Origin: Pseudobdellovibrio exovorus JSS
GTDB taxonomy: Bacteria; Bdellovibrionota; Bdellovibrionia; Bdellovibrionales; Bdellovibrionaceae
Assembly (NCBI RefSeq): GCF_000348725.1
Contig: NC_020813.1
Location: 1,774,248 to 1,838,247 of the forward strand
DNA: 64,000 nt
Direction of reading: 5' to 3'
Each line of letters begins with the position of its first letter. The first letter of the stretch is position 1. Both the position numbers and the translations under genes were made by a program. The notes under the pieces were generated by a model, which saw nothing but the letters and a program-made list of their open reading frames with translations, was not told where the DNA came from and did not search any database. This document shows, piece after piece, positions 1 through 64,000 of this stretch.

Positions 1-116
<116 letters not shown>

Positions 117-174
117 TTACTATTTAGTCTTATAATTTAGTCTTACAGCTTAATCTTTCTACTTAATCCTACAG

Positions 175-1401
175 TTAAAAGACTGTTCCATCGCTTTGAA
201 TGTTCAATGGCGGAGTCCCACCTGCTCGTTTTTGTTGAGCAATAAAGCGACCTGCCCACCATGTGCCTCCTTCAAGAACTTTTGCCAAAGGAAAGTCCTC
301 AGCAGATTTGTTCAAAGCCTTCTGCACACGTTCCCCGATCATGTCTAATAGCAGAACTGTTAAAGCTCGCCATTCCACAATCAAATCCATGTCAGGAGTT
401 AATGGCGTTTGGGCCGCTTCAGGATTTCGAAGTGTTAAAAGACCTGAGTCTAACATCAGTCCACCATTGCGGTATTCTGCAAGCCCTGTAAGCCCCTCTA
501 CTTGAGTGACTTTGAAGCCCGCTTCTTCAATTGGCTCAATCAGTGAATAAGTCATCCACTGCGATAGTTTGTGAATAGGCACAAGACTTTCAAAACTACC
601 TGCATCTCCTAATTGAGAGTGGCGCCAAACATCCCCAAGATTGACTCCATTTGCCGACAAACGCCCCGGCCAAATAACTCCTAGGCCATCCAATACTGCA
701 CGGAAAATTTCTGTGGCAGGAATTGTTTGGCCACATTTCGCCGCTAAATAATCGACAATATTTCCCGGTCGCCCATCTTTAAAAATAGTGCGATTTTCCA
801 TGGCCTTGCCTAGATTATTCAACAGCTGAACACGTCCTTCAACACCCACAAGAGGATTGCTATCAGAAACTTGAAAATACTTTTTCAAATCGGACGCCGT
901 CACTTTCAATAAGCCCTCTTGATCAGCCTTCATAGAATAGCCATCCGAGCACATCACTCCGGAAGTGAACATGTAATAGCTTGCAACGCCTAGCCCCTCT
1001 GATCTAGCAAAACTTTTTTTTGTGCTTTCTTCTAAATACTTCCAATCCGCACCCGCGCCGGCATCTAACAATACCGATGTGATCACAAGATCTAATTGCG
1101 AACGCACGCGTTCCATTTTATCTGTGGGATCTAAAAGTGATCTGAATTTTTTTGCACGATCAATTTGTCCTGCACGAAAATGTCCCCATCTTGAGTGAAA
1201 TGGGATATTCAGATCAGGATAGTTTTGACGAATCACTGACAAAACATAGTCTACAGTTTCATCTAACTTTTCTGGGTGATATTCAAAGTGACCTTTACCT
1301 GACTCTGTCAGTTGTAAAATTTTTTGCGCGCGCTCACGAATGGCCGCTGGCGATAACAAATAATTCACTTGTTTTTCTGTCAAATTCAAATTCTGACTCA
1401 T
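175..1401 (-). CDS. URC4-like protein, DUF1688 family (uracil catabolism)
   Basis: This 408-residue cytosolic protein has the overall sequence of DUF1688, the family of yeast URC4. It begins with a short helix (LLSPAAIRERAQ), has the conserved FHSRWGHF block near residue 70 and ends with a GGTWWAGR-type block. URC4 is required in the URC pathway, which degrades uracil, but its exact reaction is not established. The gene follows the URC1-like gene by 9 bases and precedes upp by about 70 bases on the same strand, so one transcript is likely. AGGAATTAAGT stands ahead of the ATG. No signal peptide or membrane segment is seen. The family assignment is strong; the biochemical role is inferred from pathway membership. 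Confidence 0.85.
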   Translation of the reverse strand: MSQNLNLTEKQVNYLLSPAAIRERAQKILQLTESGKGHFEYHPEKLDETVDYVLSVIRQNYPDLNIPFHSRWGHFRAGQIDRAKKFRSLLDPTDKMERVRSQLDLVITSVLLDAGAGADWKYLEESTKKSFARSEGLGVASYYMFTSGVMCSDGYSMKADQEGLLKVTASDLKKYFQVSDSNPLVGVEGRVQLLNNLGKAMENRTIFKDGRPGNIVDYLAAKCGQTIPATEIFRAVLDGLGVIWPGRLSANGVNLGDVWRHSQLGDAGSFESLVPIHKLSQWMTYSLIEPIEEAGFKVTQVEGLTGLAEYRNGGLMLDSGLLTLRNPEAAQTPLTPDMDLIVEWRALTVLLLDMIGERVQKALNKSAEDFPLAKVLEGGTWWAGRFIAQQKRAGGTPPLNIQSDGTVF

Positions 1402-1410
1402 ACTTAATTC

Positions 1411-2667
1411 CTACTCTTTAATCGCGCGACCAGTTACTTTTTTAAGTTCCTCAGTCGTTTTTTTCGGCTCTTTCGAAAAATATCCCGCCGCTTTTTTCGC
1501 TTCCATCTCTACTTGTGCATCTTGGGGAATCAGATGATCCGGAATGGATACGCGGTTCACCACTTCGATTCCACTTTTGACGATGGCATCGTATTTCATA
1601 TTACTCATAGAATGCAGGTTGTGAATTTTGCTAATTCCAAAAAGATGTAAACAGTCTGGCATAAACTCTTGGAAACGCGCATCTTCCGTTCCAGCCACAC
1701 ACTCTGTGCGTCTAAAGTAAGTCGCGGCCGTATCACCACCCTCTTGGCGCTTACGAGCATTATAAACTAAGAACTTCGTCACTTCACCAAGAGCGCGGCC
1801 CTCTTTACGATAGTAAATAATAATCCCCACACCGCCTCGTTGGGCTGTGCGAGTCGCATCTTCAATTCCATACATCAAATATGGACGACACGTGCAAATA
1901 TCCGAACCAAATACATCCGAACCATTACATTCGTCATGCACACGGCATGTGAGTTCTACCTTTGGATTTGCTAGATCTTCTGCCTTCCCAAAAATATACG
2001 CCGTCGAACTGCCAATAGGTGGAAGCCAAACTTTCAGATCTGGGCGCGTAATGAATTCTGGATACATGCCGCCAGTTTCCTGAAATAAAATGCGGCGAAG
2101 ATCGCCTTCGTCTACATTCAGACGTTCAGCCACCCCTGGTAAGTACCATACAGGATCAATCGCCACCTTGGTCACACAGACATCGCGATTTTCACGAATG
2201 ATACTGCCATCCACCTGCAAACGACCTTTATCAATGGCCTCATTGATTTCAGGAATCTGCAAATGGGCCTGTGTCACAGAAATAGTGGGACGAATATCAT
2301 AACCCTCTTCAAAAAGTGGTTTGAAATTCAACTGTGGATCTAATCCCCATGGGTCCACAGTTACCATTTTTAACGGGTCCTTCCACTGAGGGTAAGGTCC
2401 AATTTTAACAGGACTTTGAGTGTTGTTTAAATCCGGACGATGCATCGGAGGGAACTTTCCACTGGCAATAGAGAGCGCGCGATAGACCGTGTAGCTTCCG
2501 CTGTGAGCGCCAATCGCATTACGCGCTTTGTGGTTGGTGTTAGAAGCCACTACTGGTCCACGTTCCATGGCTGTCTGAGCACCCCATTTAATGGGTAATG
2601 TTTCTTTGAATTTTAAGTTACTCTGCGAAGCTAATATAATATGTGGAGAGCGTTTTTCTTTTTCCAT
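1411..2667 (-). CDS. URC1-like GTP cyclohydrolase II homologue
   Basis: 418 residues. The C-terminal half is a GTP cyclohydrolase II domain. The zinc site is intact as C247-x10-C258-x-C260, and RKEGRALG at 287-294 replaces the usual RQEGRGIGL of riboflavin RibA. About 200 extra residues stand in front of the core, as in URC1 rather than in RibA. No lumazine, riboflavin synthase or DHBP synthase domain is adjacent. The neighbours are instead URC4 (9 bases downstream), upp and mmsA, so a role in uracil breakdown is favoured over riboflavin synthesis. In the URC pathway this enzyme is thought to act on a uracil-derived riboside or ribotide; the exact substrate is not visible here. An AAGGAAGAG motif precedes the ATG. 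Confidence 0.85.
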   Translation of the reverse strand: MEKEKRSPHIILASQSNLKFKETLPIKWGAQTAMERGPVVASNTNHKARNAIGAHSGSYTVYRALSIASGKFPPMHRPDLNNTQSPVKIGPYPQWKDPLKMVTVDPWGLDPQLNFKPLFEEGYDIRPTISVTQAHLQIPEINEAIDKGRLQVDGSIIRENRDVCVTKVAIDPVWYLPGVAERLNVDEGDLRRILFQETGGMYPEFITRPDLKVWLPPIGSSTAYIFGKAEDLANPKVELTCRVHDECNGSDVFGSDICTCRPYLMYGIEDATRTAQRGGVGIIIYYRKEGRALGEVTKFLVYNARKRQEGGDTAATYFRRTECVAGTEDARFQEFMPDCLHLFGISKIHNLHSMSNMKYDAIVKSGIEVVNRVSIPDHLIPQDAQVEMEAKKAAGYFSKEPKKTTEELKKVTGRAIKE

Positions 2668-2718
2668 TTTAGCCTATCTCTTCCTTTGTTTTATTTCCTA
2701 TAAGTTTTACTTTAAAAA

Positions 2719-4194
2719 CTATGACATCCAATTGGAGTCAGCTTGGGTTTCCCATTTAGTTGTGATCTTTTTCACATTCGACCAAAAATCTAAACTATGA
2801 TGTCCTGTGATATCACCATGACCAAATTTTGAAGCATTGATGCCGCCAAATGAAAATGGCTCGCGAGGAACCGGCACACCAATGTTGACACCGACCATAC
2901 CTGTTGAGGCTTCACGCACAACACGATCAGCTAAAGGACCGCTAGAGGTGAAAACACTGCAGGCATTTCCGTATTCAACAGAGTTCTCAATTTTCATGGC
3001 TTCTGAAATATCTTTACAGCGCACGATGCTCAGAATAGGTCCGAAGAGTTCAACTGTTGCCGCCTCTGATCCCACCTGAATATCATCTAGGATTGTAGGT
3101 CCAATCCAGTTACCATCTTCCATACCTGCTGGAGCCTTTGCTTTACGTCCATCAAGTAAAATTTTAGCTCCTGCTTTTTCCGCTTTATCAATAGCGTCGA
3201 CTAAGAAATCCTTTTGAGATTTCGTGATCAGCGCCCCCATATCTTTGCCAAGCTCCATTGACGAAGCACGCGCTATGACTTTTTGAATATGACGATCCAC
3301 ATCTCCGACCGCCAGTAAAACAGAGGCAGCCATACAGCGCTGTCCCGCACATCCAGTGAAAGAATCAGAAATTCCAATACCACTGAGTTCTGCGTTGGCA
3401 TCTGGTAAAAGGACAATGTGGTTTTTAGCTCCGCCTAAGGCCAGAACACGTTTACCCAATTGAGTCCCACGCTGATAGACGATTTTGGCAACTTTAGTTG
3501 ATCCCACAAATCCAATGGCTTTAACTGCAGGATGATCAATGATTGCGTCCACAGTGAAAGCTCCACCATGAAGCACAGTGAAAACACCTTTTGGTAATCC
3601 TGCTTCCAGTAGCGCATTCGCGATACGCAAAGCCGTCAATGGAGTTTTATCTGAAGGTTTCCAAACATAAGCATTTCCTAGAGCCAAGCATATAGGAATT
3701 GTCCACATCGGCACCATAGCCGGAAAGTTGAATGGTGTGATGTTCGCAATCACCCCTAAAGGCTCACGGCGGTATTCACAGGTCACACCGCGGGAAACTT
3801 CTAACTTTCCACCTAGATCTAAATTCTGTAATGATAAAGCAAACTCAAGGACCTCAATCCCCTTCATTAAACCCGCTCTGGCTTCAGCAAATGTTTTTCC
3901 GCATTCAGAACTTTTCAAATGTGAAATTTGATCCAGATCACGCAATAAAATATTACGAAAGTTGAAAAGAATTTGGCTGCGCTCTTTGATCGGTGTTTTT
4001 CCCCAACTCACTTGAGCTTCAGCGGCGGCTTGTAAAGCGATCTCGATCTGATTGGGACTCGGTAAAGAAACCTCACCAATTTTTTTACCATTGTACGGAG
4101 AAAACACATCGGGCTGTCCGCCCTCACCTTTAACCCATTCACCATTAATGAGGTTATGACAAATAACCGGTTCGACAGGTAAAATCGTCTGCAT
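2719..4194 (-). CDS. mmsA: (Methyl)malonate-semialdehyde dehydrogenase, CoA-acylating
   Basis: 491 residues, the normal length for the MmsA/IolA branch of the aldehyde dehydrogenase superfamily. Visible motifs are FNFPAMVPMW near 155-164, the NAD-binding stretch GFVGSTKVA at 228-236, LGGAKNH near 253-259 and the nucleophile block GCAGQRCMA with catalytic C287. The enzyme turns malonate or methylmalonate semialdehyde, NAD+ and CoA into acetyl- or propionyl-CoA plus CO2. A strong GGGAGG site stands before the ATG. It leads the minus-strand run into the URC1-like, URC4-like and upp genes (51-base gap). The URC pathway releases a C3 unit reported as 3-hydroxypropionate, and oxidation of that to malonate semialdehyde would give this enzyme its substrate. 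The link is inference from the operon. Confidence 0.9.
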   Translation of the reverse strand: MQTILPVEPVICHNLINGEWVKGEGGQPDVFSPYNGKKIGEVSLPSPNQIEIALQAAAEAQVSWGKTPIKERSQILFNFRNILLRDLDQISHLKSSECGKTFAEARAGLMKGIEVLEFALSLQNLDLGGKLEVSRGVTCEYRREPLGVIANITPFNFPAMVPMWTIPICLALGNAYVWKPSDKTPLTALRIANALLEAGLPKGVFTVLHGGAFTVDAIIDHPAVKAIGFVGSTKVAKIVYQRGTQLGKRVLALGGAKNHIVLLPDANAELSGIGISDSFTGCAGQRCMAASVLLAVGDVDRHIQKVIARASSMELGKDMGALITKSQKDFLVDAIDKAEKAGAKILLDGRKAKAPAGMEDGNWIGPTILDDIQVGSEAATVELFGPILSIVRCKDISEAMKIENSVEYGNACSVFTSSGPLADRVVREASTGMVGVNIGVPVPREPFSFGGINASKFGHGDITGHHSLDFWSNVKKITTKWETQADSNWMS

Positions 4195-4262
4195 AAAAAC
4201 CTCCCTGATTTAAGCAAACTTAAAATAAACCAAAGATTAAGAATAAAACAAAGACTTGTCTT

Positions 4263-4296
4263 AGCAAGGACATCCCTTGCTGATGCGGGGTATAAT
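4263..4296 (+). promoter_or_regulatory. Inverted repeat and -10 box in the mmsA / S1-protein divergent promoter
   Basis: A 7-bp perfect inverted repeat (AGCAAGG, five bases, CCTTGCT; 4263-4281) ends nine bases before TATAAT at 4291-4296, which lies 17 bases before the ATG at 4314. The repeat sits where a -35 element would be, and no good -35 is seen at the right spacing. It could be an operator serving either the rightward S1-protein gene or the leftward uracil operon. No known regulator can be assigned. Confidence 0.4.
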
Positions 4297-4313
4297 CGTC
4301 TAAGATCTACTCT

Positions 4314-4988
4314 ATGTCCTCAACAGGTTTATTCGCCATTCTCAGAGTTGTTTCATTAGAAAATATCGGTGCATTTTTGAACGGAGACGCATGGCGCTCA
4401 TACAGTTCAGCACACTCACAACCAGAGGATAAAGACCTTTTTCTTCCTTTTGCCGAACAGACTCAAAGACTGCAAATCGGACAGGAAGTCTTAGTTTATA
4501 TTTATTCAGATAACCAAGGTCGACCGACGGCTTCGATGCGAATAGAAAAGTTCACAGCCCAAGATGGGACTCAAGTCTATAAAGTCGAACAAAAGGTAGA
4601 TCTGATTGTATTTGCGGAAACAGATCTGGGATACAAAGCTTTGATCAACAACACTCACTTCGGACTGCTTTACAAAAATGAAGTTTTTAGACCTTTACAT
4701 TACCTTGATGAAATCAGTGGCTTCATTCGTAAAGTTCGCGAAGATGGAAAGATTGATTTAATTTTACAGGCAGCAGGAAACAAAGGCGCGGAAGAATTGG
4801 GTCTGATGATCATCCAAACTCTTGAAGACAATAACGGCTTCTTACCTTTGACAGAGAAAACTCCACCCGAAGAAATTTATCGCCTGTTCGGTGTCAGTAA
4901 AAAGAAGTATAAAATGGCCCTAGGTTTTATTTATAAAAAGCGACTCGTCCGTATCGAAGATGACGGGCTTCATTTAATTAATAAGTAA
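4314..4988 (+). CDS. S1-domain RNA-binding protein, CvfB/YitL-like
   Basis: 224 residues, somewhat shorter than the typical CvfB of about 280. The N-terminal third reads as an S1-like OB fold (GAFLNGDAW, then FLPFAEQ and LQIGQEVLVYIY). A second S1-like strand set follows near 80-140 (LGYKALINNTHFGLLY). The C-terminus is a winged helix (LFGVSKKKYKMALGFIYKK, about 190-210). CvfB proteins bind RNA and affect virulence-gene expression in Gram-positives; their role in Gram-negatives is unclear. The gene stands alone, divergent from mmsA, with no clear Shine-Dalgarno but a TATAAT box 17 bases before the ATG. The family call is good; function in this organism is not known. Confidence 0.75.
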   Translation: MSSTGLFAILRVVSLENIGAFLNGDAWRSYSSAHSQPEDKDLFLPFAEQTQRLQIGQEVLVYIYSDNQGRPTASMRIEKFTAQDGTQVYKVEQKVDLIVFAETDLGYKALINNTHFGLLYKNEVFRPLHYLDEISGFIRKVREDGKIDLILQAAGNKGAEELGLMIIQTLEDNNGFLPLTEKTPPEEIYRLFGVSKKKYKMALGFIYKKRLVRIEDDGLHLINK

Positions 4989-5007
4989 TAATCAGAAAGC
5001 CATTCAA

Positions 5008-5763
5008 TTAGTATTCTGTACGAACCACTTCCACTTGCAATTGACGATTCTGTTCGCGCAATTTGTTTTGCTCGCTGCGCTTATTACTTACAGTGTATTC
5101 CAAATTTCTGACCTGTGAACTAAGGCTGTTATAGCGTTCCATAGCCTGCTCGTTTTGGCTGGCTGACAATTGATAGCGCTGCATTTCTAAACGACGTAGA
5201 CGCAGTTCACTTTCAGCAGAGCTAATCTCGCGCTCGAGTGAGCTGATCTGACGATCATTTTCGGTGATCATCACATTCAAGTATCGTTTACGTCCACGAT
5301 TAAACTCTTTTAAAAATTCTGGCTCTAAACCAGAGGGGCAGATTTTATTGTAAGGATGTCCGGCGCTACCAGCGCTATAGCCATTGGATTTTTGACAATA
5401 AGCGGTCACGCCTTCTAAGTGGCGCGTACGAAGCAATGTTAGGTTCTCGCCGATACACATCTCGCTAGAAAAAAACTGACCGTTACGTCCCACTTGATAA
5501 ATAGTTTCAGGCTGACAGTACTTGGCTAATCCACTTTTAAAGCCGCGATCTAAATCTGAATCCGAGATATTCGCTTCAGCCTGACGACATTCTAAAATGA
5601 ATTGGTCTCCGGTTAAACGACGTCCATCCAAGGCCACCTTTTGACCATAGTCAAACCAATTAGTGGATTCACAGTCTTTACGTTTAAAGTAAGAAGCACA
5701 CGAAGAAAGACTTAAACCCACCACTACTAATAACAATATTGAAACGATCTTTTTCTTATTCAT
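5008..5763 (-). CDS. DUF2799-family lipoprotein with C-terminal coiled coil
   Basis: 251 residues. The lipoprotein signal ends in a lipobox at SSC (C22), so the product should be a membrane-anchored periplasmic protein. The middle carries the Cys-rich DUF2799 pattern: NWFDYG, GLAKYCQP, YQVGRNGQFF and GHPYNKICP. From about 165 to the end the sequence is a heptad-rich coiled coil (DRQISSLEREISSAESELR), which is longer than in many family members. DUF2799 has no established function. The gene overlaps the end of the upstream membrane-protein gene by 8 bases, so the two are probably translationally coupled. The 19-base gap to the convergent gene at 4988 shows no strong terminator. Confidence 0.8.
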   Translation of the reverse strand: MNKKKIVSILLLVVVGLSLSSCASYFKRKDCESTNWFDYGQKVALDGRRLTGDQFILECRQAEANISDSDLDRGFKSGLAKYCQPETIYQVGRNGQFFSSEMCIGENLTLLRTRHLEGVTAYCQKSNGYSAGSAGHPYNKICPSGLEPEFLKEFNRGRKRYLNVMITENDRQISSLEREISSAESELRLRRLEMQRYQLSASQNEQAMERYNSLSSQVRNLEYTVSNKRSEQNKLREQNRQLQVEVVRTEY

Positions 5764-6172
5764 AAGCTCTTAAGGTCTCCCACTTTTCTTTAACTTGAGC
5801 TTCCGTCAACTCCTGCGAGGCCAAATCACTGGCAAATATTGCCGTTTCTAAACCTGACTTCACCAACATACGAATAGATATCCAAATCAAAAGTAGTAAA
5901 GCACAGCCCACCCAACTGAGCATCACCGCCACCACTGTAAAAATGGTATAGGTCGTGCGCGCTTTCTTATACTCAGCCATGGTGTGACCATCTTCATTAT
6001 CGGAAACGACTCCTTCAAGGTCATTCCAACGCAGTCCTATTTTAACTAGATTTTTTTGTAATGTACGATACTTCACCCAACGATAGCGGGATAATTGAAA
6101 AAATGAAAATAGCAGGCCAGTGATTAAAGATGCTAAACATCCAGCCGCAAAAATTAAAGCTAACTCAGGCAT
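5756..6172 (-). CDS. Small membrane protein with two transmembrane segments, unknown function
   Basis: 138 residues with no recognised family. An N-terminal hydrophobic segment (LALIFAAGCLASLITGLLF, about 4-22) is followed by a basic stretch (RYRWVKYR) and a helix. A second hydrophobic stretch spans about 75-105 (IFTVVAVMLSWVGCALLLL). The charge pattern predicts an inner-membrane protein with a soluble loop between the two segments. The gene lies 37 bases downstream of the secreted-nuclease gene and overlaps the DUF2799 lipoprotein gene by 8 bases. A three-gene envelope unit is therefore possible, but the context gives no specific function. Confidence 0.65.
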   Translation of the reverse strand: MPELALIFAAGCLASLITGLLFSFFQLSRYRWVKYRTLQKNLVKIGLRWNDLEGVVSDNEDGHTMAEYKKARTTYTIFTVVAVMLSWVGCALLLLIWISIRMLVKSGLETAIFASDLASQELTEAQVKEKWETLRAYE

Positions 6173-6209
6173 TGGATTATTTTAAACCCAAAAAATAGCG
6201 TTTGTCCTG

Positions 6210-7010
6210 TTAAAAAACTGGGGGTGCAACACAGAGATTCGCATTCTGCCGCATATAATCACGCTGAGTGCGTAGCTCTTGCGATGTCACATCAAACCAA
6301 GATCGATTACAGTGATTCTCTTCCACGATCTGCTGAATGGCTTCTTTTTCCACTGGGGTTACACGTAAAGTCCAAATCAGTTTTACATTCAACCACTGTT
6401 TAACGAATTGGCACATATAGGCTCTGTTCGGTGGCGTATAGCCTGCTGGAGAATGATCACTTTTCTTTAAGTTCTCGCGGCCATTCACAGAAAGTAAATG
6501 GAAGTTATTTCCCATATAGTTCGCATACAGACAGCGCTTTTCGAAATCCCACTCGTGGGCTCCGGTCATGTAAGCATTCTTAAGAGCGACCAAATGATCA
6601 ATCTGGATATCAGACGCTTTGAAGTGCATACGACCTGTGTAAGGATCATCCCACTCACCACTTTCAACACTGCAACCGCTGGTTGTTAATTTCACCTCTG
6701 TCTGCGAATCACGAATAAGAACTTTACCGCGCGTGTTCAGACAAGATTCTGGAGTCTCGTCCCGCAGCCATCCGCCGAAATGACGATCGCGATTATATGG
6801 AGCTTGCGGCAGTGGAAAACTTTTTTGTATATGACGATAATTCAGCAAATTAATAAATCCCGAAACAGGGGCTTCTTGGATTTCAAAATAATCAGAGTAA
6901 TGAAAGTCTTCACCACTGGATGTTAACGCATCAACATTAAGTGCATTGAGATCTGCAAAGGCAGCTACAGAAAAGACAAACGCGATAAGCGCCACAGGCC
7001 ACTTCTTCAT
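6210..7010 (-). CDS. Secreted HNH-type nuclease, DUF1524/GmrSD C-terminal-like
   Basis: 266 residues with a clear Sec signal peptide (KKWPVALIAFVFSVAAFA, cleavage near residue 19). The DUF1524 HNH pattern is intact: LIRDS (98-102), DIQIDHLVALKNA with D138-H139, HEW (152-154), and NFHLLSVNGREN ending in N180 with following lysines. Four cysteines in the mature part could form disulfides, consistent with periplasmic or extracellular action. Family members are metal-dependent nucleases. A secreted one would suit digestion of prey or environmental DNA; the predatory role is inference. AGGGATCT lies just before the ATG. Confidence 0.85.
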   Translation of the reverse strand: MKKWPVALIAFVFSVAAFADLNALNVDALTSSGEDFHYSDYFEIQEAPVSGFINLLNYRHIQKSFPLPQAPYNRDRHFGGWLRDETPESCLNTRGKVLIRDSQTEVKLTTSGCSVESGEWDDPYTGRMHFKASDIQIDHLVALKNAYMTGAHEWDFEKRCLYANYMGNNFHLLSVNGRENLKKSDHSPAGYTPPNRAYMCQFVKQWLNVKLIWTLRVTPVEKEAIQQIVEENHCNRSWFDVTSQELRTQRDYMRQNANLCVAPPVF

Positions 7011-7095
7011 GAGATCCCTCCTTGAATCACAGTCAGAGCTGCCCCTATTTGAACTTGACCTTTAGTGGATTAGCAAGCACTAAATTATACATTGC

Positions 7096-8037
7096 ATGTC
7101 AGACATTATTCATAAAAGGAATTATAAAGATCGTTATCGTACAATTTTTTGCGATCGTGATTTCTATATAAAACATCAAGCTCTTTTCCGTCTGTGGAAA
7201 ACTCGCTTCCATGGCTTTTCCGATGTGGAAAAAGCCACCGCATGGACGCTGGCGCTCTGCTGCTTAAGGCGTCCAGAAGATTGGTTTGGAGGCCGTCGTC
7301 CTCGATCAATCAGTCCTCACATGAGCGAACCATTACATCCGCTGAGTTTGGAAAACTTATTCGCAGGAAGTCCTATCAGAATACCCAATAAAGTTTCCGG
7401 TGATATGAATGTCCTCGACGCTTTAAATACCTTGCTCGTTAAGGCTGTACCGGAATCTTGCTTTCGCAGTCTGATCTATACCCATACAGGTCGTTATCCT
7501 CTTTGGGTAACACAAGAAGTACCGACGCCTGAAGAGTTATTGCATTTGCAAATAGCAGGACGACGCGTGCTTTCGTACAACGAAGATTTTACCTCGTGGC
7601 CTGACACACTTTATGCCGATCGCGATTTTTTAGGATTTGTTTTACATGATCTTATACATGCCGATCATTTTTTTCATGATCCCCTTCATCGCGATGGTCA
7701 GTTGGGATTCTATCGCTTTATTGAAAGTATCTTACACAACAAATCTTTGACCCGACTTTTAGAGTCGGAAAACTTTCGCAAAGGATTCGAGTACATTATC
7801 TCTGATATGAACTCACATCCTGTCCATCTTTTTCAAACTCTGCACTCCCTTGTTTTTTCAGAGATACAAGATGATGCCACCTCATCTACGATCTGGAGTG
7901 CATGGTCTAGTAAACCCGAGTTTCTACCAACAGAGGTTCTTGCCTTGAGTCGCATTAATGGCCGCGATTTTAGTGTATCTGATGCCCAACAACTTGAAAT
8001 ATTATGTATCAGGCTAGGACAATCCAGTTCTCAGTAG
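7096..8037 (+). CDS. Unknown cytosolic protein with a histidine cluster
   Basis: 313 residues with no signal peptide, no membrane span and no family I recognise. The clearest feature is a His/Asp cluster at 184-198 (HDLIHADHFFHDPLH), with H184, H188, H191, H194 and H198 spaced as on a helix, which resembles a metal site. The N-terminal half contains WTLALCCLRRPEDWFGG, and a second block near 230-255 reads FEYIISDMNSHPVHLF. There is no Shine-Dalgarno. A TATACA box ends only about five bases before the ATG at 7096, which would fit a leaderless transcript. The next gene begins 35 bases downstream on the same strand, so they may be co-transcribed. Confidence 0.7.
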   Translation: MSDIIHKRNYKDRYRTIFCDRDFYIKHQALFRLWKTRFHGFSDVEKATAWTLALCCLRRPEDWFGGRRPRSISPHMSEPLHPLSLENLFAGSPIRIPNKVSGDMNVLDALNTLLVKAVPESCFRSLIYTHTGRYPLWVTQEVPTPEELLHLQIAGRRVLSYNEDFTSWPDTLYADRDFLGFVLHDLIHADHFFHDPLHRDGQLGFYRFIESILHNKSLTRLLESENFRKGFEYIISDMNSHPVHLFQTLHSLVFSEIQDDATSSTIWSAWSSKPEFLPTEVLALSRINGRDFSVSDAQQLEILCIRLGQSSSQ

Positions 8038-8072
8038 TTATTTAGATCGAATTCGGCTAAAATATAGACATT

Positions 8073-9524
8073 ATGGGCTATGTGGTCGCCATCGAACGTG
8101 ATCCAAAATGCTTCAAAGAGATTCAAGACAGTTGGTCTGAAGTCACTGTTGAATTGAATCACGAGATGTCGTTGTTTTCATCCCTTGCCGATTTCCAAGA
8201 ATTCATGGCTGATCCCGACAATGAAGGTAAAAAACCTCTTTTAATTCTGATTACTATCGAAGAACTTCGTTTGCTTTTACCAGAGACAGAAGACCTTGAA
8301 ACTAAAATTCAAAAGCTGAAAGAACTCTATGGTGCTGAGATCATGCTTTCACTTTTTAACGATCCCGTAAAATCCATCAAAAACATCGAGACTCTTTCTG
8401 TTCGCAATGTGCTTTATAAACCTTTTGATTTAACCATCTTAAAAGAGCACACCCGCTTTGCTTTACTTCATGGCAATCAGGTAAAAACTCAGCATGTGCA
8501 CACCACGCAGACTGAAACCATTATCGAGCACTTAAAAAAATTCACTCTGCTTGAAGTTTCAGAATTTGGATTTAAGATCACTAAGAAATATCCCTTAGAA
8601 AAAAATAAAGCTTATAAGTTTTATCACCCGATCTTCAGTCATCGAAAAGCTCAACATATCTGGGCGCGCATGATCAATGAAACAGACACTCACTACGAGC
8701 TTTTTTTCTGTCAGAATACAAATGCTGTGCTTTCGCAAATTCGTAAACATATCGCCGCTTCCAAAAACAAAGTTAAGACGCCGCAGTGGGTGGGTATCAG
8801 TGACAATGCTCAAACCACTTTAAAAATTGCCCTACAAACAGATGAAAAAACAGCCGAATCGATAAAAGAAGTTTTAAATCGCTACTATCAAGGACTTACA
8901 TTTATCAACTGCCTAGATGCAGGAACTGGGGATACCGGTAATGCGAATCCCGCCAGCGGCTCAGCAACAGCTCTGATTGAAGCCGATGTTCTGATTACGG
9001 ATATTAAACACAGCGATAGCAGTTTGCAGGCTCAATTTAGCAATCAGCCTCTGATTATCCGTCTGTTTGACGAAAACCTAACACGCCTTGAGCTGAAGCC
9101 GCGTTTAGAAGTTGAATATCTAAGACTTGAAAAACCTGTGGACCGATCTTTAATGATCAAGTTGTTCCACCTGTTATTTCCTAAAATTACCGTCAGTGAT
9201 GAAGTGATGCAATTGACTGCCGTGGTGAATGAAGTGACCGCATTAGCTGAAGTGATTAAAATCAAAGAATTTTCAGAAGCGGCGATGCTATTTTCAGATA
9301 AACATATCCACGAGCTCGGGGAAGTGATTGAGATCGCTCTACCTCAGGAAGATGAAAATCATCTGCAAGAAGTGAAGGGAAAAGTTCACTTTGTCAGCGA
9401 AAAACCCGAACAGGACAAACTCACTCTACAGCAGTTTGTCCTCTTTGGAATGAAGGATGAATATCTTAAGACCATGCGTCTGTGGTCTTTACAAAAACAT
9501 ATCGAAAAAAACCAAAAAGACTAG
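8073..9524 (+). CDS. Unknown signalling-like protein: degenerate receiver domains around a PilZ-like segment
   Basis: 483 residues. The first 135 residues have the strand/helix rhythm of a response-regulator receiver: VVAIERDP, KPLLILITIE, and a late RNVLYKPFDLTILKEHTRFA block with the expected K-P. The phospho-acceptor Asp is replaced by Ile/Thr. Residues 155-225 look like a small beta barrel reminiscent of PilZ (EVSEFGFKITKKYPLEKNKAY). A second receiver-like core follows near 290-360 (EADVLITDI, then RLFDENLTRLELK). The last 100 residues read as another PilZ-like barrel. The assignment rests on pattern only, and the protein may simply be a lineage-specific orphan. It follows the histidine-cluster gene on the same strand. 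Confidence 0.55.
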   Translation: MGYVVAIERDPKCFKEIQDSWSEVTVELNHEMSLFSSLADFQEFMADPDNEGKKPLLILITIEELRLLLPETEDLETKIQKLKELYGAEIMLSLFNDPVKSIKNIETLSVRNVLYKPFDLTILKEHTRFALLHGNQVKTQHVHTTQTETIIEHLKKFTLLEVSEFGFKITKKYPLEKNKAYKFYHPIFSHRKAQHIWARMINETDTHYELFFCQNTNAVLSQIRKHIAASKNKVKTPQWVGISDNAQTTLKIALQTDEKTAESIKEVLNRYYQGLTFINCLDAGTGDTGNANPASGSATALIEADVLITDIKHSDSSLQAQFSNQPLIIRLFDENLTRLELKPRLEVEYLRLEKPVDRSLMIKLFHLLFPKITVSDEVMQLTAVVNEVTALAEVIKIKEFSEAAMLFSDKHIHELGEVIEIALPQEDENHLQEVKGKVHFVSEKPEQDKLTLQQFVLFGMKDEYLKTMRLWSLQKHIEKNQKD

Positions 9525-9552
9525 GCCATCTATAAAGACTAAATTGACTCCA

Positions 9553-10806
9553 CTACTCGCAGAAAACGCGCTGTTGTTCCATCTCGCACGTTAACACTTT
9601 TTCTCCGTCTTTGTCTTTAAAATGCAGCTTCCACTTTTTAAAGCCTTCACGTTCAAACACTCCATAACCATAGCTGCTTCGTGTTTCTGTCGTGGTGATC
9701 ACGCGGTGATTATTAATAATCCGCCCGAAAGCATCTAAAACAGTTCCCGAATTTCCAACAACGATTTGCAGTGGTAATTGCTTGCGTGGCACGATCTGCT
9801 GACTGTGCACATGACCTGATAAAATGTAATCGACCTTATTCAACAAGCCCGCTTCTTTAGCTAAGACAGCGAAGCGATCACTGGCTTCTACTGGTTCGGC
9901 CAATTTTTCATCTGGCACAAAAGCAAAGGCTGGCACATGCGTTAGTAGCCACACTTCTTTACCTTGCGCTTCTTTTTGAATTCTTTCTGTCACTTGCTTT
10001 AAAAGTGGCAGCCACTTCTGGCGGTGTTTATCCTTTATCTTTCCACTGCCAGAGAGTGATGAGTTATCAAAACTGATAAAGACAAGATCCTGCATTTCAA
10101 TCCATTGATACTCTTCTATGTCACGGCACTCAGACGTAAAATCCTGCTGATGGGCTGATAACGGCGCCCACCCTACATAAGCCCGCTCACAATCTTCGTG
10201 ATTACCGCGCACCAACAAAACAGGAGACTTCTTAAATAAATCCTGTGATGGCCCGTAGAAATCATCCCACCATGCCGCCCAGCCATAGCCACTGCTTTTG
10301 GTGACACTGGGACACTCTTCGCGAGTGCAGTGTTCACGATAGTGGTAGTCTCCGGTATGAATTAAGAAATCATAATTTTCTTTCACCACTGATTGTACGA
10401 GTTGAGGAAATATCCAGTCTTGTCCATCAAGGCAGTTTTGATACGAGTACTTCCCTTTAGATTCTTTGAGTCGACAACCAGTGTCTCCGATAACCGCCAA
10501 ACGCAATTGCGAAGCGTTCATTTTAAACTTTTCAGCACTGCCGCTCGTTTTCGATGTTGAGGTTGATGTTGAGCCTTGTGTTGAATTTTGAAAGCTCAGT
10601 TGGGGCCAATCTGAAGACTGTGGTTTGATGCTGACAGTTTGTAAGCCGCTTCCTGTGATTTTGCGAATCTGAAAGGCTTTGAAGTTCGCGGCTGGTGACT
10701 CTGTTTTAGGCGTCGAACCGCAAGAAGATAAGAATGCAAAAGTCACAGTGAATAGGATTCCTACCCCTGCAGCTTTGAGCAATGTTGAATAGCTGTGTGT
10801 TTTCAT
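9553..10806 (-). CDS. Calcineurin-like metallophosphoesterase lipoprotein
   Basis: 417 residues with a lipoprotein signal ending SSC (C29), so it is probably anchored in the envelope. A Ser/Thr-rich linker (SQNSTQGSTSTSTSKTSGS) precedes the catalytic domain. The metallophosphoesterase blocks occur in order: AVIGDTG (D-x-G variant), IHTGDYHYRE (GD motif), LVRGNHEDC (GNHE/D), LTHVP and LSGHVHSQQ (GHxH). These residues bind two metal ions and hydrolyse phosphoesters. The fold resembles purple-acid-phosphatase-type secreted enzymes. It lies 101 bases downstream of the pstS-like gene on the same strand, which suggests a role in scavenging phosphate from organic esters; the substrate is unknown. 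Confidence 0.88.
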   Translation of the reverse strand: MKTHSYSTLLKAAGVGILFTVTFAFLSSCGSTPKTESPAANFKAFQIRKITGSGLQTVSIKPQSSDWPQLSFQNSTQGSTSTSTSKTSGSAEKFKMNASQLRLAVIGDTGCRLKESKGKYSYQNCLDGQDWIFPQLVQSVVKENYDFLIHTGDYHYREHCTREECPSVTKSSGYGWAAWWDDFYGPSQDLFKKSPVLLVRGNHEDCERAYVGWAPLSAHQQDFTSECRDIEEYQWIEMQDLVFISFDNSSLSGSGKIKDKHRQKWLPLLKQVTERIQKEAQGKEVWLLTHVPAFAFVPDEKLAEPVEASDRFAVLAKEAGLLNKVDYILSGHVHSQQIVPRKQLPLQIVVGNSGTVLDAFGRIINNHRVITTTETRSSYGYGVFEREGFKKWKLHFKDKDGEKVLTCEMEQQRVFCE

Positions 10807-10907
10807 ACCACCAGCCTAGCAGTCTGTTAGGCCGAGGTAAAGTGGCTAGAATGAGTGAACCTATGGCTATCTTCTGCCGTTAACTTTCACTGTTAGTTTT
10901 CCGGCTA

Positions 10908-11906
10908 TTAGTGACTGGCTTCTTTTTTCAAAAGATCTTCAATTTTAAGACCCACATAGTGCCCGTCACCGAAAACAGTCCCAGTTTTCCCCTTAACGAA
11001 GTGATCGGCAGCAATCGTATAGGCTTGAGCTGGTAGCGCCACATACTTCACCTCTGGAACAATCGCCTGAGCATTCTTTAAATAGAACTTCACGAACTCA
11101 CCCACTTCTAGGCGCTGAGCTGACTTCGCATTCACATACAGCAACAATGGACGCGAAAGCGGAAAGTAAGTGCTGTTTTCAACTGTCTCTTTCGAAGGAA
11201 GGACTCCGGTTTTAACAGGAGCTTTTGCGCCGCCAATGATCGCTAAGGCCTTTAGTGATTTTTTATTTTCCACATAATACGACATTGGCAAATAACCGAT
11301 TGAATTACGATCACCACCGATACCTTTAACTAAAGTGTTGTCGTCTTCTGAAGCGGTGTAATCTCCGCGTGATGATTTGGCTTTTCCCATGATGGCTTCC
11401 GTGAAGTAATCGAACGTTCCCGAATCTGAACCCGCTCCGAAAAGTTTCATCTCTTCATCTGGCCATGCAGGGTTTACTTGTTTCCAGCGTTTGATTTTGC
11501 TCATCGCAGATGGCTCCCAGATTTTTTTCAATTCTTCCACTGTGATTTCATTGAGCCATTTGTTGCTAGGATGAACGGCCACTACTGTTGCATCGTAAGC
11601 AATCGGAAGTTCAAAGAACTCAATACCCTTTTTTTTGCAATCAGCTGCTTCAACAGCCGTGATCGGACGAGACGCTCCTTGCAAATCCGTTTCTCCGCGA
11701 CAGAATTTTTTAAATCCACCGCCCGTTCCTGAGATGCCGGCGGTGACTTTGTATTTGTTTTTCTGCGCCATTTGGAACTCTTCCGCCATCGCTTCTGTGA
11801 TGGGATACACCGTGCTGGAGCCATCGGCTTTGATAAGAGATTGCCCGTGAGCTTGAGAAAGTACGATTGTGGTCAATGTGATAAGAGTCAAAGTTTGCTT
11901 CAACAT
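10908..11906 (-). CDS. pstS: Periplasmic phosphate-binding protein, PstS family
   Basis: The ATG at 11906 is chosen because AGGAG stands eight bases before it; a TTG 21 bases further upstream has no comparable site. The 332-residue product has a signal peptide (LTLITLTTIVLSQAHG). It carries PstS-type phosphate-binding features: IKADGSSTVYPI, AGISGTGGGFKKFC, DLQGASRPI, and GSDSGTFDYF near the middle. It captures phosphate in the periplasm for the PstCAB transporter. No pstC, pstA, pstB or phoU is in the window, so it is an orphan here. This sub-family of about 330 residues (SphX-like) is often encoded away from the transporter. A near-perfect operator-like repeat lies in its leader. Confidence 0.9.
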   Translation of the reverse strand: MLKQTLTLITLTTIVLSQAHGQSLIKADGSSTVYPITEAMAEEFQMAQKNKYKVTAGISGTGGGFKKFCRGETDLQGASRPITAVEAADCKKKGIEFFELPIAYDATVVAVHPSNKWLNEITVEELKKIWEPSAMSKIKRWKQVNPAWPDEEMKLFGAGSDSGTFDYFTEAIMGKAKSSRGDYTASEDDNTLVKGIGGDRNSIGYLPMSYYVENKKSLKALAIIGGAKAPVKTGVLPSKETVENSTYFPLSRPLLLYVNAKSAQRLEVGEFVKFYLKNAQAIVPEVKYVALPAQAYTIAADHFVKGKTGTVFGDGHYVGLKIEDLLKKEASH

Positions 11907-11928
11907 AGAGTCGTCTCCTGTAGACAAT

Positions 11929-11964
11929 ATTCAGGGATCTTTATGAGCTTACTTTGCCCTGAAT
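11929..11964. promoter_or_regulatory. 8-bp inverted repeat upstream of pstS
   Basis: ATTCAGGG at 11929-11936 is mirrored exactly by CCCTGAAT at 11957-11964 with 20 bases between, 23-58 bases before the pstS start codon. The two-turn spacing suits a dimeric DNA-binding protein. It does not match the E. coli Pho box, so the regulator is unknown. Confidence 0.4.
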
Positions 11965-12143
11965 GACCGCGACAGTCCTGTTAGGATTTTATTAAGATTC
12001 TAAGAGGGCTTGGGGAAGTTTTGGAAGGAAGCTTTTGCGGGTGTTTATAGGTAATTTTAGCCTGTTTTTTGGGCTTATTCTGTGATGTCGTGCTATTGGG
12101 TTGGTTTTGAGGGATGGAATTTGGGACTTATAAAAGGCGAAAG

Positions 12144-12172
12144 TTGACAAGGCTTCCGTGGGCCATTAAAAC
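12144..12172 (+). promoter_or_regulatory. Sigma-70-type promoter of the tRNA gene
   Basis: TTGACA at 12144-12149 is a perfect -35 element. After a 17-base spacer, TAAAAC at 12167-12172 is a weak -10. The tRNA begins 21 bases further on, the normal distance for a short processed leader. The upstream stretch 12001-12143 shows nothing else of note. Confidence 0.6.
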
Positions 12173-12192
12173 TGATTGTTCTTTGACAACGT

Positions 12193-12269
<77 letters not shown>

Positions 12270-12290
12270 ATTTTCTCAAAAGTCTGGTTC

Positions 12291-12412
12291 TCTGGTTCTC
12301 TTCACTTCACGTTAGATAGATTCAAAAAGTCTTAAATAAACAAGCACTTAGCGTTCTCAGTCGGTAATTTTTAAAGCTCTTATACCCGAAAGCCCTCCTC
12401 TGGTTCTCTTCA
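12291..12412 (+). repeat. 14-bp direct repeat flanking the tRNA-proximal edge of the defence island
   Basis: TCTGGTTCTCTTCA occurs at 12291-12304 and again at 12399-12412, 108 bases apart, between the tRNA 3' end and the end of jetD. A partial third copy (TCTGGTTCTC at 12283-12292) abuts the first. These may be remnants of an attachment site or a small duplication. No matching copy was found at the far edge of the island near 21233-21549, and no integrase gene is present. Confidence 0.4.
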
Positions 12413-12441
12413 GTATTTTAGTTGAAAATAGCAGCCGAAAT

Positions 12442-13587
12442 CTACAATTTAAAATCAGAAATTTTAATACGTTCTTGCTCCAAGCGAACCCCTTGACCGT
12501 ATCTATTGCTTCTTAAATCGTTAAATAATTCTAACTCGGCTTGTGACAAACCACCACAAGCCCCCTGATACTGAACTTTCTCTTCAACCCACAAATTCTG
12601 ATATGAAAATAATGTATCAAGATCCATCAGTCTTGACTCAGCCTTTGGAAAGGCCTCACGAATATTAGAAAGAATCGAAAAACCATAAGTATCAATATCA
12701 CCCCAATAAACAATTCGCTTATTCGAGATCCATGGGATTTGTTTAAGTAAAGCAGCTTTGTAACCGAGTTCAAAAAATACAATTGTCTTATCGTAATGAG
12801 GAAGACATAACCCCGTAATCTTATTTTCTACTATAATTATATTTTCACATGGTATTTCTGTTTCAGCTAATTTTTCAATCGAAGTTTCGATATCCTCTAA
12901 TCCATAAAAAAGTTTTTGAATATTTGGATCTAAAATTCTAAACCTGACTCTTCCCGATTCTTTTCTTAGACCCAACCTTTCTTCAAATTCTAAATTTTCA
13001 AGAATGGCTTCATCGTCACCGGTAAGAGCACTTACAACCTGTAAAATTATCTTTTTATGGTTTTGAATAAATTTAGTGTCTACATCAGGAATTTCTAACT
13101 GACGTATATATAAATTTGTTTTGGGATTATTTATTAAAAATCTAGTTACTGCCAAAATCTTCGACCAAACAGAATTGTATTCTATTGCCAACTGAGGTGA
13201 TTTCACAAAAAACTCTCTAAGCTTTGAGTTATCAATTAGTAATAGCTCATCTATTGTGTTTTTAAACAACTGATAATCTTTAACTTTAGAAATAAACTTC
13301 AAATAAGATTCAAGATTTGGAAAAACTACTTTATCAGGAATGCTTTGAGTTCCCCGCTGCCTATTGTTAACCTCAGTAGAAACAACTTCTAAAGAAAACT
13401 TTTTACATTCTTTAGCCAGTTCATCTATTTGCTGCCCGACCGTTACAAACTGATCTCTTAATTGAGCACTGGAAACATTACGTAAAGAAATTTCCAATGG
13501 AAACTTATTTTCACCTAACAAGTAGGATCTGAATATTTCTTTTGACTCATAGAGCCTTTGTGCTTTCTTTTTTAAATCTTCAAGCAT
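12442..13587 (-). CDS. jetD: Wadjet nuclease subunit JetD (DUF3322/DUF2220, TOPRIM-like)
   Basis: The ATG at 13587 is preferred: GGAG stands nine bases ahead, and it overlaps the jetC stop as ATGCTTGA. An ATG 18 bases upstream lacks a ribosome site. The product has about 381 residues. The N-terminal part (DUF3322) contacts DNA. The C-terminal TOPRIM-like domain (DUF2220) carries the acidic residues expected for metal-dependent cleavage: IIIVEN (E near 254) and YWGDIDTYGFSIL (D-x-D near 297-299). In Wadjet, JetABC extrudes loops on small circular DNA and JetD cuts it, limiting plasmids. It is the last gene of the four-gene operon. All key acidic residues appear intact. Confidence 0.93.
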   Translation of the reverse strand: MLEDLKKKAQRLYESKEIFRSYLLGENKFPLEISLRNVSSAQLRDQFVTVGQQIDELAKECKKFSLEVVSTEVNNRQRGTQSIPDKVVFPNLESYLKFISKVKDYQLFKNTIDELLLIDNSKLREFFVKSPQLAIEYNSVWSKILAVTRFLINNPKTNLYIRQLEIPDVDTKFIQNHKKIILQVVSALTGDDEAILENLEFEERLGLRKESGRVRFRILDPNIQKLFYGLEDIETSIEKLAETEIPCENIIIVENKITGLCLPHYDKTIVFFELGYKAALLKQIPWISNKRIVYWGDIDTYGFSILSNIREAFPKAESRLMDLDTLFSYQNLWVEEKVQYQGACGGLSQAELELFNDLRSNRYGQGVRLEQERIKISDFKL

Positions 13588-16500
13588 CAACCACATCTCC
13601 AACATTAGCTTGCTTGTTGCGATGAGAATTTTTACTTTCTCGAAATTGCTCTATAGTTAGCGTGTGCAATCGAGATTCTTTAGACGCTTCATTATGAACA
13701 AAATGCACATGACTGACGTAGTCTTCAATTACATGAATTTTTTGAAGTGGTGTCACCACTAATAACTGCAAGTTTAGTTTTTCAAATAAAGTAAGACCAT
13801 ACCTAGCACTCTCGTCAGAGCCTCGCCCAAATGCCTCATCAATCATTACGAACCTAAATGATTTAGGTGATTCCTGCATCGAATCTATTCCATACTGGTA
13901 TGCCAAAGCAGACGCAAGCACAGTATAGGCTAATTTTTCCTTTTGGCCTCCTGATTTACCACCTGAGTCTGGATAGAACTCTTTTTCAGTGTTATCAGCG
14001 TGAAATTTTTCTGACGCCGCAAATGTAAACCAATTTCTTACGTCTGTTACTTTAGCTGTCCACCTTTTATCTATATCACTAAATTGTTGTCTTCCTCTGA
14101 ACCTATCAATCAAAGTTTTAACTTGAGTAAACTTTTGTTCATTATAGACATTTTCTACCCCTGCGGTATTAGATAAAATTTGTCTTAAGTCGTTTCTAAA
14201 AGTTACAATTTCTTGATCTGCACTTTTGTTTAAAAGAATACTTATGTAAGTACCTTCATTGTAATCAATATCTCTTAAACAAACATTGATTGTCTTAATC
14301 TTACCCTCGATATTTCTTTTCTCTTTTTCAAGTAACTCTTGAAACATCGCCATGCCTTTAATTGTATCTTCTTTCAATTTTTTATAAAACCGTTGCTCAT
14401 GACGTGGCAAATCTTCGTCTTTCAACTTTTTAAGAATATTTGAAATTTCAAATAAGCTTTTTGGTGAAGCATCTATATTGGTTGTAAATTCTGGAAACTG
14501 ACTTAAAAATCCACCTATCAACCTGACAATTCGTTCTTGATCTTTTTCAGTTATTTTTGAAAGTGCATCTATTTTACTTTGAATACTGTCACGCAGTTGA
14601 TTTTGTTTTTTACCTAAATTTGCCAAATTAACATCTGAAAATAATTTTAACGTCTGACAAATTTCATCTAAATGAGGAAATACTTTTTCAGTCACTTCTG
14701 AATCTAAAGTACTTAATTGCTCTAAGCAGTTAACTTTGGATTCTTCTTGCTGTTTAATAGTGCTGTCAAGAGCACCCCAACTTTTCTGCATTTCGTTCAG
14801 TTTATTGTCGAATTCTTGTATTTTATCATTAGAAACTTTAATTAAGTCCTCAATTGCTTTAAGATTGCTTGACTCAGCCGTTAGTTTTTTGATTTCTTTT
14901 TCAATGCTTAAAATTAACTGCGATATGTCATACCAGTTGATGTCCTCGAAAGACAAAAAGTGTAAAATTCTTTGGCAGTTCGACATTCGTGAATCTAATT
15001 CAGATTTAGTTTTATTATTTTGTAAAACTTTATCGATTAACTTCTGCCCTTCATGCTGAAGCAATTTAAGATCATTCTTTAAAGATTCAATTTTTTCTTT
15101 ATTTGACCAGCCTAGAATGTATCTACTTTTATCATCTATTCTAAATCTATCATCTTTTTCATGGCGTTTATTAAAGGATTTTATTTGACCACTAATCGAA
15201 ATCGCCCGTACTTGTTTTTGGAAATCCTCTACAGACTCACAGCATATGAAATTGAAGTGCCCTTCTAGTTCCTGCCTGAGCCATGCAGTAAACTGAGAGT
15301 CTTTTTTGATATCAAGCTTTCCTAATAAGGTATCTTGCGCTGGTTTTGAGTTAATTGTTCTTCTAGCTTCATTTACTCTAAAATATACAAGTTTATCCTT
15401 CAGGTGTGTCCTATTTACATAAGCAGATACATCCAGATAATCTTTTTCCGAAACCAGTATACTTAAACCGAAACTTCTTAAGACCCGCTCAATTGAACCT
15501 TGCCACTTTTTTTCGCTCGATTTGACCTGCAAAAGCTCTCCTACAAATGGCAAATCTTGCTCATTGAGATTTAATTCTCTCGCCATGTTAGCTCGTAAAT
15601 CCAAACTATGTTTTGGAATATTACTCTGACGACTTTTTAGAGACTCAATCTCTTCAATTATTGAACTTTCTTGCGTTTTAAGCTTTGAAACATCTATATT
15701 TAGATTCAGGATTTCTGTTTCAATTTTGTCTTTGGCCAACTTTGTTTCATCTTGTATTACTTGAGCTTGATTTTTATTGGTTATAAACTCATCTACGCTC
15801 TTAGGCGTTGGCAATCCTAAAAACGAACAAGGTTCATCGTATCTATTATGCTGACTTAGTCTGCGATCTTTTTCTTTAGATTTTTCTTCTATTGTGCTCT
15901 TCAAAGACTGGATACGTCCGCCACCTGCCGACTGCAAAGAAACCTGTAAATCAATAAGATTTTTAGACTCCGCTTGTCTTAGATTTTGCACATTGGTTAA
16001 ATTAGATTCGGTTCTTTCTTTTTTTTCATTTAGATTTAGAAGCGACTCTTCTAATAATTGAAATTTAATTTTTGCTAAATAGGATTCTGTGTGACTACGA
16101 TATAGTATGTTTTCAGATTTTATTTTTTGATCTTCATTATATTTTTTACCCAATTCAACTATTGGCTCTAGATGTTCAATTTGTTTACGAGCTTTAATAA
16201 CTGCCTCGTGTGCATTACGCAAGTCTTCAAAAGAACTACACAGCTCTTCAATGTGGTTTTCAACTTCAGTTTTTTCAAGCATATGCGTTCTTACAAACTC
16301 AGTCAGGTTGCCAACTGATTTCATAGACACGGCTTGATAAAACAGATCTAGCGCTTGATCGCTTTTAATTCCAAATTCTTGTCTAAAGCGAATGCTATAT
16401 TCTTTAAAGCTGTCAAAAACTTCACACCCATCTTTTTTCTTCAAATTCGATTTGATATCTGAAATATCTTTTTTGACAGCAAAAAAGTCGTTTTTAATTG

Positions 16501-16975
16501 AAAGTTCATTTTCGGCAAGAACGTAAAATCTATCTGGATTTTTATCGTTTTTTCGCAAACGAAAGACCTGCGCTAACGTTATTGACCTTTGCATGGCCTC
16601 ATTATGAAATACACCCAAAATAACTGAGTAAGAAGTTTCATCTCTAAGAGTTAAAAGCTTACTCGTTTGACTTTCTTCGTCCTGTTCATTTCCATATGCA
16701 CCTTTAATGTAAGTATAAAGACTGCGTTCCTGCTTATCAGCACCAGCGGCCTTGTTATATGTAATTTTATTATGCGGAACTAGCAAAGTTGTTAATGCAT
16801 CCACTAATGATGACTTACCAGACCCAACATCACCCGTTAAAAGATTTTGGCCTCCGTTTGTGAATAGTGTCCATACTTTATTGTGAAAAGTACCCCAATT
16901 ATATACTTCGAGATGCTTTAACCGAAATCCAGGTCGCTGACCTTTAACGAATAAATCAAGTTGATCTTTGTGCAT
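13580..16975 (-). CDS. jetC: Wadjet SMC-like ATPase JetC
   Basis: 1131 residues, typical for JetC and shorter than MukB. The N-terminal head has LEVYNWGTF and the Walker A loop GDVGSGKSS (48-56, K54). Two long coiled-coil arms (about 215-500 and 620-900, rich in K/E/L heptads) flank a hinge-like globular middle (about 510-610). The C-terminal head has the ABC signature SGGQKEKLAYTVLAS near 1008 and Walker B FVMIDEAF near 1042-1049 with D1046-E1047. It is the loop-extruding motor of the Wadjet complex. It overlaps jetB by 20 bases at its start and jetD by 8 bases at its end. The coding sequence is visibly AT-richer than flanking housekeeping genes, in line with horizontal transfer. Confidence 0.95.
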   Translation of the reverse strand: MHKDQLDLFVKGQRPGFRLKHLEVYNWGTFHNKVWTLFTNGGQNLLTGDVGSGKSSLVDALTTLLVPHNKITYNKAAGADKQERSLYTYIKGAYGNEQDEESQTSKLLTLRDETSYSVILGVFHNEAMQRSITLAQVFRLRKNDKNPDRFYVLAENELSIKNDFFAVKKDISDIKSNLKKKDGCEVFDSFKEYSIRFRQEFGIKSDQALDLFYQAVSMKSVGNLTEFVRTHMLEKTEVENHIEELCSSFEDLRNAHEAVIKARKQIEHLEPIVELGKKYNEDQKIKSENILYRSHTESYLAKIKFQLLEESLLNLNEKKERTESNLTNVQNLRQAESKNLIDLQVSLQSAGGGRIQSLKSTIEEKSKEKDRRLSQHNRYDEPCSFLGLPTPKSVDEFITNKNQAQVIQDETKLAKDKIETEILNLNIDVSKLKTQESSIIEEIESLKSRQSNIPKHSLDLRANMARELNLNEQDLPFVGELLQVKSSEKKWQGSIERVLRSFGLSILVSEKDYLDVSAYVNRTHLKDKLVYFRVNEARRTINSKPAQDTLLGKLDIKKDSQFTAWLRQELEGHFNFICCESVEDFQKQVRAISISGQIKSFNKRHEKDDRFRIDDKSRYILGWSNKEKIESLKNDLKLLQHEGQKLIDKVLQNNKTKSELDSRMSNCQRILHFLSFEDINWYDISQLILSIEKEIKKLTAESSNLKAIEDLIKVSNDKIQEFDNKLNEMQKSWGALDSTIKQQEESKVNCLEQLSTLDSEVTEKVFPHLDEICQTLKLFSDVNLANLGKKQNQLRDSIQSKIDALSKITEKDQERIVRLIGGFLSQFPEFTTNIDASPKSLFEISNILKKLKDEDLPRHEQRFYKKLKEDTIKGMAMFQELLEKEKRNIEGKIKTINVCLRDIDYNEGTYISILLNKSADQEIVTFRNDLRQILSNTAGVENVYNEQKFTQVKTLIDRFRGRQQFSDIDKRWTAKVTDVRNWFTFAASEKFHADNTEKEFYPDSGGKSGGQKEKLAYTVLASALAYQYGIDSMQESPKSFRFVMIDEAFGRGSDESARYGLTLFEKLNLQLLVVTPLQKIHVIEDYVSHVHFVHNEASKESRLHTLTIEQFRESKNSHRNKQANVGDVVDA

Positions 16976-17543
16976 ACTCTTTATATTCCTCTATTCGATT
17001 TTGCAGCTCAGCCAACCTAGAAGCATCAAATAGGGCCGCTAAAATTCTTAACACTTCTAATTTTCTTTGATCGTGAGTCATTCTTCGTAAAACACCCATA
17101 TCCACTGCCTTTTCAATAAGGCTGTCGACATCTTTCTTTTGTTTAGTTTCATTATTAGTTTCTGGTAAAAATACTTTCATCATTTGAATTATATCACGCT
17201 CATCCAATACGACACGAGCTTCGCTTGATGAATTATCATGCTCTGCCAAACGTTTTCTAAGTAATATGAGCAAAACACTTAACTCAAACGAAAGCTCCCT
17301 TTGCTGGATAAGTCGTGGCACTACTTTGTCGTCATCAACAGATTCACTAGCTAGAGGCTGCCTCAAAAATGCAAAACCAAAGTCATCGTGAACAAAAACA
17401 TTAAGACCTATATGTTGAAAATAGTCGTGAACTTGCTCTTTATAAATCAAAAAGTCTTGCCACAGGACTGGCATTGAATCACGATAAATTGGTCCCTTTA
17501 ATAGCTGGACAAGTACTTTTGTTTTTTTAATGTCAAAGCTCAT
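16956..17543 (-). CDS. jetB: Wadjet subunit JetB (DUF4194, MukE-like)
   Basis: The start at 17543 is chosen because its ATG overlaps the jetA TGA as ATGA and has AAGGA eight bases upstream. An in-frame ATG 33 bases earlier (17576) would lengthen the overlap. The product of 195 residues has the KLLKGPIYRDS...WQDFLIYKEQVHDYF opening of DUF4194 and the later FAFLRQP and LSFELSVLLILLRKRLAEHD helices, a KITE/MukE-like winged-helix architecture. It bridges the JetA kleisin and the JetC heads. Small size, position between jetA and jetC, and overlaps on both sides support the call. Confidence 0.92.
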   Translation of the reverse strand: MSFDIKKTKVLVQLLKGPIYRDSMPVLWQDFLIYKEQVHDYFQHIGLNVFVHDDFGFAFLRQPLASESVDDDKVVPRLIQQRELSFELSVLLILLRKRLAEHDNSSSEARVVLDERDIIQMMKVFLPETNNETKQKKDVDSLIEKAVDMGVLRRMTHDQRKLEVLRILAALFDASRLAELQNRIEEYKEYAQRST

Positions 17544-19015
17544 AATAGCATCCTTTGAAAAATCACCTGTGGACATTTAACTCTTTTTTTATTTCCTTTT
17601 TCATTCAACATTTCAGCTATGAAGAACTTGTCTTCATAGACATGAGTATGTTTGCGACGCTCAGCAATTTTTAAGTAACTGATAACTTCAGATAACCCCT
17701 TGCTTGGTGGATTTTCTTTTAAGATATCTTCTAGGGAGGTTTGCTCATTTTGAACCAGTGAACTTTCAATAATTCTTTCTAACAGTTGTTCATCAACTAT
17801 ATTAAGTGAGAAGAGCTTGCTCATGTCATTTTCAGACAGAATGGTCTCATCTGTGCTGTCTACCGGCTCATTCAGTGGAATCATATCTGGTATTTCAAAC
17901 AAGGGACGACTTGCGCTTAGATTTAAAGTCGGCTTCAAAAAAGGTACAGAAAAGAAATACTTATCAAAGTCCGCACCCCGCAATTCAATAATAGTTTTTT
18001 CCATTTCAGAAATCATTTCAACAATACGTTTGTTTTCGGCAATGGATTTTTCAGACAAGTATTTAGTTAACTGGCTAGTCAGTTGATTATTAACTATATA
18101 GACCTTATTTCCAGCATCGAGGAGGAAGTCTCTAAACAAAGGCAGAACCCCTTTATCTTCAAGTGTGGCGATTTCAGGCTGTTTTAATACGTTTTCTAAT
18201 AGTTCCTCAAATTCATTTTGCTTTTCACTGTGAATTAAAAATTCCCAAAAAGCTCGGAAGCTTTTTCCTTGATCGCTCTCTGAAATTTCATCTTCTCCAC
18301 CAAATACGTCATCTAGAAAATCACCTTTGGTTTTTACCGATAATGTCATCTTTTCTCTGACTTCCCGATCTAGCTTTCTAAAATTTTCTTCAACCTGACG
18401 AAAATCAGATAGCAATGTATTTGCTGTATCATCTAACTGGTAGTAACGCTCCTTAATTTGAGTAGCATCAGGTCTTTCCGTTTTACCTGTTGATTTAAAT
18501 TTATCAATTTGGTCTTCGATTTCTTTTTTCTTTTTATAAAGATCGTCTAAAATTTTATTAGGATCTGTTTCAATTTTTTGATTAAGTTCGTTTAATAATT
18601 GAAATATGGTAAGTAATCTCGACTCCGTCCCTACAAAATTTCTTGGGTTAAGAGTTTCCAGCCATCGAATTGCTCGCTCAGCATCTGGCGTAAGGTCAAC
18701 TTCAGGCATGTCTCCACGGCCTGTGTATCTTTGACTTAACCAGGCTTTATCAGGCGAACTCCAATCTTCAATATATTCTTTAGCAGACTTTGGTGGAGCA
18801 TCATCTGGATACTTTTGACGAATGACGTACAAATAATTATCTAGAGCTTCTATTATTTCAGAAACAGTAATAGATCGTCGATTAGTTTGTATAAATACTC
18901 TATATAGAAAGCTCGCAACGAAAGGAGCCATAGTTGAAGATAGCAATCCCCAAGCTGCACTAAACTTGCGTAGATGATGTAATTGCTCGAATGTAATTTC
19001 ATGGCGAATTTTCAC
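17540..19015 (-). CDS. jetA: Wadjet kleisin subunit JetA (DUF3375, MukF-like)
   Basis: 491 residues matching DUF3375. The N-terminal winged-helix region reads LRKFSAAWGLLS, then FLYRVFIQTNRRSITVSEI and LTPDAERAIRWLETL. A helical neck region (about 160-240) follows, with a C-terminal wing near 390-480 (LSEVISYLKIAERRKHTHVYED). Kleisins tie the two JetC heads together and recruit JetB. The start is GTG; no good Shine-Dalgarno is visible, though the family N-terminus fits this position. It is the first jet gene. An ASCH gene lies 73 bases upstream on the same strand, so the promoter may be in that gap or further up. Confidence 0.93.
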   Translation of the reverse strand: MKIRHEITFEQLHHLRKFSAAWGLLSSTMAPFVASFLYRVFIQTNRRSITVSEIIEALDNYLYVIRQKYPDDAPPKSAKEYIEDWSSPDKAWLSQRYTGRGDMPEVDLTPDAERAIRWLETLNPRNFVGTESRLLTIFQLLNELNQKIETDPNKILDDLYKKKKEIEDQIDKFKSTGKTERPDATQIKERYYQLDDTANTLLSDFRQVEENFRKLDREVREKMTLSVKTKGDFLDDVFGGEDEISESDQGKSFRAFWEFLIHSEKQNEFEELLENVLKQPEIATLEDKGVLPLFRDFLLDAGNKVYIVNNQLTSQLTKYLSEKSIAENKRIVEMISEMEKTIIELRGADFDKYFFSVPFLKPTLNLSASRPLFEIPDMIPLNEPVDSTDETILSENDMSKLFSLNIVDEQLLERIIESSLVQNEQTSLEDILKENPPSKGLSEVISYLKIAERRKHTHVYEDKFFIAEMLNEKGNKKRVKCPQVIFQRMLL

Positions 19016-19088
19016 CTAAATCGTTTAACTTGAGTGGTAATATATCAGCAAGATAAAACTAAATAATGTCTTATTTTGTGCTTATATT

Positions 19089-19466
19089 TTAAGCCAATTG
19101 CCTTTTCCCAAACGGAAAAAACCAACAAGGTTGGGCTTGCTGCTTCGGTTTGATCGGCTTTCTATAACGACGAGGCTTTCGTAGCTTATAGCCGTATATT
19201 TTATCTTCCTTAAGATATACACAATCTACAACTTCAACTGAGCCAACAATCAAACCTGTCGGCAAGTCACCTGGTTTATAACCTGTACGCTTCCAACGTT
19301 CTTCAGCGCCTGGTCTTAGCGAGGCGTATAAGAATACACGTCCACGAATTTGAGTTGGACGACTTCGGTATTCGTATTTCTTTTTTCCAGTTAAAATTTG
19401 CTCTATAAACGGCTGCTGAATACTGATTGCACGACCGCTTTCAACGTCTTTGAAATACATTTTCAT
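19089..19466 (-). CDS. ASCH-domain protein in the defence island
   Basis: 125 residues forming essentially one ASCH (PUA-like beta-barrel) domain: AISIQQPFIEQILTGKKKYE, then RGRVFLYAS, and LIVGSVEVVDCVYL. The Gxx-K-x-x-E/R pattern after the first helix is the usual RNA-binding or catalytic face. ASCH proteins include RNA-binding regulators and small nucleases or deaminase-like enzymes. Here the gene sits between the AbiE-like pair and jetA on the same strand, with gaps of 15 and 73 bases. A basic tail (KLRKPRRYRKPIKPKQQ) follows the core and could contact nucleic acid. It is not a known Wadjet component. The specific activity cannot be read from the sequence. Confidence 0.8.
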   Translation of the reverse strand: MKMYFKDVESGRAISIQQPFIEQILTGKKKYEYRSRPTQIRGRVFLYASLRPGAEERWKRTGYKPGDLPTGLIVGSVEVVDCVYLKEDKIYGYKLRKPRRYRKPIKPKQQAQPCWFFPFGKRQLA

Positions 19467-19481
19467 AACTTCATTTTCATA

Positions 19482-20243
19482 TTATAAATAAAATGTTTTC
19501 ACAGATGCGATCACATCCGCAAGAGTTCCAAGATTGTTTTGCTTACAGAAATCTTTAATTCCAATATCAGTCTCCATTTCAGAAACAACTCTGATGTACT
19601 CAGCTAGATGTGCCTGCGGAAGCCCAGTAAGTTTGAAAGCTCCACCATTTGGCAATGCAGCTGAAAACAATAAAATATCATTGCGGTGTTTTCTGATATC
19701 ACGCTCATCAACTGAAATACCCCGAGCAGATCTATCTCTAAGCTCGTTAAATGCTCGTGCTTTTAATGGAATCTGAGCGACCGCTGTTATGTATTTACAG
19801 TTTTCGCCATCTTGTGCGTTACTTTTAATGAGGTCGTAATATTCATCTTCGAGCAAGATCCCCGAAAATTGAGTTCCAGCCTCTATATTTTGAATAGGAA
19901 TAATGTGTTGGTCTTCTAAGAGTTTTAGGTCTTCGGGTTTTTTAGAAAAAAGCTCTATCTGTTTTGGAAACTCTAACTTACGAGGTTTGTTGAATCTAAA
20001 GAATTGAGGGCTTCCATCACTTTTTTCTTTGTTTTCGTATTCACCCTCTTTGATGTAAACAGCTAATGCTGATAAAAAATTCTGATCTGGCTTCATAAAT
20101 ACGACGATGTCTAAATCTTTAGTGGCACGAAACTCGCCCCCTATTGCGTCCATCAGCATGTCACCAGCCACTCCACCGACCAAGACATAATGGTCTTTAA
20201 ATTCGGCCAGTCGATCTGCAAAGTGTTTTAATCCGTGAACCAT
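19482..20243 (-). CDS. Nucleotidyltransferase, AbiEii-like toxin candidate
   Basis: 253 residues. The nucleotidyltransferase fold is shown by LVGGVAGDML (GG at 23-24) followed by RATKDLDIVV (D43-L-D45), the GG...DxD metal site of the MNT/AbiEii superfamily. A third acidic residue is expected in IELFSKKPEDLKLL. The C-terminal half is helical, as in AbiEii. The ATG overlaps the upstream gene's stop by one base (TAATG), so translation is coupled. In AbiE systems the nucleotidyltransferase is the toxin and the upstream winged-helix protein the antitoxin; AbiEii-family toxins transfer nucleotides to tRNA or other targets. The pair looks related, though a looser nucleotidyltransferase family is possible. 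Confidence 0.7.
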   Translation of the reverse strand: MVHGLKHFADRLAEFKDHYVLVGGVAGDMLMDAIGGEFRATKDLDIVVFMKPDQNFLSALAVYIKEGEYENKEKSDGSPQFFRFNKPRKLEFPKQIELFSKKPEDLKLLEDQHIIPIQNIEAGTQFSGILLEDEYYDLIKSNAQDGENCKYITAVAQIPLKARAFNELRDRSARGISVDERDIRKHRNDILLFSAALPNGGAFKLTGLPQAHLAEYIRVVSEMETDIGIKDFCKQNNLGTLADVIASVKTFYL

Positions 20244-21232
20244 TATTTAACCCCAATTTCTTTTAATAAATCATCCAAAGCTATTTGCGTTCTATCGTCA
20301 GTATAATCTCGCATACTTAAATACAAAGATACTGGATCGACCACATCTTTTTTTGCTAATACTTGTGGGTCCCAATTCCATATTTCAAAACAGTATTTAG
20401 CAAACTCTTTAGGAGTCGCTTTAACTTCCTTGCCCTTAGTCATTTCCGCAAATTTCTTTTTATAGACAGCTTTAGTTTTTATACCACCATCGTGTAACAT
20501 TGAATATCTATCTAAAGCGGTATAACCCGCAAGTTTGCCCGTGGCTAAGTTTTCGTCTGTATATATTCTTTTTATAATGGGATTTTGAAAAAACGGCTTT
20601 AGGCTATTCCAAAGATCCTGTGTTTTTGGAAACTGGATATATTTATAAGTACCTTTTTGATTTAACTCGACAAGTTTTGCAGCCTTAAGTTCATCAACAA
20701 TACGGCTGGCTTGCATTTTTGTGCATTTAAAAATCAAAGCTAGATCAGTAATTTTTTTGTTTTGAAGTGTTTTGTAATTGAGCTGGTAAATTAAAACCAT
20801 CATAGCCCAATTAGTTAACTTAACAACTTCTCTATTCATTTCTTCTTTTTTGTACCCGTTAAGTATCAACAGAACTTCAGGTAGAAATACATCCCCCTGA
20901 TTGACTACGAAATTGATTCTATGGCTCGTTAAATGTTTAGCTTGATAATGGCCTAATTCATTAAAAAAGAAAATTACGGGTTTTTTAAAGGCTTTGCGAA
21001 TCAGCTTTTCATGTGTTGTTAGCTTTTTAACTTCGATATCGGCATTTTTAGTTTGAGCTAATATAAACTCTTTATTCATGATCTCAATCTGTTTCAAATC
21101 ATAGCGATTGAGAATCAATTTAGGCAGATTTACTCGCTCAGCCTGAATACCTTTAAGACTGCCCGTAAGGTTAGGAATCCCCGTCAAATCGTTTAAATAA
21201 TTTCTAAAGTCTATTTGTTCCATATACACCAT
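20243..21232 (-). CDS. Winged-helix protein, AbiEi-like antitoxin/autorepressor candidate
   Basis: 329 residues with no signal peptide. A winged-helix segment lies at about 155-205: KKITDLALIFKCTKMQASRI is a helix-turn-helix and the following KLVELNQKGTYKYIQF a wing. After it comes LAGYTALDRYSML, like the SGLTAL-type block after the DNA-binding domain in AbiEi-like proteins. The gene directly precedes the nucleotidyltransferase gene with a one-base overlap, the order of AbiEi/AbiEii. The start codon (21232, or ATG 21223) has no Shine-Dalgarno, and repeated ATGTTACTA motifs abut it, consistent with autoregulation. The N-terminal half matches nothing I recognise, so the AbiEi label is tentative. 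Confidence 0.55.
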   Translation of the reverse strand: MVYMEQIDFRNYLNDLTGIPNLTGSLKGIQAERVNLPKLILNRYDLKQIEIMNKEFILAQTKNADIEVKKLTTHEKLIRKAFKKPVIFFFNELGHYQAKHLTSHRINFVVNQGDVFLPEVLLILNGYKKEEMNREVVKLTNWAMMVLIYQLNYKTLQNKKITDLALIFKCTKMQASRIVDELKAAKLVELNQKGTYKYIQFPKTQDLWNSLKPFFQNPIIKRIYTDENLATGKLAGYTALDRYSMLHDGGIKTKAVYKKKFAEMTKGKEVKATPKEFAKYCFEIWNWDPQVLAKKDVVDPVSLYLSMRDYTDDRTQIALDDLLKEIGVK

Positions 21233-21270
21233 AGTAACATTATATATCGGTTAGTAACATAAAAATGTTA
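21232..21270 (-). promoter_or_regulatory. Promoter/operator repeats of the AbiE-like pair
   Basis: On the minus strand ATGTTACTA occurs twice, 20 bases apart (21232-21240 and 21252-21260 contain TAGTAACAT on the plus strand), and the nearer copy runs into the start codon. TAACAT-AAAA-ATGTTA (21255-21270) is also a perfect palindrome. A TATAAT sits at 21239-21244, so transcription would start at or near the ATG. This compact layout suits an antitoxin that represses its own leaderless transcript. Confidence 0.45.
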
Positions 21271-21392
21271 ATATAATTTATATTTTGTTAATTATATGAA
21301 ATTATTGTTTTTTTAAATAAAAATAGGAGCTTATTTAGACAAATGATCAAAAACTATAAAATTTAAGGCGTTGCTATTTTAACTAAATTATG

Positions 21393-21530
21393 CTATGCTT
21401 ATTTCGCTGTAAGACGAAACAAGCATAGTCTTTTTGGTTTGTTTTCAAGCTTTTCGATCACCCCTCATTGCCCTTATAACTTTGTGTGAGATGAACTCTT
21501 AGAGACTTTAAACTCTGAGCCTTTTTTTAT
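21393..21530 (+). ncRNA. Putative small RNA or structured transcript with terminator
   Basis: The 317-base gap 21233-21549 holds no convincing gene but clear structure. A promoter-like pair TTGCTA (21371-21376), 17 bases, TATGCT (21394-21399) can be drawn. CTATGCTT (21393-21400) pairs perfectly with AAGCATAG (21421-21428), extended by TTTCG/CGAAA around an 8-base loop. Further on, CTTAGAG/CTCTGAG (about 21498-21519) followed by CC and seven T residues reads as a rho-independent terminator pointing rightward, although both flanking genes run leftward. Two structures with a terminator and no ORF suggest a small RNA, but the promoter overlaps the first hairpin, so the exact 5' end is uncertain. 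Confidence 0.35.
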
Positions 21531-21549
21531 TCTCAGGATTTCTCAGATA

Positions 21550-21930
21550 TCAACTCCCACAAGCCGGAATAACCACGGAAACCGAGCAGGCTTCTACTGC
21601 TGCTTCCTCGGATTCGTAGCCTGAATCATCGGTGCACTTGGTGTCTACGTATGAAAATGTCAGAGCTCCGGTGTTTTGATCTAACCAAACTTGCACGTTG
21701 GTTTTTTCGATGTCGTCATTGGCCATGTTTTTCAAAACAGCTCGGGCCTTCCATGCGTTCCCCACATAGCAAGCTTCACCGTAACCTTCGTAGGCTAAAA
21801 AAGTCGTATCTTCGACAGTCTGACTCTTGAGTGATCCTTGAGTGTAATAAAAAGGTGTCTTACTTTCTGTATTGGCAAAAGCGGCAATTGAAATAGAGAT
21901 CCCCAAAAGTAGTCCAAGTGCTGGCTTCAT
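21550..21930 (-). CDS. Small secreted protein, unknown function
   Basis: The ATG at 21930 is chosen because GGAG stands six bases ahead; a TTG four codons upstream overlaps that site. The product has 126 residues. A Sec signal peptide (ALGLLLGISISIAAFA) is followed by a mature part with four cysteines (ACYVGN, TKCTDD, EACSV and PACGS), which could form two disulfides in the periplasm or outside the cell. No family is recognised. An AT-rich leader of about 100 bases precedes the gene. The long inverted repeat at 22037-22096 lies between it and the next minus-strand gene, so the two are probably separate transcripts. Confidence 0.75.
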   Translation of the reverse strand: MKPALGLLLGISISIAAFANTESKTPFYYTQGSLKSQTVEDTTFLAYEGYGEACYVGNAWKARAVLKNMANDDIEKTNVQVWLDQNTGALTFSYVDTKCTDDSGYESEEAAVEACSVSVVIPACGS

Positions 21931-22036
21931 TATAAACTCCAAAAAAATTGTTAATTTATCTTGCTGCGCACACTAGTTCATTGAAGTGGGACTTCAATGA
22001 ACTCTCAAAAATTTGAAAAAAAGAATCAAGCGTATA

Positions 22037-22096
22037 TTTGGTCGACAGTCTTTATGTCAAGATTCTGTTAAATTGACAAAGACGACTTCGACCAAA
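22037..22096. terminator. Long imperfect inverted repeat, terminator or regulatory hairpin
   Basis: TTTGGTCG (22037-22044) is mirrored by CGACCAAA (22089-22096). Inside, GTCTTT-TGTC pairs with GACA-AAGAC around a 16-base AT-rich loop. The structure lies 9 bases beyond the stop of the minus-strand gene 22105-22875. No run of T residues follows on either strand, so it is not a textbook terminator; an operator for the gene starting at 21930 is the alternative. Confidence 0.4.
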
Positions 22097-22104
22097 TTCG
22101 CCAA

Positions 22105-22875
22105 CTACCACTGATAACCTAACTGGATACCAATGCCATCTTGCGATGTTTTTTTAGCGCCATCCCAATCGAGCATCACGTGATTGAACTCTAAAGCTGC
22201 CGCTAGAGCTTGTCCGCGAGTGCTGACACCAATCGAGATATTTTGATGTGTCCCTTTATCATCATAGTTGAACTTACCAGAGTTGTTGTTCACTTCTGTT
22301 TTCGTTTTATGTTGATCATACACAAATGAGGCGTACGGAGCCCACTCGGCAAAACCATAGCCCACACTCACTCCCGTGCGTGTTGTTTGTAATTCTGTTT
22401 TTGCTTTTGCTGTTCCCGTAGAGCTTTCTTTACTACGGCTTCCATAGCCCACTAAAAGTGAAGCTAACACAGTATCTGACTGACGATGATTTAAGAACTG
22501 CCATTTAACCCCTACCACTTCGCTGTCCACTGTAACTTCGACGCTGGGGTAAACTGAAAGTTTTAAATCCACATCCAAGTATTCTAATAAAATTAACTCT
22601 GTAGAATTAATATCGTCATTGATTTTGACACCATTACGCACTGGCGGATTGGACCCAATACCCTCAACTAACATCACTGTCGTAGGCTTAGCTCCTGATA
22701 GAGCCACCATTCCGCCCCATTGATTGTCATTGGTCATCGGCGTTATAAAATGTGCCGAGTTCATTTCGATAGAATGAGTACATCCACTCACGATTAGACC
22801 TGAAGCCAATAAAACCAGCAGTGCTATTTTATTTCCAGCTTTATTCCTCAAGCTCTTTCCCATTATATTTTTCAC
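22105..22875 (-). CDS. Outer-membrane-type protein with lipoprotein signal, unknown function
   Basis: 256 residues starting with GTG; GGAG stands eight bases ahead. The N-terminus has a lipobox at IVSGC (C32). The remainder alternates polar and hydrophobic residues as in a beta barrel (VGVKWQFLNHR, TRTGVSVGYGFAEWAPYASFVYD, HQNISIGVSTRG) and ends with IQLGYQW, whose terminal aromatic resembles the outer-membrane insertion signal. A barrel with a lipid anchor is unusual; the lipobox could be coincidental. Sequence family is not recognised. A 210-base upstream region (22876-23086) separates it from the divergent SIMPL gene. Confidence 0.65.
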   Translation of the reverse strand: MKNIMGKSLRNKAGNKIALLVLLASGLIVSGCTHSIEMNSAHFITPMTNDNQWGGMVALSGAKPTTVMLVEGIGSNPPVRNGVKINDDINSTELILLEYLDVDLKLSVYPSVEVTVDSEVVGVKWQFLNHRQSDTVLASLLVGYGSRSKESSTGTAKAKTELQTTRTGVSVGYGFAEWAPYASFVYDQHKTKTEVNNNSGKFNYDDKGTHQNISIGVSTRGQALAAALEFNHVMLDWDGAKKTSQDGIGIQLGYQW

Positions 22876-23086
22876 TGTACTCTCTCCTTCGTTAGCTGAT
22901 TATTTTTACCACCTCTATAAGCCACTCTGTAATGGAAGCCACTTATATAAACTTTTTCTTGCCCCATAGTATCTACAAAAGCTTCTTGATGTTAAGTAAA
23001 TGTCTAGACTAACGACTGAACACATCGTGAATTGACCCCTTTCACAATCAGTGAAAACATAGAAAGCAACAACAAATGAGGTCCTT

Positions 23087-23773
23087 ATGTTTCGTACATT
23101 AACTTACACAGCAACAGCTATTATCTGTGCATTTCTAGTCAAATCTGGGTTAGAGCAATTTCGTAGCTCTGAACGCGTTGTCGAGGTTCGTGGTCTCTCA
23201 GAACGAATGGTGACCTCTAATGAGGCCTACTGGGCGATCACTTATGCAGCTCAGGGTAACGATCTGAATGCCACCAATGCTCAATATCAAAAAAATCAAA
23301 AAATTCTGTTAGAGTTCTTCAAAAAATTAGGATTTAGTGAAGACGAGATTCAAAAATCACCGGCGAATATCGTCGACAATTGGGCAAACTACTATGGAAA
23401 CTCTCGTCCACCAGATCGCATCACCATTCGCGGCACCGTCAGTGTCAGCACAAAAAAAGTCTCTGAAGTGGCGAAAGCTTTGGATAAAACAGATGAGCTG
23501 ATTCAGTTAGGTGTGACTTTTGAAAGCTCGACGACTAATTACATGTTCACTGACTTAAATAGCATCAAACCTGAAATGATTAAAGAAGCTACAGCGAATG
23601 CCCGCCAATCAGCGCAACAATTTGCTGACGACACTAACTCTAGTTTAGGAAAAATCAAATCGGCGTCCCAAGGGCTTTTCAGTATTACTGATATGAACTC
23701 TGATTATGAATCGCGCCAGTCCATCACGAAAAAAGTTCGTGTGGTTACTCAAGTCGGCTACTATTTGAATTAG
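23087..23773 (+). CDS. SIMPL (DUF541) domain protein
   Basis: 228 residues, with one hydrophobic N-terminal segment (LTYTATAIICAFLVKSGL) that acts as signal or anchor. The SIMPL domain follows: VVEVRGLSERMVTSNEAYWAIT near 31-52, KLGFSEDEIQKSP, and the ending VRVVTQVGYYLN. Conserved features are the V-x-G-x-[AS]-E opening and the terminal beta strand. SIMPL proteins form periplasmic oligomers; some affect oxidative stress or outer-membrane properties, but the function is largely unknown. GAGG lies five bases before the ATG. The gene stands 56 bases ahead of the membrane-protein gene on the same strand. Confidence 0.88.
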   Translation: MFRTLTYTATAIICAFLVKSGLEQFRSSERVVEVRGLSERMVTSNEAYWAITYAAQGNDLNATNAQYQKNQKILLEFFKKLGFSEDEIQKSPANIVDNWANYYGNSRPPDRITIRGTVSVSTKKVSEVAKALDKTDELIQLGVTFESSTTNYMFTDLNSIKPEMIKEATANARQSAQQFADDTNSSLGKIKSASQGLFSITDMNSDYESRQSITKKVRVVTQVGYYLN

Positions 23774-23828
23774 ATATTCCGCCCTTTTCAATTTCGTGGT
23801 AGATTACTGGTAACAGGAGTCTACCTCG

Positions 23829-24494
23829 TTGGACTTTTTAAATTTAGACCTACAATCTAGTTTACTTCCTCTGATCTTACTGCTTGTCAGTCTTATTGGC
23901 AGCAATCACTGTGCGATTATGTGTGTACCCCTCGTCGCCACTTACAAAACGAAAAACCTAACCCCATACCACCTTGGACGCCTAACCGCTTATCTAACTG
24001 TGGGCACCGCCATTTACTTCATCGGAGAGATCGCACTACGCAATCAATGGCTCTGGCTGGCGTGGGGGTTACTATTCCTTGGCTATTTTATTAAAGTCTC
24101 GAAAGATGAATTCCTCTCCCACCACTGCTGTATTAAAAAAACAGTGCCACAAAAGCGGGTGTCCTCTTTAGCTCTTTTTGGTTTTTTAAATGGCTTACTG
24201 CCCTGTGCGTGGTTGTTCTTAATTTTGATTACGCTTTCTAAAATTCAAAGCCTTTTCTTATTCTATATTTTTATTGTGATCTTTTGGGTGGGAACTATTC
24301 CTGTTTTTTCGGTTATCAACCTGACTCATCACCTGACAAGTAAATACTTCCCTCGTTTGAGGTCATTGGTTTTTAATCGCAAACTGTTTTTTATTATTTA
24401 TTTGAGCATTGCGATTTACGCACTAACTCTGCACTTCAAAACGCCTCTTAAGCATGAAGCGGAAATCTCTCCGAGTTCACTTATATGCACATGA
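23829..24494 (+). CDS. Membrane protein of the UreH/DsbD-like (TauE/SafE-like) family
   Basis: 221 residues with five or six transmembrane segments. The first begins LLPLILLLVSLIGSNHCAIMC; the G-S-x-H-C-x-x-M-C pattern is typical of the UreH domain branch related to DsbD (often annotated sulfite exporter TauE/SafE). A second C-containing helix (NGLLPCAWLFL) matches the GLLPCG block. Such proteins move reducing equivalents, metals or small anions across the inner membrane; the substrate cannot be deduced. A cluster HHCC between segments might bind metal. Start is TTG at 23829, with AGGAG ten bases upstream; no ATG fits the N-terminal segment. Confidence 0.75.
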   Translation: MDFLNLDLQSSLLPLILLLVSLIGSNHCAIMCVPLVATYKTKNLTPYHLGRLTAYLTVGTAIYFIGEIALRNQWLWLAWGLLFLGYFIKVSKDEFLSHHCCIKKTVPQKRVSSLALFGFLNGLLPCAWLFLILITLSKIQSLFLFYIFIVIFWVGTIPVFSVINLTHHLTSKYFPRLRSLVFNRKLFFIIYLSIAIYALTLHFKTPLKHEAEISPSSLICT

Positions 24495-24522
24495 TCGCGT
24501 CAAGAGCGACCTGATATTGAGA

Positions 24523-25104
24523 CTAGGATGATAACATCGACTGCTGAATCAACGATAAGACGTTCTCTACTTTCACATTAAAATCCCGCTCGGCAGGCAC
24601 AAAGTGAAAGTTCGGGTGTCCAGACCAAACTTCTAGTAATTGCTTTTCACTCTGCTGACTCTGTTCAAAGTTGTGAAAACGACGTTCGTTCACTCCTTCA
24701 AAGAATTCATCAGTTGGCAGTCCTAGGAAAATAATTTGATCATATCGTGAGTACTCATCCGATTTAGAAACTTGAAACTGCTGCAAATAATCTTGAACAC
24801 CTAATGACCAAAATCCCGCCCCGTCCAAACGGGCGCGGTCTAAGACTAAATACTTTGCTGCAGGGTTTTGTCTAGCAATCACCTGCTCAAGATGACTTTG
24901 TAAAGTCAGAATTACATTTTGAAAGCTGCGTATTTGTTCAATGTCATGATGTTGTGGAGCTGGAAATCCGCCTGACAACAAGACGACTGCACTTTCGGGA
25001 ACCAGTGCCACATGGGGCCACTGACGTTTTTGTATTTCAGCCATCACCGAGCTTTTTCCCGAAGAAGGTGCTCCCGTTAAGACAATACGCTTTACCGAAC
25101 TCAT
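24523..25104 (-). CDS. P-loop ATPase/kinase of the AAA_28 (NadR/Ttd14-like) type
   Basis: 193 residues. The P-loop is GAPSSGKSS (11-19), followed by VPESAVVLLSGG, the acidic D-R block LVLDRARLDG (about 90-99) and IIFLGLP. This arrangement matches small AAA_28 proteins related to the ribosylnicotinamide kinase domain of NadR. A small-molecule kinase activity is plausible, but the substrate is not shown by the sequence. The ATG overlaps the pgi stop by four bases (ATGA), so it is translated together with glucose-6-phosphate isomerase. It ends a three-gene operon with ggpPS and pgi, which hints at sugar or cofactor metabolism. Confidence 0.7.
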   Translation of the reverse strand: MSSVKRIVLTGAPSSGKSSVMAEIQKRQWPHVALVPESAVVLLSGGFPAPQHHDIEQIRSFQNVILTLQSHLEQVIARQNPAAKYLVLDRARLDGAGFWSLGVQDYLQQFQVSKSDEYSRYDQIIFLGLPTDEFFEGVNERRFHNFEQSQQSEKQLLEVWSGHPNFHFVPAERDFNVKVENVLSLIQQSMLSS

Positions 25105-26339
25105 AGTTGCCCTGAAAGGATTTTTTTTGTTTTTACTTTTCCTAATTCAACTCCCGGCTGATCAAATGTGTTGATCTGAATTGCTTCACCCAAGCACATC
25201 ACCCAAAGCTGAAAGAACATAAACAGATAGCCAACACTTTGATCGCGAACATCTGAAATTTGTAACGAGATATTTGAAACCTGTACTTCGCTAAGAGCTT
25301 GCTGAATGGCTTCGGCTTCTGCACGTAGCAGCGTCCCCATATTACGCCCTTGCAGTAAAGCTGTTTCGCGCATTTGGGATTTCTGTAGCAGCGACTTTCC
25401 AGCTTCCGCCTCTTGCACACGCAAGAAAACAACTAACTTGTCACGGGCTCCCTCCATCACTTGCTGTAGAACGCTGTGCTGATCCGTAGCCCCAATTAAT
25501 GGCAACGGCGTACTGACTCGTGCCGCCGGTTGGCCTTGAATATCGACTTTCTTCGCTAAAGACTCGGCCCAAAGCTGCTGCCACCAAAGACCAAACGATT
25601 TTAAACGTGAGCTGTAGCTCCACAAGACCGTGATCCATTCTTCACGCTGCCAGCTTTTTAAAGTCTCGGATGTCACTTTGGCTAAAACATCGGATGCATT
25701 ATACGCTTCCATAGCTCCGGTGCGCAGGGCTTTCATATCAAAACCCATCAGCCATGCAGGAATTAATCCCACTTCCGTTAGAACAGAAAATCGCCCCCCA
25801 ACACTGACGGGCATTTCAAAAAACAACACCTGTTTCTGCTGAGACCAGCGATAAAGGTCACTGTCTTTTTTTTCTGTAATAACTAAACTGTGTTCGGATA
25901 ACGAGATATTTTTTGTGCTCAGCTCTTGCTCGATAAACTCAAGTGCCGTTAAGGTTTCAATGGTACCGCCGCTTTTAGAAATAAAAAGCCAACCTGTTTT
26001 TTCAGGTTCGGGCATAGTTTCAAAAAGTTGCTCGAAATGATATGCATCCACATTATCAATAAACTGAAAGTTAGAAGCTTGCTTCATTTCTGCTAAAACT
26101 TGAATACCTAAACTACTTCCACCGATTCCCACGACAACAAAGCGCGAATGTCGGTTTTTGAAAAGATTCAACTCTTCAGGCATAACCGATAGAGCTTCTA
26201 AGGATGCTTCGATCCCCTTAAGTCCACCGGGCTTTTGCTGCAAAACTTTTTGTGTGGCTTCCCTAGCTAAAGCTTCCGACTTTGTCGTTAGGGTGGAATC
26301 TGAAGACGAGCTGTAGCTAGGATTTAATACTGTAATCAT
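25101..26339 (-). CDS. pgi: Glucose-6-phosphate isomerase (short form)
   Basis: 412 residues, the short bacterial PGI type compared with about 550 in E. coli. SIS-fold blocks appear in order: VVGIGGSSLG, ISKSGGTIETL, VGGRFSVLTEVGLIPAW (PGI signature), ATDQHSVLQQ and QPGVELGK. It interconverts glucose-6-phosphate and fructose-6-phosphate in the cytoplasm. It begins 16 bases after ggpPS on the same strand. The pairing makes sense because ADP-glucose for glucosylglycerol derives from glucose phosphates, and a predatory organism taking up hexoses or making them by gluconeogenesis needs this step. It overlaps the P-loop gene by ATGA. Confidence 0.92.
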   Translation of the reverse strand: MITVLNPSYSSSSDSTLTTKSEALAREATQKVLQQKPGGLKGIEASLEALSVMPEELNLFKNRHSRFVVVGIGGSSLGIQVLAEMKQASNFQFIDNVDAYHFEQLFETMPEPEKTGWLFISKSGGTIETLTALEFIEQELSTKNISLSEHSLVITEKKDSDLYRWSQQKQVLFFEMPVSVGGRFSVLTEVGLIPAWLMGFDMKALRTGAMEAYNASDVLAKVTSETLKSWQREEWITVLWSYSSRLKSFGLWWQQLWAESLAKKVDIQGQPAARVSTPLPLIGATDQHSVLQQVMEGARDKLVVFLRVQEAEAGKSLLQKSQMRETALLQGRNMGTLLRAEAEAIQQALSEVQVSNISLQISDVRDQSVGYLFMFFQLWVMCLGEAIQINTFDQPGVELGKVKTKKILSGQL

Positions 26340-26355
26340 ATCTCTAAATTAAGCA

Positions 26356-28623
26356 TTATTTGGTCGATGTCAACTGACGAACACTTTCTAAAAAAGACTC
26401 CCCCCACTTCACAACATCATACTGATTTACAATAGAAGCCAACTGCCTTTGTCTGAGCTTTTTTTCTTGAGGGTCTAGTTGAATCGCCCTTAATAAGGAC
26501 TCGACCATTTCGTTTTTATCAAATGGATTCGTTAGAATTGAGCCATGCAGCTCAACCGAAGCCCCTGCAAACTCTGACAAAACTAACGTTCCTGATTGTT
26601 GAACTGCATCTTTAACTGCGATGTACTCTTTGCAAACTAAATTCAAACCATCACGTAAAGGTGTAATCCACGCAATATCAGCTAGAGCATAAAAAGCAAG
26701 TAGCTCTTCAAATGGAAATGCTTTGTAAAAATAGCGAATCGGTGTCCAGCTCACTTTTGTAAAGCGACCATTCACGCGTCCAATGACTTGATCCAGTTTA
26801 TCACGCGTCTGTTTATAGACTTCCATACCCGGTGCTGGTGGAGTTACGATATTAATAAATACAATTTTTTCGTGTAACTCGGGATGTGTTTCCAATAGCT
26901 TTTCAAAGGCTTCGACTTTTTGAATCGGTCCTTTGACATAGTCTAAACGCTCAACAGACAAAATAACCTGACGTCCAGCAAACTCTTCTTTGAGTTGCTG
27001 CCACTGATTTTGAATAGGCTCTTGCTTACAAGTTTGACGTATTCGTTGCACGTCTGTCCCGACGGGATGAGCACTTAAAGTGAGTTCTCGTCCTTCCACA
27101 TATAAACGGCTGCCATAGCTTTCAACCCCAAGAGCTCCACCATAAGTCATAAAGCGCGGAGCCGCCGATGTGCTTTCTAAAACTTTCGCTCGAAAGTTAG
27201 ACCGCACAACCTGAGAGAAGTTTTCAGCATAGCTAGGGATATGAAAACCAACATGATCGCATTGAATCAAACTGCCAACGATCTCTTTTTTCCAAGGAAG
27301 GATATTAAAAATATCAGGTGATGGAAATGATGTGTGATGAAAAAAAGCAATTTTTAAGTCGGGCCTCATCTGGCGTAAAAAGCCAGGGACTAACCATAAA
27401 TTATAATCATGAATCCACACCAATGCCCCTTTTGCCGCCTCTTGAGCCGTCATCTGTGCAAATCGCTGATTGATTGTCTTGAAGTGCTGCCAATGCGCGT
27501 GATTAATCTGTACTTTTCCAGGAAATGAAAAAATAACTGGCCAGAATGCCTCTTTTGAAAATTTCTTATAGAACAGGTCCACATCTTCACTGGTCAATGG
27601 TATCCGTGCAACCGTAAGCTGTGGATACAGTTCCTCATTAACCGGAACATGAGTGTCAAATTTTTCCTTTGAGTCATGATGCAATGACCATGCGATCCAA
27701 GACGCTGGTGTTTCTTTATCAAAAAAGCCCATCAATGTAGGAATGATTCCATTCGGACTTTGAGGTGTCCGACGAATCACCTCTTTACCTTTTCTGATTT
27801 CATCAAAAGGCTGGCGATGATAAACCATCACCAACTTAGACTTTCCATAAGTGATCTGATGGGATTGTGAACTATCTTCTTCATGTTCGACGAATCCATA
27901 GTGTGCGAGTGCTTCGAGTATCCCCAAAGTCCCTTTTTTCTTAGCTTGAAATACAGATGTCATCTTTTGCGTCTGTTGAAGTAGCGCAGGCTCGGATCCA
28001 CCAACAGCCACAGCTTTTAAGCCACTGGTTAGCATCGATAGGTCATTCAGTGTATCACCCGCGACTAAAACTGAATCTGTAGCAATTTTACGATACTCTA
28101 AAAGTTTCTGAATGGTTGAGCCCTTATTTACACCTTTAGGCAAAACATCTAAATATTTATTGTCCGAAAGAAGCAGATCATATCCCTTTTGTTCTAGAGC
28201 TTGACGTAACGATGATAAGTTCATGCTGGGATCGCGAATAAAATAGGAACAACGCCGATCTTGTGGGACATTCTGGCGAATCAACTGTGGATAGTCGGCC
28301 AATATCATCTTTGCTAAATCTTCACCGGCCCAGTTTTTATCAATCCAATTTTGAATATCGCTTATCGGTTTTAGATCTTGCACTTCAGTGGCACTGGCCC
28401 CCACATCACCAATAATATCGTCAGGACGTGGGATATCGCTTTGATAAAGTAAGGGGATAATACTCTCTAGCCCGCGACCAGAACAAAATACAAGATGGAT
28501 TCTTTCGCGATTTTCTTGAATCATCTGATAAAGTGGATCTTTCGGTGATGGATGCGAAGCCAGAAAAGTTCCATCCAAATCCACAACCAAAGTCAAACGC
28601 TGCGATTTAAGTTTATACCTCAT
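26356..28623 (-). CDS. ggpPS: Fused glucosylglycerol-phosphate phosphatase/synthase (GgpPS-type)
   Basis: 755 residues. The N-terminal 240 residues are a HAD phosphatase: DLDGT at 15-19, later GVNKGS with its Lys, and GDTLNDLSML. From about 265 to the end is a GT20 glycosyltransferase: WIHDYNLWLVPG, FFHHTSFPSPDIFNILPW, LSVERLDYVKGP, VNGRF and ITPLRDGLNLVCKEY. The HHT and DYVKGP variants, and the phosphatase placed in front, fit glucosylglycerol-phosphate synthase/phosphatase rather than trehalose enzymes (OtsA has DYSKGL and synthase-first fusions). The product glucosylglycerol is a compatible solute. GGAGGAG precedes the ATG by five bases. Expression is probably salt-regulated given the repeat-rich leader, but that is inference. 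Trehalose synthesis is the main alternative. Confidence 0.82.
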   Translation of the reverse strand: MRYKLKSQRLTLVVDLDGTFLASHPSPKDPLYQMIQENRERIHLVFCSGRGLESIIPLLYQSDIPRPDDIIGDVGASATEVQDLKPISDIQNWIDKNWAGEDLAKMILADYPQLIRQNVPQDRRCSYFIRDPSMNLSSLRQALEQKGYDLLLSDNKYLDVLPKGVNKGSTIQKLLEYRKIATDSVLVAGDTLNDLSMLTSGLKAVAVGGSEPALLQQTQKMTSVFQAKKKGTLGILEALAHYGFVEHEEDSSQSHQITYGKSKLVMVYHRQPFDEIRKGKEVIRRTPQSPNGIIPTLMGFFDKETPASWIAWSLHHDSKEKFDTHVPVNEELYPQLTVARIPLTSEDVDLFYKKFSKEAFWPVIFSFPGKVQINHAHWQHFKTINQRFAQMTAQEAAKGALVWIHDYNLWLVPGFLRQMRPDLKIAFFHHTSFPSPDIFNILPWKKEIVGSLIQCDHVGFHIPSYAENFSQVVRSNFRAKVLESTSAAPRFMTYGGALGVESYGSRLYVEGRELTLSAHPVGTDVQRIRQTCKQEPIQNQWQQLKEEFAGRQVILSVERLDYVKGPIQKVEAFEKLLETHPELHEKIVFINIVTPPAPGMEVYKQTRDKLDQVIGRVNGRFTKVSWTPIRYFYKAFPFEELLAFYALADIAWITPLRDGLNLVCKEYIAVKDAVQQSGTLVLSEFAGASVELHGSILTNPFDKNEMVESLLRAIQLDPQEKKLRQRQLASIVNQYDVVKWGESFLESVRQLTSTK

Positions 28624-28646
28624 ATATACTCCTCCAAGTTTTTAGG

Positions 28647-28721
28647 ATTTTTCTGGTGGTTTTCTGAAATTTTTCTGGTGTATGAAAAATAAAATTGATC
28701 CAATCATTCTGCTGAATGATT
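28647..28721 (-). promoter_or_regulatory. Direct repeats and palindrome upstream of ggpPS
   Basis: ATTTTTCTGGTG occurs at 28647-28658 and 28669-28680, exactly 22 bases apart, with a partial third copy (GTTTTCTG) between. Further upstream, AATCATTC/GAATGATT forms a perfect palindrome at 28702-28721 with a 4-base loop. All lie 24-98 bases before the ggpPS ATG. Repeats on the same face of the helix suggest a cooperative activator or repressor site. The rest of the 251-base gap (28624-28874) shows only AT-rich promoter-like sequence. Confidence 0.45.
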
Positions 28722-28874
28722 TTCAAAACCAGTATTGTATTTTTGTTGTCTTAGAATGAGCTTCTGACAAATTAACTAAAATTTTCTGCTCAAAAGAAAT
28801 CAGTATAGCATAATTTAGCTCTATTTGAAAGCTATAAAATTGACCTCATCTTCAACTGATGCTGAGATACATCT

Positions 28875-29627
28875 ATGAGTCTAATTTTAATTTTCACTGT
28901 TGGTCTGATTTCGACACTTTTGCTTTTCTTTAAAAAACGCCTATGGGGAATGATTCTACTTCTGGTTGAAGTCATCCTTATCTTTTCGATTTGGAATGGC
29001 TTTGCAACGGAATACGTCTTGCGACAATTTCAGATCCATCCACACATTACACAACCCGAGTGGAAAAATAACAATCTGATCATCCTCTTAGGATATGGTT
29101 CGACTCGTTGGACGCAGGATGAACAGCTTAGCTCTTATCCTTTAGAGGTTTCTCGTCTTTACGAAGCCGCACGGCTGTATACAAACTGTTCTCAACAAAA
29201 ACATTTTTGTAAAATCCTGGTCAGCGGAGGCGATCCTCAACGCTTCGGTAAACCCGAAGCCCGTGTTATGGCCGATGAGTTGATAGCGATTGGTGTTCCA
29301 GAAAATGACGTTATCTTAGAAGCTGAAAGCCGCAATACTTTTTTGAATGCGCGCAACTCAAAAAAAATCATTTCAGAACAACCTTCCGATAAATCTTTTG
29401 ACCAGATATATTTAGTGACCTCTGGTATTCATATGAGACGTTCTTTACTGTTTTTTAACTTTTTTGACCTTGATCCCATTCCGGCACCAGCCAGTCACCT
29501 TAAGTCACTTAAAAGTTACAGTGTGGCTTCGCGCAATTTCTTTTTACTTGATAGCGCTTTACATGAAGCCACGGGAATCGCTCAGTTTCATTACTATAAT
29601 ATGATGGGATGGAATAAGAAAAACTAA
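28875..29627 (+). CDS. DUF218 (YdcF/ElyC/SanA-type) membrane protein
   Basis: 250 residues. Two N-terminal transmembrane segments (LILIFTVGLISTLLLFF and GMILLLVEVILIFSIW) are followed by a DUF218 domain: NNLIILLGYG, KILVSGGDPQ, EARVMADELIAIGVP, ILEAESRNTFLNARN and IYLVTSGIHMRRSLLFF. Conserved acidic and polar residues near 150-160 mark the presumed active site. Family members ElyC and SanA affect envelope integrity and peptidoglycan precursor handling; the enzymatic activity is unresolved. The domain should face the periplasm. The gene lies 37 bases before ndh on the same strand and may be co-transcribed. Confidence 0.85.
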   Translation: MSLILIFTVGLISTLLLFFKKRLWGMILLLVEVILIFSIWNGFATEYVLRQFQIHPHITQPEWKNNNLIILLGYGSTRWTQDEQLSSYPLEVSRLYEAARLYTNCSQQKHFCKILVSGGDPQRFGKPEARVMADELIAIGVPENDVILEAESRNTFLNARNSKKIISEQPSDKSFDQIYLVTSGIHMRRSLLFFNFFDLDPIPAPASHLKSLKSYSVASRNFFLLDSALHEATGIAQFHYYNMMGWNKKN

Positions 29628-29664
29628 AGACAAGGTTTCAACGGACTGATACCATCAACCTACT

Positions 29665-30939
29665 ATGAAAAAATCCGTTGTTATCGTTGGCGCCGGATTC
29701 GGTGGTTTAAAAGCTGCCCGTCAATTGGCGAAACAAAAAGATGTCCAGATCACGATTATCGATCGTCGAAACTATCATTTATTTCAACCTTTACTTTATC
29801 AAGTAGCCACAGCAGGATTATCTCCGGCTGACATAGCGACACCTATTCGCAGTGTTTTTTCCGGCTACTCTAATGTCAATGTGGTCTATGGCAATGTGCA
29901 ATCCATCGATAAAGAAAACAAAAAGGTTCGCACTATCGATGCTGAATATCCCTATGACTATTTGATCTTGGCCTGCGGAGCGAAACACAGCTACTTCGGT
30001 CATAATGACTGGGAGGAAAATGCACCTGGTTTAAAAACGCTAGAACAGGCCACAGAAATTCGTCGCCGTATTCTTCTGTCGTTTGAACTTGCTGAAAAAG
30101 AACAAGATCCCGACAAAAGAAAAACTCTGCTCACTTTTGTCATTGTGGGTGGTGGACCAACCGGAGTCGAGCTTGCAGGCTCAATCGCCGAGATCAGTCG
30201 TTACACTCTTGAAAAAGATTTTCGCAGCATTGATCCCTCACGCACCCGTGTGATTTTGATCGAAGCAGGCCCTCGTGTCCTTGCTGGGTTTGATGAGAGC
30301 CTTTCGAAAAAAGCGGCACGAGATTTAGAACGTCTTGGTGTGCAAATATGGACTTCCACTCGTGTAACTGAAATCACCTCAGAGGGCGCACGTCTGAGCG
30401 AAGAATTTGTAAAAGCTAAAACTGTGATCTGGGCCGCCGGTGTTCAACCCTCTAGCCTTTCAAAAGCTTTAGATGCTCCTTTGGATCGTCAAGGCCGCGT
30501 GATCATCAACTCGTCACTGACACTGGAAAATCATCCAGAAATTTTTGTTATCGGTGACCAAGCTTCATTCACACAACCCGATGGCAGTACCCTTCCCGGT
30601 TTGGCTCCGGTGGCGATGCAGCAGGGAACTCATGCAGGACGCAATATCAAACGCGCCATTGCAGGCGACGCCTACACCGACTTTCAATATGTTGATAAGG
30701 GCATGATGGCCACCATTGGAAGAAAAAAAGCAATCGCTCAAACCACTCACTTAAAGTTTGGTGGTTTTATGGCGTGGGCCGCATGGCTTTTTGTTCATAT
30801 CTTTTATCTGATCGGATTTAAGAATAAGTTTTTTGTTTTCTTCCAATGGGCATGGTCTTATATCACCTTTAAACGTGGAGCTCGCTTAATTTTAGACAAA
30901 GAGTGGAGATCGAATCAGCCGCCGCGGGCTTCATCATAG
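29665..30939 (+). CDS. ndh: Type II NADH:quinone dehydrogenase
   Basis: 424 residues. The FAD dinucleotide fold is VIVGAGFGGLKAAR (6-19), followed by the family block YHLFQPLLYQVATAGLSP. The second, NADH-binding Rossmann motif is VIVGGGPTGVELAG near 155-168, and FVIGDQA near 290 binds FAD again. The C-terminus has hydrophobic helices (AWAAWLFVHIFYLIGF) that attach the enzyme to the inner membrane. NDH-2 passes electrons from NADH to quinone without pumping protons. The last 25 bases overlap the tail of the convergent EamA gene, so there is no room for separate terminators. All key glycines are present. Confidence 0.93.
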   Translation: MKKSVVIVGAGFGGLKAARQLAKQKDVQITIIDRRNYHLFQPLLYQVATAGLSPADIATPIRSVFSGYSNVNVVYGNVQSIDKENKKVRTIDAEYPYDYLILACGAKHSYFGHNDWEENAPGLKTLEQATEIRRRILLSFELAEKEQDPDKRKTLLTFVIVGGGPTGVELAGSIAEISRYTLEKDFRSIDPSRTRVILIEAGPRVLAGFDESLSKKAARDLERLGVQIWTSTRVTEITSEGARLSEEFVKAKTVIWAAGVQPSSLSKALDAPLDRQGRVIINSSLTLENHPEIFVIGDQASFTQPDGSTLPGLAPVAMQQGTHAGRNIKRAIAGDAYTDFQYVDKGMMATIGRKKAIAQTTHLKFGGFMAWAAWLFVHIFYLIGFKNKFFVFFQWAWSYITFKRGARLILDKEWRSNQPPRASS

Positions 30940-31799
30940 CGAGACGTTAAAGTTGTTCCCACAGAAGCTATAATCAAAAGCGCAATTGCCAGCAATTGCG
31001 TGAAATTCAATTTTTCATTTAAAAACAATAAACCTGATAAAGCCGCCAAGGCGGGCTCTAAGCTCATCAGAATACTAAAGGTTTTTGCAGGCAATCGTTT
31101 CAACGCCACCATTTCGAGCGAATAGGGTAAGGCACTGGAAAGTACAGCCACACCGAAAGCGATTGGCCACACATCCAAATTAAAAAGTTCTTTATGTGCA
31201 ACGAATACGCCGAAGGGTACAACAGCGATAGCCGCAACTAACATTCCCCACGCAGTAATGACCCCACTGGGAACACTACTACCCGTTCTTTGTCCGAAAA
31301 TAATATACAAAGCCCAGCAGGCTCCAGCTAGTAAAGCATAAGTAATTCCGACCGGATCGAGGTTGGCTCCGTCAATTAATCCCAATGGCAATAAAAGTAA
31401 TATCCCTAAAATCGCAAGACCTACCCAAAGAAGATCACGCAGATGACGTGATGCCAAAAGAGCCACCAATAAGGGCCCCGTAAACTCAAGGGCTACTGCG
31501 ACTCCCAATGGAATCCTTTGCAAAGCCATGTAGAACAGCAAGTTCATTCCACCTAATGAGGCTCCGTAAAGAAAGATCGACTTCCAAATACTGCGATCAA
31601 GTGTATAGCGCCAAGGGCGCCACACAAGAAGTAATAACAAAGAAGAAAATAACAGCCTTAAGGCGGTTACACCTTGAGGAGTTAAAATATAAAATAAACT
31701 TTTTGCTAAAGAGGCCCCAGATTGAATTGAGGCCATTGCGACTAGAAGTAGTAGGACGAAGAAGAAAGGATGTGTGGTTGTAATTTTGGATTGTCCCAA
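30915..31799 (-). CDS. EamA/RhtA-type drug-metabolite transporter
   Basis: 294 residues with ten hydrophobic segments arranged as two EamA halves. The N-terminus (HPFFFVLLLLVAMASIQSGASLAKS) and the block TPQGVTALRLLF match the RhtA threonine/homoserine exporter branch. A later GACWALYIIFGQRTG and the second-half SLEPALAALSG block are also typical. It should export amino acids or related metabolites across the inner membrane. The start is a TTG at 31799 with no good ribosome site, but the protein N-terminus fits the family. The gene lies 35 bases downstream of the secreted-nuclease-like gene and overlaps ndh by 25 bases tail to tail. Confidence 0.82.
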   Translation of the reverse strand: MGQSKITTTHPFFFVLLLLVAMASIQSGASLAKSLFYILTPQGVTALRLLFSSLLLLLVWRPWRYTLDRSIWKSIFLYGASLGGMNLLFYMALQRIPLGVAVALEFTGPLLVALLASRHLRDLLWVGLAILGILLLLPLGLIDGANLDPVGITYALLAGACWALYIIFGQRTGSSVPSGVITAWGMLVAAIAVVPFGVFVAHKELFNLDVWPIAFGVAVLSSALPYSLEMVALKRLPAKTFSILMSLEPALAALSGLLFLNEKLNFTQLLAIALLIIASVGTTLTSRYDEARGG

Positions 31800-31834
31800 T
31801 CTTCTGTATGCCGATCTTTTGTTTTACAAAGACC

Positions 31835-32434
31835 TTATTGAGGTCTTTGGCACTCACCAGATTTCTGGCAAGACATAATGTCAGCTCTTAACTGCATCAA
31901 CTCATCTAATGTGTAATCAAATTCATAATCAAATCCAACGCGAGCTGTACCTTTTTGTGCGATAGAAATAAATTCAGTTACATCGATAAATTGTGCTTTA
32001 TCGAAAGGCTCAGATGGGTTTTCTAAGTATTTAAAACGAATTGGTTTGTTTGAACGCAAATGATTTAAAAAACGCTGACGTTGATCACGAGCTTTGGCTA
32101 AGCCACCTTTAGGGTCTTTCCAGCATTTAACTTCACCTACTAATAAAGCTTTATTTTCTTGCTGATCAAATACGATAAGATCTAACTCACCAATAGTTCT
32201 AACTGTGTCGTTGTAAGCAATTCCAGTAACTACACGATATTCAGGTTCAGGATATTGTTCTTGAAATCTTAGTTGTGCAACAAGCTCGCAGATAGTGCCG
32301 ATAGCTTGAAAGTTTTTACCTGAGTTTTTTAGAGCATGATAATCTTCGCTTAGACCTGCGAAAAGATTAAGACTGAAAAAAAGAACCAGTGTAGACGCTG
32401 TGACTCGTAAAGAAGATAGCATTTTTGCCCCCAT
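31835..32434 (-). CDS. Predicted secreted PD-(D/E)XK-type nuclease
   Basis: 199 residues with a signal peptide (LRVTASTLVLFFSLNLFAG, cleavage near 27). The mature part has the core of the PD-(D/E)XK nuclease fold: helix with E50 (GTICELVAQLRF), then GELDLIVFD with D85, then a beta strand LLVGEVKCW giving E101-x-K103. A following basic helix (KARDQRQRFLNHL) is also typical. The fold is common in restriction and repair enzymes but rare with a signal peptide. Export could serve digestion of prey nucleic acid in the bdelloplast or defence of the envelope; this is inference. The start may instead be the ATG at codon 5. A family assignment needs profile search. Confidence 0.65.
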   Translation of the reverse strand: MGAKMLSSLRVTASTLVLFFSLNLFAGLSEDYHALKNSGKNFQAIGTICELVAQLRFQEQYPEPEYRVVTGIAYNDTVRTIGELDLIVFDQQENKALLVGEVKCWKDPKGGLAKARDQRQRFLNHLRSNKPIRFKYLENPSEPFDKAQFIDVTEFISIAQKGTARVGFDYEFDYTLDELMQLRADIMSCQKSGECQRPQ

Positions 32435-32593
32435 AGTTAAGCATTTTCGGTGCTTTGTAGAAACGTCAGTCCCATTACTGACTTATATGATGCGGGGTCA
32501 GCATCGAAGATTATTTTCATTTAAGCAAGATTTTCATTAAAAGCTTTGGCGTGCTGCGTATAAGAAAGGGATCTGCCTTTTTCAGTTACAATT

Positions 32594-34630
32594 TTAGTTA
32601 CAATATCGAGTGAGGGTCTCAATAAGAAGTACTTTATTAATCGGTTTGGTTAAAACATCGTCACATCCAACCTCAATGCATTTGCGCAAATCCTCGCGCA
32701 TAGCATGTGCCGTAAGACTGATGATCGGCTTGCGATAACCTTTTTCACGCAGCATTCGAGTGGCCGAATAACCATCTAAAATCGGCATCTGCATATCCAT
32801 AAGAATCAAATCATAGGTACCACTATCTACACACTCAAGCGCCTCTTGACCATTGTGAGCAACTTGAACAGTGGCACCACTCTTCGACAAAATATGAGTG
32901 ATCAAAATCTGATTCTCGGATGTGTCTTCAACTAAAAGAATATGTTTCCCTTGAATGCCCTTCATTGGATCTATGGCTGCCTGTCGTTCAATACGCTCAT
33001 GTACAGCAACCTTTTCTGGACGCAGGTGACGTGGAATTCGGTAGGCAACCTTAACAACAAACACACTGCCAACACCAGGCTGCGTACTTTCCAGTTCTAT
33101 ATCACCTTCTAAAAGACGTGCGAGCTCTCGCGAAAGCACTAAACCTAACCCTGTCCCGCCGTGCATTTTACGAATAGACAGATCGGCCTGAGAAAATGGT
33201 CTAAATAATTTGGCCACATCTTGAGATTCAACCCCTAAGCCTGTGTCACTGATTCTAAATAACAAGTGCGATGGCGTCGCTTCACAATAAACACGGACTG
33301 ACCCTCGCTGAGTAAACTTAATGGCATTTCCAATAATGTTGATCAAAATTTGACGTAGTCGCAATGGATCTGAGTACACCACTTCTGGAGTTTGACGAGA
33401 TGACTCGAAAACCAATTCAATTCCTTTGGCTTCGCTTCGTAACTTCATTAACAATTCCACATCACGTAAAAGCTGCGATAAAGAAAACACCTCTTTAACG
33501 ACTTCGATCTTTCCAGCTTCGACCTTAGACAAATCCAAAATATCATTTATAATCGTGACTAAAGTATCACCTGTACGACTGATGATATTCAGGTATTGCT
33601 TCCGCTGCTCGTCACTGAGATTCGGCTCCTTTAAAATTTCGACAAAGCCCAAAATAGCCCCTAGCGGAGTTCGAATTTCATGGCTCATATTCGCTAGAAA
33701 TAAACTCTTAACTTGATTTGCCTCTTCCGCTTGGTCTTTTTCGCCAGACATGTTTTGTAAATTCAAACTTAATAAATTCAATGAAGAGGCTAGCTGGCCC
33801 AACTCATCTAAAGAATCCACTGGGATTCTTTGACTGAAGTCGCCCGTTCCAATCAGATAAGCCACTTTGTTTAAATGTAGTAAAGAGTGCAGAAGCCCCT
33901 TACTCAATCTAAAAGCAAAATAAAGACCTGCTGACTGCAAAACTAAAATTGCAAAAAGTAAAAACAAAAAGAACTGAGTTTCCACCCAACGTGCAGCTTC
34001 TGCCAGCGTGTAGCTGAAGCGATCAGCGTGGGCTGAAACCTGTACATTCAACTCTGCAAGTTGCTGCAATCGCAAATCTTGATTAGCAATCGGCAGAAGA
34101 GGAGAACTGCCTTTTAAAGACTCTTCTACTTCTTGGTGTATCGTCTGCCCCAGAGCTAAAATCTCATCAATCGCAGTATCCCCCTGCCGCCATGCCTCAA
34201 GGGAGTTCTGCACATACGAAAAATTTTTGTAATAGCGAATCAAATGAATCATGGATGGGATGTCATCTGGATGAATCCCTCCATTGATGAAGGACTGATA
34301 CATGCGTTCGTGATCAGGCTGTGCTTTTTCCAGCTCTTCCCGCGCAATACGATCATTCAATGGTATGGCTAAATGCTCTAAGAATTGTCCATAGTACTTT
34401 TCATCTTTTGAAACGATGTAATTATGCATCGCCAGCAAAGCATCTTTTTGCGATTTCGACCAAAGACTCTCACCTGCGACAAATCCTCTAACCGAAGACA
34501 AGATGTTAGCCGTGTACTTAAGAGTCAGAAGCTCAAAGACGATCAAAAATGTCATCAACCCGACGACAACGTACAGTTTTTTCGAGACTGATAGATCTTT
34601 CCAAATACGATCTATTTTTCGGTGAAGCAT
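32594..34630 (-). CDS. Hybrid sensor histidine kinase (HAMP-HisKA-HATPase-REC)
   Basis: 678 residues. Transmembrane helices at about 18-38 and 219-240 enclose a helical periplasmic sensor of about 180 residues. A HAMP segment (241-290) leads to HisKA with the H-box NMSHEIRTPLGAI (phospho-acceptor H317). The ATPase domain has N435, DTGLGV and GGTGLGL. A C-terminal receiver has D612 in LILMDMQMPILDG and the conserved K near 665. Signals sensed in the periplasm would pass from H317 to D612 and then to an unknown partner. No response-regulator gene is adjacent. The gene is monocistronic, with 159 bases (32435-32593) between its stop and the next start. Confidence 0.93.
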   Translation of the reverse strand: MLHRKIDRIWKDLSVSKKLYVVVGLMTFLIVFELLTLKYTANILSSVRGFVAGESLWSKSQKDALLAMHNYIVSKDEKYYGQFLEHLAIPLNDRIAREELEKAQPDHERMYQSFINGGIHPDDIPSMIHLIRYYKNFSYVQNSLEAWRQGDTAIDEILALGQTIHQEVEESLKGSSPLLPIANQDLRLQQLAELNVQVSAHADRFSYTLAEAARWVETQFFLFLLFAILVLQSAGLYFAFRLSKGLLHSLLHLNKVAYLIGTGDFSQRIPVDSLDELGQLASSLNLLSLNLQNMSGEKDQAEEANQVKSLFLANMSHEIRTPLGAILGFVEILKEPNLSDEQRKQYLNIISRTGDTLVTIINDILDLSKVEAGKIEVVKEVFSLSQLLRDVELLMKLRSEAKGIELVFESSRQTPEVVYSDPLRLRQILINIIGNAIKFTQRGSVRVYCEATPSHLLFRISDTGLGVESQDVAKLFRPFSQADLSIRKMHGGTGLGLVLSRELARLLEGDIELESTQPGVGSVFVVKVAYRIPRHLRPEKVAVHERIERQAAIDPMKGIQGKHILLVEDTSENQILITHILSKSGATVQVAHNGQEALECVDSGTYDLILMDMQMPILDGYSATRMLREKGYRKPIISLTAHAMREDLRKCIEVGCDDVLTKPINKVLLIETLTRYCN

Positions 34631-34966
34631 AGGGGTTCATGATATCAGACTTAGATGGTAACTCCTCTAAATTCTTGTTTATAATATCCCGCATAATGTG
34701 CAAATCTTATTCAGTGATATCTCAATGTTAAGAGAACTTTACATTCTCTTGATTTTTGTATTTTCTCATTCTGAGACATCTCTTCAAAGCACATAACACT
34801 CAGACATAACTCGATGCCATCCCGATAACTGTCTAACAATTTTGCGCCTATCCACCTATCAACTAAAATTTACAGCCTTTAAAGCTGGCATCGGGCGTGC
34901 TGTTACCCAATATGAACAGTTTTATTACTTAGATTATTAAAAATTATTATTATTAAAGGAGTCTTT
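34631..34966. other. 336-base intergenic region with stem-loop and inverted repeat, no gene
   Basis: No ORF is credible here. AAGAGAA (34730-34736) pairs with TTCTCTT (34744-34750) and is followed by GATTTTT, which resembles a rightward terminator with no gene to its left on that strand. CGATGCCA (34812-34819) is mirrored by TGGCATCG (34886-34893). The last 50 bases are AT-rich and contain the promoter region of the gene starting at 34967. Confidence 0.4.
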
Positions 34967-35407
34967 ATGAAAAAATTTATCTTAGCCACACTTGTAGTTG
35001 TCTTTTCATTTTCAGCTTTCGCTCAATCTCCATCAGAAGTAAACCTTGATGAAGACTACGCAACCAAAGCTTTCGAAATTCTAAATGAAAACATCGACGA
35101 TATGCGCGGTTACACAGCCGATGGCAGAGAAGTTAATTTAAAAGCGGCTTTGGAAGATGCCGGAGAATACATCTTACACATCTTTTCACATATTCCTCTT
35201 TTAGGTGATATGGACGATGAGGAGTACACAGGCAACGTTAAAGACTTGAAATTTGACTGTAATGAACGCATCGCCAAATGCTCTTTATTAGTGATGTACA
35301 AATCAGGCAATATCAAAGAAAGACAGATCTCGTTTAAAGTGAATGTAGAAAACAAGATGCCGACCAGCATCGTTGGTAACAAGATTTTGATTGTAGATAG
35401 AAAATAA
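34967..35407 (+). CDS. Small secreted protein, unknown function
   Basis: 146 residues. The signal peptide FILATLVVVFSFSAFA is cleaved near 19. The mature protein is acidic and helical at first (VNLDEDYATKAFEILNENIDDM), then beta-rich with two cysteines (FDCNERIAKCSLLVMY). It resembles no family I know, though the size and layout are those of small periplasmic proteins. AAAGGAG stands five bases before the ATG, one of the strongest ribosome sites in the window, suggesting high expression. A perfect 8-bp hairpin follows 17 bases after the stop. Confidence 0.8.
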   Translation: MKKFILATLVVVFSFSAFAQSPSEVNLDEDYATKAFEILNENIDDMRGYTADGREVNLKAALEDAGEYILHIFSHIPLLGDMDDEEYTGNVKDLKFDCNERIAKCSLLVMYKSGNIKERQISFKVNVENKMPTSIVGNKILIVDRK

Positions 35408-35424
35408 CAGCGTCAAAATAGACT

Positions 35425-35445
35425 AACGGGACCATGTGTCCCGTT
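35425..35445 (+). terminator. Hairpin after the 34967 gene
   Basis: AACGGGAC pairs perfectly with GTCCCGTT around a 5-base loop. Only TTTAG follows, so termination may be partial, allowing read-through to the next small secreted-protein gene 38 bases downstream. Confidence 0.5.
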
Positions 35446-35482
35446 TAGCTAATGAACTGTTAGCTATTGACTAGGAGGAACC

Positions 35483-35743
35483 ATGAAAACACTGTTATCT
35501 TTGACTTTAGTGCTTACCTGCACAGTTGGTCACACAGTCATGGCTCAAAGCTCTACAGAAACCCGCGAAGGCTCATGTATCCAGATCATGGATGCCTGCA
35601 AAGCCGCCGGATACAACAAGAATATTTCTAAAACTTGCACGCAGCCTCTGCTAAATGGACAAAGTGTTAGTGGCGTCAATGTACCCGCTTCTGTTATCTC
35701 AGATTGCAAAGCAAAAAAATCTCAGCTTAAAGCGGAAAAATAG
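35483..35743 (+). CDS. Small Cys-containing secreted protein, unknown function
   Basis: 86 residues. A signal peptide (LLSLTLVLTCTVGHTVMA, cleavage near 21) leads into a short mature protein with four cysteines (GSCIQI, DACKAAGY, KTCTQP and SDCKAKK) and a lysine-rich tail. Two disulfides are likely after export. It has the general form of small secreted proteins common in Bdellovibrio-like genomes, and I recognise no family. AGGAGG lies just ahead of the ATG. The ABC-F gene starts 11 bases after its stop, so the two may share a transcript. Confidence 0.75.
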   Translation: MKTLLSLTLVLTCTVGHTVMAQSSTETREGSCIQIMDACKAAGYNKNISKTCTQPLLNGQSVSGVNVPASVISDCKAKKSQLKAEK

Positions 35744-35754
35744 TTTATAAATTC

Positions 35755-37596
35755 ATGCCCACATTGATCTCTGCCCACCAACTATCGAAGTCTTTTGCCT
35801 CGCGAACTCTTTTTCAAAGTATTTCATTTGCCATTGAAACCTCTGAACACATTGGTCTTATCGGTCCCAACGGAGCCGGCAAATCCACTCTGCTGAGCTT
35901 GATTGCAAAAGAGCAAGAGGCCGATCAAGGAAAGATCTCATTCGCAAACAACTTAGTTTTGGGTTATCTACAGCAGAAACCTATTTTACCTTTAGACATT
36001 TCTATCTATGAAGCTTTGATTCAGATCACCTCTGACGAATATGATTCAGATAATATCCAATTAGCCTACGAACTGATTTCCAAAATGAACTTGGATATTT
36101 TTCCGGAAGGCGCCGAAAAAAAAGTAGGACAACTTTCTGGAGGTTGGCAAAAGAAAGTGGCGCTGGCTCGCGAACTCATGAAACGCCCCAATCTATTGTT
36201 ATTAGATGAGCCGACGAATCATCTGGATCTTGAAAGTATCATCTGGCTGGAAGACTTCCTTCAAAAAAGTACTGATGTCGCTTTGTTAACTGTAACCCAT
36301 GACCGACGTTTTCTACAGAATACAAGTACTGTTATTTTCGATCTTGATCCACAACTGCCTAATGGACTTTTGCGTACCAGTGGCTCTTATAGCCAACACA
36401 TCGAAAGTAAATTAATGCTTTTGGATGGACAAAAACGTCTTGAAGACAAACGCCGCAACACCATGACCCGTGAAAAAGAATGGTTAGCTCGCGGACCACA
36501 AGCTCGTCTGACAAAACAGAAAGCCAGAATCGAACGGGCCTACGAAATTATTGATGAAGTTAAAGATTTAGAACAAAAAAATACTAAACGTGCTTTAGAC
36601 TTAGATTTTGGTAACACGGCTAAATCGCCTAAAAAATTAATCGAAGCCAGTCACATCACTAAAAGCTATAGTGGCCAGCCTTTATTTAAAGATTTTAGTG
36701 CGATGGTCAGGCCCGGCCATCGCTATGGTTTGATTGGAGCGAATGGCAGTGGTAAATCCACGTTGCTTAAATGTCTTATTGGAAAAGTTCCACCGGACTC
36801 TGGACAAGTCGTCGTCAATGAAGATATCGAAATTTCTTATTTTGAACAGGGCAAAGATCAACTGGATTTGAACACAACTGTTTTAAAAATTGTTTGCCCT
36901 GAAGGAGACTACGTTCACTTTCAAGGTCAACCCGTCTTTGCTCGCTCTTATCTGAGTCGCTTTAATTTTAAAACACAGCAAATGGATATGCCCGCCCATC
37001 GCCTTTCAGGCGGCGAATTAAGTCGTCTGATTTTAGCACGGCTTATGCTGAAGCAAGCCCATGTTCTAATTCTAGATGAGCCAACCAATGATTTGGATGT
37101 GGAAACACTTGAAGCCCTCAGTGATTGCCTGAGTGAATACAAAGGTGCCGTTCTTCTAGTGAGCCATGACCGTTACTTTATGGATCAAAACTGTGATGTC
37201 ATTTGGGCCTTTGACTCCAATGAACACTCGATCATTAACTTTGCTGACACTCTTCAGTGGGAAGAATGGTTCAAGTCTGGCAAAAGACAACCTCGTCCTC
37301 AAGATGCGAAAGCTGCCATCAAAAGTGATACTCAAAATGAGGTGTCGGCAAAAACCTCTGCTAAACGCGCCGGACTCAGCTACAAAGAAAGAATCGAATT
37401 TGAAAAAATTGAATCTGTGATCTCGTCAGAAGAGGATCGCCTACTGAAGTTACAAACGGAGCTGGCTCTGCCAGAAACACAAAGTAACTACGTGCGATTA
37501 AACGAGCTGACCTCGCTGATTTCAGATACTGAAAGTCGTATCGCCCAACTTATGGATCGATGGGCCGACCTCAGTGAGCGCAGCCAAAACCAATGA
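35755..37596 (+). CDS. ABC-F ATPase, Uup-like
   Basis: 613 residues, cytosolic, with no membrane spans. It has two ABC domains. The first carries GPNGAGKST, LSGGWQKKVALAREL and LLLLDEPTNHLD; the second GANGSGKST, LSGGELSRLILARL and VLILDEPTNDLD. The linker after the first domain holds the KEWLARGPQARLTKQKARI block, which in the Uup branch is well conserved. The C-terminus (about 530-613) is a coiled coil (KERIEFEKIESVISSEEDR), again as in Uup. ABC-F proteins act on the ribosome or on DNA-related processes; Uup limits transposon excision and aids ribosome function in E. coli. The exact role here is inferred from family only. Confidence 0.9.
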   Translation: MPTLISAHQLSKSFASRTLFQSISFAIETSEHIGLIGPNGAGKSTLLSLIAKEQEADQGKISFANNLVLGYLQQKPILPLDISIYEALIQITSDEYDSDNIQLAYELISKMNLDIFPEGAEKKVGQLSGGWQKKVALARELMKRPNLLLLDEPTNHLDLESIIWLEDFLQKSTDVALLTVTHDRRFLQNTSTVIFDLDPQLPNGLLRTSGSYSQHIESKLMLLDGQKRLEDKRRNTMTREKEWLARGPQARLTKQKARIERAYEIIDEVKDLEQKNTKRALDLDFGNTAKSPKKLIEASHITKSYSGQPLFKDFSAMVRPGHRYGLIGANGSGKSTLLKCLIGKVPPDSGQVVVNEDIEISYFEQGKDQLDLNTTVLKIVCPEGDYVHFQGQPVFARSYLSRFNFKTQQMDMPAHRLSGGELSRLILARLMLKQAHVLILDEPTNDLDVETLEALSDCLSEYKGAVLLVSHDRYFMDQNCDVIWAFDSNEHSIINFADTLQWEEWFKSGKRQPRPQDAKAAIKSDTQNEVSAKTSAKRAGLSYKERIEFEKIESVISSEEDRLLKLQTELALPETQSNYVRLNELTSLISDTESRIAQLMDRWADLSERSQNQ

Positions 37597-37738
37597 CACA
37601 ACTTCGCGCGTCATACAGCTCTTAATAATTAAAAGAATCAATAACTTAACTCGCAGCAACACCAGAAAATGGGTGACCTAGACTCAGATCCTAGGTGGAA
37701 TACTCTATATAAATAAAGGATTTTTAAGGAGATAATAC

Positions 37739-39220
37739 ATGAAGTATTCCAAACTATTTTCTGTGGCTGTTCTGGGTTTAGGCATCGGCTTTTCAGGCTG
37801 TAGCCGTGATAAAAATGAAAAACCTGACTCTTCATCAGCAGGCGTTGTTGAGCGTCACCACTGGAGCCCTAAATCAGAAATCGCAGCGGCACAAATCCGT
37901 GTAGTGAACCAATTTGGTGAGCCCATTTCTGGCGCACAAATTCTTGTTGGACAAGCCCCTAACAATCCTTTCCGTGATAACTTTGTGACAACGGATAGCT
38001 CGGGCCGCGCAACAATTTCAAATTCATGGAAAACACCAGCTTCTGTAACGATCGATGCCCGTGGTTATATTCGCCAAACTCTTTTGAACCAAGCCCCTGG
38101 CAATATCGTTCTTAAATTAAATCCTCTTCCTTTAAATGAGCAGGCAGAAATGCGTGGCAATGTAACTCAGTTACCAGTAGTTAATGGTGACAAGTTAATT
38201 GATTTTGCTTTAGTTATGCCCGCAGTAACACGGGCAGATCTTTTGAATTTCGATATCGGACAAGTGATCAGCCCCTACACAGATACATTATCCGCTGCTG
38301 GGCAAAAAAGCGATATTCCGAGCAACGTTTCTATTCCTAAGCAAAAAGAAAGCTACATCATTGGTGTCACTTTAGATAAACCACTTTATCGTTTAAAAAT
38401 GAATCAGCTTGGAAATCGCAAAGTTGTTGCCGCTCGCGGACGCTTTGTATTTAAAGATGTTGTTTCAGAACTAAGAAAAGGTAAATCATTCCACGACTTG
38501 ATCAATCACTTCTCTATTGAAGGTGGTTCAATGCGTGATGTGACTATTGTCAGCGGAGTTACTAATTTAGAAATTTCCGGCAATGACATGGCTTTCAACC
38601 AGCAAATTCCTGTGCAAACAGCAAGTGCGTTAGCTGATGAAATTCAGATCGTATTGGCGGCTAGTGATTTTTCAGGCTTTATGATGCCGACAGATGTTAA
38701 ACGCGCCACTCATGGCCAACCATTAAATTTACAATCTATTGCTGGAAAGCAAACAGTGATTGTTAACGTTATCAAAAAACAATCTGAGTTTATGTCAGAT
38801 GCCCCAGGAGCTAGCCGCATGAGCGCTTCTATGGTTCCTTATACAGCCACTGTAAGTCCTCGCCTTTTACCATTAATGGCTAATCCCACTATCAGTGGTT
38901 CTAATCAGTACACAATCCGTTTACCAAATCTTCCTCACACGGCAGGAATCAATCCAACGGCAACATCGGCGGCAATTTCTGATTTAATTGAAGTTACAGA
39001 TGGTAACAAAAAAATCACTTTAGCTATCAAACGCTGGGAAGTTATCGGTGCTGGATGGAATCAAAGCATTACTTTGCCTGACTGGTCATTACCACAAACA
39101 AACAACCGTAAGCGCGTTGAAGTTAACTTCATCGGTTCGACAATCAGCAAATCAACTGATATCGACGATCGCCTTATCAACAATGCAACACATGTGACTC
39201 ATGCATCGGCTGATTTCTAG
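37739..39220 (+). CDS. Large lipoprotein with carboxypeptidase-regulatory-like domain
   Basis: 493 residues. The signal ends at a lipobox GFSGC (C21). Residues 45-115 form a transthyretin-like regulatory domain (AAAQIRVVNQFGEPISGAQI, then TTDSSGRATI and DARGYIRQTL). The rest is a beta-rich region without a known family. The block IVLAASDFSGFMMPTDVKRA and the closing KRVEVNFIGSTISKSTDID suggest repeated strands. Lipid anchoring predicts the periplasmic face of the outer or inner membrane. It overlaps the following lipoprotein gene by 20 bases, so the two are coupled. TTAAGGAG stands before the ATG. Function is unknown; a surface or envelope role is inferred. Confidence 0.72.
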   Translation: MKYSKLFSVAVLGLGIGFSGCSRDKNEKPDSSSAGVVERHHWSPKSEIAAAQIRVVNQFGEPISGAQILVGQAPNNPFRDNFVTTDSSGRATISNSWKTPASVTIDARGYIRQTLLNQAPGNIVLKLNPLPLNEQAEMRGNVTQLPVVNGDKLIDFALVMPAVTRADLLNFDIGQVISPYTDTLSAAGQKSDIPSNVSIPKQKESYIIGVTLDKPLYRLKMNQLGNRKVVAARGRFVFKDVVSELRKGKSFHDLINHFSIEGGSMRDVTIVSGVTNLEISGNDMAFNQQIPVQTASALADEIQIVLAASDFSGFMMPTDVKRATHGQPLNLQSIAGKQTVIVNVIKKQSEFMSDAPGASRMSASMVPYTATVSPRLLPLMANPTISGSNQYTIRLPNLPHTAGINPTATSAAISDLIEVTDGNKKITLAIKRWEVIGAGWNQSITLPDWSLPQTNNRKRVEVNFIGSTISKSTDIDDRLINNATHVTHASADF

Positions 39221-39707
39221 TTTACTTCTTGCCTTTTTCTTATCGGGCTTATCAGGGTGCGGGCTTCTAGCCACGCGCTCTTCTCCTAATGAGATCCTAG
39301 AACAGGCATCGCAGCAGAAGATTTTCTATGCTTCTTATGATTCTGTTTGGAGGGCTGCTCACGCTGCCATTTCTTATACTATAGCCAGCGAAAATCAGGA
39401 TTATGGCATCATCGAAACAGATTACATTAAGTCTGTTGATGGTTGGCTACCGCCAGATCAAACACGTCCCGAATACAAAAGCGCACGCTATAAACTGATC
39501 CTGACCTTTGCCAAAGGGACTACCGGAGGACGCGAGTCCACACGCGTGACAATCGAGAAAAAAATCGAGATCTTCCGTGATTTTATTTCCGAGAAAAAAA
39601 TAGTTCCCTCAGATGGGCTTGAAGAACAAAGTATCTTTTATCGTATTGAACGTGAAATCGTGATCGCACAGGCTCTTAGAAGAGCCGCTATGCAAGAGAA
39701 CAACTAA
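39201..39707 (+). CDS. Lipoprotein with BamC-like layout, unknown function
   Basis: 168 residues with a lipobox at LSGC (C20). The mature part begins EILEQASQQKIFYASYDSVW and continues as an alternating beta/alpha pattern (DYGIIETDYIKSVDGW, YKLILTFAKG, STRVTIEKKIEIFRDF). This resembles a single helix-grip domain of the BamC/DUF3576 type, but the similarity is only in layout. It overlaps the upstream lipoprotein gene by 20 bases and ends 8 bases before the convergent HEAT-repeat gene. The two lipoproteins probably act together in the envelope. Confidence 0.7.
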   Translation: MHRLISSLLLAFFLSGLSGCGLLATRSSPNEILEQASQQKIFYASYDSVWRAAHAAISYTIASENQDYGIIETDYIKSVDGWLPPDQTRPEYKSARYKLILTFAKGTTGGRESTRVTIEKKIEIFRDFISEKKIVPSDGLEEQSIFYRIEREIVIAQALRRAAMQENN

Positions 39708-39714
39708 AAGACTA

Positions 39715-40329
39715 TTACAACCAATTGCGCTCTTTAACTAACTTCTGCCACTGCTGTAGTGATTTAGTTTCAGAGCCTTGTCCATCAATCTTAGCTAAAG
39801 TGCGTGCACTTAACTCTGCTAAGTTTTTATCTGCATCAAAAAGAGTTTTCGCAAAGAACTGACGATCAGATGCTGTTGCCGTGTCTGAAAGTTTTTCTAA
39901 AATTTGCTGGCGAATCCACAAACTGCTTTTTTTATTAAAGTTGTAATCTTGGTTCAGCTCTTCCATCAATAACCGACGATCATCAGAAGCCACAAGATCT
40001 TCCGCTAAGATATCGACTGCTGCTGATCTAACAACTAAGGCCTTATCTTTAATAAGCTTACGCGCTTCTTGACGAGCCTCTTGCTGATTGATTTTCTTTA
40101 GAGCGACTAAAGCTGCATTTCGCATAAACCATTCAGAGTGATCTGAAAATTCCTTTATTTGCCCCAGTTGTCCTGCTGTTGCTACTTCTGCCGCTTTAAC
40201 TAACGAACTCCAACGCTCGTTCATATTCAGCTGTTTATTACCTGCAGAATTAATATAGGTTTGAAAATTTGCTGTGTGTGCAGCCCCTGCATACAACCCC
40301 AATAAAAGAACCACTATCATCTGACGCAT
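39715..40329 (-). CDS. Secreted HEAT-repeat protein
   Basis: The ATG at 40329 is preferred: AAGGA stands eight bases ahead, and the alternative TTG lies inside the upstream gene. The product has 204 residues. A signal peptide (MIVVLLLGLYAGAAHT) leads into tandem helical repeats of about 30 residues (SEWFMRNAALVALKKI, DKALVVRSAAVDILAE, SLWIRQQILEKLS) typical of HEAT/PBS-lyase repeats. Such proteins scaffold other proteins, here in the periplasm. It begins one base after the stop of the coiled-coil gene, so they form a tight operon. No enzyme signature is seen. Confidence 0.8.
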   Translation of the reverse strand: MRQMIVVLLLGLYAGAAHTANFQTYINSAGNKQLNMNERWSSLVKAAEVATAGQLGQIKEFSDHSEWFMRNAALVALKKINQQEARQEARKLIKDKALVVRSAAVDILAEDLVASDDRRLLMEELNQDYNFNKKSSLWIRQQILEKLSDTATASDRQFFAKTLFDADKNLAELSARTLAKIDGQGSETKSLQQWQKLVKERNWL

Positions 40330-40330
40330 A

Positions 40331-41311
40331 TTAAGAATCCTTCTTATTATCGATATCCTGTTCAAATTGATCGATTAACTCTTGTTCCGTCTGAGTCACC
40401 GGTTTTTCACTAACTAGATTAAACTCTGCTGATTTGTCTGCGAAAACTTCTTCAGCTGGAACCGATTCAATCTGATCCGTTAGAGCTTCTAGTTCTGCTC
40501 GTAAAAGTTCTGCCTCTGAAAGCTCCATAGCGGCTGGTTCGGCCGAAATTTCCGGTTCCACAAGTTCTTCCGTTAAAGCTACGTCGGCAATGTCCGCAAT
40601 TATTTCGTCACTGGTTTCGTCACTACTTTCATTGCTAGGCTCGCTATCCACAACAACTTCCTCAGCTTCAATTACAGGCTCTGCTGTGGACATTTCACTT
40701 TCAGAACTTGAGCTTTCAGGGTTAGCTGTGCTTGTTTTTTTGCGAAGCTCTTGGTTTTCCTGTCTGAGCTGTGAGATCTCAGCAATATCTTCGGCGATAA
40801 TCTCATATTCAGCTAGACGTGACTCTAATTGTTGGATTTTATCCTGTAACTCAGCCGCTAACTCGTCACCACCAGCTTCACTGATGCGCTCTTTTGCTGA
40901 CTGGACAACTTCAGGCTCTGTTACGGCTGCACTGTTCTTTTTTAATTCTTCATTTTGTGCCAATGACGAAGCTAAATCCGCAGATAGTTTTTGCACTTCA
41001 TCTTTTAAGCGTGTCATTTCAGCGACTTGAGCCTCAGATAGAACAGCCGTAGCTGTTGCCGCTGCTTCTGCGGTTTTCGGAGCGGCTGTCTTTTCATTGG
41101 CAGCCGGAGCACTTTCCGCTTCTTTTTCTTTTGCTGTTGAGTTTTGCTCTACTGGCTTTTCAGCGACTTTGGATTTTTTATCGGATGCATTCACACGCTG
41201 TTTAAACACAGTTCTGTAAATGTAGATCCCCACTAGTATTAATACCGCAGTAAAACCAATTCGGATCAATAACGTATTCTGTGTCACAAGCCAGTTGATT
41301 ATATTCGCCAT
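40331..41311 (-). CDS. Membrane-anchored acidic coiled-coil protein
   Basis: 326 residues. One transmembrane segment (TLLIRIGFTAVLILVGIYIY, about 13-32) is followed by a basic patch (KQRVNASDKKSK). After that comes a long low-complexity region rich in Ala, Glu and Ser, with coiled-coil heptads near 94-125 and 160-190 (QDKIQQLESRLAEYEIIA). From about 200 onwards it is very acidic (ESSSSESEMSTAEPVIEAEE). Such proteins usually tether or space a partner at the membrane. It is coupled to the HEAT-repeat gene. No family is recognised. Its codon content is GC-richer and repetitive, as in many low-complexity proteins. Confidence 0.7.
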   Translation of the reverse strand: MANIINWLVTQNTLLIRIGFTAVLILVGIYIYRTVFKQRVNASDKKSKVAEKPVEQNSTAKEKEAESAPAANEKTAAPKTAEAAATATAVLSEAQVAEMTRLKDEVQKLSADLASSLAQNEELKKNSAAVTEPEVVQSAKERISEAGGDELAAELQDKIQQLESRLAEYEIIAEDIAEISQLRQENQELRKKTSTANPESSSSESEMSTAEPVIEAEEVVVDSEPSNESSDETSDEIIADIADVALTEELVEPEISAEPAAMELSEAELLRAELEALTDQIESVPAEEVFADKSAEFNLVSEKPVTQTEQELIDQFEQDIDNKKDS

Positions 41312-41396
41312 GTAGTCCTTATTATCTCTGTTACTTCAGCTTTGTGGCAAGCGAAGTCCCTAGACTTATAGCGAGAGCTGTTTTAAATTTAACAGC

Positions 41397-42734
41397 ATGA
41401 AACAAGTTGATCTTCTATTAAAAAATACAGAGTCCTTGGTGTTTGATAATGATACGAATCATTTGAAGAAAGTCTCTGTGGATATAGCCGTACTTGATGG
41501 AAAGATCTTAGATATTGGAAGTCCTCTTCAATATGCCGCCCGCGAAACTCTAGACCTAAAAGGTCTTTGCGTATTACCTGGAGTCATTGATTCACAAGTC
41601 CACTTCCGCGAACCCGGCATGACCCATAAAGAAGATATTGAAAGTGGTACACGTGCAGCCATCCTTGGTGGCGTCACCTCCATTTTCGAGATGCCGAATA
41701 CAAATCCGTCAACGACAACTCAAGAAGCCTTCGAACACAAACTGAGTTTGGCCCGTCAACGTGCACACTGCCACTATGCTTTTTTTATGGGGGCCTCTGC
41801 CGACAATGCACAACACCTTCATACCTATGAAAATTTGCCCCACTGTTCTGGAATTAAAATTTTCCTAGGAGCCTCTTTCGGTTCGTTGCTCGTGGATGAC
41901 GATGCTGTTTTTGAACATGTCATGAAAAATGGTCGCCGCCGCTTGACGATTCATTCTGAAGATGAAGCCCGTATGCGTGCCCGTAAACATATTGCCGAAG
42001 AGGCCGCACATCCTCGCGCACATCCTCTATGGCGTGATGAAGAAAGCGCTATGATCTCTACGCGCAAGTCTATTGCTCTGGCGAAAAAATATAATCGTCC
42101 TGTGCATATGTTGCACATTTCCTCTTCTGAAGAGATGCAGTTTTTAGCACAGAACAAAGACATTGCCAGTGTGGAAATTCTTCCGCAGTTTCTGACTTTG
42201 TCATCTCCGGAGTGCTACGAACGATTGGGTACTCTGGCGCAGCAGAATCCTCCGATCCGCGATCAACGGCATATGGAACATTTATGGAAAGCTGTCCTCA
42301 ATGGGACTGTGGATGTGATTGGTTCTGACCATGCTCCTCACACCTTAGAAGAAAAGAACAAGCCCTACCCGCAATCTCCGTCGGGATTTCCGGGTGTTCA
42401 AACTTTGCTTCCTATTATGCTCAACCATGTACACCAACAAAGGCTTTCACTAGAACACTTAACTCGCCTAGTGACTGAAAATCCAAGACGACTTTTCGGT
42501 GTACAAAATAAAGGGCGTATTCAAATTGGCTATGATGCTGATTTTACGATTGTGGATCTTAAAAAAGAAAAAGAGATCACCAACAAATGGATTGCCTCTA
42601 AGTGTGGATACACTCCTTTTGATGGCATGAAAGTCACAGGCTGGCCGACTCATACGATCTTAAAAGGTAAAGTCGTTATGCAAGATGATGTGGTAAAACT
42701 GGAAAGTACAGGCGAACCGATTCAATTCGCCTAA
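41397..42734 (+). CDS. pyrC: Dihydroorotase, metal site variant (Gln in place of first His)
   Basis: 445 residues, the class I DHOase length. The signature reads VIDSQVHFREPG, so the first metal-ligand His of D-x-H-x-H is Gln67, with H69 kept. Other features are intact: GIKIFLGASFG with the Lys that is carboxylated in the family, IHSEDE, MLHIS and GSDHAPHT. The enzyme closes carbamoyl-aspartate to dihydroorotate in pyrimidine synthesis. I recall the D-x-Q-x-H form as common in a Bacteroidetes-type DHOase sub-group, so it need not be inactive. The gene stands alone on the plus strand, convergent with the fibre gene. Confidence 0.88.
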   Translation: MKQVDLLLKNTESLVFDNDTNHLKKVSVDIAVLDGKILDIGSPLQYAARETLDLKGLCVLPGVIDSQVHFREPGMTHKEDIESGTRAAILGGVTSIFEMPNTNPSTTTQEAFEHKLSLARQRAHCHYAFFMGASADNAQHLHTYENLPHCSGIKIFLGASFGSLLVDDDAVFEHVMKNGRRRLTIHSEDEARMRARKHIAEEAAHPRAHPLWRDEESAMISTRKSIALAKKYNRPVHMLHISSSEEMQFLAQNKDIASVEILPQFLTLSSPECYERLGTLAQQNPPIRDQRHMEHLWKAVLNGTVDVIGSDHAPHTLEEKNKPYPQSPSGFPGVQTLLPIMLNHVHQQRLSLEHLTRLVTENPRRLFGVQNKGRIQIGYDADFTIVDLKKEKEITNKWIASKCGYTPFDGMKVTGWPTHTILKGKVVMQDDVVKLESTGEPIQFA

Positions 42735-42750
42735 TAGATGTATTATTGAT

Positions 42751-45700
42751 TTAATTCAAAACTGAAACTTCAGCAAAGCTTCCCACTACGACCGTGATAT
42801 CGGAACTGTTCACGGCACTTGCGGCTCGCAGTACAACTGTTCCATTAGAACTTGGAACAACAACCGCTTCGACTGTCGCCATATAAACATCACCTGCCGT
42901 CGGAGTTGCCGATGAAGCGACAACATTGCCTGAAGATGTTATGTGTCCAACATAAGTCGCATTCACTCCGTCCACTTCCACTGGGATTTTTGCAACAGCC
43001 GTGGCCGCTGATACCGATGGATAAACTAAACTTAAACGCAGACCCGTGCTGATGTCAGCAGATGTATACAGAATCGTGTAGCGAATTTTATAAACGCTTC
43101 CGCTAGTGACAGCAACTGTCAACCCCGTTACATCAGATAAAGCTGTTGAAGAAAATACTTGTCCTGATGTCTTCTTTACATAACTCGGTAGCTCTGATTT
43201 TTGCACAACGGATGCTGGTAAACGTCCACCTGCCACCAACTGTACCAATTCACTAGCGGCTGTTCCTGCATCCAATACTGCCGCAGTTCCAAGACCTGAA
43301 ATATCGGTATTCGATAAAGTGACATCTCCGGTGCGCCCCGCCACTGTGGTCACTGGAGCCGTTGGGAAGTTGATAGATTGGCAAGCAAAAGTGTCTGTTA
43401 GACTATTCCAATACAGTGTTTCTGTTGTTGTACAACTTGCTGATGCGAAATAGGCATTAAATGTCGACGATTGAAGAGCACCTGTAATACGAGAATCATT
43501 ACCCGCAGCCACTGTACCGGCAGCCGTTCCCACATTCATGGTGGCCGCAGCACCTAAACCTAAATTCGTACGAGCCGTAGAAGCGGTGGCGGTCAATTCA
43601 CTTAAGTTATTGGCTGGGGCCAGTGGTGTATAACCTAAGGCCGCCTGCTTTGAGTTAAATGTATTCCAATCTGTCGAGCTTAAATATCCCGAAGTTGTCG
43701 TGTTTGCCTGTGAAATAGAAAGCTCTGGCGTCGCTCCACCAGACGATGCCAACGGCGCAACAGCCGTCACTTGTGTCACTGTTCCTGCATTCGGAGATGT
43801 CCATGACAAAACTCCGCTGCCATTCGTTGTTAATACTTGTCCGTTACCACCAGCACTCGTCGGTAATGTTAAATTGTAATCTTCAAATGTTCCCGCGGTA
43901 GGTGCACGTACCTGAATGCGATTAGTCCCATTTGTATCTTGAACGTTGAAATGTAATGAGGAAATGTTACTGCTATTAACTGTTGGAGCTATCAGTGTTG
44001 AAATGGTCACTTGGCCACTGCTATCCCGCTTCACTAATGTCGATGCCGTGCTATCACTTGTGGCTGCGGCTACCGTGTCCACGGTTCCAGCAAGAGTCGT
44101 CGCTGTTTTTCCACCCACTGCATTTACAGTAAGATTCGTAAATGTTCCAGATACATCACCGCCAGCATTGCTTGTTGTCAGCAAAGCGGCTGTTGGCAAT
44201 AGCGCCACTGGAATTCGAGAGTTGGCATCTAACTGCACTAAATTAGTAGCTGCGGTCCCTGCATTCAAAGTGGCCGCACTTCCTAAACCCAAATTCGTAC
44301 GAGCTGTAGAAGCAGTAGCGGTCAATTCACTTAAGTTATTGGCTGGGTCTAATGGCGCATACCCCAATGCACTTTGTTTCGAATTAAATGTATTCCAATC
44401 TGTCGAACTTAAATATCCAGAGGTTGTCGTGTTCGCCTGTGAAATCGAAATTTCTGGTGTCGCTCCACCAGAAGATACCAACGGCGCAGCAGCCGTCACT
44501 TGCGTCACAGTCCCCACTGTTGGTGTCGTCCACGAAAGAACACCACTGCCATTCGTTGTTAATACTTGCCCGTTACCACCAGCACCGGTTGGTAATGTTA
44601 AATTGTAATCTGAAAATGTTCCTGCCGCTGGAGCTCGCAGCTGAATATGATTCGCGTCATCACTGCCACGTATATTCACATTCAAAGCTCTAACATTAGT
44701 GGCTGCCACTGTCGTACTAGCAACACTAGAAGCATTCAATGCCGTCACACTGACCTGACCACTGCTATCACGCTTCACCAGAGTCGATACCGTATTGTCA
44801 CTTGTCGCCGCAGTTGTTGCATCCACACTAGTCGCAATAGCAGCTGCAGTTTTTGCACCGACACTGTCCACTGTTAAATTCGAAAGCGTCCCCGAGATGT
44901 CTCCACCTGCAGTGCTGCTATTTAGCAAAACAGAATTAGGCAATAGCGCCACTGGAATTTTAGCTCCAGCATCTAATTGCACTAGATTCGAAGCGGCTGT
45001 GCCAGCATTTAAAGTAGCGGCAGTTCCAAGACCTGAAATATCGGTATTCGATAATGTTACGTCTCCGGTGCGTCCGGCTACAGTGGTCACTGGAGCCGTT
45101 GGAAAATCAATGCTTTGACACAGGAAGGTTCCCGTCACACTACTCCAGTACATTGTTTCCGTAGTTTCACAACTTGCTGAGGCCACATAACCATTAAATG
45201 TCGACGACTGAAGAGCACCTGTAATACGAGAATCATTACCCGCGGACACTGTGCCCGCGGCTGTTCCCACATTCATTGTGGCCGCAGCACCTAAACCTAA
45301 ATTCGTACGAGCCGTAGAAGCGGTGGCAGTCAATTCACTTAAATTATTGGCTGGGTCCAAAGGTACATAACCAAGGGCTCCTTGTTTCGAATTAAATGTG
45401 TTCCAATCTGTTGAACTCAAATATCCAGAAGTTGTCGTGTTCGCCTGTGCCATCGAAATTTCTGGCGTTGCTCCACCAGACGATGCTAACGGCGCAACAG
45501 CCGTCACTTGTGTCACCGTTCCCACTGTCGGAGATGTCCATGACAAGACACCACTGCCATTCGTCGTTAAGACCTGTCCATTGGCGCCGGCACTTGTTGG
45601 TAAGGTCAGACTGTAATTCACAAACGGAGTTGGAGCCTGCAACGTCACACTGTTATTATTAGCATTGAACACCGACAACGTACGAACAGAAGCTGCTGTC

Positions 45701-47616
45701 GTTTGCACAGCCGCAGATTGTAGTGTTTGCACGCTGATGTCACCGCTGCCATCACGCTGAACTAATGTGTTTGCTGTATTCGCCGCCGTAGCTGCAGAAA
45801 CTGTATCTACAGCTCCTGCTACTGCGGTCGCGGCTTTCCCACCCACTGTGTCCACAGACAGAGTTGAAAATGTTCCCGAGACATCACCGCTAGCTGTACT
45901 GCTGCTGAGCAAAACAGAATTAGGCAATAGCGCCACTGGTATTTTAGCCCCAGCATCTAATTGCACCACATTGGATGCTGCCACACCTGCATTCAAAGTC
46001 GCTGCACTTCCTAAACCTAAATTCGTACGAGCTGTAGACGCTGTCGCCGATAACTCACTTAAATTATTTGCTGGATCAAGTGGTGTATAACCTAAGGCCG
46101 CCTGCTTTAAGTTAAATGTATTCCAATCCGTTGAACTCAAATATCCCGAGGTTGTTGTATTCGCTTGGGAAATAGAAATCTGTGGAGTCGTTCCGCCTGA
46201 AGAGGATAACGGCGTCGTAGCCGTCACTTGCGTTACCGTACCACCAGTCGGAGAACTCCATGTCAAAACACCAGATCCATCAGTAGTGAGCACTTGTCCA
46301 CTTGTTCCTGCATCCACAGGCAACGTCAGGCCATAATCGGAAAAAGCCGCTGGCGATTGCACAGTCACTTTGTTGTTGTTCGCATTAAATACGGCCAGCG
46401 TACGTACAGAAGCCGCTGTCGTTTGTACAGCAGCAGACTGTAGTGACTGAACACTAATATCACCACTGCCATCGCGCTGAACTAATGTGTTTGCTGTATT
46501 CGCCGCCGTAGCCGCAGAAACTGTGTCGACAGCTCCTGCCACTGCGGTCGCGGTTTTCCCACCTACTGTGTCCACAGTGAGATTTGAAAAAGTTCCTGAG
46601 ATGTCTCCACCTGCGGTGCTGCTATTTAACAAAACAGAATTGGGCAGAAGAGCCACAGGAATCTTAGCTCCGCCATCTAATTGTACTAGATTCGAAGCCG
46701 CGGTACCCGCATCCAATGTTGCAGCAGTTCCAAGACCTGAAATATCGGTATGAGCTAAAACTACATCTCCAGTTCGACCCGCAACACTTGTTACTGGCGC
46801 GCCAGGAAGTGTAAAAGGCACCCACTCACTGCCGTCATAACGCAAGACCTGATGTAAACTCGGCGCCGAAGTACTGACTGTCACACCTCTAATTCTAGCC
46901 ACCGTAGTGGACGACTGTGTGCCCGTCACATCCCCTGCTAAACTGCCTGTAAAGTTTTGCGCGGTAGTCGCTGACGTGGCTTCACCCAGTTCAGCTAAAC
47001 GTAACAAATTGGTTAAGCGCGTAGAGTCTTGTAATAATAAATTTAGATTTCCTTGAGTCAGTTGTGTTCCCGCAGTTCGCGACAACAGATCTTCCGATTT
47101 TTTTCCGCCGATAGACTCAGCCTGCATCGCAAATGGAACTGCACGCATATTGAAGTTCACTAAAAGAGTTTCATGATTAATTTCGGCAACAATACGCAAG
47201 ACACGATGACTCGATGAGGTCGGCGTATAGCTTTGCTCGCTGGAAACGATATTATTATTTCCATCAACACAAAATAAACTCGCCTTGGCAGAGGAGTTAT
47301 CAAATACTTGTTGCAGTGTTAAATTGGGATCACGTGAACCGCGTGATCCACTTCCTAAATTTAAAGAGATATTACCATTGGTTATATCTCGACCACTGTA
47401 GTTTTCTTCACGCAGAATACAATTTCCACCCGCTCCGCCAGGAGGAGATAAAACTAATAACTTAAAGTTGACACCTGACTCTGTAGGATAAAATCCTGTC
47501 GGTGACTTGACTCTTAACTGAACCGGCACTCCAATTTCTGCTTTTGTAATGGCAGCACTCACTAATATCGAAAAAATAATAACGATCTTCATCCAGAACT
47601 GATGACTGTTATTCAT
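42751..47616 (-). CDS. Giant repeat fibre, phage-tail-fibre-like (mosaic adhesive trimer type)
   Basis: 1621 residues. The start at 47616 is set by GAGGTG inside the end of the lipoprotein gene; MKIV eight codons later begins the signal peptide (IVIIFSILVSAAITKA). A head domain of about 180 residues is followed by tail-fibre-like modules. VAGRTGDV and ISGLGTAA recur at about 294, 862 and 1441. LSSTDWNTFN with ALGY and LSEL recurs at about 499, 739, 1075 and 1318. QVLTTNGSGVL-type blocks recur between them. The last 145 residues (after LPSYVKK) form a distinct beta-rich tip. Such layouts make trimeric fibres; Bdellovibrio bacteriovorus is known to use mosaic adhesive trimer fibres to meet prey. 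Binding target unknown. Confidence 0.85.
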   Translation of the reverse strand: MNNSHQFWMKIVIIFSILVSAAITKAEIGVPVQLRVKSPTGFYPTESGVNFKLLVLSPPGGAGGNCILREENYSGRDITNGNISLNLGSGSRGSRDPNLTLQQVFDNSSAKASLFCVDGNNNIVSSEQSYTPTSSSHRVLRIVAEINHETLLVNFNMRAVPFAMQAESIGGKKSEDLLSRTAGTQLTQGNLNLLLQDSTRLTNLLRLAELGEATSATTAQNFTGSLAGDVTGTQSSTTVARIRGVTVSTSAPSLHQVLRYDGSEWVPFTLPGAPVTSVAGRTGDVVLAHTDISGLGTAATLDAGTAASNLVQLDGGAKIPVALLPNSVLLNSSTAGGDISGTFSNLTVDTVGGKTATAVAGAVDTVSAATAANTANTLVQRDGSGDISVQSLQSAAVQTTAASVRTLAVFNANNNKVTVQSPAAFSDYGLTLPVDAGTSGQVLTTDGSGVLTWSSPTGGTVTQVTATTPLSSSGGTTPQISISQANTTTSGYLSSTDWNTFNLKQAALGYTPLDPANNLSELSATASTARTNLGLGSAATLNAGVAASNVVQLDAGAKIPVALLPNSVLLSSSTASGDVSGTFSTLSVDTVGGKAATAVAGAVDTVSAATAANTANTLVQRDGSGDISVQTLQSAAVQTTAASVRTLSVFNANNNSVTLQAPTPFVNYSLTLPTSAGANGQVLTTNGSGVLSWTSPTVGTVTQVTAVAPLASSGGATPEISMAQANTTTSGYLSSTDWNTFNSKQGALGYVPLDPANNLSELTATASTARTNLGLGAAATMNVGTAAGTVSAGNDSRITGALQSSTFNGYVASASCETTETMYWSSVTGTFLCQSIDFPTAPVTTVAGRTGDVTLSNTDISGLGTAATLNAGTAASNLVQLDAGAKIPVALLPNSVLLNSSTAGGDISGTLSNLTVDSVGAKTAAAIATSVDATTAATSDNTVSTLVKRDSSGQVSVTALNASSVASTTVAATNVRALNVNIRGSDDANHIQLRAPAAGTFSDYNLTLPTGAGGNGQVLTTNGSGVLSWTTPTVGTVTQVTAAAPLVSSGGATPEISISQANTTTSGYLSSTDWNTFNSKQSALGYAPLDPANNLSELTATASTARTNLGLGSAATLNAGTAATNLVQLDANSRIPVALLPTAALLTTSNAGGDVSGTFTNLTVNAVGGKTATTLAGTVDTVAAATSDSTASTLVKRDSSGQVTISTLIAPTVNSSNISSLHFNVQDTNGTNRIQVRAPTAGTFEDYNLTLPTSAGGNGQVLTTNGSGVLSWTSPNAGTVTQVTAVAPLASSGGATPELSISQANTTTSGYLSSTDWNTFNSKQAALGYTPLAPANNLSELTATASTARTNLGLGAAATMNVGTAAGTVAAGNDSRITGALQSSTFNAYFASASCTTTETLYWNSLTDTFACQSINFPTAPVTTVAGRTGDVTLSNTDISGLGTAAVLDAGTAASELVQLVAGGRLPASVVQKSELPSYVKKTSGQVFSSTALSDVTGLTVAVTSGSVYKIRYTILYTSADISTGLRLSLVYPSVSAATAVAKIPVEVDGVNATYVGHITSSGNVVASSATPTAGDVYMATVEAVVVPSSNGTVVLRAASAVNSSDITVVVGSFAEVSVLN
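43291..46741. repeat. Nested in-frame DNA repeats inside the fibre gene
   Basis: The marker AAGACCTGAA (plus strand) recurs at 43291, 45028 and 46732, giving large periods of 1737 and 1704 bases. A second marker, GTATTCCAAT (GTGTTCCAAT in one copy), recurs at 43661, 44390, 45398 and 46118, with spacings of 729, 1008 and 720 bases. All spacings are multiples of three. The units are near-identical over long stretches, so homologous recombination could change fibre length, and short-read assembly could collapse them. Confidence 0.85.
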
Positions 47617-47872
47617 ATTTCACCTCAACATGCCAACCATCTGGTAACACCACTTCTTCTACTGCATCAGCACTGTCATAGGTTACAGTCCACCCATTTT
47701 CTGAAACTACAGTCTGCGCATATTTAAAATTATTATCACCAGATTGATCAATCGGAGCCACGGGACGCGGAGGAGTCATATTCTCTTCTGTTGAATCCTT
47801 TGCCGGACTACAGCTAGTGCCATAGACAGCAAATACAAGAGCTAAAATAAGTACACGTGTGCGTCCGTTCAA
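47609..47872 (-). CDS. Small lipoprotein coupled to the fibre gene
   Basis: 87 residues. The hydrophobic leader LILALVFAVYGTSC ends at a lipobox-like Cys (C21), though the -3 position is Gly rather than the usual Leu. A Pro-rich linker (NMTPPRPVAPIDQSG) precedes a short beta domain (GWTVTYDSADAVEEVVLP, ending GWHVEVKYE). The stop overlaps the fibre start as ATGAATAA, and the fibre ribosome site lies within its final codons, so the two are obligately co-translated. A lipid-anchored partner could hold or cap the fibre base in the envelope; this is inference. Upstream, GGTGCGCACC at 47944-47953 is a perfect 10-bp palindrome in the promoter region. Confidence 0.75.
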   Translation of the reverse strand: MNGRTRVLILALVFAVYGTSCSPAKDSTEENMTPPRPVAPIDQSGDNNFKYAQTVVSENGWTVTYDSADAVEEVVLPDGWHVEVKYE

Positions 47873-47943
47873 CTTTTCTCCTTCATGGATAGGGAATACC
47901 CCTAAAGACTGTATCGGTATGATACGTAGAAAAATTAAGACTA

Positions 47944-47953
47944 GGTGCGCACC
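47944..47953. promoter_or_regulatory. Palindrome in the fibre/acyltransferase divergent promoter region
   Basis: GGTGCGCACC is a perfect 10-bp palindrome 72 bases before the lipoprotein ATG. The 246-base gap (47873-48118) separates the leftward lipoprotein-fibre operon from the rightward 48119 gene. No strong -35/-10 pair is obvious on either strand. It is a candidate operator only. Confidence 0.3.
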
Positions 47954-48118
47954 AACCAGACCTTAGTTTTGCAATTTAGCAAATTTTAACACTTGTAAAG
48001 AATCCGTTAAGATTGGTCCTATAATATTTATAAGCCATCTGTATTTTTTCAAAAGCAAATACGGTAACGAATACTCTTTGCCGTTCTAAAATTTAAAATC
48101 TATTTTCCCGCTCCGTAT

Positions 48119-48811
48119 ATGTCAGACACACTTTCGTTATTTCAGCTTTATATACTTCCATGCTCGCCGTTCGAACAGGCGAGCACTGCACTCTATAATT
48201 CTGCTTATCAACTATGGCATTCTGTTTGGTCAAAAACATTAACAGATTTAGATGGCCTAACACATCTCTACAGCGATCAGTTTACTCGTAACGATTTCAT
48301 GGTGGCCATCGCTCACAATCAAGAAGTCATTGCCCTCTGTTGTTTTAAAAAAATGGATTTACAGTTAAATGCCAGCTTAAATGATTCGTGGTTCAAACCT
48401 TGGCCTCCTTCTTTCCTGCAACAGCTCTCTGTATCATTTAAAAAGGCTTTGGTTCCAAGCTGGCTGAGTATCCATCCTAAGTGCCGCCGCAGTACCGGAT
48501 TTACAACCTTGAACTTCGGTTTAATTTTATCTGAACTCATTGCCATAATGACTTTGCACACGCAGTCTGAACTAGCCTTTGGCACTCCCCGCAAAGATCG
48601 TTCTGTCCATCTTCTTATTCAAAAAGCCGGTGGCACCACAGTCTTTGAAGACGTCCTACATCATGGCGTTTTGATTGATCTTGTCTGTTTTTTTTCAAGC
48701 AATCTACAAAACCACTATTTCTCAGATGAAACGCAGAAACTGTGGATGCAAAGACTTTCATTGATAACCAACAACAATAATTCAAAGGAGAATTATGAAA
48801 ACCACATTTAA
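48119..48811 (+). CDS. GNAT-like acyltransferase candidate
   Basis: 230 residues with no signal or membrane span. The rhythm is that of a GNAT fold: a helical N-terminus, strands around NDFMVAIAHNQEVIALCCFKK (about 62-80), then WLSIHPKCRR followed by a long helix (LILSELIAIMT) and FGTPRKDRSVHLLIQKAGG. The last segment matches the usual GNAT beta-5/alpha-4 region, where a side chain positions CoA. Overall identity to characterised N-acetyl- or N-acyltransferases must be low. It is followed by a haem-oxygenase-like protein gene with a 17-base overlap, so the two work as a pair. The start at 48119 has no Shine-Dalgarno. Confidence 0.5.
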   Translation: MSDTLSLFQLYILPCSPFEQASTALYNSAYQLWHSVWSKTLTDLDGLTHLYSDQFTRNDFMVAIAHNQEVIALCCFKKMDLQLNASLNDSWFKPWPPSFLQQLSVSFKKALVPSWLSIHPKCRRSTGFTTLNFGLILSELIAIMTLHTQSELAFGTPRKDRSVHLLIQKAGGTTVFEDVLHHGVLIDLVCFFSSNLQNHYFSDETQKLWMQRLSLITNNNNSKENYENHI

Positions 48812-49451
48812 AAACGAAATCTCATCTCTGTCAGAAATGATGATTCATCTTCCATGGGAAAATCGTAAGTTTTACATCAGCTTTCTAACTCAAACTTACT
48901 ACTTCGTGCAACACTCAACCCGTCTATTGGCCTTAGCTGCTGCCCATGCTTCTTTAGAAGAAGACTCTTTGCATCGTCGTTATTCAGCCCATATTGCAGA
49001 AGAAAAAGGGCACGAAAAAATTGCGTTGAATGATTTAAAAAAATTGGGCGTCGAAAATCTAGAAGCAAAATCTATCACGGCTAAAAATCTATATGAAACC
49101 CAATATTTTAAGATTGAGCGAGAACACCCAGCCTCATTATTCGGATATATTTTAGCATTAGAAGGTATTGCGAGTTTGATCTGCCCTCTGTTTATCGAAA
49201 AAGTTTATCGCGCACATGGCACTGAGTCCTCACGTTTCTTAAAGCTTCATGTCGAAGAAGATCCAGATCATGTGGATAAAGCTCTTGAGGCTATAGCGAG
49301 CTTACCCGCTCAGCTTCAACTTCTAATACAGGATAATATGCGCCAATCTGTTAGAAATTACCGCGCTTTGCTGGAAGAATGTGTGATTCAATCACAACAG
49401 GTATCACAACAGACATCTGTAGAAAATTACAGTGAGCAGTTAGTGAACTGA
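48795..49451 (+). CDS. Haem-oxygenase-like iron-containing protein (HDO/TenA-like superfamily)
   Basis: 218 residues, all-helical. Metal-ligand-like residues lie on successive helices: FLTQTYYFVQHSTRLLALA, HIAEEKGHEKIAL (E-E-x-x-H), LALEGIASLI and HVEEDPDHVDKAL (H-x-E-E-D-x-x-H). This set of His, Glu and Asp ligands is typical of haem-oxygenase-like diiron oxidases (HDO) such as those tailoring natural products; it also occurs in TenA/PqqC-like proteins. The ligand set and the absence of a TenA active-site Cys favour an oxidase. AAAGGAG stands just before the ATG. It overlaps the GNAT-like gene, which could load or release an acyl substrate. Confidence 0.65.
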   Translation: MKTTFKNEISSLSEMMIHLPWENRKFYISFLTQTYYFVQHSTRLLALAAAHASLEEDSLHRRYSAHIAEEKGHEKIALNDLKKLGVENLEAKSITAKNLYETQYFKIEREHPASLFGYILALEGIASLICPLFIEKVYRAHGTESSRFLKLHVEEDPDHVDKALEAIASLPAQLQLLIQDNMRQSVRNYRALLEECVIQSQQVSQQTSVENYSEQLVN

Positions 49452-49481
49452 TTCAAAAGTTGTATAAAAATACATATTTAT

Positions 49482-49504
49482 GGGCTAGCAGAAGAAGCTA
49501 GCCC
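49482..49504. terminator. Hairpin at a convergent junction
   Basis: GGGCTAGC pairs perfectly with GCTAGCCC around a 7-base loop. It overlaps the stop codon of the leftward 49498 gene and lies 31 bases after the rightward haem-oxygenase-like gene. No long T run follows either side, so it may terminate weakly in both directions. Confidence 0.5.
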
Positions 49505-49995
49505 CATTCAAAGATCAATCCGACTTTTAAAGACGAGGCAAAAGCGACTCTTTCATTCGTTCCCTTTTTAAAGCAGGGTGCTACCCACCCCATATTGATT
49601 TCGAAAGTTCTTTTATTCGGATGCAAAGTTTCCACTAACTCGTGATCTTTTAAATTCCATGGAACAGCATCATCTTTATTCAACGCCACATCCGTCATTT
49701 GTTTAATAAGTGCTAACTGCACATCATCAGAACGATAAAACAATTTAGGAAATGGAACATCCTTCATCTGCTCTTCAGAATAAGAACACAGAGCTTTAAA
49801 CTGCTTATTGGCATAAATCTGACTGATATCAGGAGGATTGTTGTACACATCAATGACATCACCTACACGGATATTGTTATAAAAGCTTTCGGGTATCCAC
49901 AAATCATTTTCATCTAAAAACTTCCTCAGATTATCTTTTTCAGCCTGCAAGTCATACTGACTGTAATCGGGGGAACGCTTATTGAATACTTTCAC
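49498..49995 (-). CDS. PAS-like sensory protein, stand-alone
   Basis: 165 residues, no signal or membrane span. The middle reads like a PAS fold: VIDVYNNPPDISQIYANKQFKALCSYSEEQM (about 47-77), where Y/N-K-Q-F-x-x-L-x-x-Y-S-E-E matches the usual PAS helix pair. A later FEINMGWVAPCF strand set follows. It has no output domain. It lies 41 bases downstream of a histidine kinase gene on the same strand. A regulatory partnership with that kinase is possible, because its N-terminus also looks like a PAS sensor, but this is inference. Confidence 0.55.
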   Translation of the reverse strand: MKVFNKRSPDYSQYDLQAEKDNLRKFLDENDLWIPESFYNNIRVGDVIDVYNNPPDISQIYANKQFKALCSYSEEQMKDVPFPKLFYRSDDVQLALIKQMTDVALNKDDAVPWNLKDHELVETLHPNKRTFEINMGWVAPCFKKGTNERVAFASSLKVGLIFEWG

Positions 49996-50036
49996 GTCTT
50001 AACCTTTTCCTTTATCTTTGTCTGAATAAACCCACA

Positions 50037-51143
50037 TTAAGAACTGTACTTATAAATATCCGTTGCTCCATCCGCGGGGAAGTCCTGCGGATAAGCTCGC
50101 GGTAGCTTAATATAAAAACAGCTATTACCATGAGTCCTATCTAATGATAAACTGCCTCCGTAAGATTGAATAATTCTATTTGATATACTCAGCCCTAACC
50201 CCGTTCCCGCACCCACTGGTTTCGTTGTAAAGAATGGGGCAAATATTTTTGTATCAAAATCTTCAGGTACACCCGGCCCATTATCTTTAAAGTAGATATG
50301 GTAATTTTGTGAATCTTCAACAAAGTGTACATCTATTGTCGGAAATGTTGTTTTGGATAAAGCATAAATCGAATTGTTAAACAGATTCACAAAAACCTGA
50401 ATCAGCTCTGTGGGTTTACAACTGATATACTTTTCATTACTTTGTAAGTTAAAGCGAAACTCTATTCCATTATCACGCATACCACCTGAAACTAAGGAAA
50501 AGGCCTCTTCTACAATAGACTTCAGATTATACAAAACTCTTTCATCGTAGTTTGAGTTACGTGAAAATACCCGCATACCATCGACAATTTTTTTAATTCG
50601 CTCAGCCTGAGTATAGACCTTATCTAAGTTCTTTTCTAAGACATCTGCAGGGATAGTTTTCTTTTCTTTCAGCGCTTGCAACAACATTTGTACACGCGCT
50701 GAAACGACCGTTAAAGGATTATTAATTTCATGTGCAATACCTGCCGCAATTTCACCTAGCTCTTTTAATTGTGAAAGTCGAAAGTCATTTAGGAAGTATT
50801 CAGCCACATCTTCTTTAAGTGATCTGTTTTCAAAAAACTGAACCATAATCAGTTTATTACCCTCAATCGAAAGACGATTCATCACACACTCATAAAAGCA
50901 GGATTTTATAAGAAATTTAGCACTGCCCGTAGTGCCACAAATACTGAGATACTTATACCAATCTTCTTTTTCGATTTGATTTAATTGATAAGAGTCGTTT
51001 TTTAAATGAAAAAATTTGAAAACTTTATTTTCTTCTTGGAGTTTTTTATTGATCTTAACAATAGAGTCATCTGTATCTAAGATCAGAGCCGAACTATCCA
51101 AACAGTCTAAAAAATCACCCATAGAAGTCTTCATACGTACCAC
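50037..51143 (-). CDS. Cytosolic sensor histidine kinase (PAS-like, HisKA, HATPase)
   Basis: 368 residues, no transmembrane segment. A PAS-like N-terminus (about 8-110; SALILDTDDSIVKINKK) precedes HisKA with KELGEIAAGIAHEINNPLTV, phospho-acceptor H138. The ATPase domain has VFVNLFNNSIYAL (N-box), FKDNGPGVP (G1) and GAGTGLGLSI (G2). The intact H, N, G1 and G2 boxes argue for activity; the HEINNPL form is that of NtrB-like kinases. The start is uncertain: GTG at 51143, or ATG at 51134 or 51122, none with a clear ribosome site. No response regulator is adjacent. The PAS-like gene downstream may be its partner. Confidence 0.9.
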   Translation of the reverse strand: MVRMKTSMGDFLDCLDSSALILDTDDSIVKINKKLQEENKVFKFFHLKNDSYQLNQIEKEDWYKYLSICGTTGSAKFLIKSCFYECVMNRLSIEGNKLIMVQFFENRSLKEDVAEYFLNDFRLSQLKELGEIAAGIAHEINNPLTVVSARVQMLLQALKEKKTIPADVLEKNLDKVYTQAERIKKIVDGMRVFSRNSNYDERVLYNLKSIVEEAFSLVSGGMRDNGIEFRFNLQSNEKYISCKPTELIQVFVNLFNNSIYALSKTTFPTIDVHFVEDSQNYHIYFKDNGPGVPEDFDTKIFAPFFTTKPVGAGTGLGLSISNRIIQSYGGSLSLDRTHGNSCFYIKLPRAYPQDFPADGATDIYKYSS

Positions 51144-51230
51144 ATCAGGGATACCTATCGGACGAAGATCTAGAATTATTTAGAATTTTGACGAGGTTCT
51201 GATCAGCAGCGTATTGATATGGGACAAAAT

Positions 51231-51260
51231 AAAAAAGGACTCACAAGTGAGTCCTTTTTT
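51231..51260. terminator. Bidirectional rho-independent terminator
   Basis: AAAAAA, GGACTCA, CAAG, TGAGTCC, TTTTTT forms a 7-bp stem with six A residues before and six T residues after. It therefore works on both strands. On the minus strand it stops the subtilase transcript (stop codon at 51307) before the kinase gene. Confidence 0.85.
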
Positions 51261-51306
51261 ATTTTAGAATTCGAAATTTTATTTCTAAGCTCTAACTTTC
51301 AGAGGC

Positions 51307-52842
51307 CTATTGGCACCAAGGTGCTTGAGGCATGATTTGGCAGATGATTTGGCACATTGCCTCGTCTCCGAATGGACAGTCACCGCCGCCACCTGGAGGA
51401 TTTCCTGGTTCACCAGGGTTAGAGCCACCGCTGCTTGTGCCAACGTTGAAATCTAAAGATTGAGCTACAGCACCAGTAGAGTCAGTAGCTTTGATTGTTG
51501 CAGTACCATTAGCAACAGCTTTTACTAAACCCGTAGCATCAACAGTTACGATAGCAGGGTTTGAAGATTCAAACTGAACTGCACCCACTGCATTTTTCAT
51601 AACTACTTGTTGAGTTGCATCTACAGCTAAAGTTGTTGCTGTAGGAACTAACCATGCTTTTTTAGATAATAAAGTATCCACAGCAGCAAAAGCGTCTACA
51701 CGGCAGTTACAAGCTGTTTCGATTTGAACTTTAGTACCTGTAGTTTGCATCAATGCTTTAACTTCTGGGCCAGTCAATGCAGGGTCTTGAGCTTTTAAGA
51801 AAGCTACTAAACCAGCAACAAGTGGAGTCGCCATAGAAGTACCAGACATGTTCGAGTATTTGTCACCTGGAACAGTTGACATAATCGCATCACCAGGAGC
51901 TGATACGTGAACTTTTGCTTTACCGTAGTTTGACCAAGATGGTTTTGTATCTGATGAGTTTGAAGCCGCTACTGTGATCACGTTAGATACAGGAGCATTT
52001 GCAGGGTAAACATCAGTACGATCATTGTTTTTACCATCGTTAGCTGCTGCTGTTACAAAGATAATACCAGCTTTTTCAGCTCTTTCGATTGCTTCAACAA
52101 GTGGACGTGCATTCGCAGGAGACACAGAAGCACCCCAGCTTGCAGAAATAACGTGAACACCATGTTCGATAGCGTAATCGATTGATTTAATACCGCCTTC
52201 TAAGCTTCCAGAACCATCAGCGCCTAAGAATCTAAGAGGCATCATTGATACTTCAGGAGACAAACCTACGATACCACCTTCAACAACACCAGTAGCACCT
52301 ACGATACCAGCACAGTGAGTACCATGACCTGGGTTTTGTGCAGATGTTTGATCCATTGGATCAGAATCGTTATCACGGAAGTCATAACCAGCAACCATAT
52401 TTGGAGCTAAGTTTTTATGACGGTAATCAACACCAGTGTCGATAACAGCTAATAGAACACTTCTGTTACCACGATTACCAGCGCGCTCCCATGCTTTAAC
52501 TGCGTTAACTTTAGCAAGAGCATATTGCTCTCTTAAGTTTTCGCCATCAACAGGGGCTTCAAAAGCTCTGATCGTTACGTTTTCTACAACGTACTCAACA
52601 TTTGGATCTGCTTGGATAGATGCCAAAGTTCTTGCTTCATGTTTTTTGTTTTTAATAGCAACAGTTACAAAGCTACCCGCTTCATGCAGGCTCTTCATTT
52701 GAAGTCCTGTAGACTCAGTTTGCATTGCTGCCATTTTATTAAGTGCTTGTTTGTTTTTGTACTTAACGATGTATTCAGCTCCGAATGATGATTGAGCTAC
52801 CAATACTAACGCCAACGACAAAACTACATTGGTCAGTTTCAT
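51307..52842 (-). CDS. Secreted subtilisin-like serine protease with Ig-like tail
   Basis: The ATG at 52842 is chosen: GGAAGG stands seven bases ahead, and the signal peptide (LTNVVLSLALVLVAQSSFGA) begins there. 511 residues. An I9-type propeptide (about 22-95) is followed by the S8 catalytic domain with D135 (VIDTGVDY), H173 (PGHGTHCAG), an oxyanion-hole Asn in the AAANDG block and S336 (GTSMATP). A BIG2-type Ig domain follows (VGAVQFESSNPAIVTVDATG). The protein ends in a Gly/Pro-rich spacer and a Cys-rich tail (CPFGDEAMCQIICQIM). It is exported and probably degrades prey or environmental protein. The tail may be disulfide-stabilised or involved in attachment. Complete catalytic triad. Confidence 0.93.
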   Translation of the reverse strand: MKLTNVVLSLALVLVAQSSFGAEYIVKYKNKQALNKMAAMQTESTGLQMKSLHEAGSFVTVAIKNKKHEARTLASIQADPNVEYVVENVTIRAFEAPVDGENLREQYALAKVNAVKAWERAGNRGNRSVLLAVIDTGVDYRHKNLAPNMVAGYDFRDNDSDPMDQTSAQNPGHGTHCAGIVGATGVVEGGIVGLSPEVSMMPLRFLGADGSGSLEGGIKSIDYAIEHGVHVISASWGASVSPANARPLVEAIERAEKAGIIFVTAAANDGKNNDRTDVYPANAPVSNVITVAASNSSDTKPSWSNYGKAKVHVSAPGDAIMSTVPGDKYSNMSGTSMATPLVAGLVAFLKAQDPALTGPEVKALMQTTGTKVQIETACNCRVDAFAAVDTLLSKKAWLVPTATTLAVDATQQVVMKNAVGAVQFESSNPAIVTVDATGLVKAVANGTATIKATDSTGAVAQSLDFNVGTSSGGSNPGEPGNPPGGGGDCPFGDEAMCQIICQIMPQAPWCQ

Positions 52843-53000
52843 TTTATTTCCTTCCGTGAAATAGCTAGTTCCTACTTGGAACCATTTTAACTTTGAAAGA
52901 TCGTATCCCGACTTTTTTGGAAAATAATAGAAAAATAACAGTTTTACGCACCTAGACATTGGTTGAGGTCAACCCCAATTGGCCGAACCATACTATATAT

Positions 53001-53765
53001 ATGACATTTATTGAAGTTCTCATACTATCGTTGATTGAAGGTTTAACCGAATTTATTCCCGTCTCGTCCACAGGCCATCTTATCTTAGCTGGTGCTTTGA
53101 TGAATATCGAGCCCACCACATTTACAAAGGCTTTCGACGTCATCATTCAATTCGGCGCTATCTTAGCTGTTGTCTACTTATATAGAGATCGCTTGAAGTG
53201 GAATCCGATTTTTTATCGCAATGTCATATTGGCCTTTATTCCCACGGCTATCATTGGGTTCCTTGTTAAAGGACATGTGGAGGCTCTTTTAGAAAGTACA
53301 CTGACAGTTGCTATCTTTCTTATTCTTGGTGGTTTTGTTCTTATCGGAATCGACTCGTGGTTTAAGAATAAGCCTCATCGCGACTTAACTCCGAAATCAT
53401 CAGTGATGATCGGTCTTTTTCAATGTATTGCCATGATCCCAGGGGTTTCACGTTCTGCGGCCACCATTATCGGTGGACAAGTTGCCGGTCTTTCACGGGA
53501 AAAAGCAGCGGAATTTTCTTTTATTTTAGCTATCCCAACAATGGGAGCCGCCACTTCTTATAAGCTGTGGAAAATTCGTGACATTATTGACTCTTCACAA
53601 GCTGTGAATTTGTCATTGGGTATTTTGTTCTCTTTTATCTTTGCAATCTTCGCTATTAAATTTTTCATCAGCGTGGTGAATAAGTTTGGATTCAAGTATT
53701 TCGGTTACTACCGAATCGTACTTGGTCTTCTTGTTCTTTTAGGGCTGTATACAGGTGTTCTATGA
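53001..53765 (+). CDS. uppP: Undecaprenyl-diphosphatase (UppP/BacA)
   Basis: 254 residues from the ATG at 53001, preferred over a TTG 42 bases upstream because it gives the family N-terminus. About eight membrane helices. Motif EGLTEFIPVSSTGH lies at 13-26 and the second motif PGVSRSAATI near 145-154; both carry catalytic Glu, Ser, His and Arg. It recycles undecaprenyl pyrophosphate for peptidoglycan and other polymers and confers bacitracin tolerance. No Shine-Dalgarno is seen, and TACTAT (52991-52996) ends 4 bases before the ATG, which could mean a leaderless transcript. It overlaps mscS by 4 bases (ATGA). Confidence 0.92.
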   Translation: MTFIEVLILSLIEGLTEFIPVSSTGHLILAGALMNIEPTTFTKAFDVIIQFGAILAVVYLYRDRLKWNPIFYRNVILAFIPTAIIGFLVKGHVEALLESTLTVAIFLILGGFVLIGIDSWFKNKPHRDLTPKSSVMIGLFQCIAMIPGVSRSAATIIGGQVAGLSREKAAEFSFILAIPTMGAATSYKLWKIRDIIDSSQAVNLSLGILFSFIFAIFAIKFFISVVNKFGFKYFGYYRIVLGLLVLLGLYTGVL

Positions 53766-54934
53766 GCGATATCAACGCTTCAATCGAGAATGGTCAAAAA
53801 ATTCTTTCAGAAGAGGTTCAGGCTTTTTTTAACCATGTCGTATGGGATATGCCCACGTGGAAGTGGCTCTCTTTAATCGGCATCTTTGTCGGGCTTTACT
53901 TTCTACGCATGGGGCTTCGCTATCTTTTAAGCCGTATCAAAAAGATGGGCTTTAAGGTAGATCCTCAGACATTTACTCATTACTTCATCGAGCAGAAAAT
54001 CGAACGCCCACTCAGTTGGATATTGGTTTCCTATTTGGCAATGTCCGCGATCAGCTCTTTACAAGTTCTACCTTCAATTGAAAGTAAATTACTTTTTATC
54101 CTGAAATTGATCATGATTTGGAATATCATTCGCACCTGTTATCGTGCCGCAGAAGCTTTCGGCATGGCCCTTAATTCTTGGGTTAGAGCGAATTCAACTC
54201 CTATCAGTAACCAGCTCGCACCTCTTGTCAGCAAAACAATCAAAGTCATTGTCTTGGTTATCGGTTTCTTATTAACACTGCAAAGCTTTGGCGTGAATGT
54301 CACAACACTCCTTGCCGGTTTAGGTATCGGCGGTATCGCGATCGCCTTTGCTGCACAAGATACTGTGGCTAATCTTTTCGGAACTATCACTATTATCTTA
54401 GATGATCCGTTTAAAATCGGTGACACCATTAAGATCGGCGAAACAGAAGGTATCGTTGAAGAGGTTGGCTTTCGTTCGACCAGCATTCGCACACCTTACA
54501 ACTCTCTTTTATCTATTCCTAACTCGGTTATGGCTAAAGAGCGTATTGATAATCTGTCAAAACGAAAAGGCTGGATACGCTTCCGTCATATTCTAGGTTT
54601 CACCTACGATGCGACTCCGCAAATGCTACAGTCTTTCTGTGAAAATCTACGCTATCAACTGTTTCAAGATGAGTCTGTGGATTCAAAACGTATCGTGGTG
54701 CACTTCAACAGTTACGGAGACTCTAGCTTAAATGTATTAGTCCAATTTCATTACCTTTTGAAATCAGACGAAACAGACCCTCTTCGTATTAATAATTTCT
54801 TAGATCTTATCTATCAGGTCGCTGCTGACTGTGGTCTTTCTTTTGCGTTCCCAACACGAACTATTATCGTGCAACAGCAGAACTCGCCAGAAGAAAGCAA
54901 TCGCCTACTGGAAAATCGCCCACCGACAACTTAG
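53762..54934 (+). CDS. MscS-type small-conductance mechanosensitive channel
   Basis: 390 residues. Membrane helices near 30-50, 80-110 and 160-185 lead to the pore helix GIGGIAIAFAAQDTVANLFG (about 190-210), the MscS TM3 signature. Then come FKIGDTIKIGETEGIVEEVGFRSTSIRT and the cytoplasmic cage. The channel opens under membrane tension to release osmolytes, protecting against hypo-osmotic shock. A possible link to the glucosylglycerol operon exists only at the level of physiology. It overlaps uppP by ATGA and ends 20 bases before the convergent PilZ gene. Confidence 0.92.
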   Translation: MSDINASIENGQKILSEEVQAFFNHVVWDMPTWKWLSLIGIFVGLYFLRMGLRYLLSRIKKMGFKVDPQTFTHYFIEQKIERPLSWILVSYLAMSAISSLQVLPSIESKLLFILKLIMIWNIIRTCYRAAEAFGMALNSWVRANSTPISNQLAPLVSKTIKVIVLVIGFLLTLQSFGVNVTTLLAGLGIGGIAIAFAAQDTVANLFGTITIILDDPFKIGDTIKIGETEGIVEEVGFRSTSIRTPYNSLLSIPNSVMAKERIDNLSKRKGWIRFRHILGFTYDATPQMLQSFCENLRYQLFQDESVDSKRIVVHFNSYGDSSLNVLVQFHYLLKSDETDPLRINNFLDLIYQVAADCGLSFAFPTRTIIVQQQNSPEESNRLLENRPPTT

Positions 54935-54953
54935 TATTTTTAATAGATAGAAA

Positions 54954-54977
54954 TCAAAGCGTGCTGAGCCACGCTTT
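54954..54977 (-). terminator. Hairpin at the mscS/PilZ junction
   Basis: CAAAGCGTG pairs perfectly with CACGCTTTG around a 6-base loop. It overlaps the last codons of the PilZ gene. On the minus strand TTTCTATCTATT follows, so it may terminate that transcript; on the plus strand no T run follows. Confidence 0.5.
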
Positions 54978-55532
54978 GTATTGCACAAAGTGTGCGTCTG
55001 ACTCTTCAGAAACGATTTGAACACGTTTCTTTTCTTTTTGATCTTCAACAAGGCTACACATCAAGCGATATCTTCCATCTACGATCACCAAAAAGTATCC
55101 TGCAATAAACGAAGGGATTATATCTTTGAAGTACAATCCCCCTTCCGACAAATCAATCGTCTCTGTTAGAAATTCTTTACTCCCTACCAGAGTACACGGC
55201 ACCACGATTTCATAGCGTTTGTGTAAACGCGGTTGAATCACTTTATTGGGTTTAATAACAAAGTACTCTGTATCACAAGCCGAACCCACATCGTGATGAA
55301 CTGCGGGATAGCCCTCTGCTGACGAATAGGTTTCTAACCCTTGACGAGTCAGCAGCCCCGCATGCTGAGTCTTATCGACTCTTTGCCATTCGGAATCTTG
55401 CTTTTTACAGATTTTAGCTAGTTTGAGTTCGTTTTCAGAAAGGCCCAATAGAAGAAGCCTCAGCTCGGATTCGCTGAGATTATATAAAGTCCACGCTTTT
55501 AAAGCGTTATGTAGCGCCCAAGTTGAACTCAC
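54954..55532 (-). CDS. PilZ-domain protein (c-di-GMP receptor candidate)
   Basis: 192 residues, cytosolic. The PilZ domain (about 100-180) has the c-di-GMP-binding RxxxR box as RLHKRYEIVVPC and the DxSxxG box as ETIDLSEGGLYFKD. The N-terminal 90 residues are helical (LRLLLLGLSENELKLAKICKK) and could form an interaction module. Both nucleotide-binding motifs are intact, so it should bind c-di-GMP and change its contacts; the output partner is not visible. c-di-GMP is known to steer the predatory cycle in Bdellovibrio, so a part in that is possible but unsupported by position. Convergent to mscS. Confidence 0.85.
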   Translation of the reverse strand: MSSTWALHNALKAWTLYNLSESELRLLLLGLSENELKLAKICKKQDSEWQRVDKTQHAGLLTRQGLETYSSAEGYPAVHHDVGSACDTEYFVIKPNKVIQPRLHKRYEIVVPCTLVGSKEFLTETIDLSEGGLYFKDIIPSFIAGYFLVIVDGRYRLMCSLVEDQKEKKRVQIVSEESDAHFVQYKAWLSTL

Positions 55533-55647
55533 ATTGACCCCTCTATTCGAAGTTACCGCCCTGTATTGTCACTGTCAAAATTATATACATTCCTATTGAG
55601 ATATAGGCCTCATGAAATGGGTTTAAGTCTTGCTTAAGTAAAAGGTA

Positions 55648-55697
55648 CCCCCCCATGGCGGCTAGGAGTCCCCCCCAACCTGGCCGTCTTTTTTTTT
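55648..55697. repeat. Homopolymer tracts in the PilZ/amidase intergenic region
   Basis: C7 (55648-55654), C7 (55670-55676) and T9 (55689-55697) fall within 50 bases of the 199-base gap between the divergent PilZ gene and the amidase gene. Such runs can slip during replication and could tune promoter spacing. There is no other evidence of phase variation. Confidence 0.4.
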
Positions 55698-55731
55698 GCC
55701 CTTTACCCCAGAATACCGCTAACCTCAGAAT

Positions 55732-56466
55732 ATGAAATTCATTCGGACCGTATTTCTTTATCTTCTCATCTCGGTGACCACTCACGCATGGTCCGAGACA
55801 AGTCCCTTTCGAGTTGTCATTGATCCCGGCCATGGTGGACAAGACCTTGGAGCAGTTCGCGATGCCTATGTGGAGTCAGAAATCGTCCTCGAAATTTCAA
55901 AAAAATTAAAAAGTCAGCTTGAGTCCTACCCTGATATCAAAGTCACCTTAACTCGCGAAACAGCCCGTGGAATTGCATTAAGAAATCGTGTGCAAATCGC
56001 CAACGAACAAAATGCAGATCTTTTTGTGAGTTTACACGCCAATACTTCTAATTCAGATACAGTCACAGGTATGGAGTTTTATTTTAACTCTCCGCAAGCT
56101 GTAAATCATTCCATAGCGGATCGTGATGAAAGCAAACCTCTTGATAATCGTGATGTGATTCAAAAAATACGTGATGACTTCGCTTTTTACGACAAAACGT
56201 CTCGTAGTTTGAAGCTGACTCATACGATGATGAAGAAATCAGCTCAACCCAATACTAAAAGTGTTATCAAACGCGCACCTTTTCTTGTAATTGATCACAC
56301 TCTTATGCCTGCGGTATTGATAGAGCTCGGATTTATCTCGAATAAGCTAGAAGCTAAAAAATTAACCTCTGAAGATTTTCAAAGCGAAATCACACGCCAA
56401 TTGGCGACTGCTATTATCGAGTACAAAGAAAAAGGTGACAAAAGCTCAGCCGTGTTAGACAAATAG
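55732..56466 (+). CDS. N-acetylmuramoyl-L-alanine amidase (AmiC-type, Amidase_3)
   Basis: 244 residues with a signal peptide (FIRTVFLYLLISVTTHAWS). The Amidase_3 domain fills the rest. Zinc ligands are visible as VIDPGHGGQD (His), a Glu in the E-I-V-L-E-I-S-K-K block, and LFVSLHANTS (His). The catalytic Glu is in VLIELGFISNK. It cleaves the lactyl-L-Ala bond of peptidoglycan in the periplasm during cell division or prey-wall remodelling. There is no AMIN domain, so septal targeting is not shown. The gene precedes rph with a 4-base gap. No clear ribosome site is seen before the ATG at 55732. Confidence 0.9.
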   Translation: MKFIRTVFLYLLISVTTHAWSETSPFRVVIDPGHGGQDLGAVRDAYVESEIVLEISKKLKSQLESYPDIKVTLTRETARGIALRNRVQIANEQNADLFVSLHANTSNSDTVTGMEFYFNSPQAVNHSIADRDESKPLDNRDVIQKIRDDFAFYDKTSRSLKLTHTMMKKSAQPNTKSVIKRAPFLVIDHTLMPAVLIELGFISNKLEAKKLTSEDFQSEITRQLATAIIEYKEKGDKSSAVLDK

Positions 56467-56470
56467 AGGC

Positions 56471-57214
56471 ATGACAAGACATGATTCCCGCCGCCCAGAT
56501 CAATTACGTAAAATCAAAATAACTCCAGATGTTTTAGACTACGCCGAAGGCTCAGTCATGATTGAGTTCGGACAGACACGCGTGCTCTGCGCTGCCAGTT
56601 ACGAAGCTAAAACTCCATCATGGCTTGCCGGCACTGGCGGTGGATGGGTCACAGCTGAATATGGCATGCTGCCTCGTTCAACTCATACCCGCATTAAGCG
56701 CGATAAATCCATGACAGGTGGCCGCACGCAAGAAATTTCACGCCTTGTTGGCCGTGCTTTAAGATCATGTGTAAATCTGAAAGCTCTCGGAGAAAAACAA
56801 ATCACGATCGATTGCGATGTCATCAATGCCGACGGAGGAACTCGCACAGCAGCGATCACAGGTGGTTTTGTGGCTTTGGCTTTAGCCTTTAAAAAGTTAC
56901 ACGCACTATCTGAAATTAAAACAATTCCATTAACTCATTATATTTCCGCTATTTCAGTTGGTCTTTACGAAGACAACCAACTGGTGACTCCGATCTTAGA
57001 TTTGAATTACCAAGAGGATTCTGAAATCGGTACTGATATGAATTTCGTTATGACGGATAAGAATGAATTTATCGAGATTCAAGGGACTGCAGAAGAAGGT
57101 ACTTTTTCAAGACAACAGCTTTTAGATATGATGTCTTTAGCCGAAGTGGGATGTCAGAATTTATTTGCCGAACAAGAAAAAATCATCGGCAGCTTCTTTC
57201 CGTTAAAAAGATAA
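56471..57214 (+). CDS. rph: Ribonuclease PH
   Basis: 247 residues, full length for the family. RHDSRRPDQLRKIKI opens the protein; GWVTAEYGMLPRSTHTR and GRTQEISRLVGRALRS are conserved phosphate/RNA-binding blocks; DADGGTR-like DVINADGGTRTAAI is the catalytic loop. It trims the 3' ends of tRNA precursors by phosphorolysis. It is followed by rdgB (29-base gap), a pairing conserved in many bacteria. No anomalies are seen. The start ATG lies 4 bases after the amidase stop codon, giving likely operon expression. Confidence 0.95.
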   Translation: MTRHDSRRPDQLRKIKITPDVLDYAEGSVMIEFGQTRVLCAASYEAKTPSWLAGTGGGWVTAEYGMLPRSTHTRIKRDKSMTGGRTQEISRLVGRALRSCVNLKALGEKQITIDCDVINADGGTRTAAITGGFVALALAFKKLHALSEIKTIPLTHYISAISVGLYEDNQLVTPILDLNYQEDSEIGTDMNFVMTDKNEFIEIQGTAEEGTFSRQQLLDMMSLAEVGCQNLFAEQEKIIGSFFPLKR

Positions 57215-57243
57215 TTTGAGTCGAGTTTAGATAGAGGAAATTT

Positions 57244-57849
57244 ATGGAACTTTGGATTGCAACTGGGAATAAAGGCAAATTAGAAGAATACAAACTGACG
57301 CTGAATAAAGTTCCTGAGTTCAAAGTTTACTCTCAAGCAGATTTGCCTCACTTCACTCCTCGCCCTGAAGATGGCGCTACTTTTTTAGATAATGCTCGCA
57401 TTAAAGCCAAGTCTGTAAAAGCATTGAAGTCTGAACACTGGATTTTAGGTGAAGACTCGGGGCTGGAAGTCGCAGGGCTTAATAATCTTCCCGGTGTTCA
57501 CTCGGCTCGCTATGCGGGACCACATGCTCGCGACTCAGAAAATACGGCCAAATTGCTGAAGATGGTACAAATCCGCACAGCGGCCAATCGCCAAGCTCAG
57601 TTTAAATGTGTCACTGTCGTTCTGACTCCACAGAATGAAGAGTGGGTTTTTGAGGGCGAACTTAAGGGACAGATTTCTTTAAAAGCAACGGGAACCCATG
57701 GTTTTGGTTACGACTCTATTTTTATCCCTGATGGGGAAACAAAAACTCTTGCCGAGCTCGGCCCTGCCTATAAGCTACAACACTCGCATCGCGCCCACGC
57801 TTTGGCTCAATTTTTAGACAAATTGCGTTCAGGCTCTTTCATTATATAA
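57244..57849 (+). CDS. rdgB: XTP/dITP pyrophosphatase (RdgB/HAM1)
   Basis: 201 residues. The N-terminal ATGNKGKLEEY motif and ILGEDSGLEVAGLN (catalytic acid residues), PGVHSARYAG and GFGYDSIFIP are all conserved family blocks. It hydrolyses non-canonical purine triphosphates such as XTP and dITP, keeping the nucleotide pool clean. AGAGGAAATTT stands before the ATG. The position after rph is the common bacterial arrangement. No unusual features are seen. Confidence 0.95.
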   Translation: MELWIATGNKGKLEEYKLTLNKVPEFKVYSQADLPHFTPRPEDGATFLDNARIKAKSVKALKSEHWILGEDSGLEVAGLNNLPGVHSARYAGPHARDSENTAKLLKMVQIRTAANRQAQFKCVTVVLTPQNEEWVFEGELKGQISLKATGTHGFGYDSIFIPDGETKTLAELGPAYKLQHSHRAHALAQFLDKLRSGSFII

Positions 57850-57944
57850 AGTGTGATTTAACGACATACAGGGAAATTTTTTCCTCAGACAGTGACACTC
57901 TGCTATCGAGCTGTTACCTTGCCCTCATACACTTAAGAGGTTTT

Positions 57945-58898
57945 ATGTCGTCGCTTTCGAACTTCAAAATCTTTGCTGGCAATTCAACTAAAAATTTAGC
58001 TCAGGAAGTCTCGCGACTGCTGAATGTCCCATTGGGGCAGAGCCAAGTGAACTCTTTCGCCGATGGGGAAACCCAAGTCGAGATCAAAGAGAGCGTGCGT
58101 GGTAAACATGTGTTTATCATTCACAGCACGTGCACTCCGGTAAATCAAAACTACGTTGAACTGTTCATCATGCTCGATGCGCTAAAACGCGCCTCTTCAG
58201 CCTCTGTAACAGCTGTGATTCCCTACTACGGATACGCTCGCCAAGATCGTAAGGTGGCTCCAAGAGCGCCGATCTCGGCAAAGTGTATGGCCGACTTACT
58301 GACGACAGCAGGAGCCGACCGCGTCGTCTCTGTCGATTTACATGCGGCCCAAATTCAGGGTTTCTTCAACTGCCCTTTTGATCACTTGTTTGCGACTCCA
58401 ACCCTTGCCCGCGCCTTCAAAGAACAGATCGGTGTGGGACCGTACATTGTCACAGTGAGTCCAGACGCAGGTGGAGTCGAGCGTGCCCGTGCCTTCGCTA
58501 AACGTATCGAATCCAGCTTAGCCATCATTGATAAGCGCCGTTCTGGGCCAAATGAGGCAAAAGCCATGCATCTGATCGGGGATGTGACCAATAAAACAGC
58601 GGTTATCGTAGATGACATGATCGATACGGCTGGGACTCTGACACAAGCAGTTGACAGCCTACTTAAAAATGGGGCAAAACGAGTGTTCGCCGTTGCAACT
58701 CACCCTGTCCTTTCCGGTCCTGCGGTTACACGCTTAATCGAAAGTCAGCTAGAAAAGGTCTTCGTTACTGATACGATCCCTTTAAGTGAAGCGGCGTTAG
58801 CTTCTGGTAAACTTCAGGTCGTCTCGGTGGCACCGGTGTTGGCAGAAGCGATTAAAAGAATTCACGATCACGATTCTGTGAGTTCTTTATTTGATTAG
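57945..58898 (+). CDS. prs: Ribose-phosphate pyrophosphokinase (PRPP synthetase)
   Basis: 317 residues. FADGETQVEI, the flexible loop YYGYARQDRKVAPRAPISAK, SVDLHAAQIQGFF and VSPDAGGVERA are all conserved. The PRPP-binding signature is AVIVDDMIDTAGT near 223-235. The enzyme makes PRPP from ribose-5-phosphate and ATP, feeding nucleotide, His and Trp synthesis and the upp reaction at the left edge of this window. AAGAGG stands before the ATG. The L25 gene follows 74 bases downstream. Confidence 0.95.
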   Translation: MSSLSNFKIFAGNSTKNLAQEVSRLLNVPLGQSQVNSFADGETQVEIKESVRGKHVFIIHSTCTPVNQNYVELFIMLDALKRASSASVTAVIPYYGYARQDRKVAPRAPISAKCMADLLTTAGADRVVSVDLHAAQIQGFFNCPFDHLFATPTLARAFKEQIGVGPYIVTVSPDAGGVERARAFAKRIESSLAIIDKRRSGPNEAKAMHLIGDVTNKTAVIVDDMIDTAGTLTQAVDSLLKNGAKRVFAVATHPVLSGPAVTRLIESQLEKVFVTDTIPLSEAALASGKLQVVSVAPVLAEAIKRIHDHDSVSSLFD

Positions 58899-58972
58899 AA
58901 AACTTAAAACAACGATGGCCTCAGGTGGCACAATGGGTGTGCTGCACTGACGGAAGTAGTGAGGAGAGAGAA

Positions 58973-59614
58973 ATGAAACAAAAGATCGAACTAAATATCG
59001 AAACAAGAACATCTGGTAGAGCTGGCGCACGCGGTTTACGCGTTAGAAAAATGGTTCCAGGGGTAATCTATGGCGCAATCGAAAATGCAACTGTAGCTGT
59101 ACACGTAAATGATATCGTGAAGTACAACACTCGTGCTTACGAGAATACTCTTTTAACTTTGAAAAGCGATGACTCTAAATTGAATGGTAAAGTAGCTTTA
59201 TTGAAAGAAGTTGTTGTTCACCCATTAACTAGAAAACCTGAGCACGTTGACCTTTTCGCAATCGACTTAACTAAAACAGTACGTGTTTCTGTTGAGGTTC
59301 GTGTTGAAGGTAAAGCAATCGGTTTAGCTGAAGGTGGATTGTTAAATATCGTTGCTCGTCAAGTTGAGGTTGAGTGTTTACCAACTGCAATCCCAGAAGC
59401 TTTAGTAGTTGATGTAACTAACTTAAACGTTGGTGATTCAATGCACGTTTCTGATATCGTGGTTCCAGAAGGCGTTAAAATGATTTCTCGTCCAGAAATC
59501 ACTATCGCAGCAGTTGTTGAGCAACAAGAAGAAGCAGTTGCAGCTCCAGCAGCGGCAGCAGCAGCTCCGGCAGCAGCAGCGGCTGATGGAAAAGCTCCAG
59601 CAGCTAAAAAATAA
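58973..59614 (+). CDS. rplY: 50S ribosomal protein L25 (CTC-type)
   Basis: The ATG at 58973 is chosen because GAGGAGAG lies just ahead; an ATG 48 bases upstream has none and adds an atypical N-terminus. The product has 213 residues. The N-terminal L25 domain binds 5S rRNA (RTSGRAGARGLRVRKMVPGVIYG). The CTC-type second domain follows (VRVEGKAIGLAEGGLLNI, LVVDVTNLNVGDSMHVSDI). An Ala-rich tail (PAAAAAAPAAAAADGK) closes the protein. A clear rho-independent terminator stands after the stop codon. Upstream, the 74-base leader has no obvious structure. Confidence 0.93.
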   Translation: MKQKIELNIETRTSGRAGARGLRVRKMVPGVIYGAIENATVAVHVNDIVKYNTRAYENTLLTLKSDDSKLNGKVALLKEVVVHPLTRKPEHVDLFAIDLTKTVRVSVEVRVEGKAIGLAEGGLLNIVARQVEVECLPTAIPEALVVDVTNLNVGDSMHVSDIVVPEGVKMISRPEITIAAVVEQQEEAVAAPAAAAAAPAAAAADGKAPAAKK

Positions 59615-59642
59615 TTTAGTTTTATCAAATAAAACTTCTAAA

Positions 59643-59671
59643 AAGGCGATCTTTAAGGTCGCCTTTTTTAT
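59643..59671 (+). terminator. Rho-independent terminator after rplY
   Basis: GGCGATC pairs with GGTCGCC (one G-U) around TTTAA, preceded by AAAA and followed by six T residues. It lies 30 bases after the rplY stop codon, before pth. Confidence 0.85.
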
Positions 59672-59731
59672 TTCATCACTTTTTATTTCGCCCCTAATGA
59701 CCGCAGGTGCACGCTATGTTAATCTACGCCC

Positions 59732-60310
59732 ATGTACTTAGTTGTTGGCCTTGGAAATCCCGGTTCTAAATATTCATTAAATCGACATAACATCGGCTTT
59801 ATGGCCTGTGACTACTGGCTTAAGTCTTTGAATGGTGCCGACTATCGTGAAGAGCATAAAGCACTCACTAAAAGATTTAAACTGAATGACCTTGATGTCA
59901 TTTTAGCGAAACCACAAACCTATATGAATAAGTCTGGTGAATCTGTTATTAGCCTTATGAATTTCTATAAGATCCCTAAGGAAAACCTTTTAGTGATCCA
60001 TGACGATATTGATCTGCCCTTTGCCAGTATGAAGATTCATTTTAATCGTGGGGCCGGAGGACAAAATGGGGTGAAAAGTATTTCCCAAGTCCTTGGTGGT
60101 AATGAATATGCCCGCCTAAAACTAGGAGTGGGCCGCCCACCCCATCCCGATTTCGCCGTCAGTGACTATGTTTTAGGAAACTTCCCAAAAGAGGAAATGG
60201 CTCAGATGGATCAATACCTAGAAGCTGCCTCAGATGCCATTGAAAGCTTCATCTTCGATGGGCTCACTAAAGCTTCGACAAAATTTAACGGACCTGTTAA
60301 GTTGACCTAG
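59732..60310 (+). CDS. pth: Peptidyl-tRNA hydrolase
   Basis: 192 residues. LGNPGSKYSLNRHNIGF (Asn and His of the active site), KPQTYMNKSGES and LLVIHDDIDLPF with its Asp, followed by GAGGQNGVKSI, match Pth1. It releases tRNA from stalled peptidyl-tRNA in the cytoplasm. The gene follows the rplY terminator by about 60 bases and precedes ychF by 22 bases; rplY-pth-ychF is a widespread order. No anomaly is seen. Confidence 0.95.
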   Translation: MYLVVGLGNPGSKYSLNRHNIGFMACDYWLKSLNGADYREEHKALTKRFKLNDLDVILAKPQTYMNKSGESVISLMNFYKIPKENLLVIHDDIDLPFASMKIHFNRGAGGQNGVKSISQVLGGNEYARLKLGVGRPPHPDFAVSDYVLGNFPKEEMAQMDQYLEAASDAIESFIFDGLTKASTKFNGPVKLT

Positions 60311-60332
60311 AATTTTTTAAGCGAGGATCTAT

Positions 60333-61433
60333 ATGGCTTTACAAGTGGGAATCGTCGGGCTTCCGAACGTGGGAAAATCAACATTATTCAATGCTTTAAC
60401 ATCAGCTAAGGCTGAGGCAGCGAACTACCCCTTCTGCACTATCGATCCAAACGTAGGCATTGTAACTGTACCTGATCCGCGCCTAGATAAAATCACGGGC
60501 TTCGTAAAACCTCAAAGCGTTGTTCCGACAACAATGGAGTTCGTGGACATCGCAGGTATCGTAAAAGGTGCCAGCCAAGGTGAAGGCTTAGGAAATCAAT
60601 TCTTAGGACATATCAAACAGACAGATGCTATCGTGCACGTGGTTCGTTGTTTTGATGATCCAAATGTTATTCACGTATCTGGTAGCGTTGATCCATTACG
60701 CGATATGGATGTGATCAACACAGAGTTGATGTTAGCCGATTACGAAACTGTTGATAAAAAATTAAAACGTATTGAAAAAGCGGCGAAGACCTCTGCTGAT
60801 CCTAAAGTAAAAATGGATTTAGACGTGACTCAACGTCTTCATCAAGCTTTAGCACAAGGAAAACCCGCTCGTTCTGTTGTTCTGAATGACTTAGAAGCTC
60901 CTTATGCACGCGAATTGCATTTATTGACGAGCAAACCAGTTCTTTATGCTTGCAACGTTTCAGATACAGACTTTGCAGCTGGCGGAAATGACTGGGTTCG
61001 CGCTGTTGAAAAACGTGCGGCTGAAGAAAACAATAAAACTATTTTGATTTGCTCGGCTATGGAAGCAGAAATTGCTCAGTTACCACCAGAAGAAAGAACA
61101 GAGTTCTTATCTAGTATGGGAGCCACAGAGCCAGGCTTAAATCGTCTGATTCGTGAAGCCTACGCGCTTTTAGGTCTTGCAACTTACTTCACTGCTGGTG
61201 AAAAAGAAGTGCGCGCATGGACCATCAAAATCGGTATGAAAGCTCCACAAGCTGCTGGTGTGATCCACACCGACTTCGAAAAAGGGTTCATCCGCGCTGA
61301 GGCTTATCACTGTGAAGATTTATTCACTTTAAAGTCGGAAGCGGCAGTTAAAGTTGCTGGTAAATACCGCTCTGAAGGGAAAGACTACACCGTCAAAGAC
61401 GGTGATATTCTATTCTTTAAATTCAACGTTTAA
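60333..61433 (+). CDS. ychF: Redox-regulated ribosome-binding GTPase/ATPase YchF (Obg family)
   Basis: 366 residues. The P-loop is GLPNVGKST (9-17), then FCTIDPNVGIV (switch I), FVDIAGIVKGASQGEGLGN (G3 and switch II) and CNVSDTD in place of the GTPase NKxD, typical of YchF, which prefers ATP. The C-terminus is a TGS domain (TWTIKIGMKAPQAAGVIH and AYHCEDLFTL). YchF binds ribosomes and affects oxidative-stress tolerance. AAGCGAGGATCT precedes the ATG. It ends 1 base before the convergent lytic transglycosylase gene. Confidence 0.95.
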   Translation: MALQVGIVGLPNVGKSTLFNALTSAKAEAANYPFCTIDPNVGIVTVPDPRLDKITGFVKPQSVVPTTMEFVDIAGIVKGASQGEGLGNQFLGHIKQTDAIVHVVRCFDDPNVIHVSGSVDPLRDMDVINTELMLADYETVDKKLKRIEKAAKTSADPKVKMDLDVTQRLHQALAQGKPARSVVLNDLEAPYARELHLLTSKPVLYACNVSDTDFAAGGNDWVRAVEKRAAEENNKTILICSAMEAEIAQLPPEERTEFLSSMGATEPGLNRLIREAYALLGLATYFTAGEKEVRAWTIKIGMKAPQAAGVIHTDFEKGFIRAEAYHCEDLFTLKSEAAVKVAGKYRSEGKDYTVKDGDILFFKFNV

Positions 61434-61434
61434 T

Positions 61435-63786
61435 TTATTCTGCTGATTTTTCTTTAGAAGCAACTTCGCGGTCTTTATCAAAAGGCCATTCTTCTTTAAG
61501 GACGATCGGCTCGCGTAGTTTAAATGGATTCTTTTCAATGAGCCATTTCGTCGACGCAAAATCTAATTTGTCATCGTACAGCTTCGTGTATGTCAAATAA
61601 TAGCTCATTACTCTTTTAACGTACGCGCGTGTTTCATTAAATGGAATGTGCTCAATGAAAACGTCGTAATCCGTATTCGTGCCATCTTTTTCTTTGAAGT
61701 TGCGTAACCACAACTTCACACGATGTGGACCACCATTATAGGCAGCAGCCATAAGTGGATACTGATTCCCCAGCTCATCCGAAAGTTTTCTTAAATACAT
61801 AGCTCCGTACTTAACAGCAGTCGGAGGCTCAAAAAGATCACCAACTTTGTGGTCCTCTTTCAACATGATCGCCACTTTTTGTGATGTGTACGGCATAAAC
61901 TGCATTAAACCCACTGCACCCACCGGAGAAATCGCATCGTACTTGTACTGCGTTTCGGCTTTCATGATCGACCAAATTAAATAAGGTGAAATATCACGCT
62001 TGCCACCCTCTTTTTCGACATCTTTGACATAGGCCTTCGGATACAGCGATGTCCACAGAAGATTGTCCTCTTTCAAGTCTAACCTTTTACCTGATGGAGG
62101 ATTCACTCCGTTTGAAAGAGCTAAAGCGCGGTTATAAAACTCTTTATCTAAATAATAGCGAATCAATGGCTCGGCTTGGATTTTATTTGTCAGAGGACTA
62201 CCTGAAAGTGTTTTTTCGACTTCGAACAAATGCCACTTTGCAAGGTCACGATAACCCCACTTAATTAAATCGTCGGCCCATGACATTTCATTTTGTAATT
62301 CTTTTGAGGTGTAGACGGTTAAACCTTTTGTCTTTTTATCATCCTCACCTAGATCTTCTTCATTGGCTATTTGAATACTGCCCTCGTCTGTAGAGCCGAG
62401 ATCACCAAAGAAGGCATCGTAATCTTGAAGCATCATCCATGATGAGTTTCCATCAGGCAAAACAAAGAACCCACGCCCTGCACGCATATTGCCAATGTGA
62501 GCTTGTAATAGCTCTGATGTAGCGAAATCTTTATAGGACTCATAACGAAGCCACGCTAAATAATTGTAATAGCTAAAAAATCGTCCATCACGCACAGGCT
62601 GAGCCAACTGTTTAAAGTACTCTACCGCCTGCACGCGATTGTCCATATTCCATTCGGCTTGAGCTAACCAATACAAGTTACGAGCTTTGTCTCGCGCCCA
62701 CTTTTGATTGGCTAACAGCGCTTCTTTCGCCTTAGGAGCATCTTTATCTAAGTAATAGCACCACGCTCTTAACCATGTCAGATCATCATATTCGCGTGTT
62801 TTATTTTTACGCTTATGCGACGCATGCGTGTTGATCAACGTTGTTAAAATTTTGGAAGCCTCTTTATAGCGACGTGTTTGATAAAACAAAAATGCTTTCT
62901 GATAGGTGTACTCGCGGCGGCGACGATCATTTCCAGCAGAAGATATAATGTTATTCACGACTTCTTCTGCTTTTTTCAACTCTCCAGCTCGAATCGCAAT
63001 GTAAAAAAAGTTCGCGTAGTACTCATCGAAGTTTTTCAAATCATCCGCATAAGGGCTTAGAGTTTCAAAAGCCGAAGTGGGATCACCAACATTTGTGTAA
63101 AATACTGCCTGTACGAAAGCTTTTTCCCAGCCGCTCAGTTTTCGTAAGTTGATGAACTCATTAACTTCGCTTTGTGCTTTCCCCTCTTCACCAGCAAAAA
63201 TTAACATGCGTGTTCTGTAAGTAAAGTCTCGAAATGTCATTTCGCAAGTTTCAAGGCCTAAAATCACTTCACTTAAAGCCAATGTTGGCTGCGATAACCA
63301 ACGCTGTCTTTCTGTCTGACAGAGTTCTTTTAAGTTTTTATTTTTTAGAATCCACTTCAAATACAGAAGTTCATATTCAAAGCCTTCGGGCTGAGCTCGC
63401 AAGTTCGCCAACATGGACTTCGCAATACGAGGAAACTCTGGCAATCCCGCTGTCGTATCCGCTTTAGATTCGACGTCAATTTCTAGAATTTTTTTTAAAG
63501 AGTCATGCTGAAGCTTCAGCATCTTTTTACTTTTAGCCAACTCTTGGTAAAGCTGCCAAAACATCGCCGTTGAATTTTCATTCATAGCCATGAAATATTT
63601 TTTATAGGATTGCTCTTCAAAACTTTTAGGATTCCATTTATTCAGGCTGGTGCGCGCACTTACCTTTTTTCCTTCAGATCTATATTTGAAATAGTCTTCA
63701 AGATGATTAGCCAACGCCGTACTGCTAAGCAAGAAAGCCGTGATGCAAGTAAGAACTGTTCTGAAGCGGAGTGTTTTCGTTTTCAT
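61435..63786 (-). CDS. slt: Soluble lytic murein transglycosylase (Slt70-like)
   Basis: The ATG at 63786 is chosen with AAAGG ten bases ahead, over a TTG three codons earlier. The product has 783 residues. A signal peptide (VLTCITAFLLSSTALA) is followed by a long helical superhelix (TPR-like repeats, about 30-570). The C-terminal SLT domain (about 600-740) has the catalytic Glu in LIWSIMKAETQYKYDAIS, then PVGAVGLMQFMPYTS and AAYNGGPHRV. It cleaves peptidoglycan to form 1,6-anhydro muropeptides in the periplasm. Length and layout match Slt70. It convergently abuts ychF with a 1-base gap. Confidence 0.93.
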   Translation of the reverse strand: MKTKTLRFRTVLTCITAFLLSSTALANHLEDYFKYRSEGKKVSARTSLNKWNPKSFEEQSYKKYFMAMNENSTAMFWQLYQELAKSKKMLKLQHDSLKKILEIDVESKADTTAGLPEFPRIAKSMLANLRAQPEGFEYELLYLKWILKNKNLKELCQTERQRWLSQPTLALSEVILGLETCEMTFRDFTYRTRMLIFAGEEGKAQSEVNEFINLRKLSGWEKAFVQAVFYTNVGDPTSAFETLSPYADDLKNFDEYYANFFYIAIRAGELKKAEEVVNNIISSAGNDRRRREYTYQKAFLFYQTRRYKEASKILTTLINTHASHKRKNKTREYDDLTWLRAWCYYLDKDAPKAKEALLANQKWARDKARNLYWLAQAEWNMDNRVQAVEYFKQLAQPVRDGRFFSYYNYLAWLRYESYKDFATSELLQAHIGNMRAGRGFFVLPDGNSSWMMLQDYDAFFGDLGSTDEGSIQIANEEDLGEDDKKTKGLTVYTSKELQNEMSWADDLIKWGYRDLAKWHLFEVEKTLSGSPLTNKIQAEPLIRYYLDKEFYNRALALSNGVNPPSGKRLDLKEDNLLWTSLYPKAYVKDVEKEGGKRDISPYLIWSIMKAETQYKYDAISPVGAVGLMQFMPYTSQKVAIMLKEDHKVGDLFEPPTAVKYGAMYLRKLSDELGNQYPLMAAAYNGGPHRVKLWLRNFKEKDGTNTDYDVFIEHIPFNETRAYVKRVMSYYLTYTKLYDDKLDFASTKWLIEKNPFKLREPIVLKEEWPFDKDREVASKEKSAE

Positions 63787-64000
63787 CAATTTCAATACCT
63801 TTGCTTTGAACCTCTGTTATGTTAACTCTGATCCTCTAGTAAAATCAAAGAACAAAACTATTTTAGTATGTCAGTCTTGCAGCGCTTACAGATCTTCCTA
63901 AGAAGGAAAATCAGAAGACAAAATTGGTACGTAGTAAGACTGGCCAGTGGTAGTAATCACGTGGAGCAAACACATCACACAGACCAAAGTCTCAGTAAAA
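63787..64000. other. Right-edge region, no assignable gene
   Basis: The 214 bases upstream of the transglycosylase contain its promoter region and two readings open to the edge. On the plus strand an ATG at 63868 reads 44 codons without a stop (basic, no ribosome site). On the minus strand a frame ending at about 63898 reads ...SYYVPILSSDFPS. Neither matches a family I know, and both may be chance. Confidence 0.3.

Follow-up and report, generated by a model that had tools for sequence, protein, structure and literature searches.

A lipoprotein family paired with mosaic adhesive trimer genes in Pseudobdellovibrio exovorus and relatives: a candidate anchor for the fibre

The main new element of the locus described here is a family of small lipoproteins associated with genes of mosaic adhesive trimer (MAT) fibres. 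The family is absent from Pfam and NCBIfam, and the fibre on its own is a further member of an already known class. The lipoprotein family is widespread and, in the open-access literature searched, apparently undescribed. The locus lies in a 64,000-nucleotide stretch (the window) of the genome of P. exovorus JSS, a single contig of 2,657,893 bases; P. exovorus and Ca. B. qaytius have been classed together as epibiotic predators (PMC11656739). MAT fibres were described in B. bacteriovorus, with a count of 21, and their head must bind a surface element that has not yet been identified (Caulton et al., 2024; PMC10769870). We lean, without great confidence, towards the view that the lipoprotein is this element, an outer-membrane anchor binding the MAT head; binding, outer-membrane site and anchoring are inferred.

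A sequence-only reading had described a 1621-residue fibre gene overlapping a lipoprotein gene by ATGAATAA, and the open reading frames were found exactly as described (Table 1). The same reading had set the locus beside B. bacteriovorus, which is not the source organism. Promoter and terminator scans at the locus gave nothing above chance. Some 3.4 kb upstream of the lipoprotein-fibre pair, at 51307-52959, is an S8-type protease gene; in B. qaytius (L065) a comparable protease gene immediately precedes a MAT gene, possibly by chance.

Table 1. Features of the lipoprotein-fibre locus, in window coordinates.
Feature	Position	Strand	Evidence
MAT fibre gene, 1621 aa, ATG start	42751..47616	-	ORF list and NF053851 match
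Tip, residues about 1474-1621, predicted TNF/C1q-like jelly roll, lectin-like	42754..43197	-	AF2 and structure comparison
Shaft module 4, residues 1134-1440, insert common to module 2	43297..44217	-	Repeat comparison
Shaft module 3, residues 886-1133	44218..44961	-	Repeat comparison
Shaft module 2, residues 558-885, insert common to module 4	44962..45945	-	Repeat comparison
Shaft module 1, residues 318-557	45946..46665	-	Repeat comparison
MAT N-terminal head, NF053851 match residues 15-180, AF2 beta-sandwich	47077..47574	-	NCBIfam, head profile, AF2
Fibre signal peptide, Sec-type, residues 1-26, cleavage about TKA-E	47539..47616	-	Sequence
8-base overlap ATGAATAA, lipoprotein stop and fibre start	47609..47616	-	Sequence; 8-base overlap kept in 7/7 relatives
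Lipoprotein gene, 87 residues, TTG start, MAT-associated family member	47609..47872	-	ORF, orthologues in 7 relatives
C-terminal double motif KYAQTVVSENGWTVTYDSADAVEEVVLPDGWHVEVKYE	47612..47725	-	Family alignments, profile-profile match
Fibre Shine-Dalgarno-like GAGGTG, within last lipoprotein codons	47621..47626	-	Sequence
Lipobox cysteine, residue 21, +2 residue Ser	47810..47812	-	Sequence, family alignment
Lipoprotein Shine-Dalgarno AAGGAG, 5' of TTG	47878..47883	-	Sequence

Regarding the fibre, its head (residues about 26-165) passes NCBIfam NF053851 (Bdello_MAT_N) with 82.1 bits (E 3.8e-23; curated cut-off 60 bits), and was modelled by AF2 as a beta-sandwich with pLDDT mostly 80-94 across the first 130 residues. 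No clear PDB relative was found for the head (best Foldseek E 0.066; VIA Z no higher than 5.7), nor did a PDB search with the whole fibre give a match. From residue 318 onwards the shaft comprises four modules in tandem, each about 240 residues long, with pairwise identities of 67-83% in amino acids and 64-74% in DNA, and the 12-mer GYLSSTDWNTFN is present in four copies across them. The tip, which is conserved in 5 relatives, was modelled with pLDDT about 90 over model residues 60-190, from an alignment of only six sequences and with one of five models clearly better than the others. The modelled tip resembles the lectins PLTL (VIA Z 11.6) and BC2L-C (VIA Z 11.4) as well as the Bd2734 tip 8okw (VIA Z 8.1). 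Because of the NF053851 match and the TNF-like tip resembling these three proteins, the window fibre is assigned to the MAT family, NS74 class with a lectin-like tip; this is shown for the head and predicted by model for the tip fold, while the trimer rests on homology, and surface display and prey binding are inferred. Neither a YadA-type membrane anchor (by Pfam) nor an S74 domain was matched in the fibre. As for the earlier claims, the signal peptide, the tandem modules and the distinct beta-rich tip held, the last being modelled as a TNF-like lectin fold. Membership of the mosaic adhesive trimer class also held (NF053851, head alignment and profile, TNF-like tip), head and tip having both matched when searched against known MATs, as had been suggested. 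The claim of a unique head failed: this region is the N-terminal domain known from MATs.

Across the genus the shaft varies while head and tip are retained. Orthologues with a readable C-terminus have 420-1279 residues, compared to 1621 in the window fibre, and length appears to change through the addition and loss of modules. The orthologues L202, L204, L205, L206 and L208 have head and tip as in the window fibre and a shaft of different length. The head profile, built from 32 heads, and the phylum survey found the window fibre as the sole MAT of its genome. The same profile found 21 heads in a genome which we take to be that of B. bacteriovorus HD100. A second, sister genome (3,988,594 bases) carries two fibres ending in the solved tips of Bd2734 (8okw) and Bd2740 (8oks); the remaining Bd numbers in HD100 were assigned from protein length and map position. 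B. qaytius (G013; L049, L065-L073), a congener of the window's source organism, has seventeen MAT heads; some are arranged in tandem clusters, and the open frames reach 3737 residues.

The window lipoprotein carries an SPase II lipobox with Cys21 after a short hydrophobic signal. This lipobox, GTS-C, is slightly atypical at -3, and those of the orthologues beside the same fibre in 7 relatives are canonical. The +2 residue is never Asp in 37 members, in terms of the enterobacterial outer-membrane sorting rule, which is unproven in Bdellovibrionota. The small lipoprotein claimed by the sequence-only reading consequently holds as a sequence class by its lipobox, its role as anchor or chaperone still being inference. 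No Pfam or NCBIfam family exceeded its curated cut-off against the window lipoprotein, and a PDB search with the lipoprotein profile yielded chance-level matches only. The signature of the family is a conserved C-terminal double motif, SGxYxVxG...SGGYxVxG, so that the family is defined by a short and divergent motif. In profile-profile comparison the window-type double motif matched the partners of HD100-type heads with E 4.8e-7, and other neighbouring lipoprotein groups were linked at E 5.1e-5 and 5.6e-4. Direct comparison of the most distant groups was not significant (E 0.018), and these are linked only via intermediates.

A motif resembling the double motif, GGxYxLxGTIGQPDxGxLSGGxYxLxGG, is widespread in bacteria. 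The orphan lipoprotein L238, from another family of the phylum (G091), ends in the tail GGSYKIKGTAGAPDGQPVLTGGSYKL, and a motif close to this tail is frequent in bacteria of other phyla. It may be that the double motif predates MAT fibres and is more widely distributed than they are. In certain lipoproteins an extra domain of 100-150 residues lies between lipobox and double motif (L104, L189, L240, L084, L257, L265), notable cases being the lipoproteins paired with Bd2872 and with Bd3182, an S74-type fibre. Heads starting LIPFQGRLTD (L264 in G058 beside head 2205071; L171 in G016) are preceded by a lipoprotein of another kind, about 180-200 residues long, which ends GIVYGP or GIVYAP and has no recognised double motif.

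The pairing of lipoprotein and MAT genes was shown at several scales. The lipoprotein lies directly upstream of the window-type head, with the 8-base overlap, in 8/8 genomes, and it is missing upstream of a second window-type head in B. qaytius. Lack of conservation in relatives, which had been named as grounds for refuting the pair, was not observed, and on a wider scope related lipoproteins were found beside MAT genes across many genera. A search for related loci with a narrow head alignment led to seven named loci, and one with a diverse head alignment gave no conserved pattern. Inspection of 147 MAT loci revealed a small lipoprotein directly upstream in about a quarter, mostly with a 4- or 8-base overlap, in at least ten genera and in a second family; 36 of these lipoproteins have the C-terminal double motif in common. 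When the tail profile of the 36 was searched against whole genomes, it matched mostly MAT-adjacent lipoprotein genes. With a refined profile, 27 of 39 matches in nine genomes immediately preceded a MAT in the same orientation and 5 were just downstream, with a chance expectation of 0.01-0.19% per match for the upstream position; some of these genes were part of the training alignment. In genomes outside that alignment (G043, G047, G056, G058, G041) 14/19 matches with E <0.01 were upstream of a MAT, some copies there being orthologues of trained ones. Across the phylum, 124 sampled genomes contained MAT heads in 40 and the lipoprotein in 21, all of the latter among the MAT genomes (21/40 vs 0/84 without MAT; Fisher p 4e-13, relatedness uncorrected). 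The short profile had no match in 19/40 MAT genomes, the window's own among them in that run, and some family members are orphans or lie beside other genes.

In HD100 the refined profile gave seven clear matches, all beside MATs. Six lie upstream of fibres (682515, 2349903, 2463200, Bd2734, Bd2740 and Bd3182; that at 2349903 we take to be probably Bd2439 from its map position), and the seventh just downstream of the tandem MAT pair 3181823/3186599. A divergent relative of 210 residues is found near Bd2872, beyond another gene. In the head tree a single clade unites fourteen HD100 heads, none with an upstream lipoprotein, and the other seven have their own, six upstream and the divergent one near Bd2872; within this main clade a lipoprotein lies beside two of fourteen MATs. 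Over all 148 heads in the tree the lipoprotein label needs 22 changes, compared to a shuffled mean of 35. A follow-up set comprised 15 low-scoring heads, from five genomes without a profile match, and five main-clade controls. A lipoprotein was found beside 10/15 low-scoring heads (in upstream position for seven and in divergent orientation near Bd2872-like fibres for three; 9/10 with recognisable motif) and beside 0/5 controls, giving p 0.03 by the score criterion fixed beforehand. The five low-scoring heads without lipoprotein all carry the main-clade signature TYQGR. By this signature, recognised afterwards, the counts are 10/10 heads without it vs 0/10 with it (p 1e-5). Co-divergence of head and lipoprotein was likewise shown, their distances being correlated overall (Mantel r 0.35, p 0.0005) and in HD100 alone (r 0.67, p 0.012). 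No lipoprotein was found for one divergent head (G018 1091793).

Relatives of the lipoprotein at 3191199 in HD100 occur in 20/24 Bdellovibrio genomes, usually as a single copy. They often neighbour main-clade MATs, which they directly precede in G056, G042 and G045, and a conserved gene follows them in most loci read. It is possible that this type serves the entire main clade. It was not found in 4/24 Bdellovibrio genomes, and the idea of a shared partner is weaker because one of these, G047, with about 13 main-clade heads, is without it as far as the profile search shows. The gene after HD100 3191124-3191366 (L253) encodes a conserved secreted protein of unknown function with the signature VDVRRNITLAxDDxVYKDFYIS...GLKKNLVVTAVRK. 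Genes of this type were also seen at L190, L191, L241, L242, L249 and L252, and also without a MAT nearby; the system may include this protein as a third component.

In the mechanism that we propose, the two genes would give a two-part adhesive fibre. The lipoprotein would be made first, in translational coupling with the fibre, and would then pass to the outer membrane, where its C-terminal double beta motif may bind the MAT head and hold the fibre base on the predator. The secreted fibre, trimeric by homology, would bind a prey surface glycan through its C-terminal TNF-like tip; this ligand, like the trimer, is inferred. Head types would have their own adjacent lipoproteins, and the similar main-clade heads of B. 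bacteriovorus may share one. Against an anchor stands the observation that most main-clade MATs have no adjacent lipoprotein. A bolder reading is that the family is the missing anchor of the whole MAT system, in which divergent fibres have private anchors, the main clade shares one and display is set by a lock-and-key code between head and lipoprotein; we see as much reason to doubt it as to accept it.

The main rival, which we regard as unlikely, is that the lipoprotein acts in the periplasm, tethered to a membrane, as a chaperone or export pilot, concerned with fibre folding, trimerisation or outer-membrane crossing and not part of the displayed fibre. Such a role predicts identical pairing, co-occurrence and co-divergence; moreover, the lipoprotein is translated before the fibre, and NS74 fibres, that of the window included, are without the S74 chaperone. 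However, the partner of Bd3182 (L104) accompanies an S74-type fibre with its own chaperone, and recombinant full-length Bd2133, a main-clade head by map position, was purified and formed fibres without the lipoprotein. In addition, private partners track head type, fitting a binding site at the fibre base.

It is very unlikely that the lipoprotein adjoins the fibre only by accident or for regulation, with a C-terminal likeness that stems from the fibre's start codon and ribosome-binding site overlapping its gene. The last lipoprotein codons do encode the GAGGTG and ATG of the fibre, constraining VEVKYE, but the first half of the double motif is outside any such signal, members that do not overlap a fibre gene also have the motif (orphans, the HD100 copy at 3191199, which lies downstream of a MAT, and the Bd2740 partner at -53), and none of the MAT-free genomes in the phylum sample yielded a family member. 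A prophage tail part instead of a cellular adhesin is all but excluded: the shaft repeats resemble those of phage tail fibres, but a prophage origin was rejected since no phage families were matched (no PHROGs match for fibre or lipoprotein, the flanking genes being outside that scan), the neighbours are cellular, such as a dihydroorotase-like gene, with none phage-like in the ORF list, and the fibre has a signal peptide and a curated MAT domain.

Returning to the anchor reading, a lipoprotein family that tracks MAT genes in the phylum, co-diverges with the head and is not found without MATs is a concrete candidate for what holds MATs on the predator. With one MAT and one family lipoprotein found, the window genome would offer a setting without the redundancy that hid the effects of single-gene deletions in B. 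bacteriovorus. The locus could also show how an epibiotic predator of narrow prey range recognises Caulobacter.

Among known systems, the MATs of B. bacteriovorus share with the window fibre a signal peptide, a beta-rich head of about 130 residues, a repetitive shaft and an exchangeable C-terminal tip, and two of them, Bd2734 and Bd2439, have TNF-like tips as well. They number 21, in contrast to the single copy of the window genome, and the main text of PMC10769870 mentions no lipoprotein, whereas the window MAT is accompanied by one. The glycan-binding TNF-like lectins BC2L-C (2wq4) and PLTL (9ib7) have the same jelly roll as the modelled tip, aligned over 118-119 residues at 11-14% identity; they are free lectins, while the window domain is a fibre tip. 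Finally, trimeric autotransporter adhesins of the YadA class are, like MATs (trimeric by homology), long surface fibres with head and shaft. Their order is reversed, the MAT head being at the cell and the tip C-terminal, and in MATs the anchor would be provided by a separate lipoprotein.
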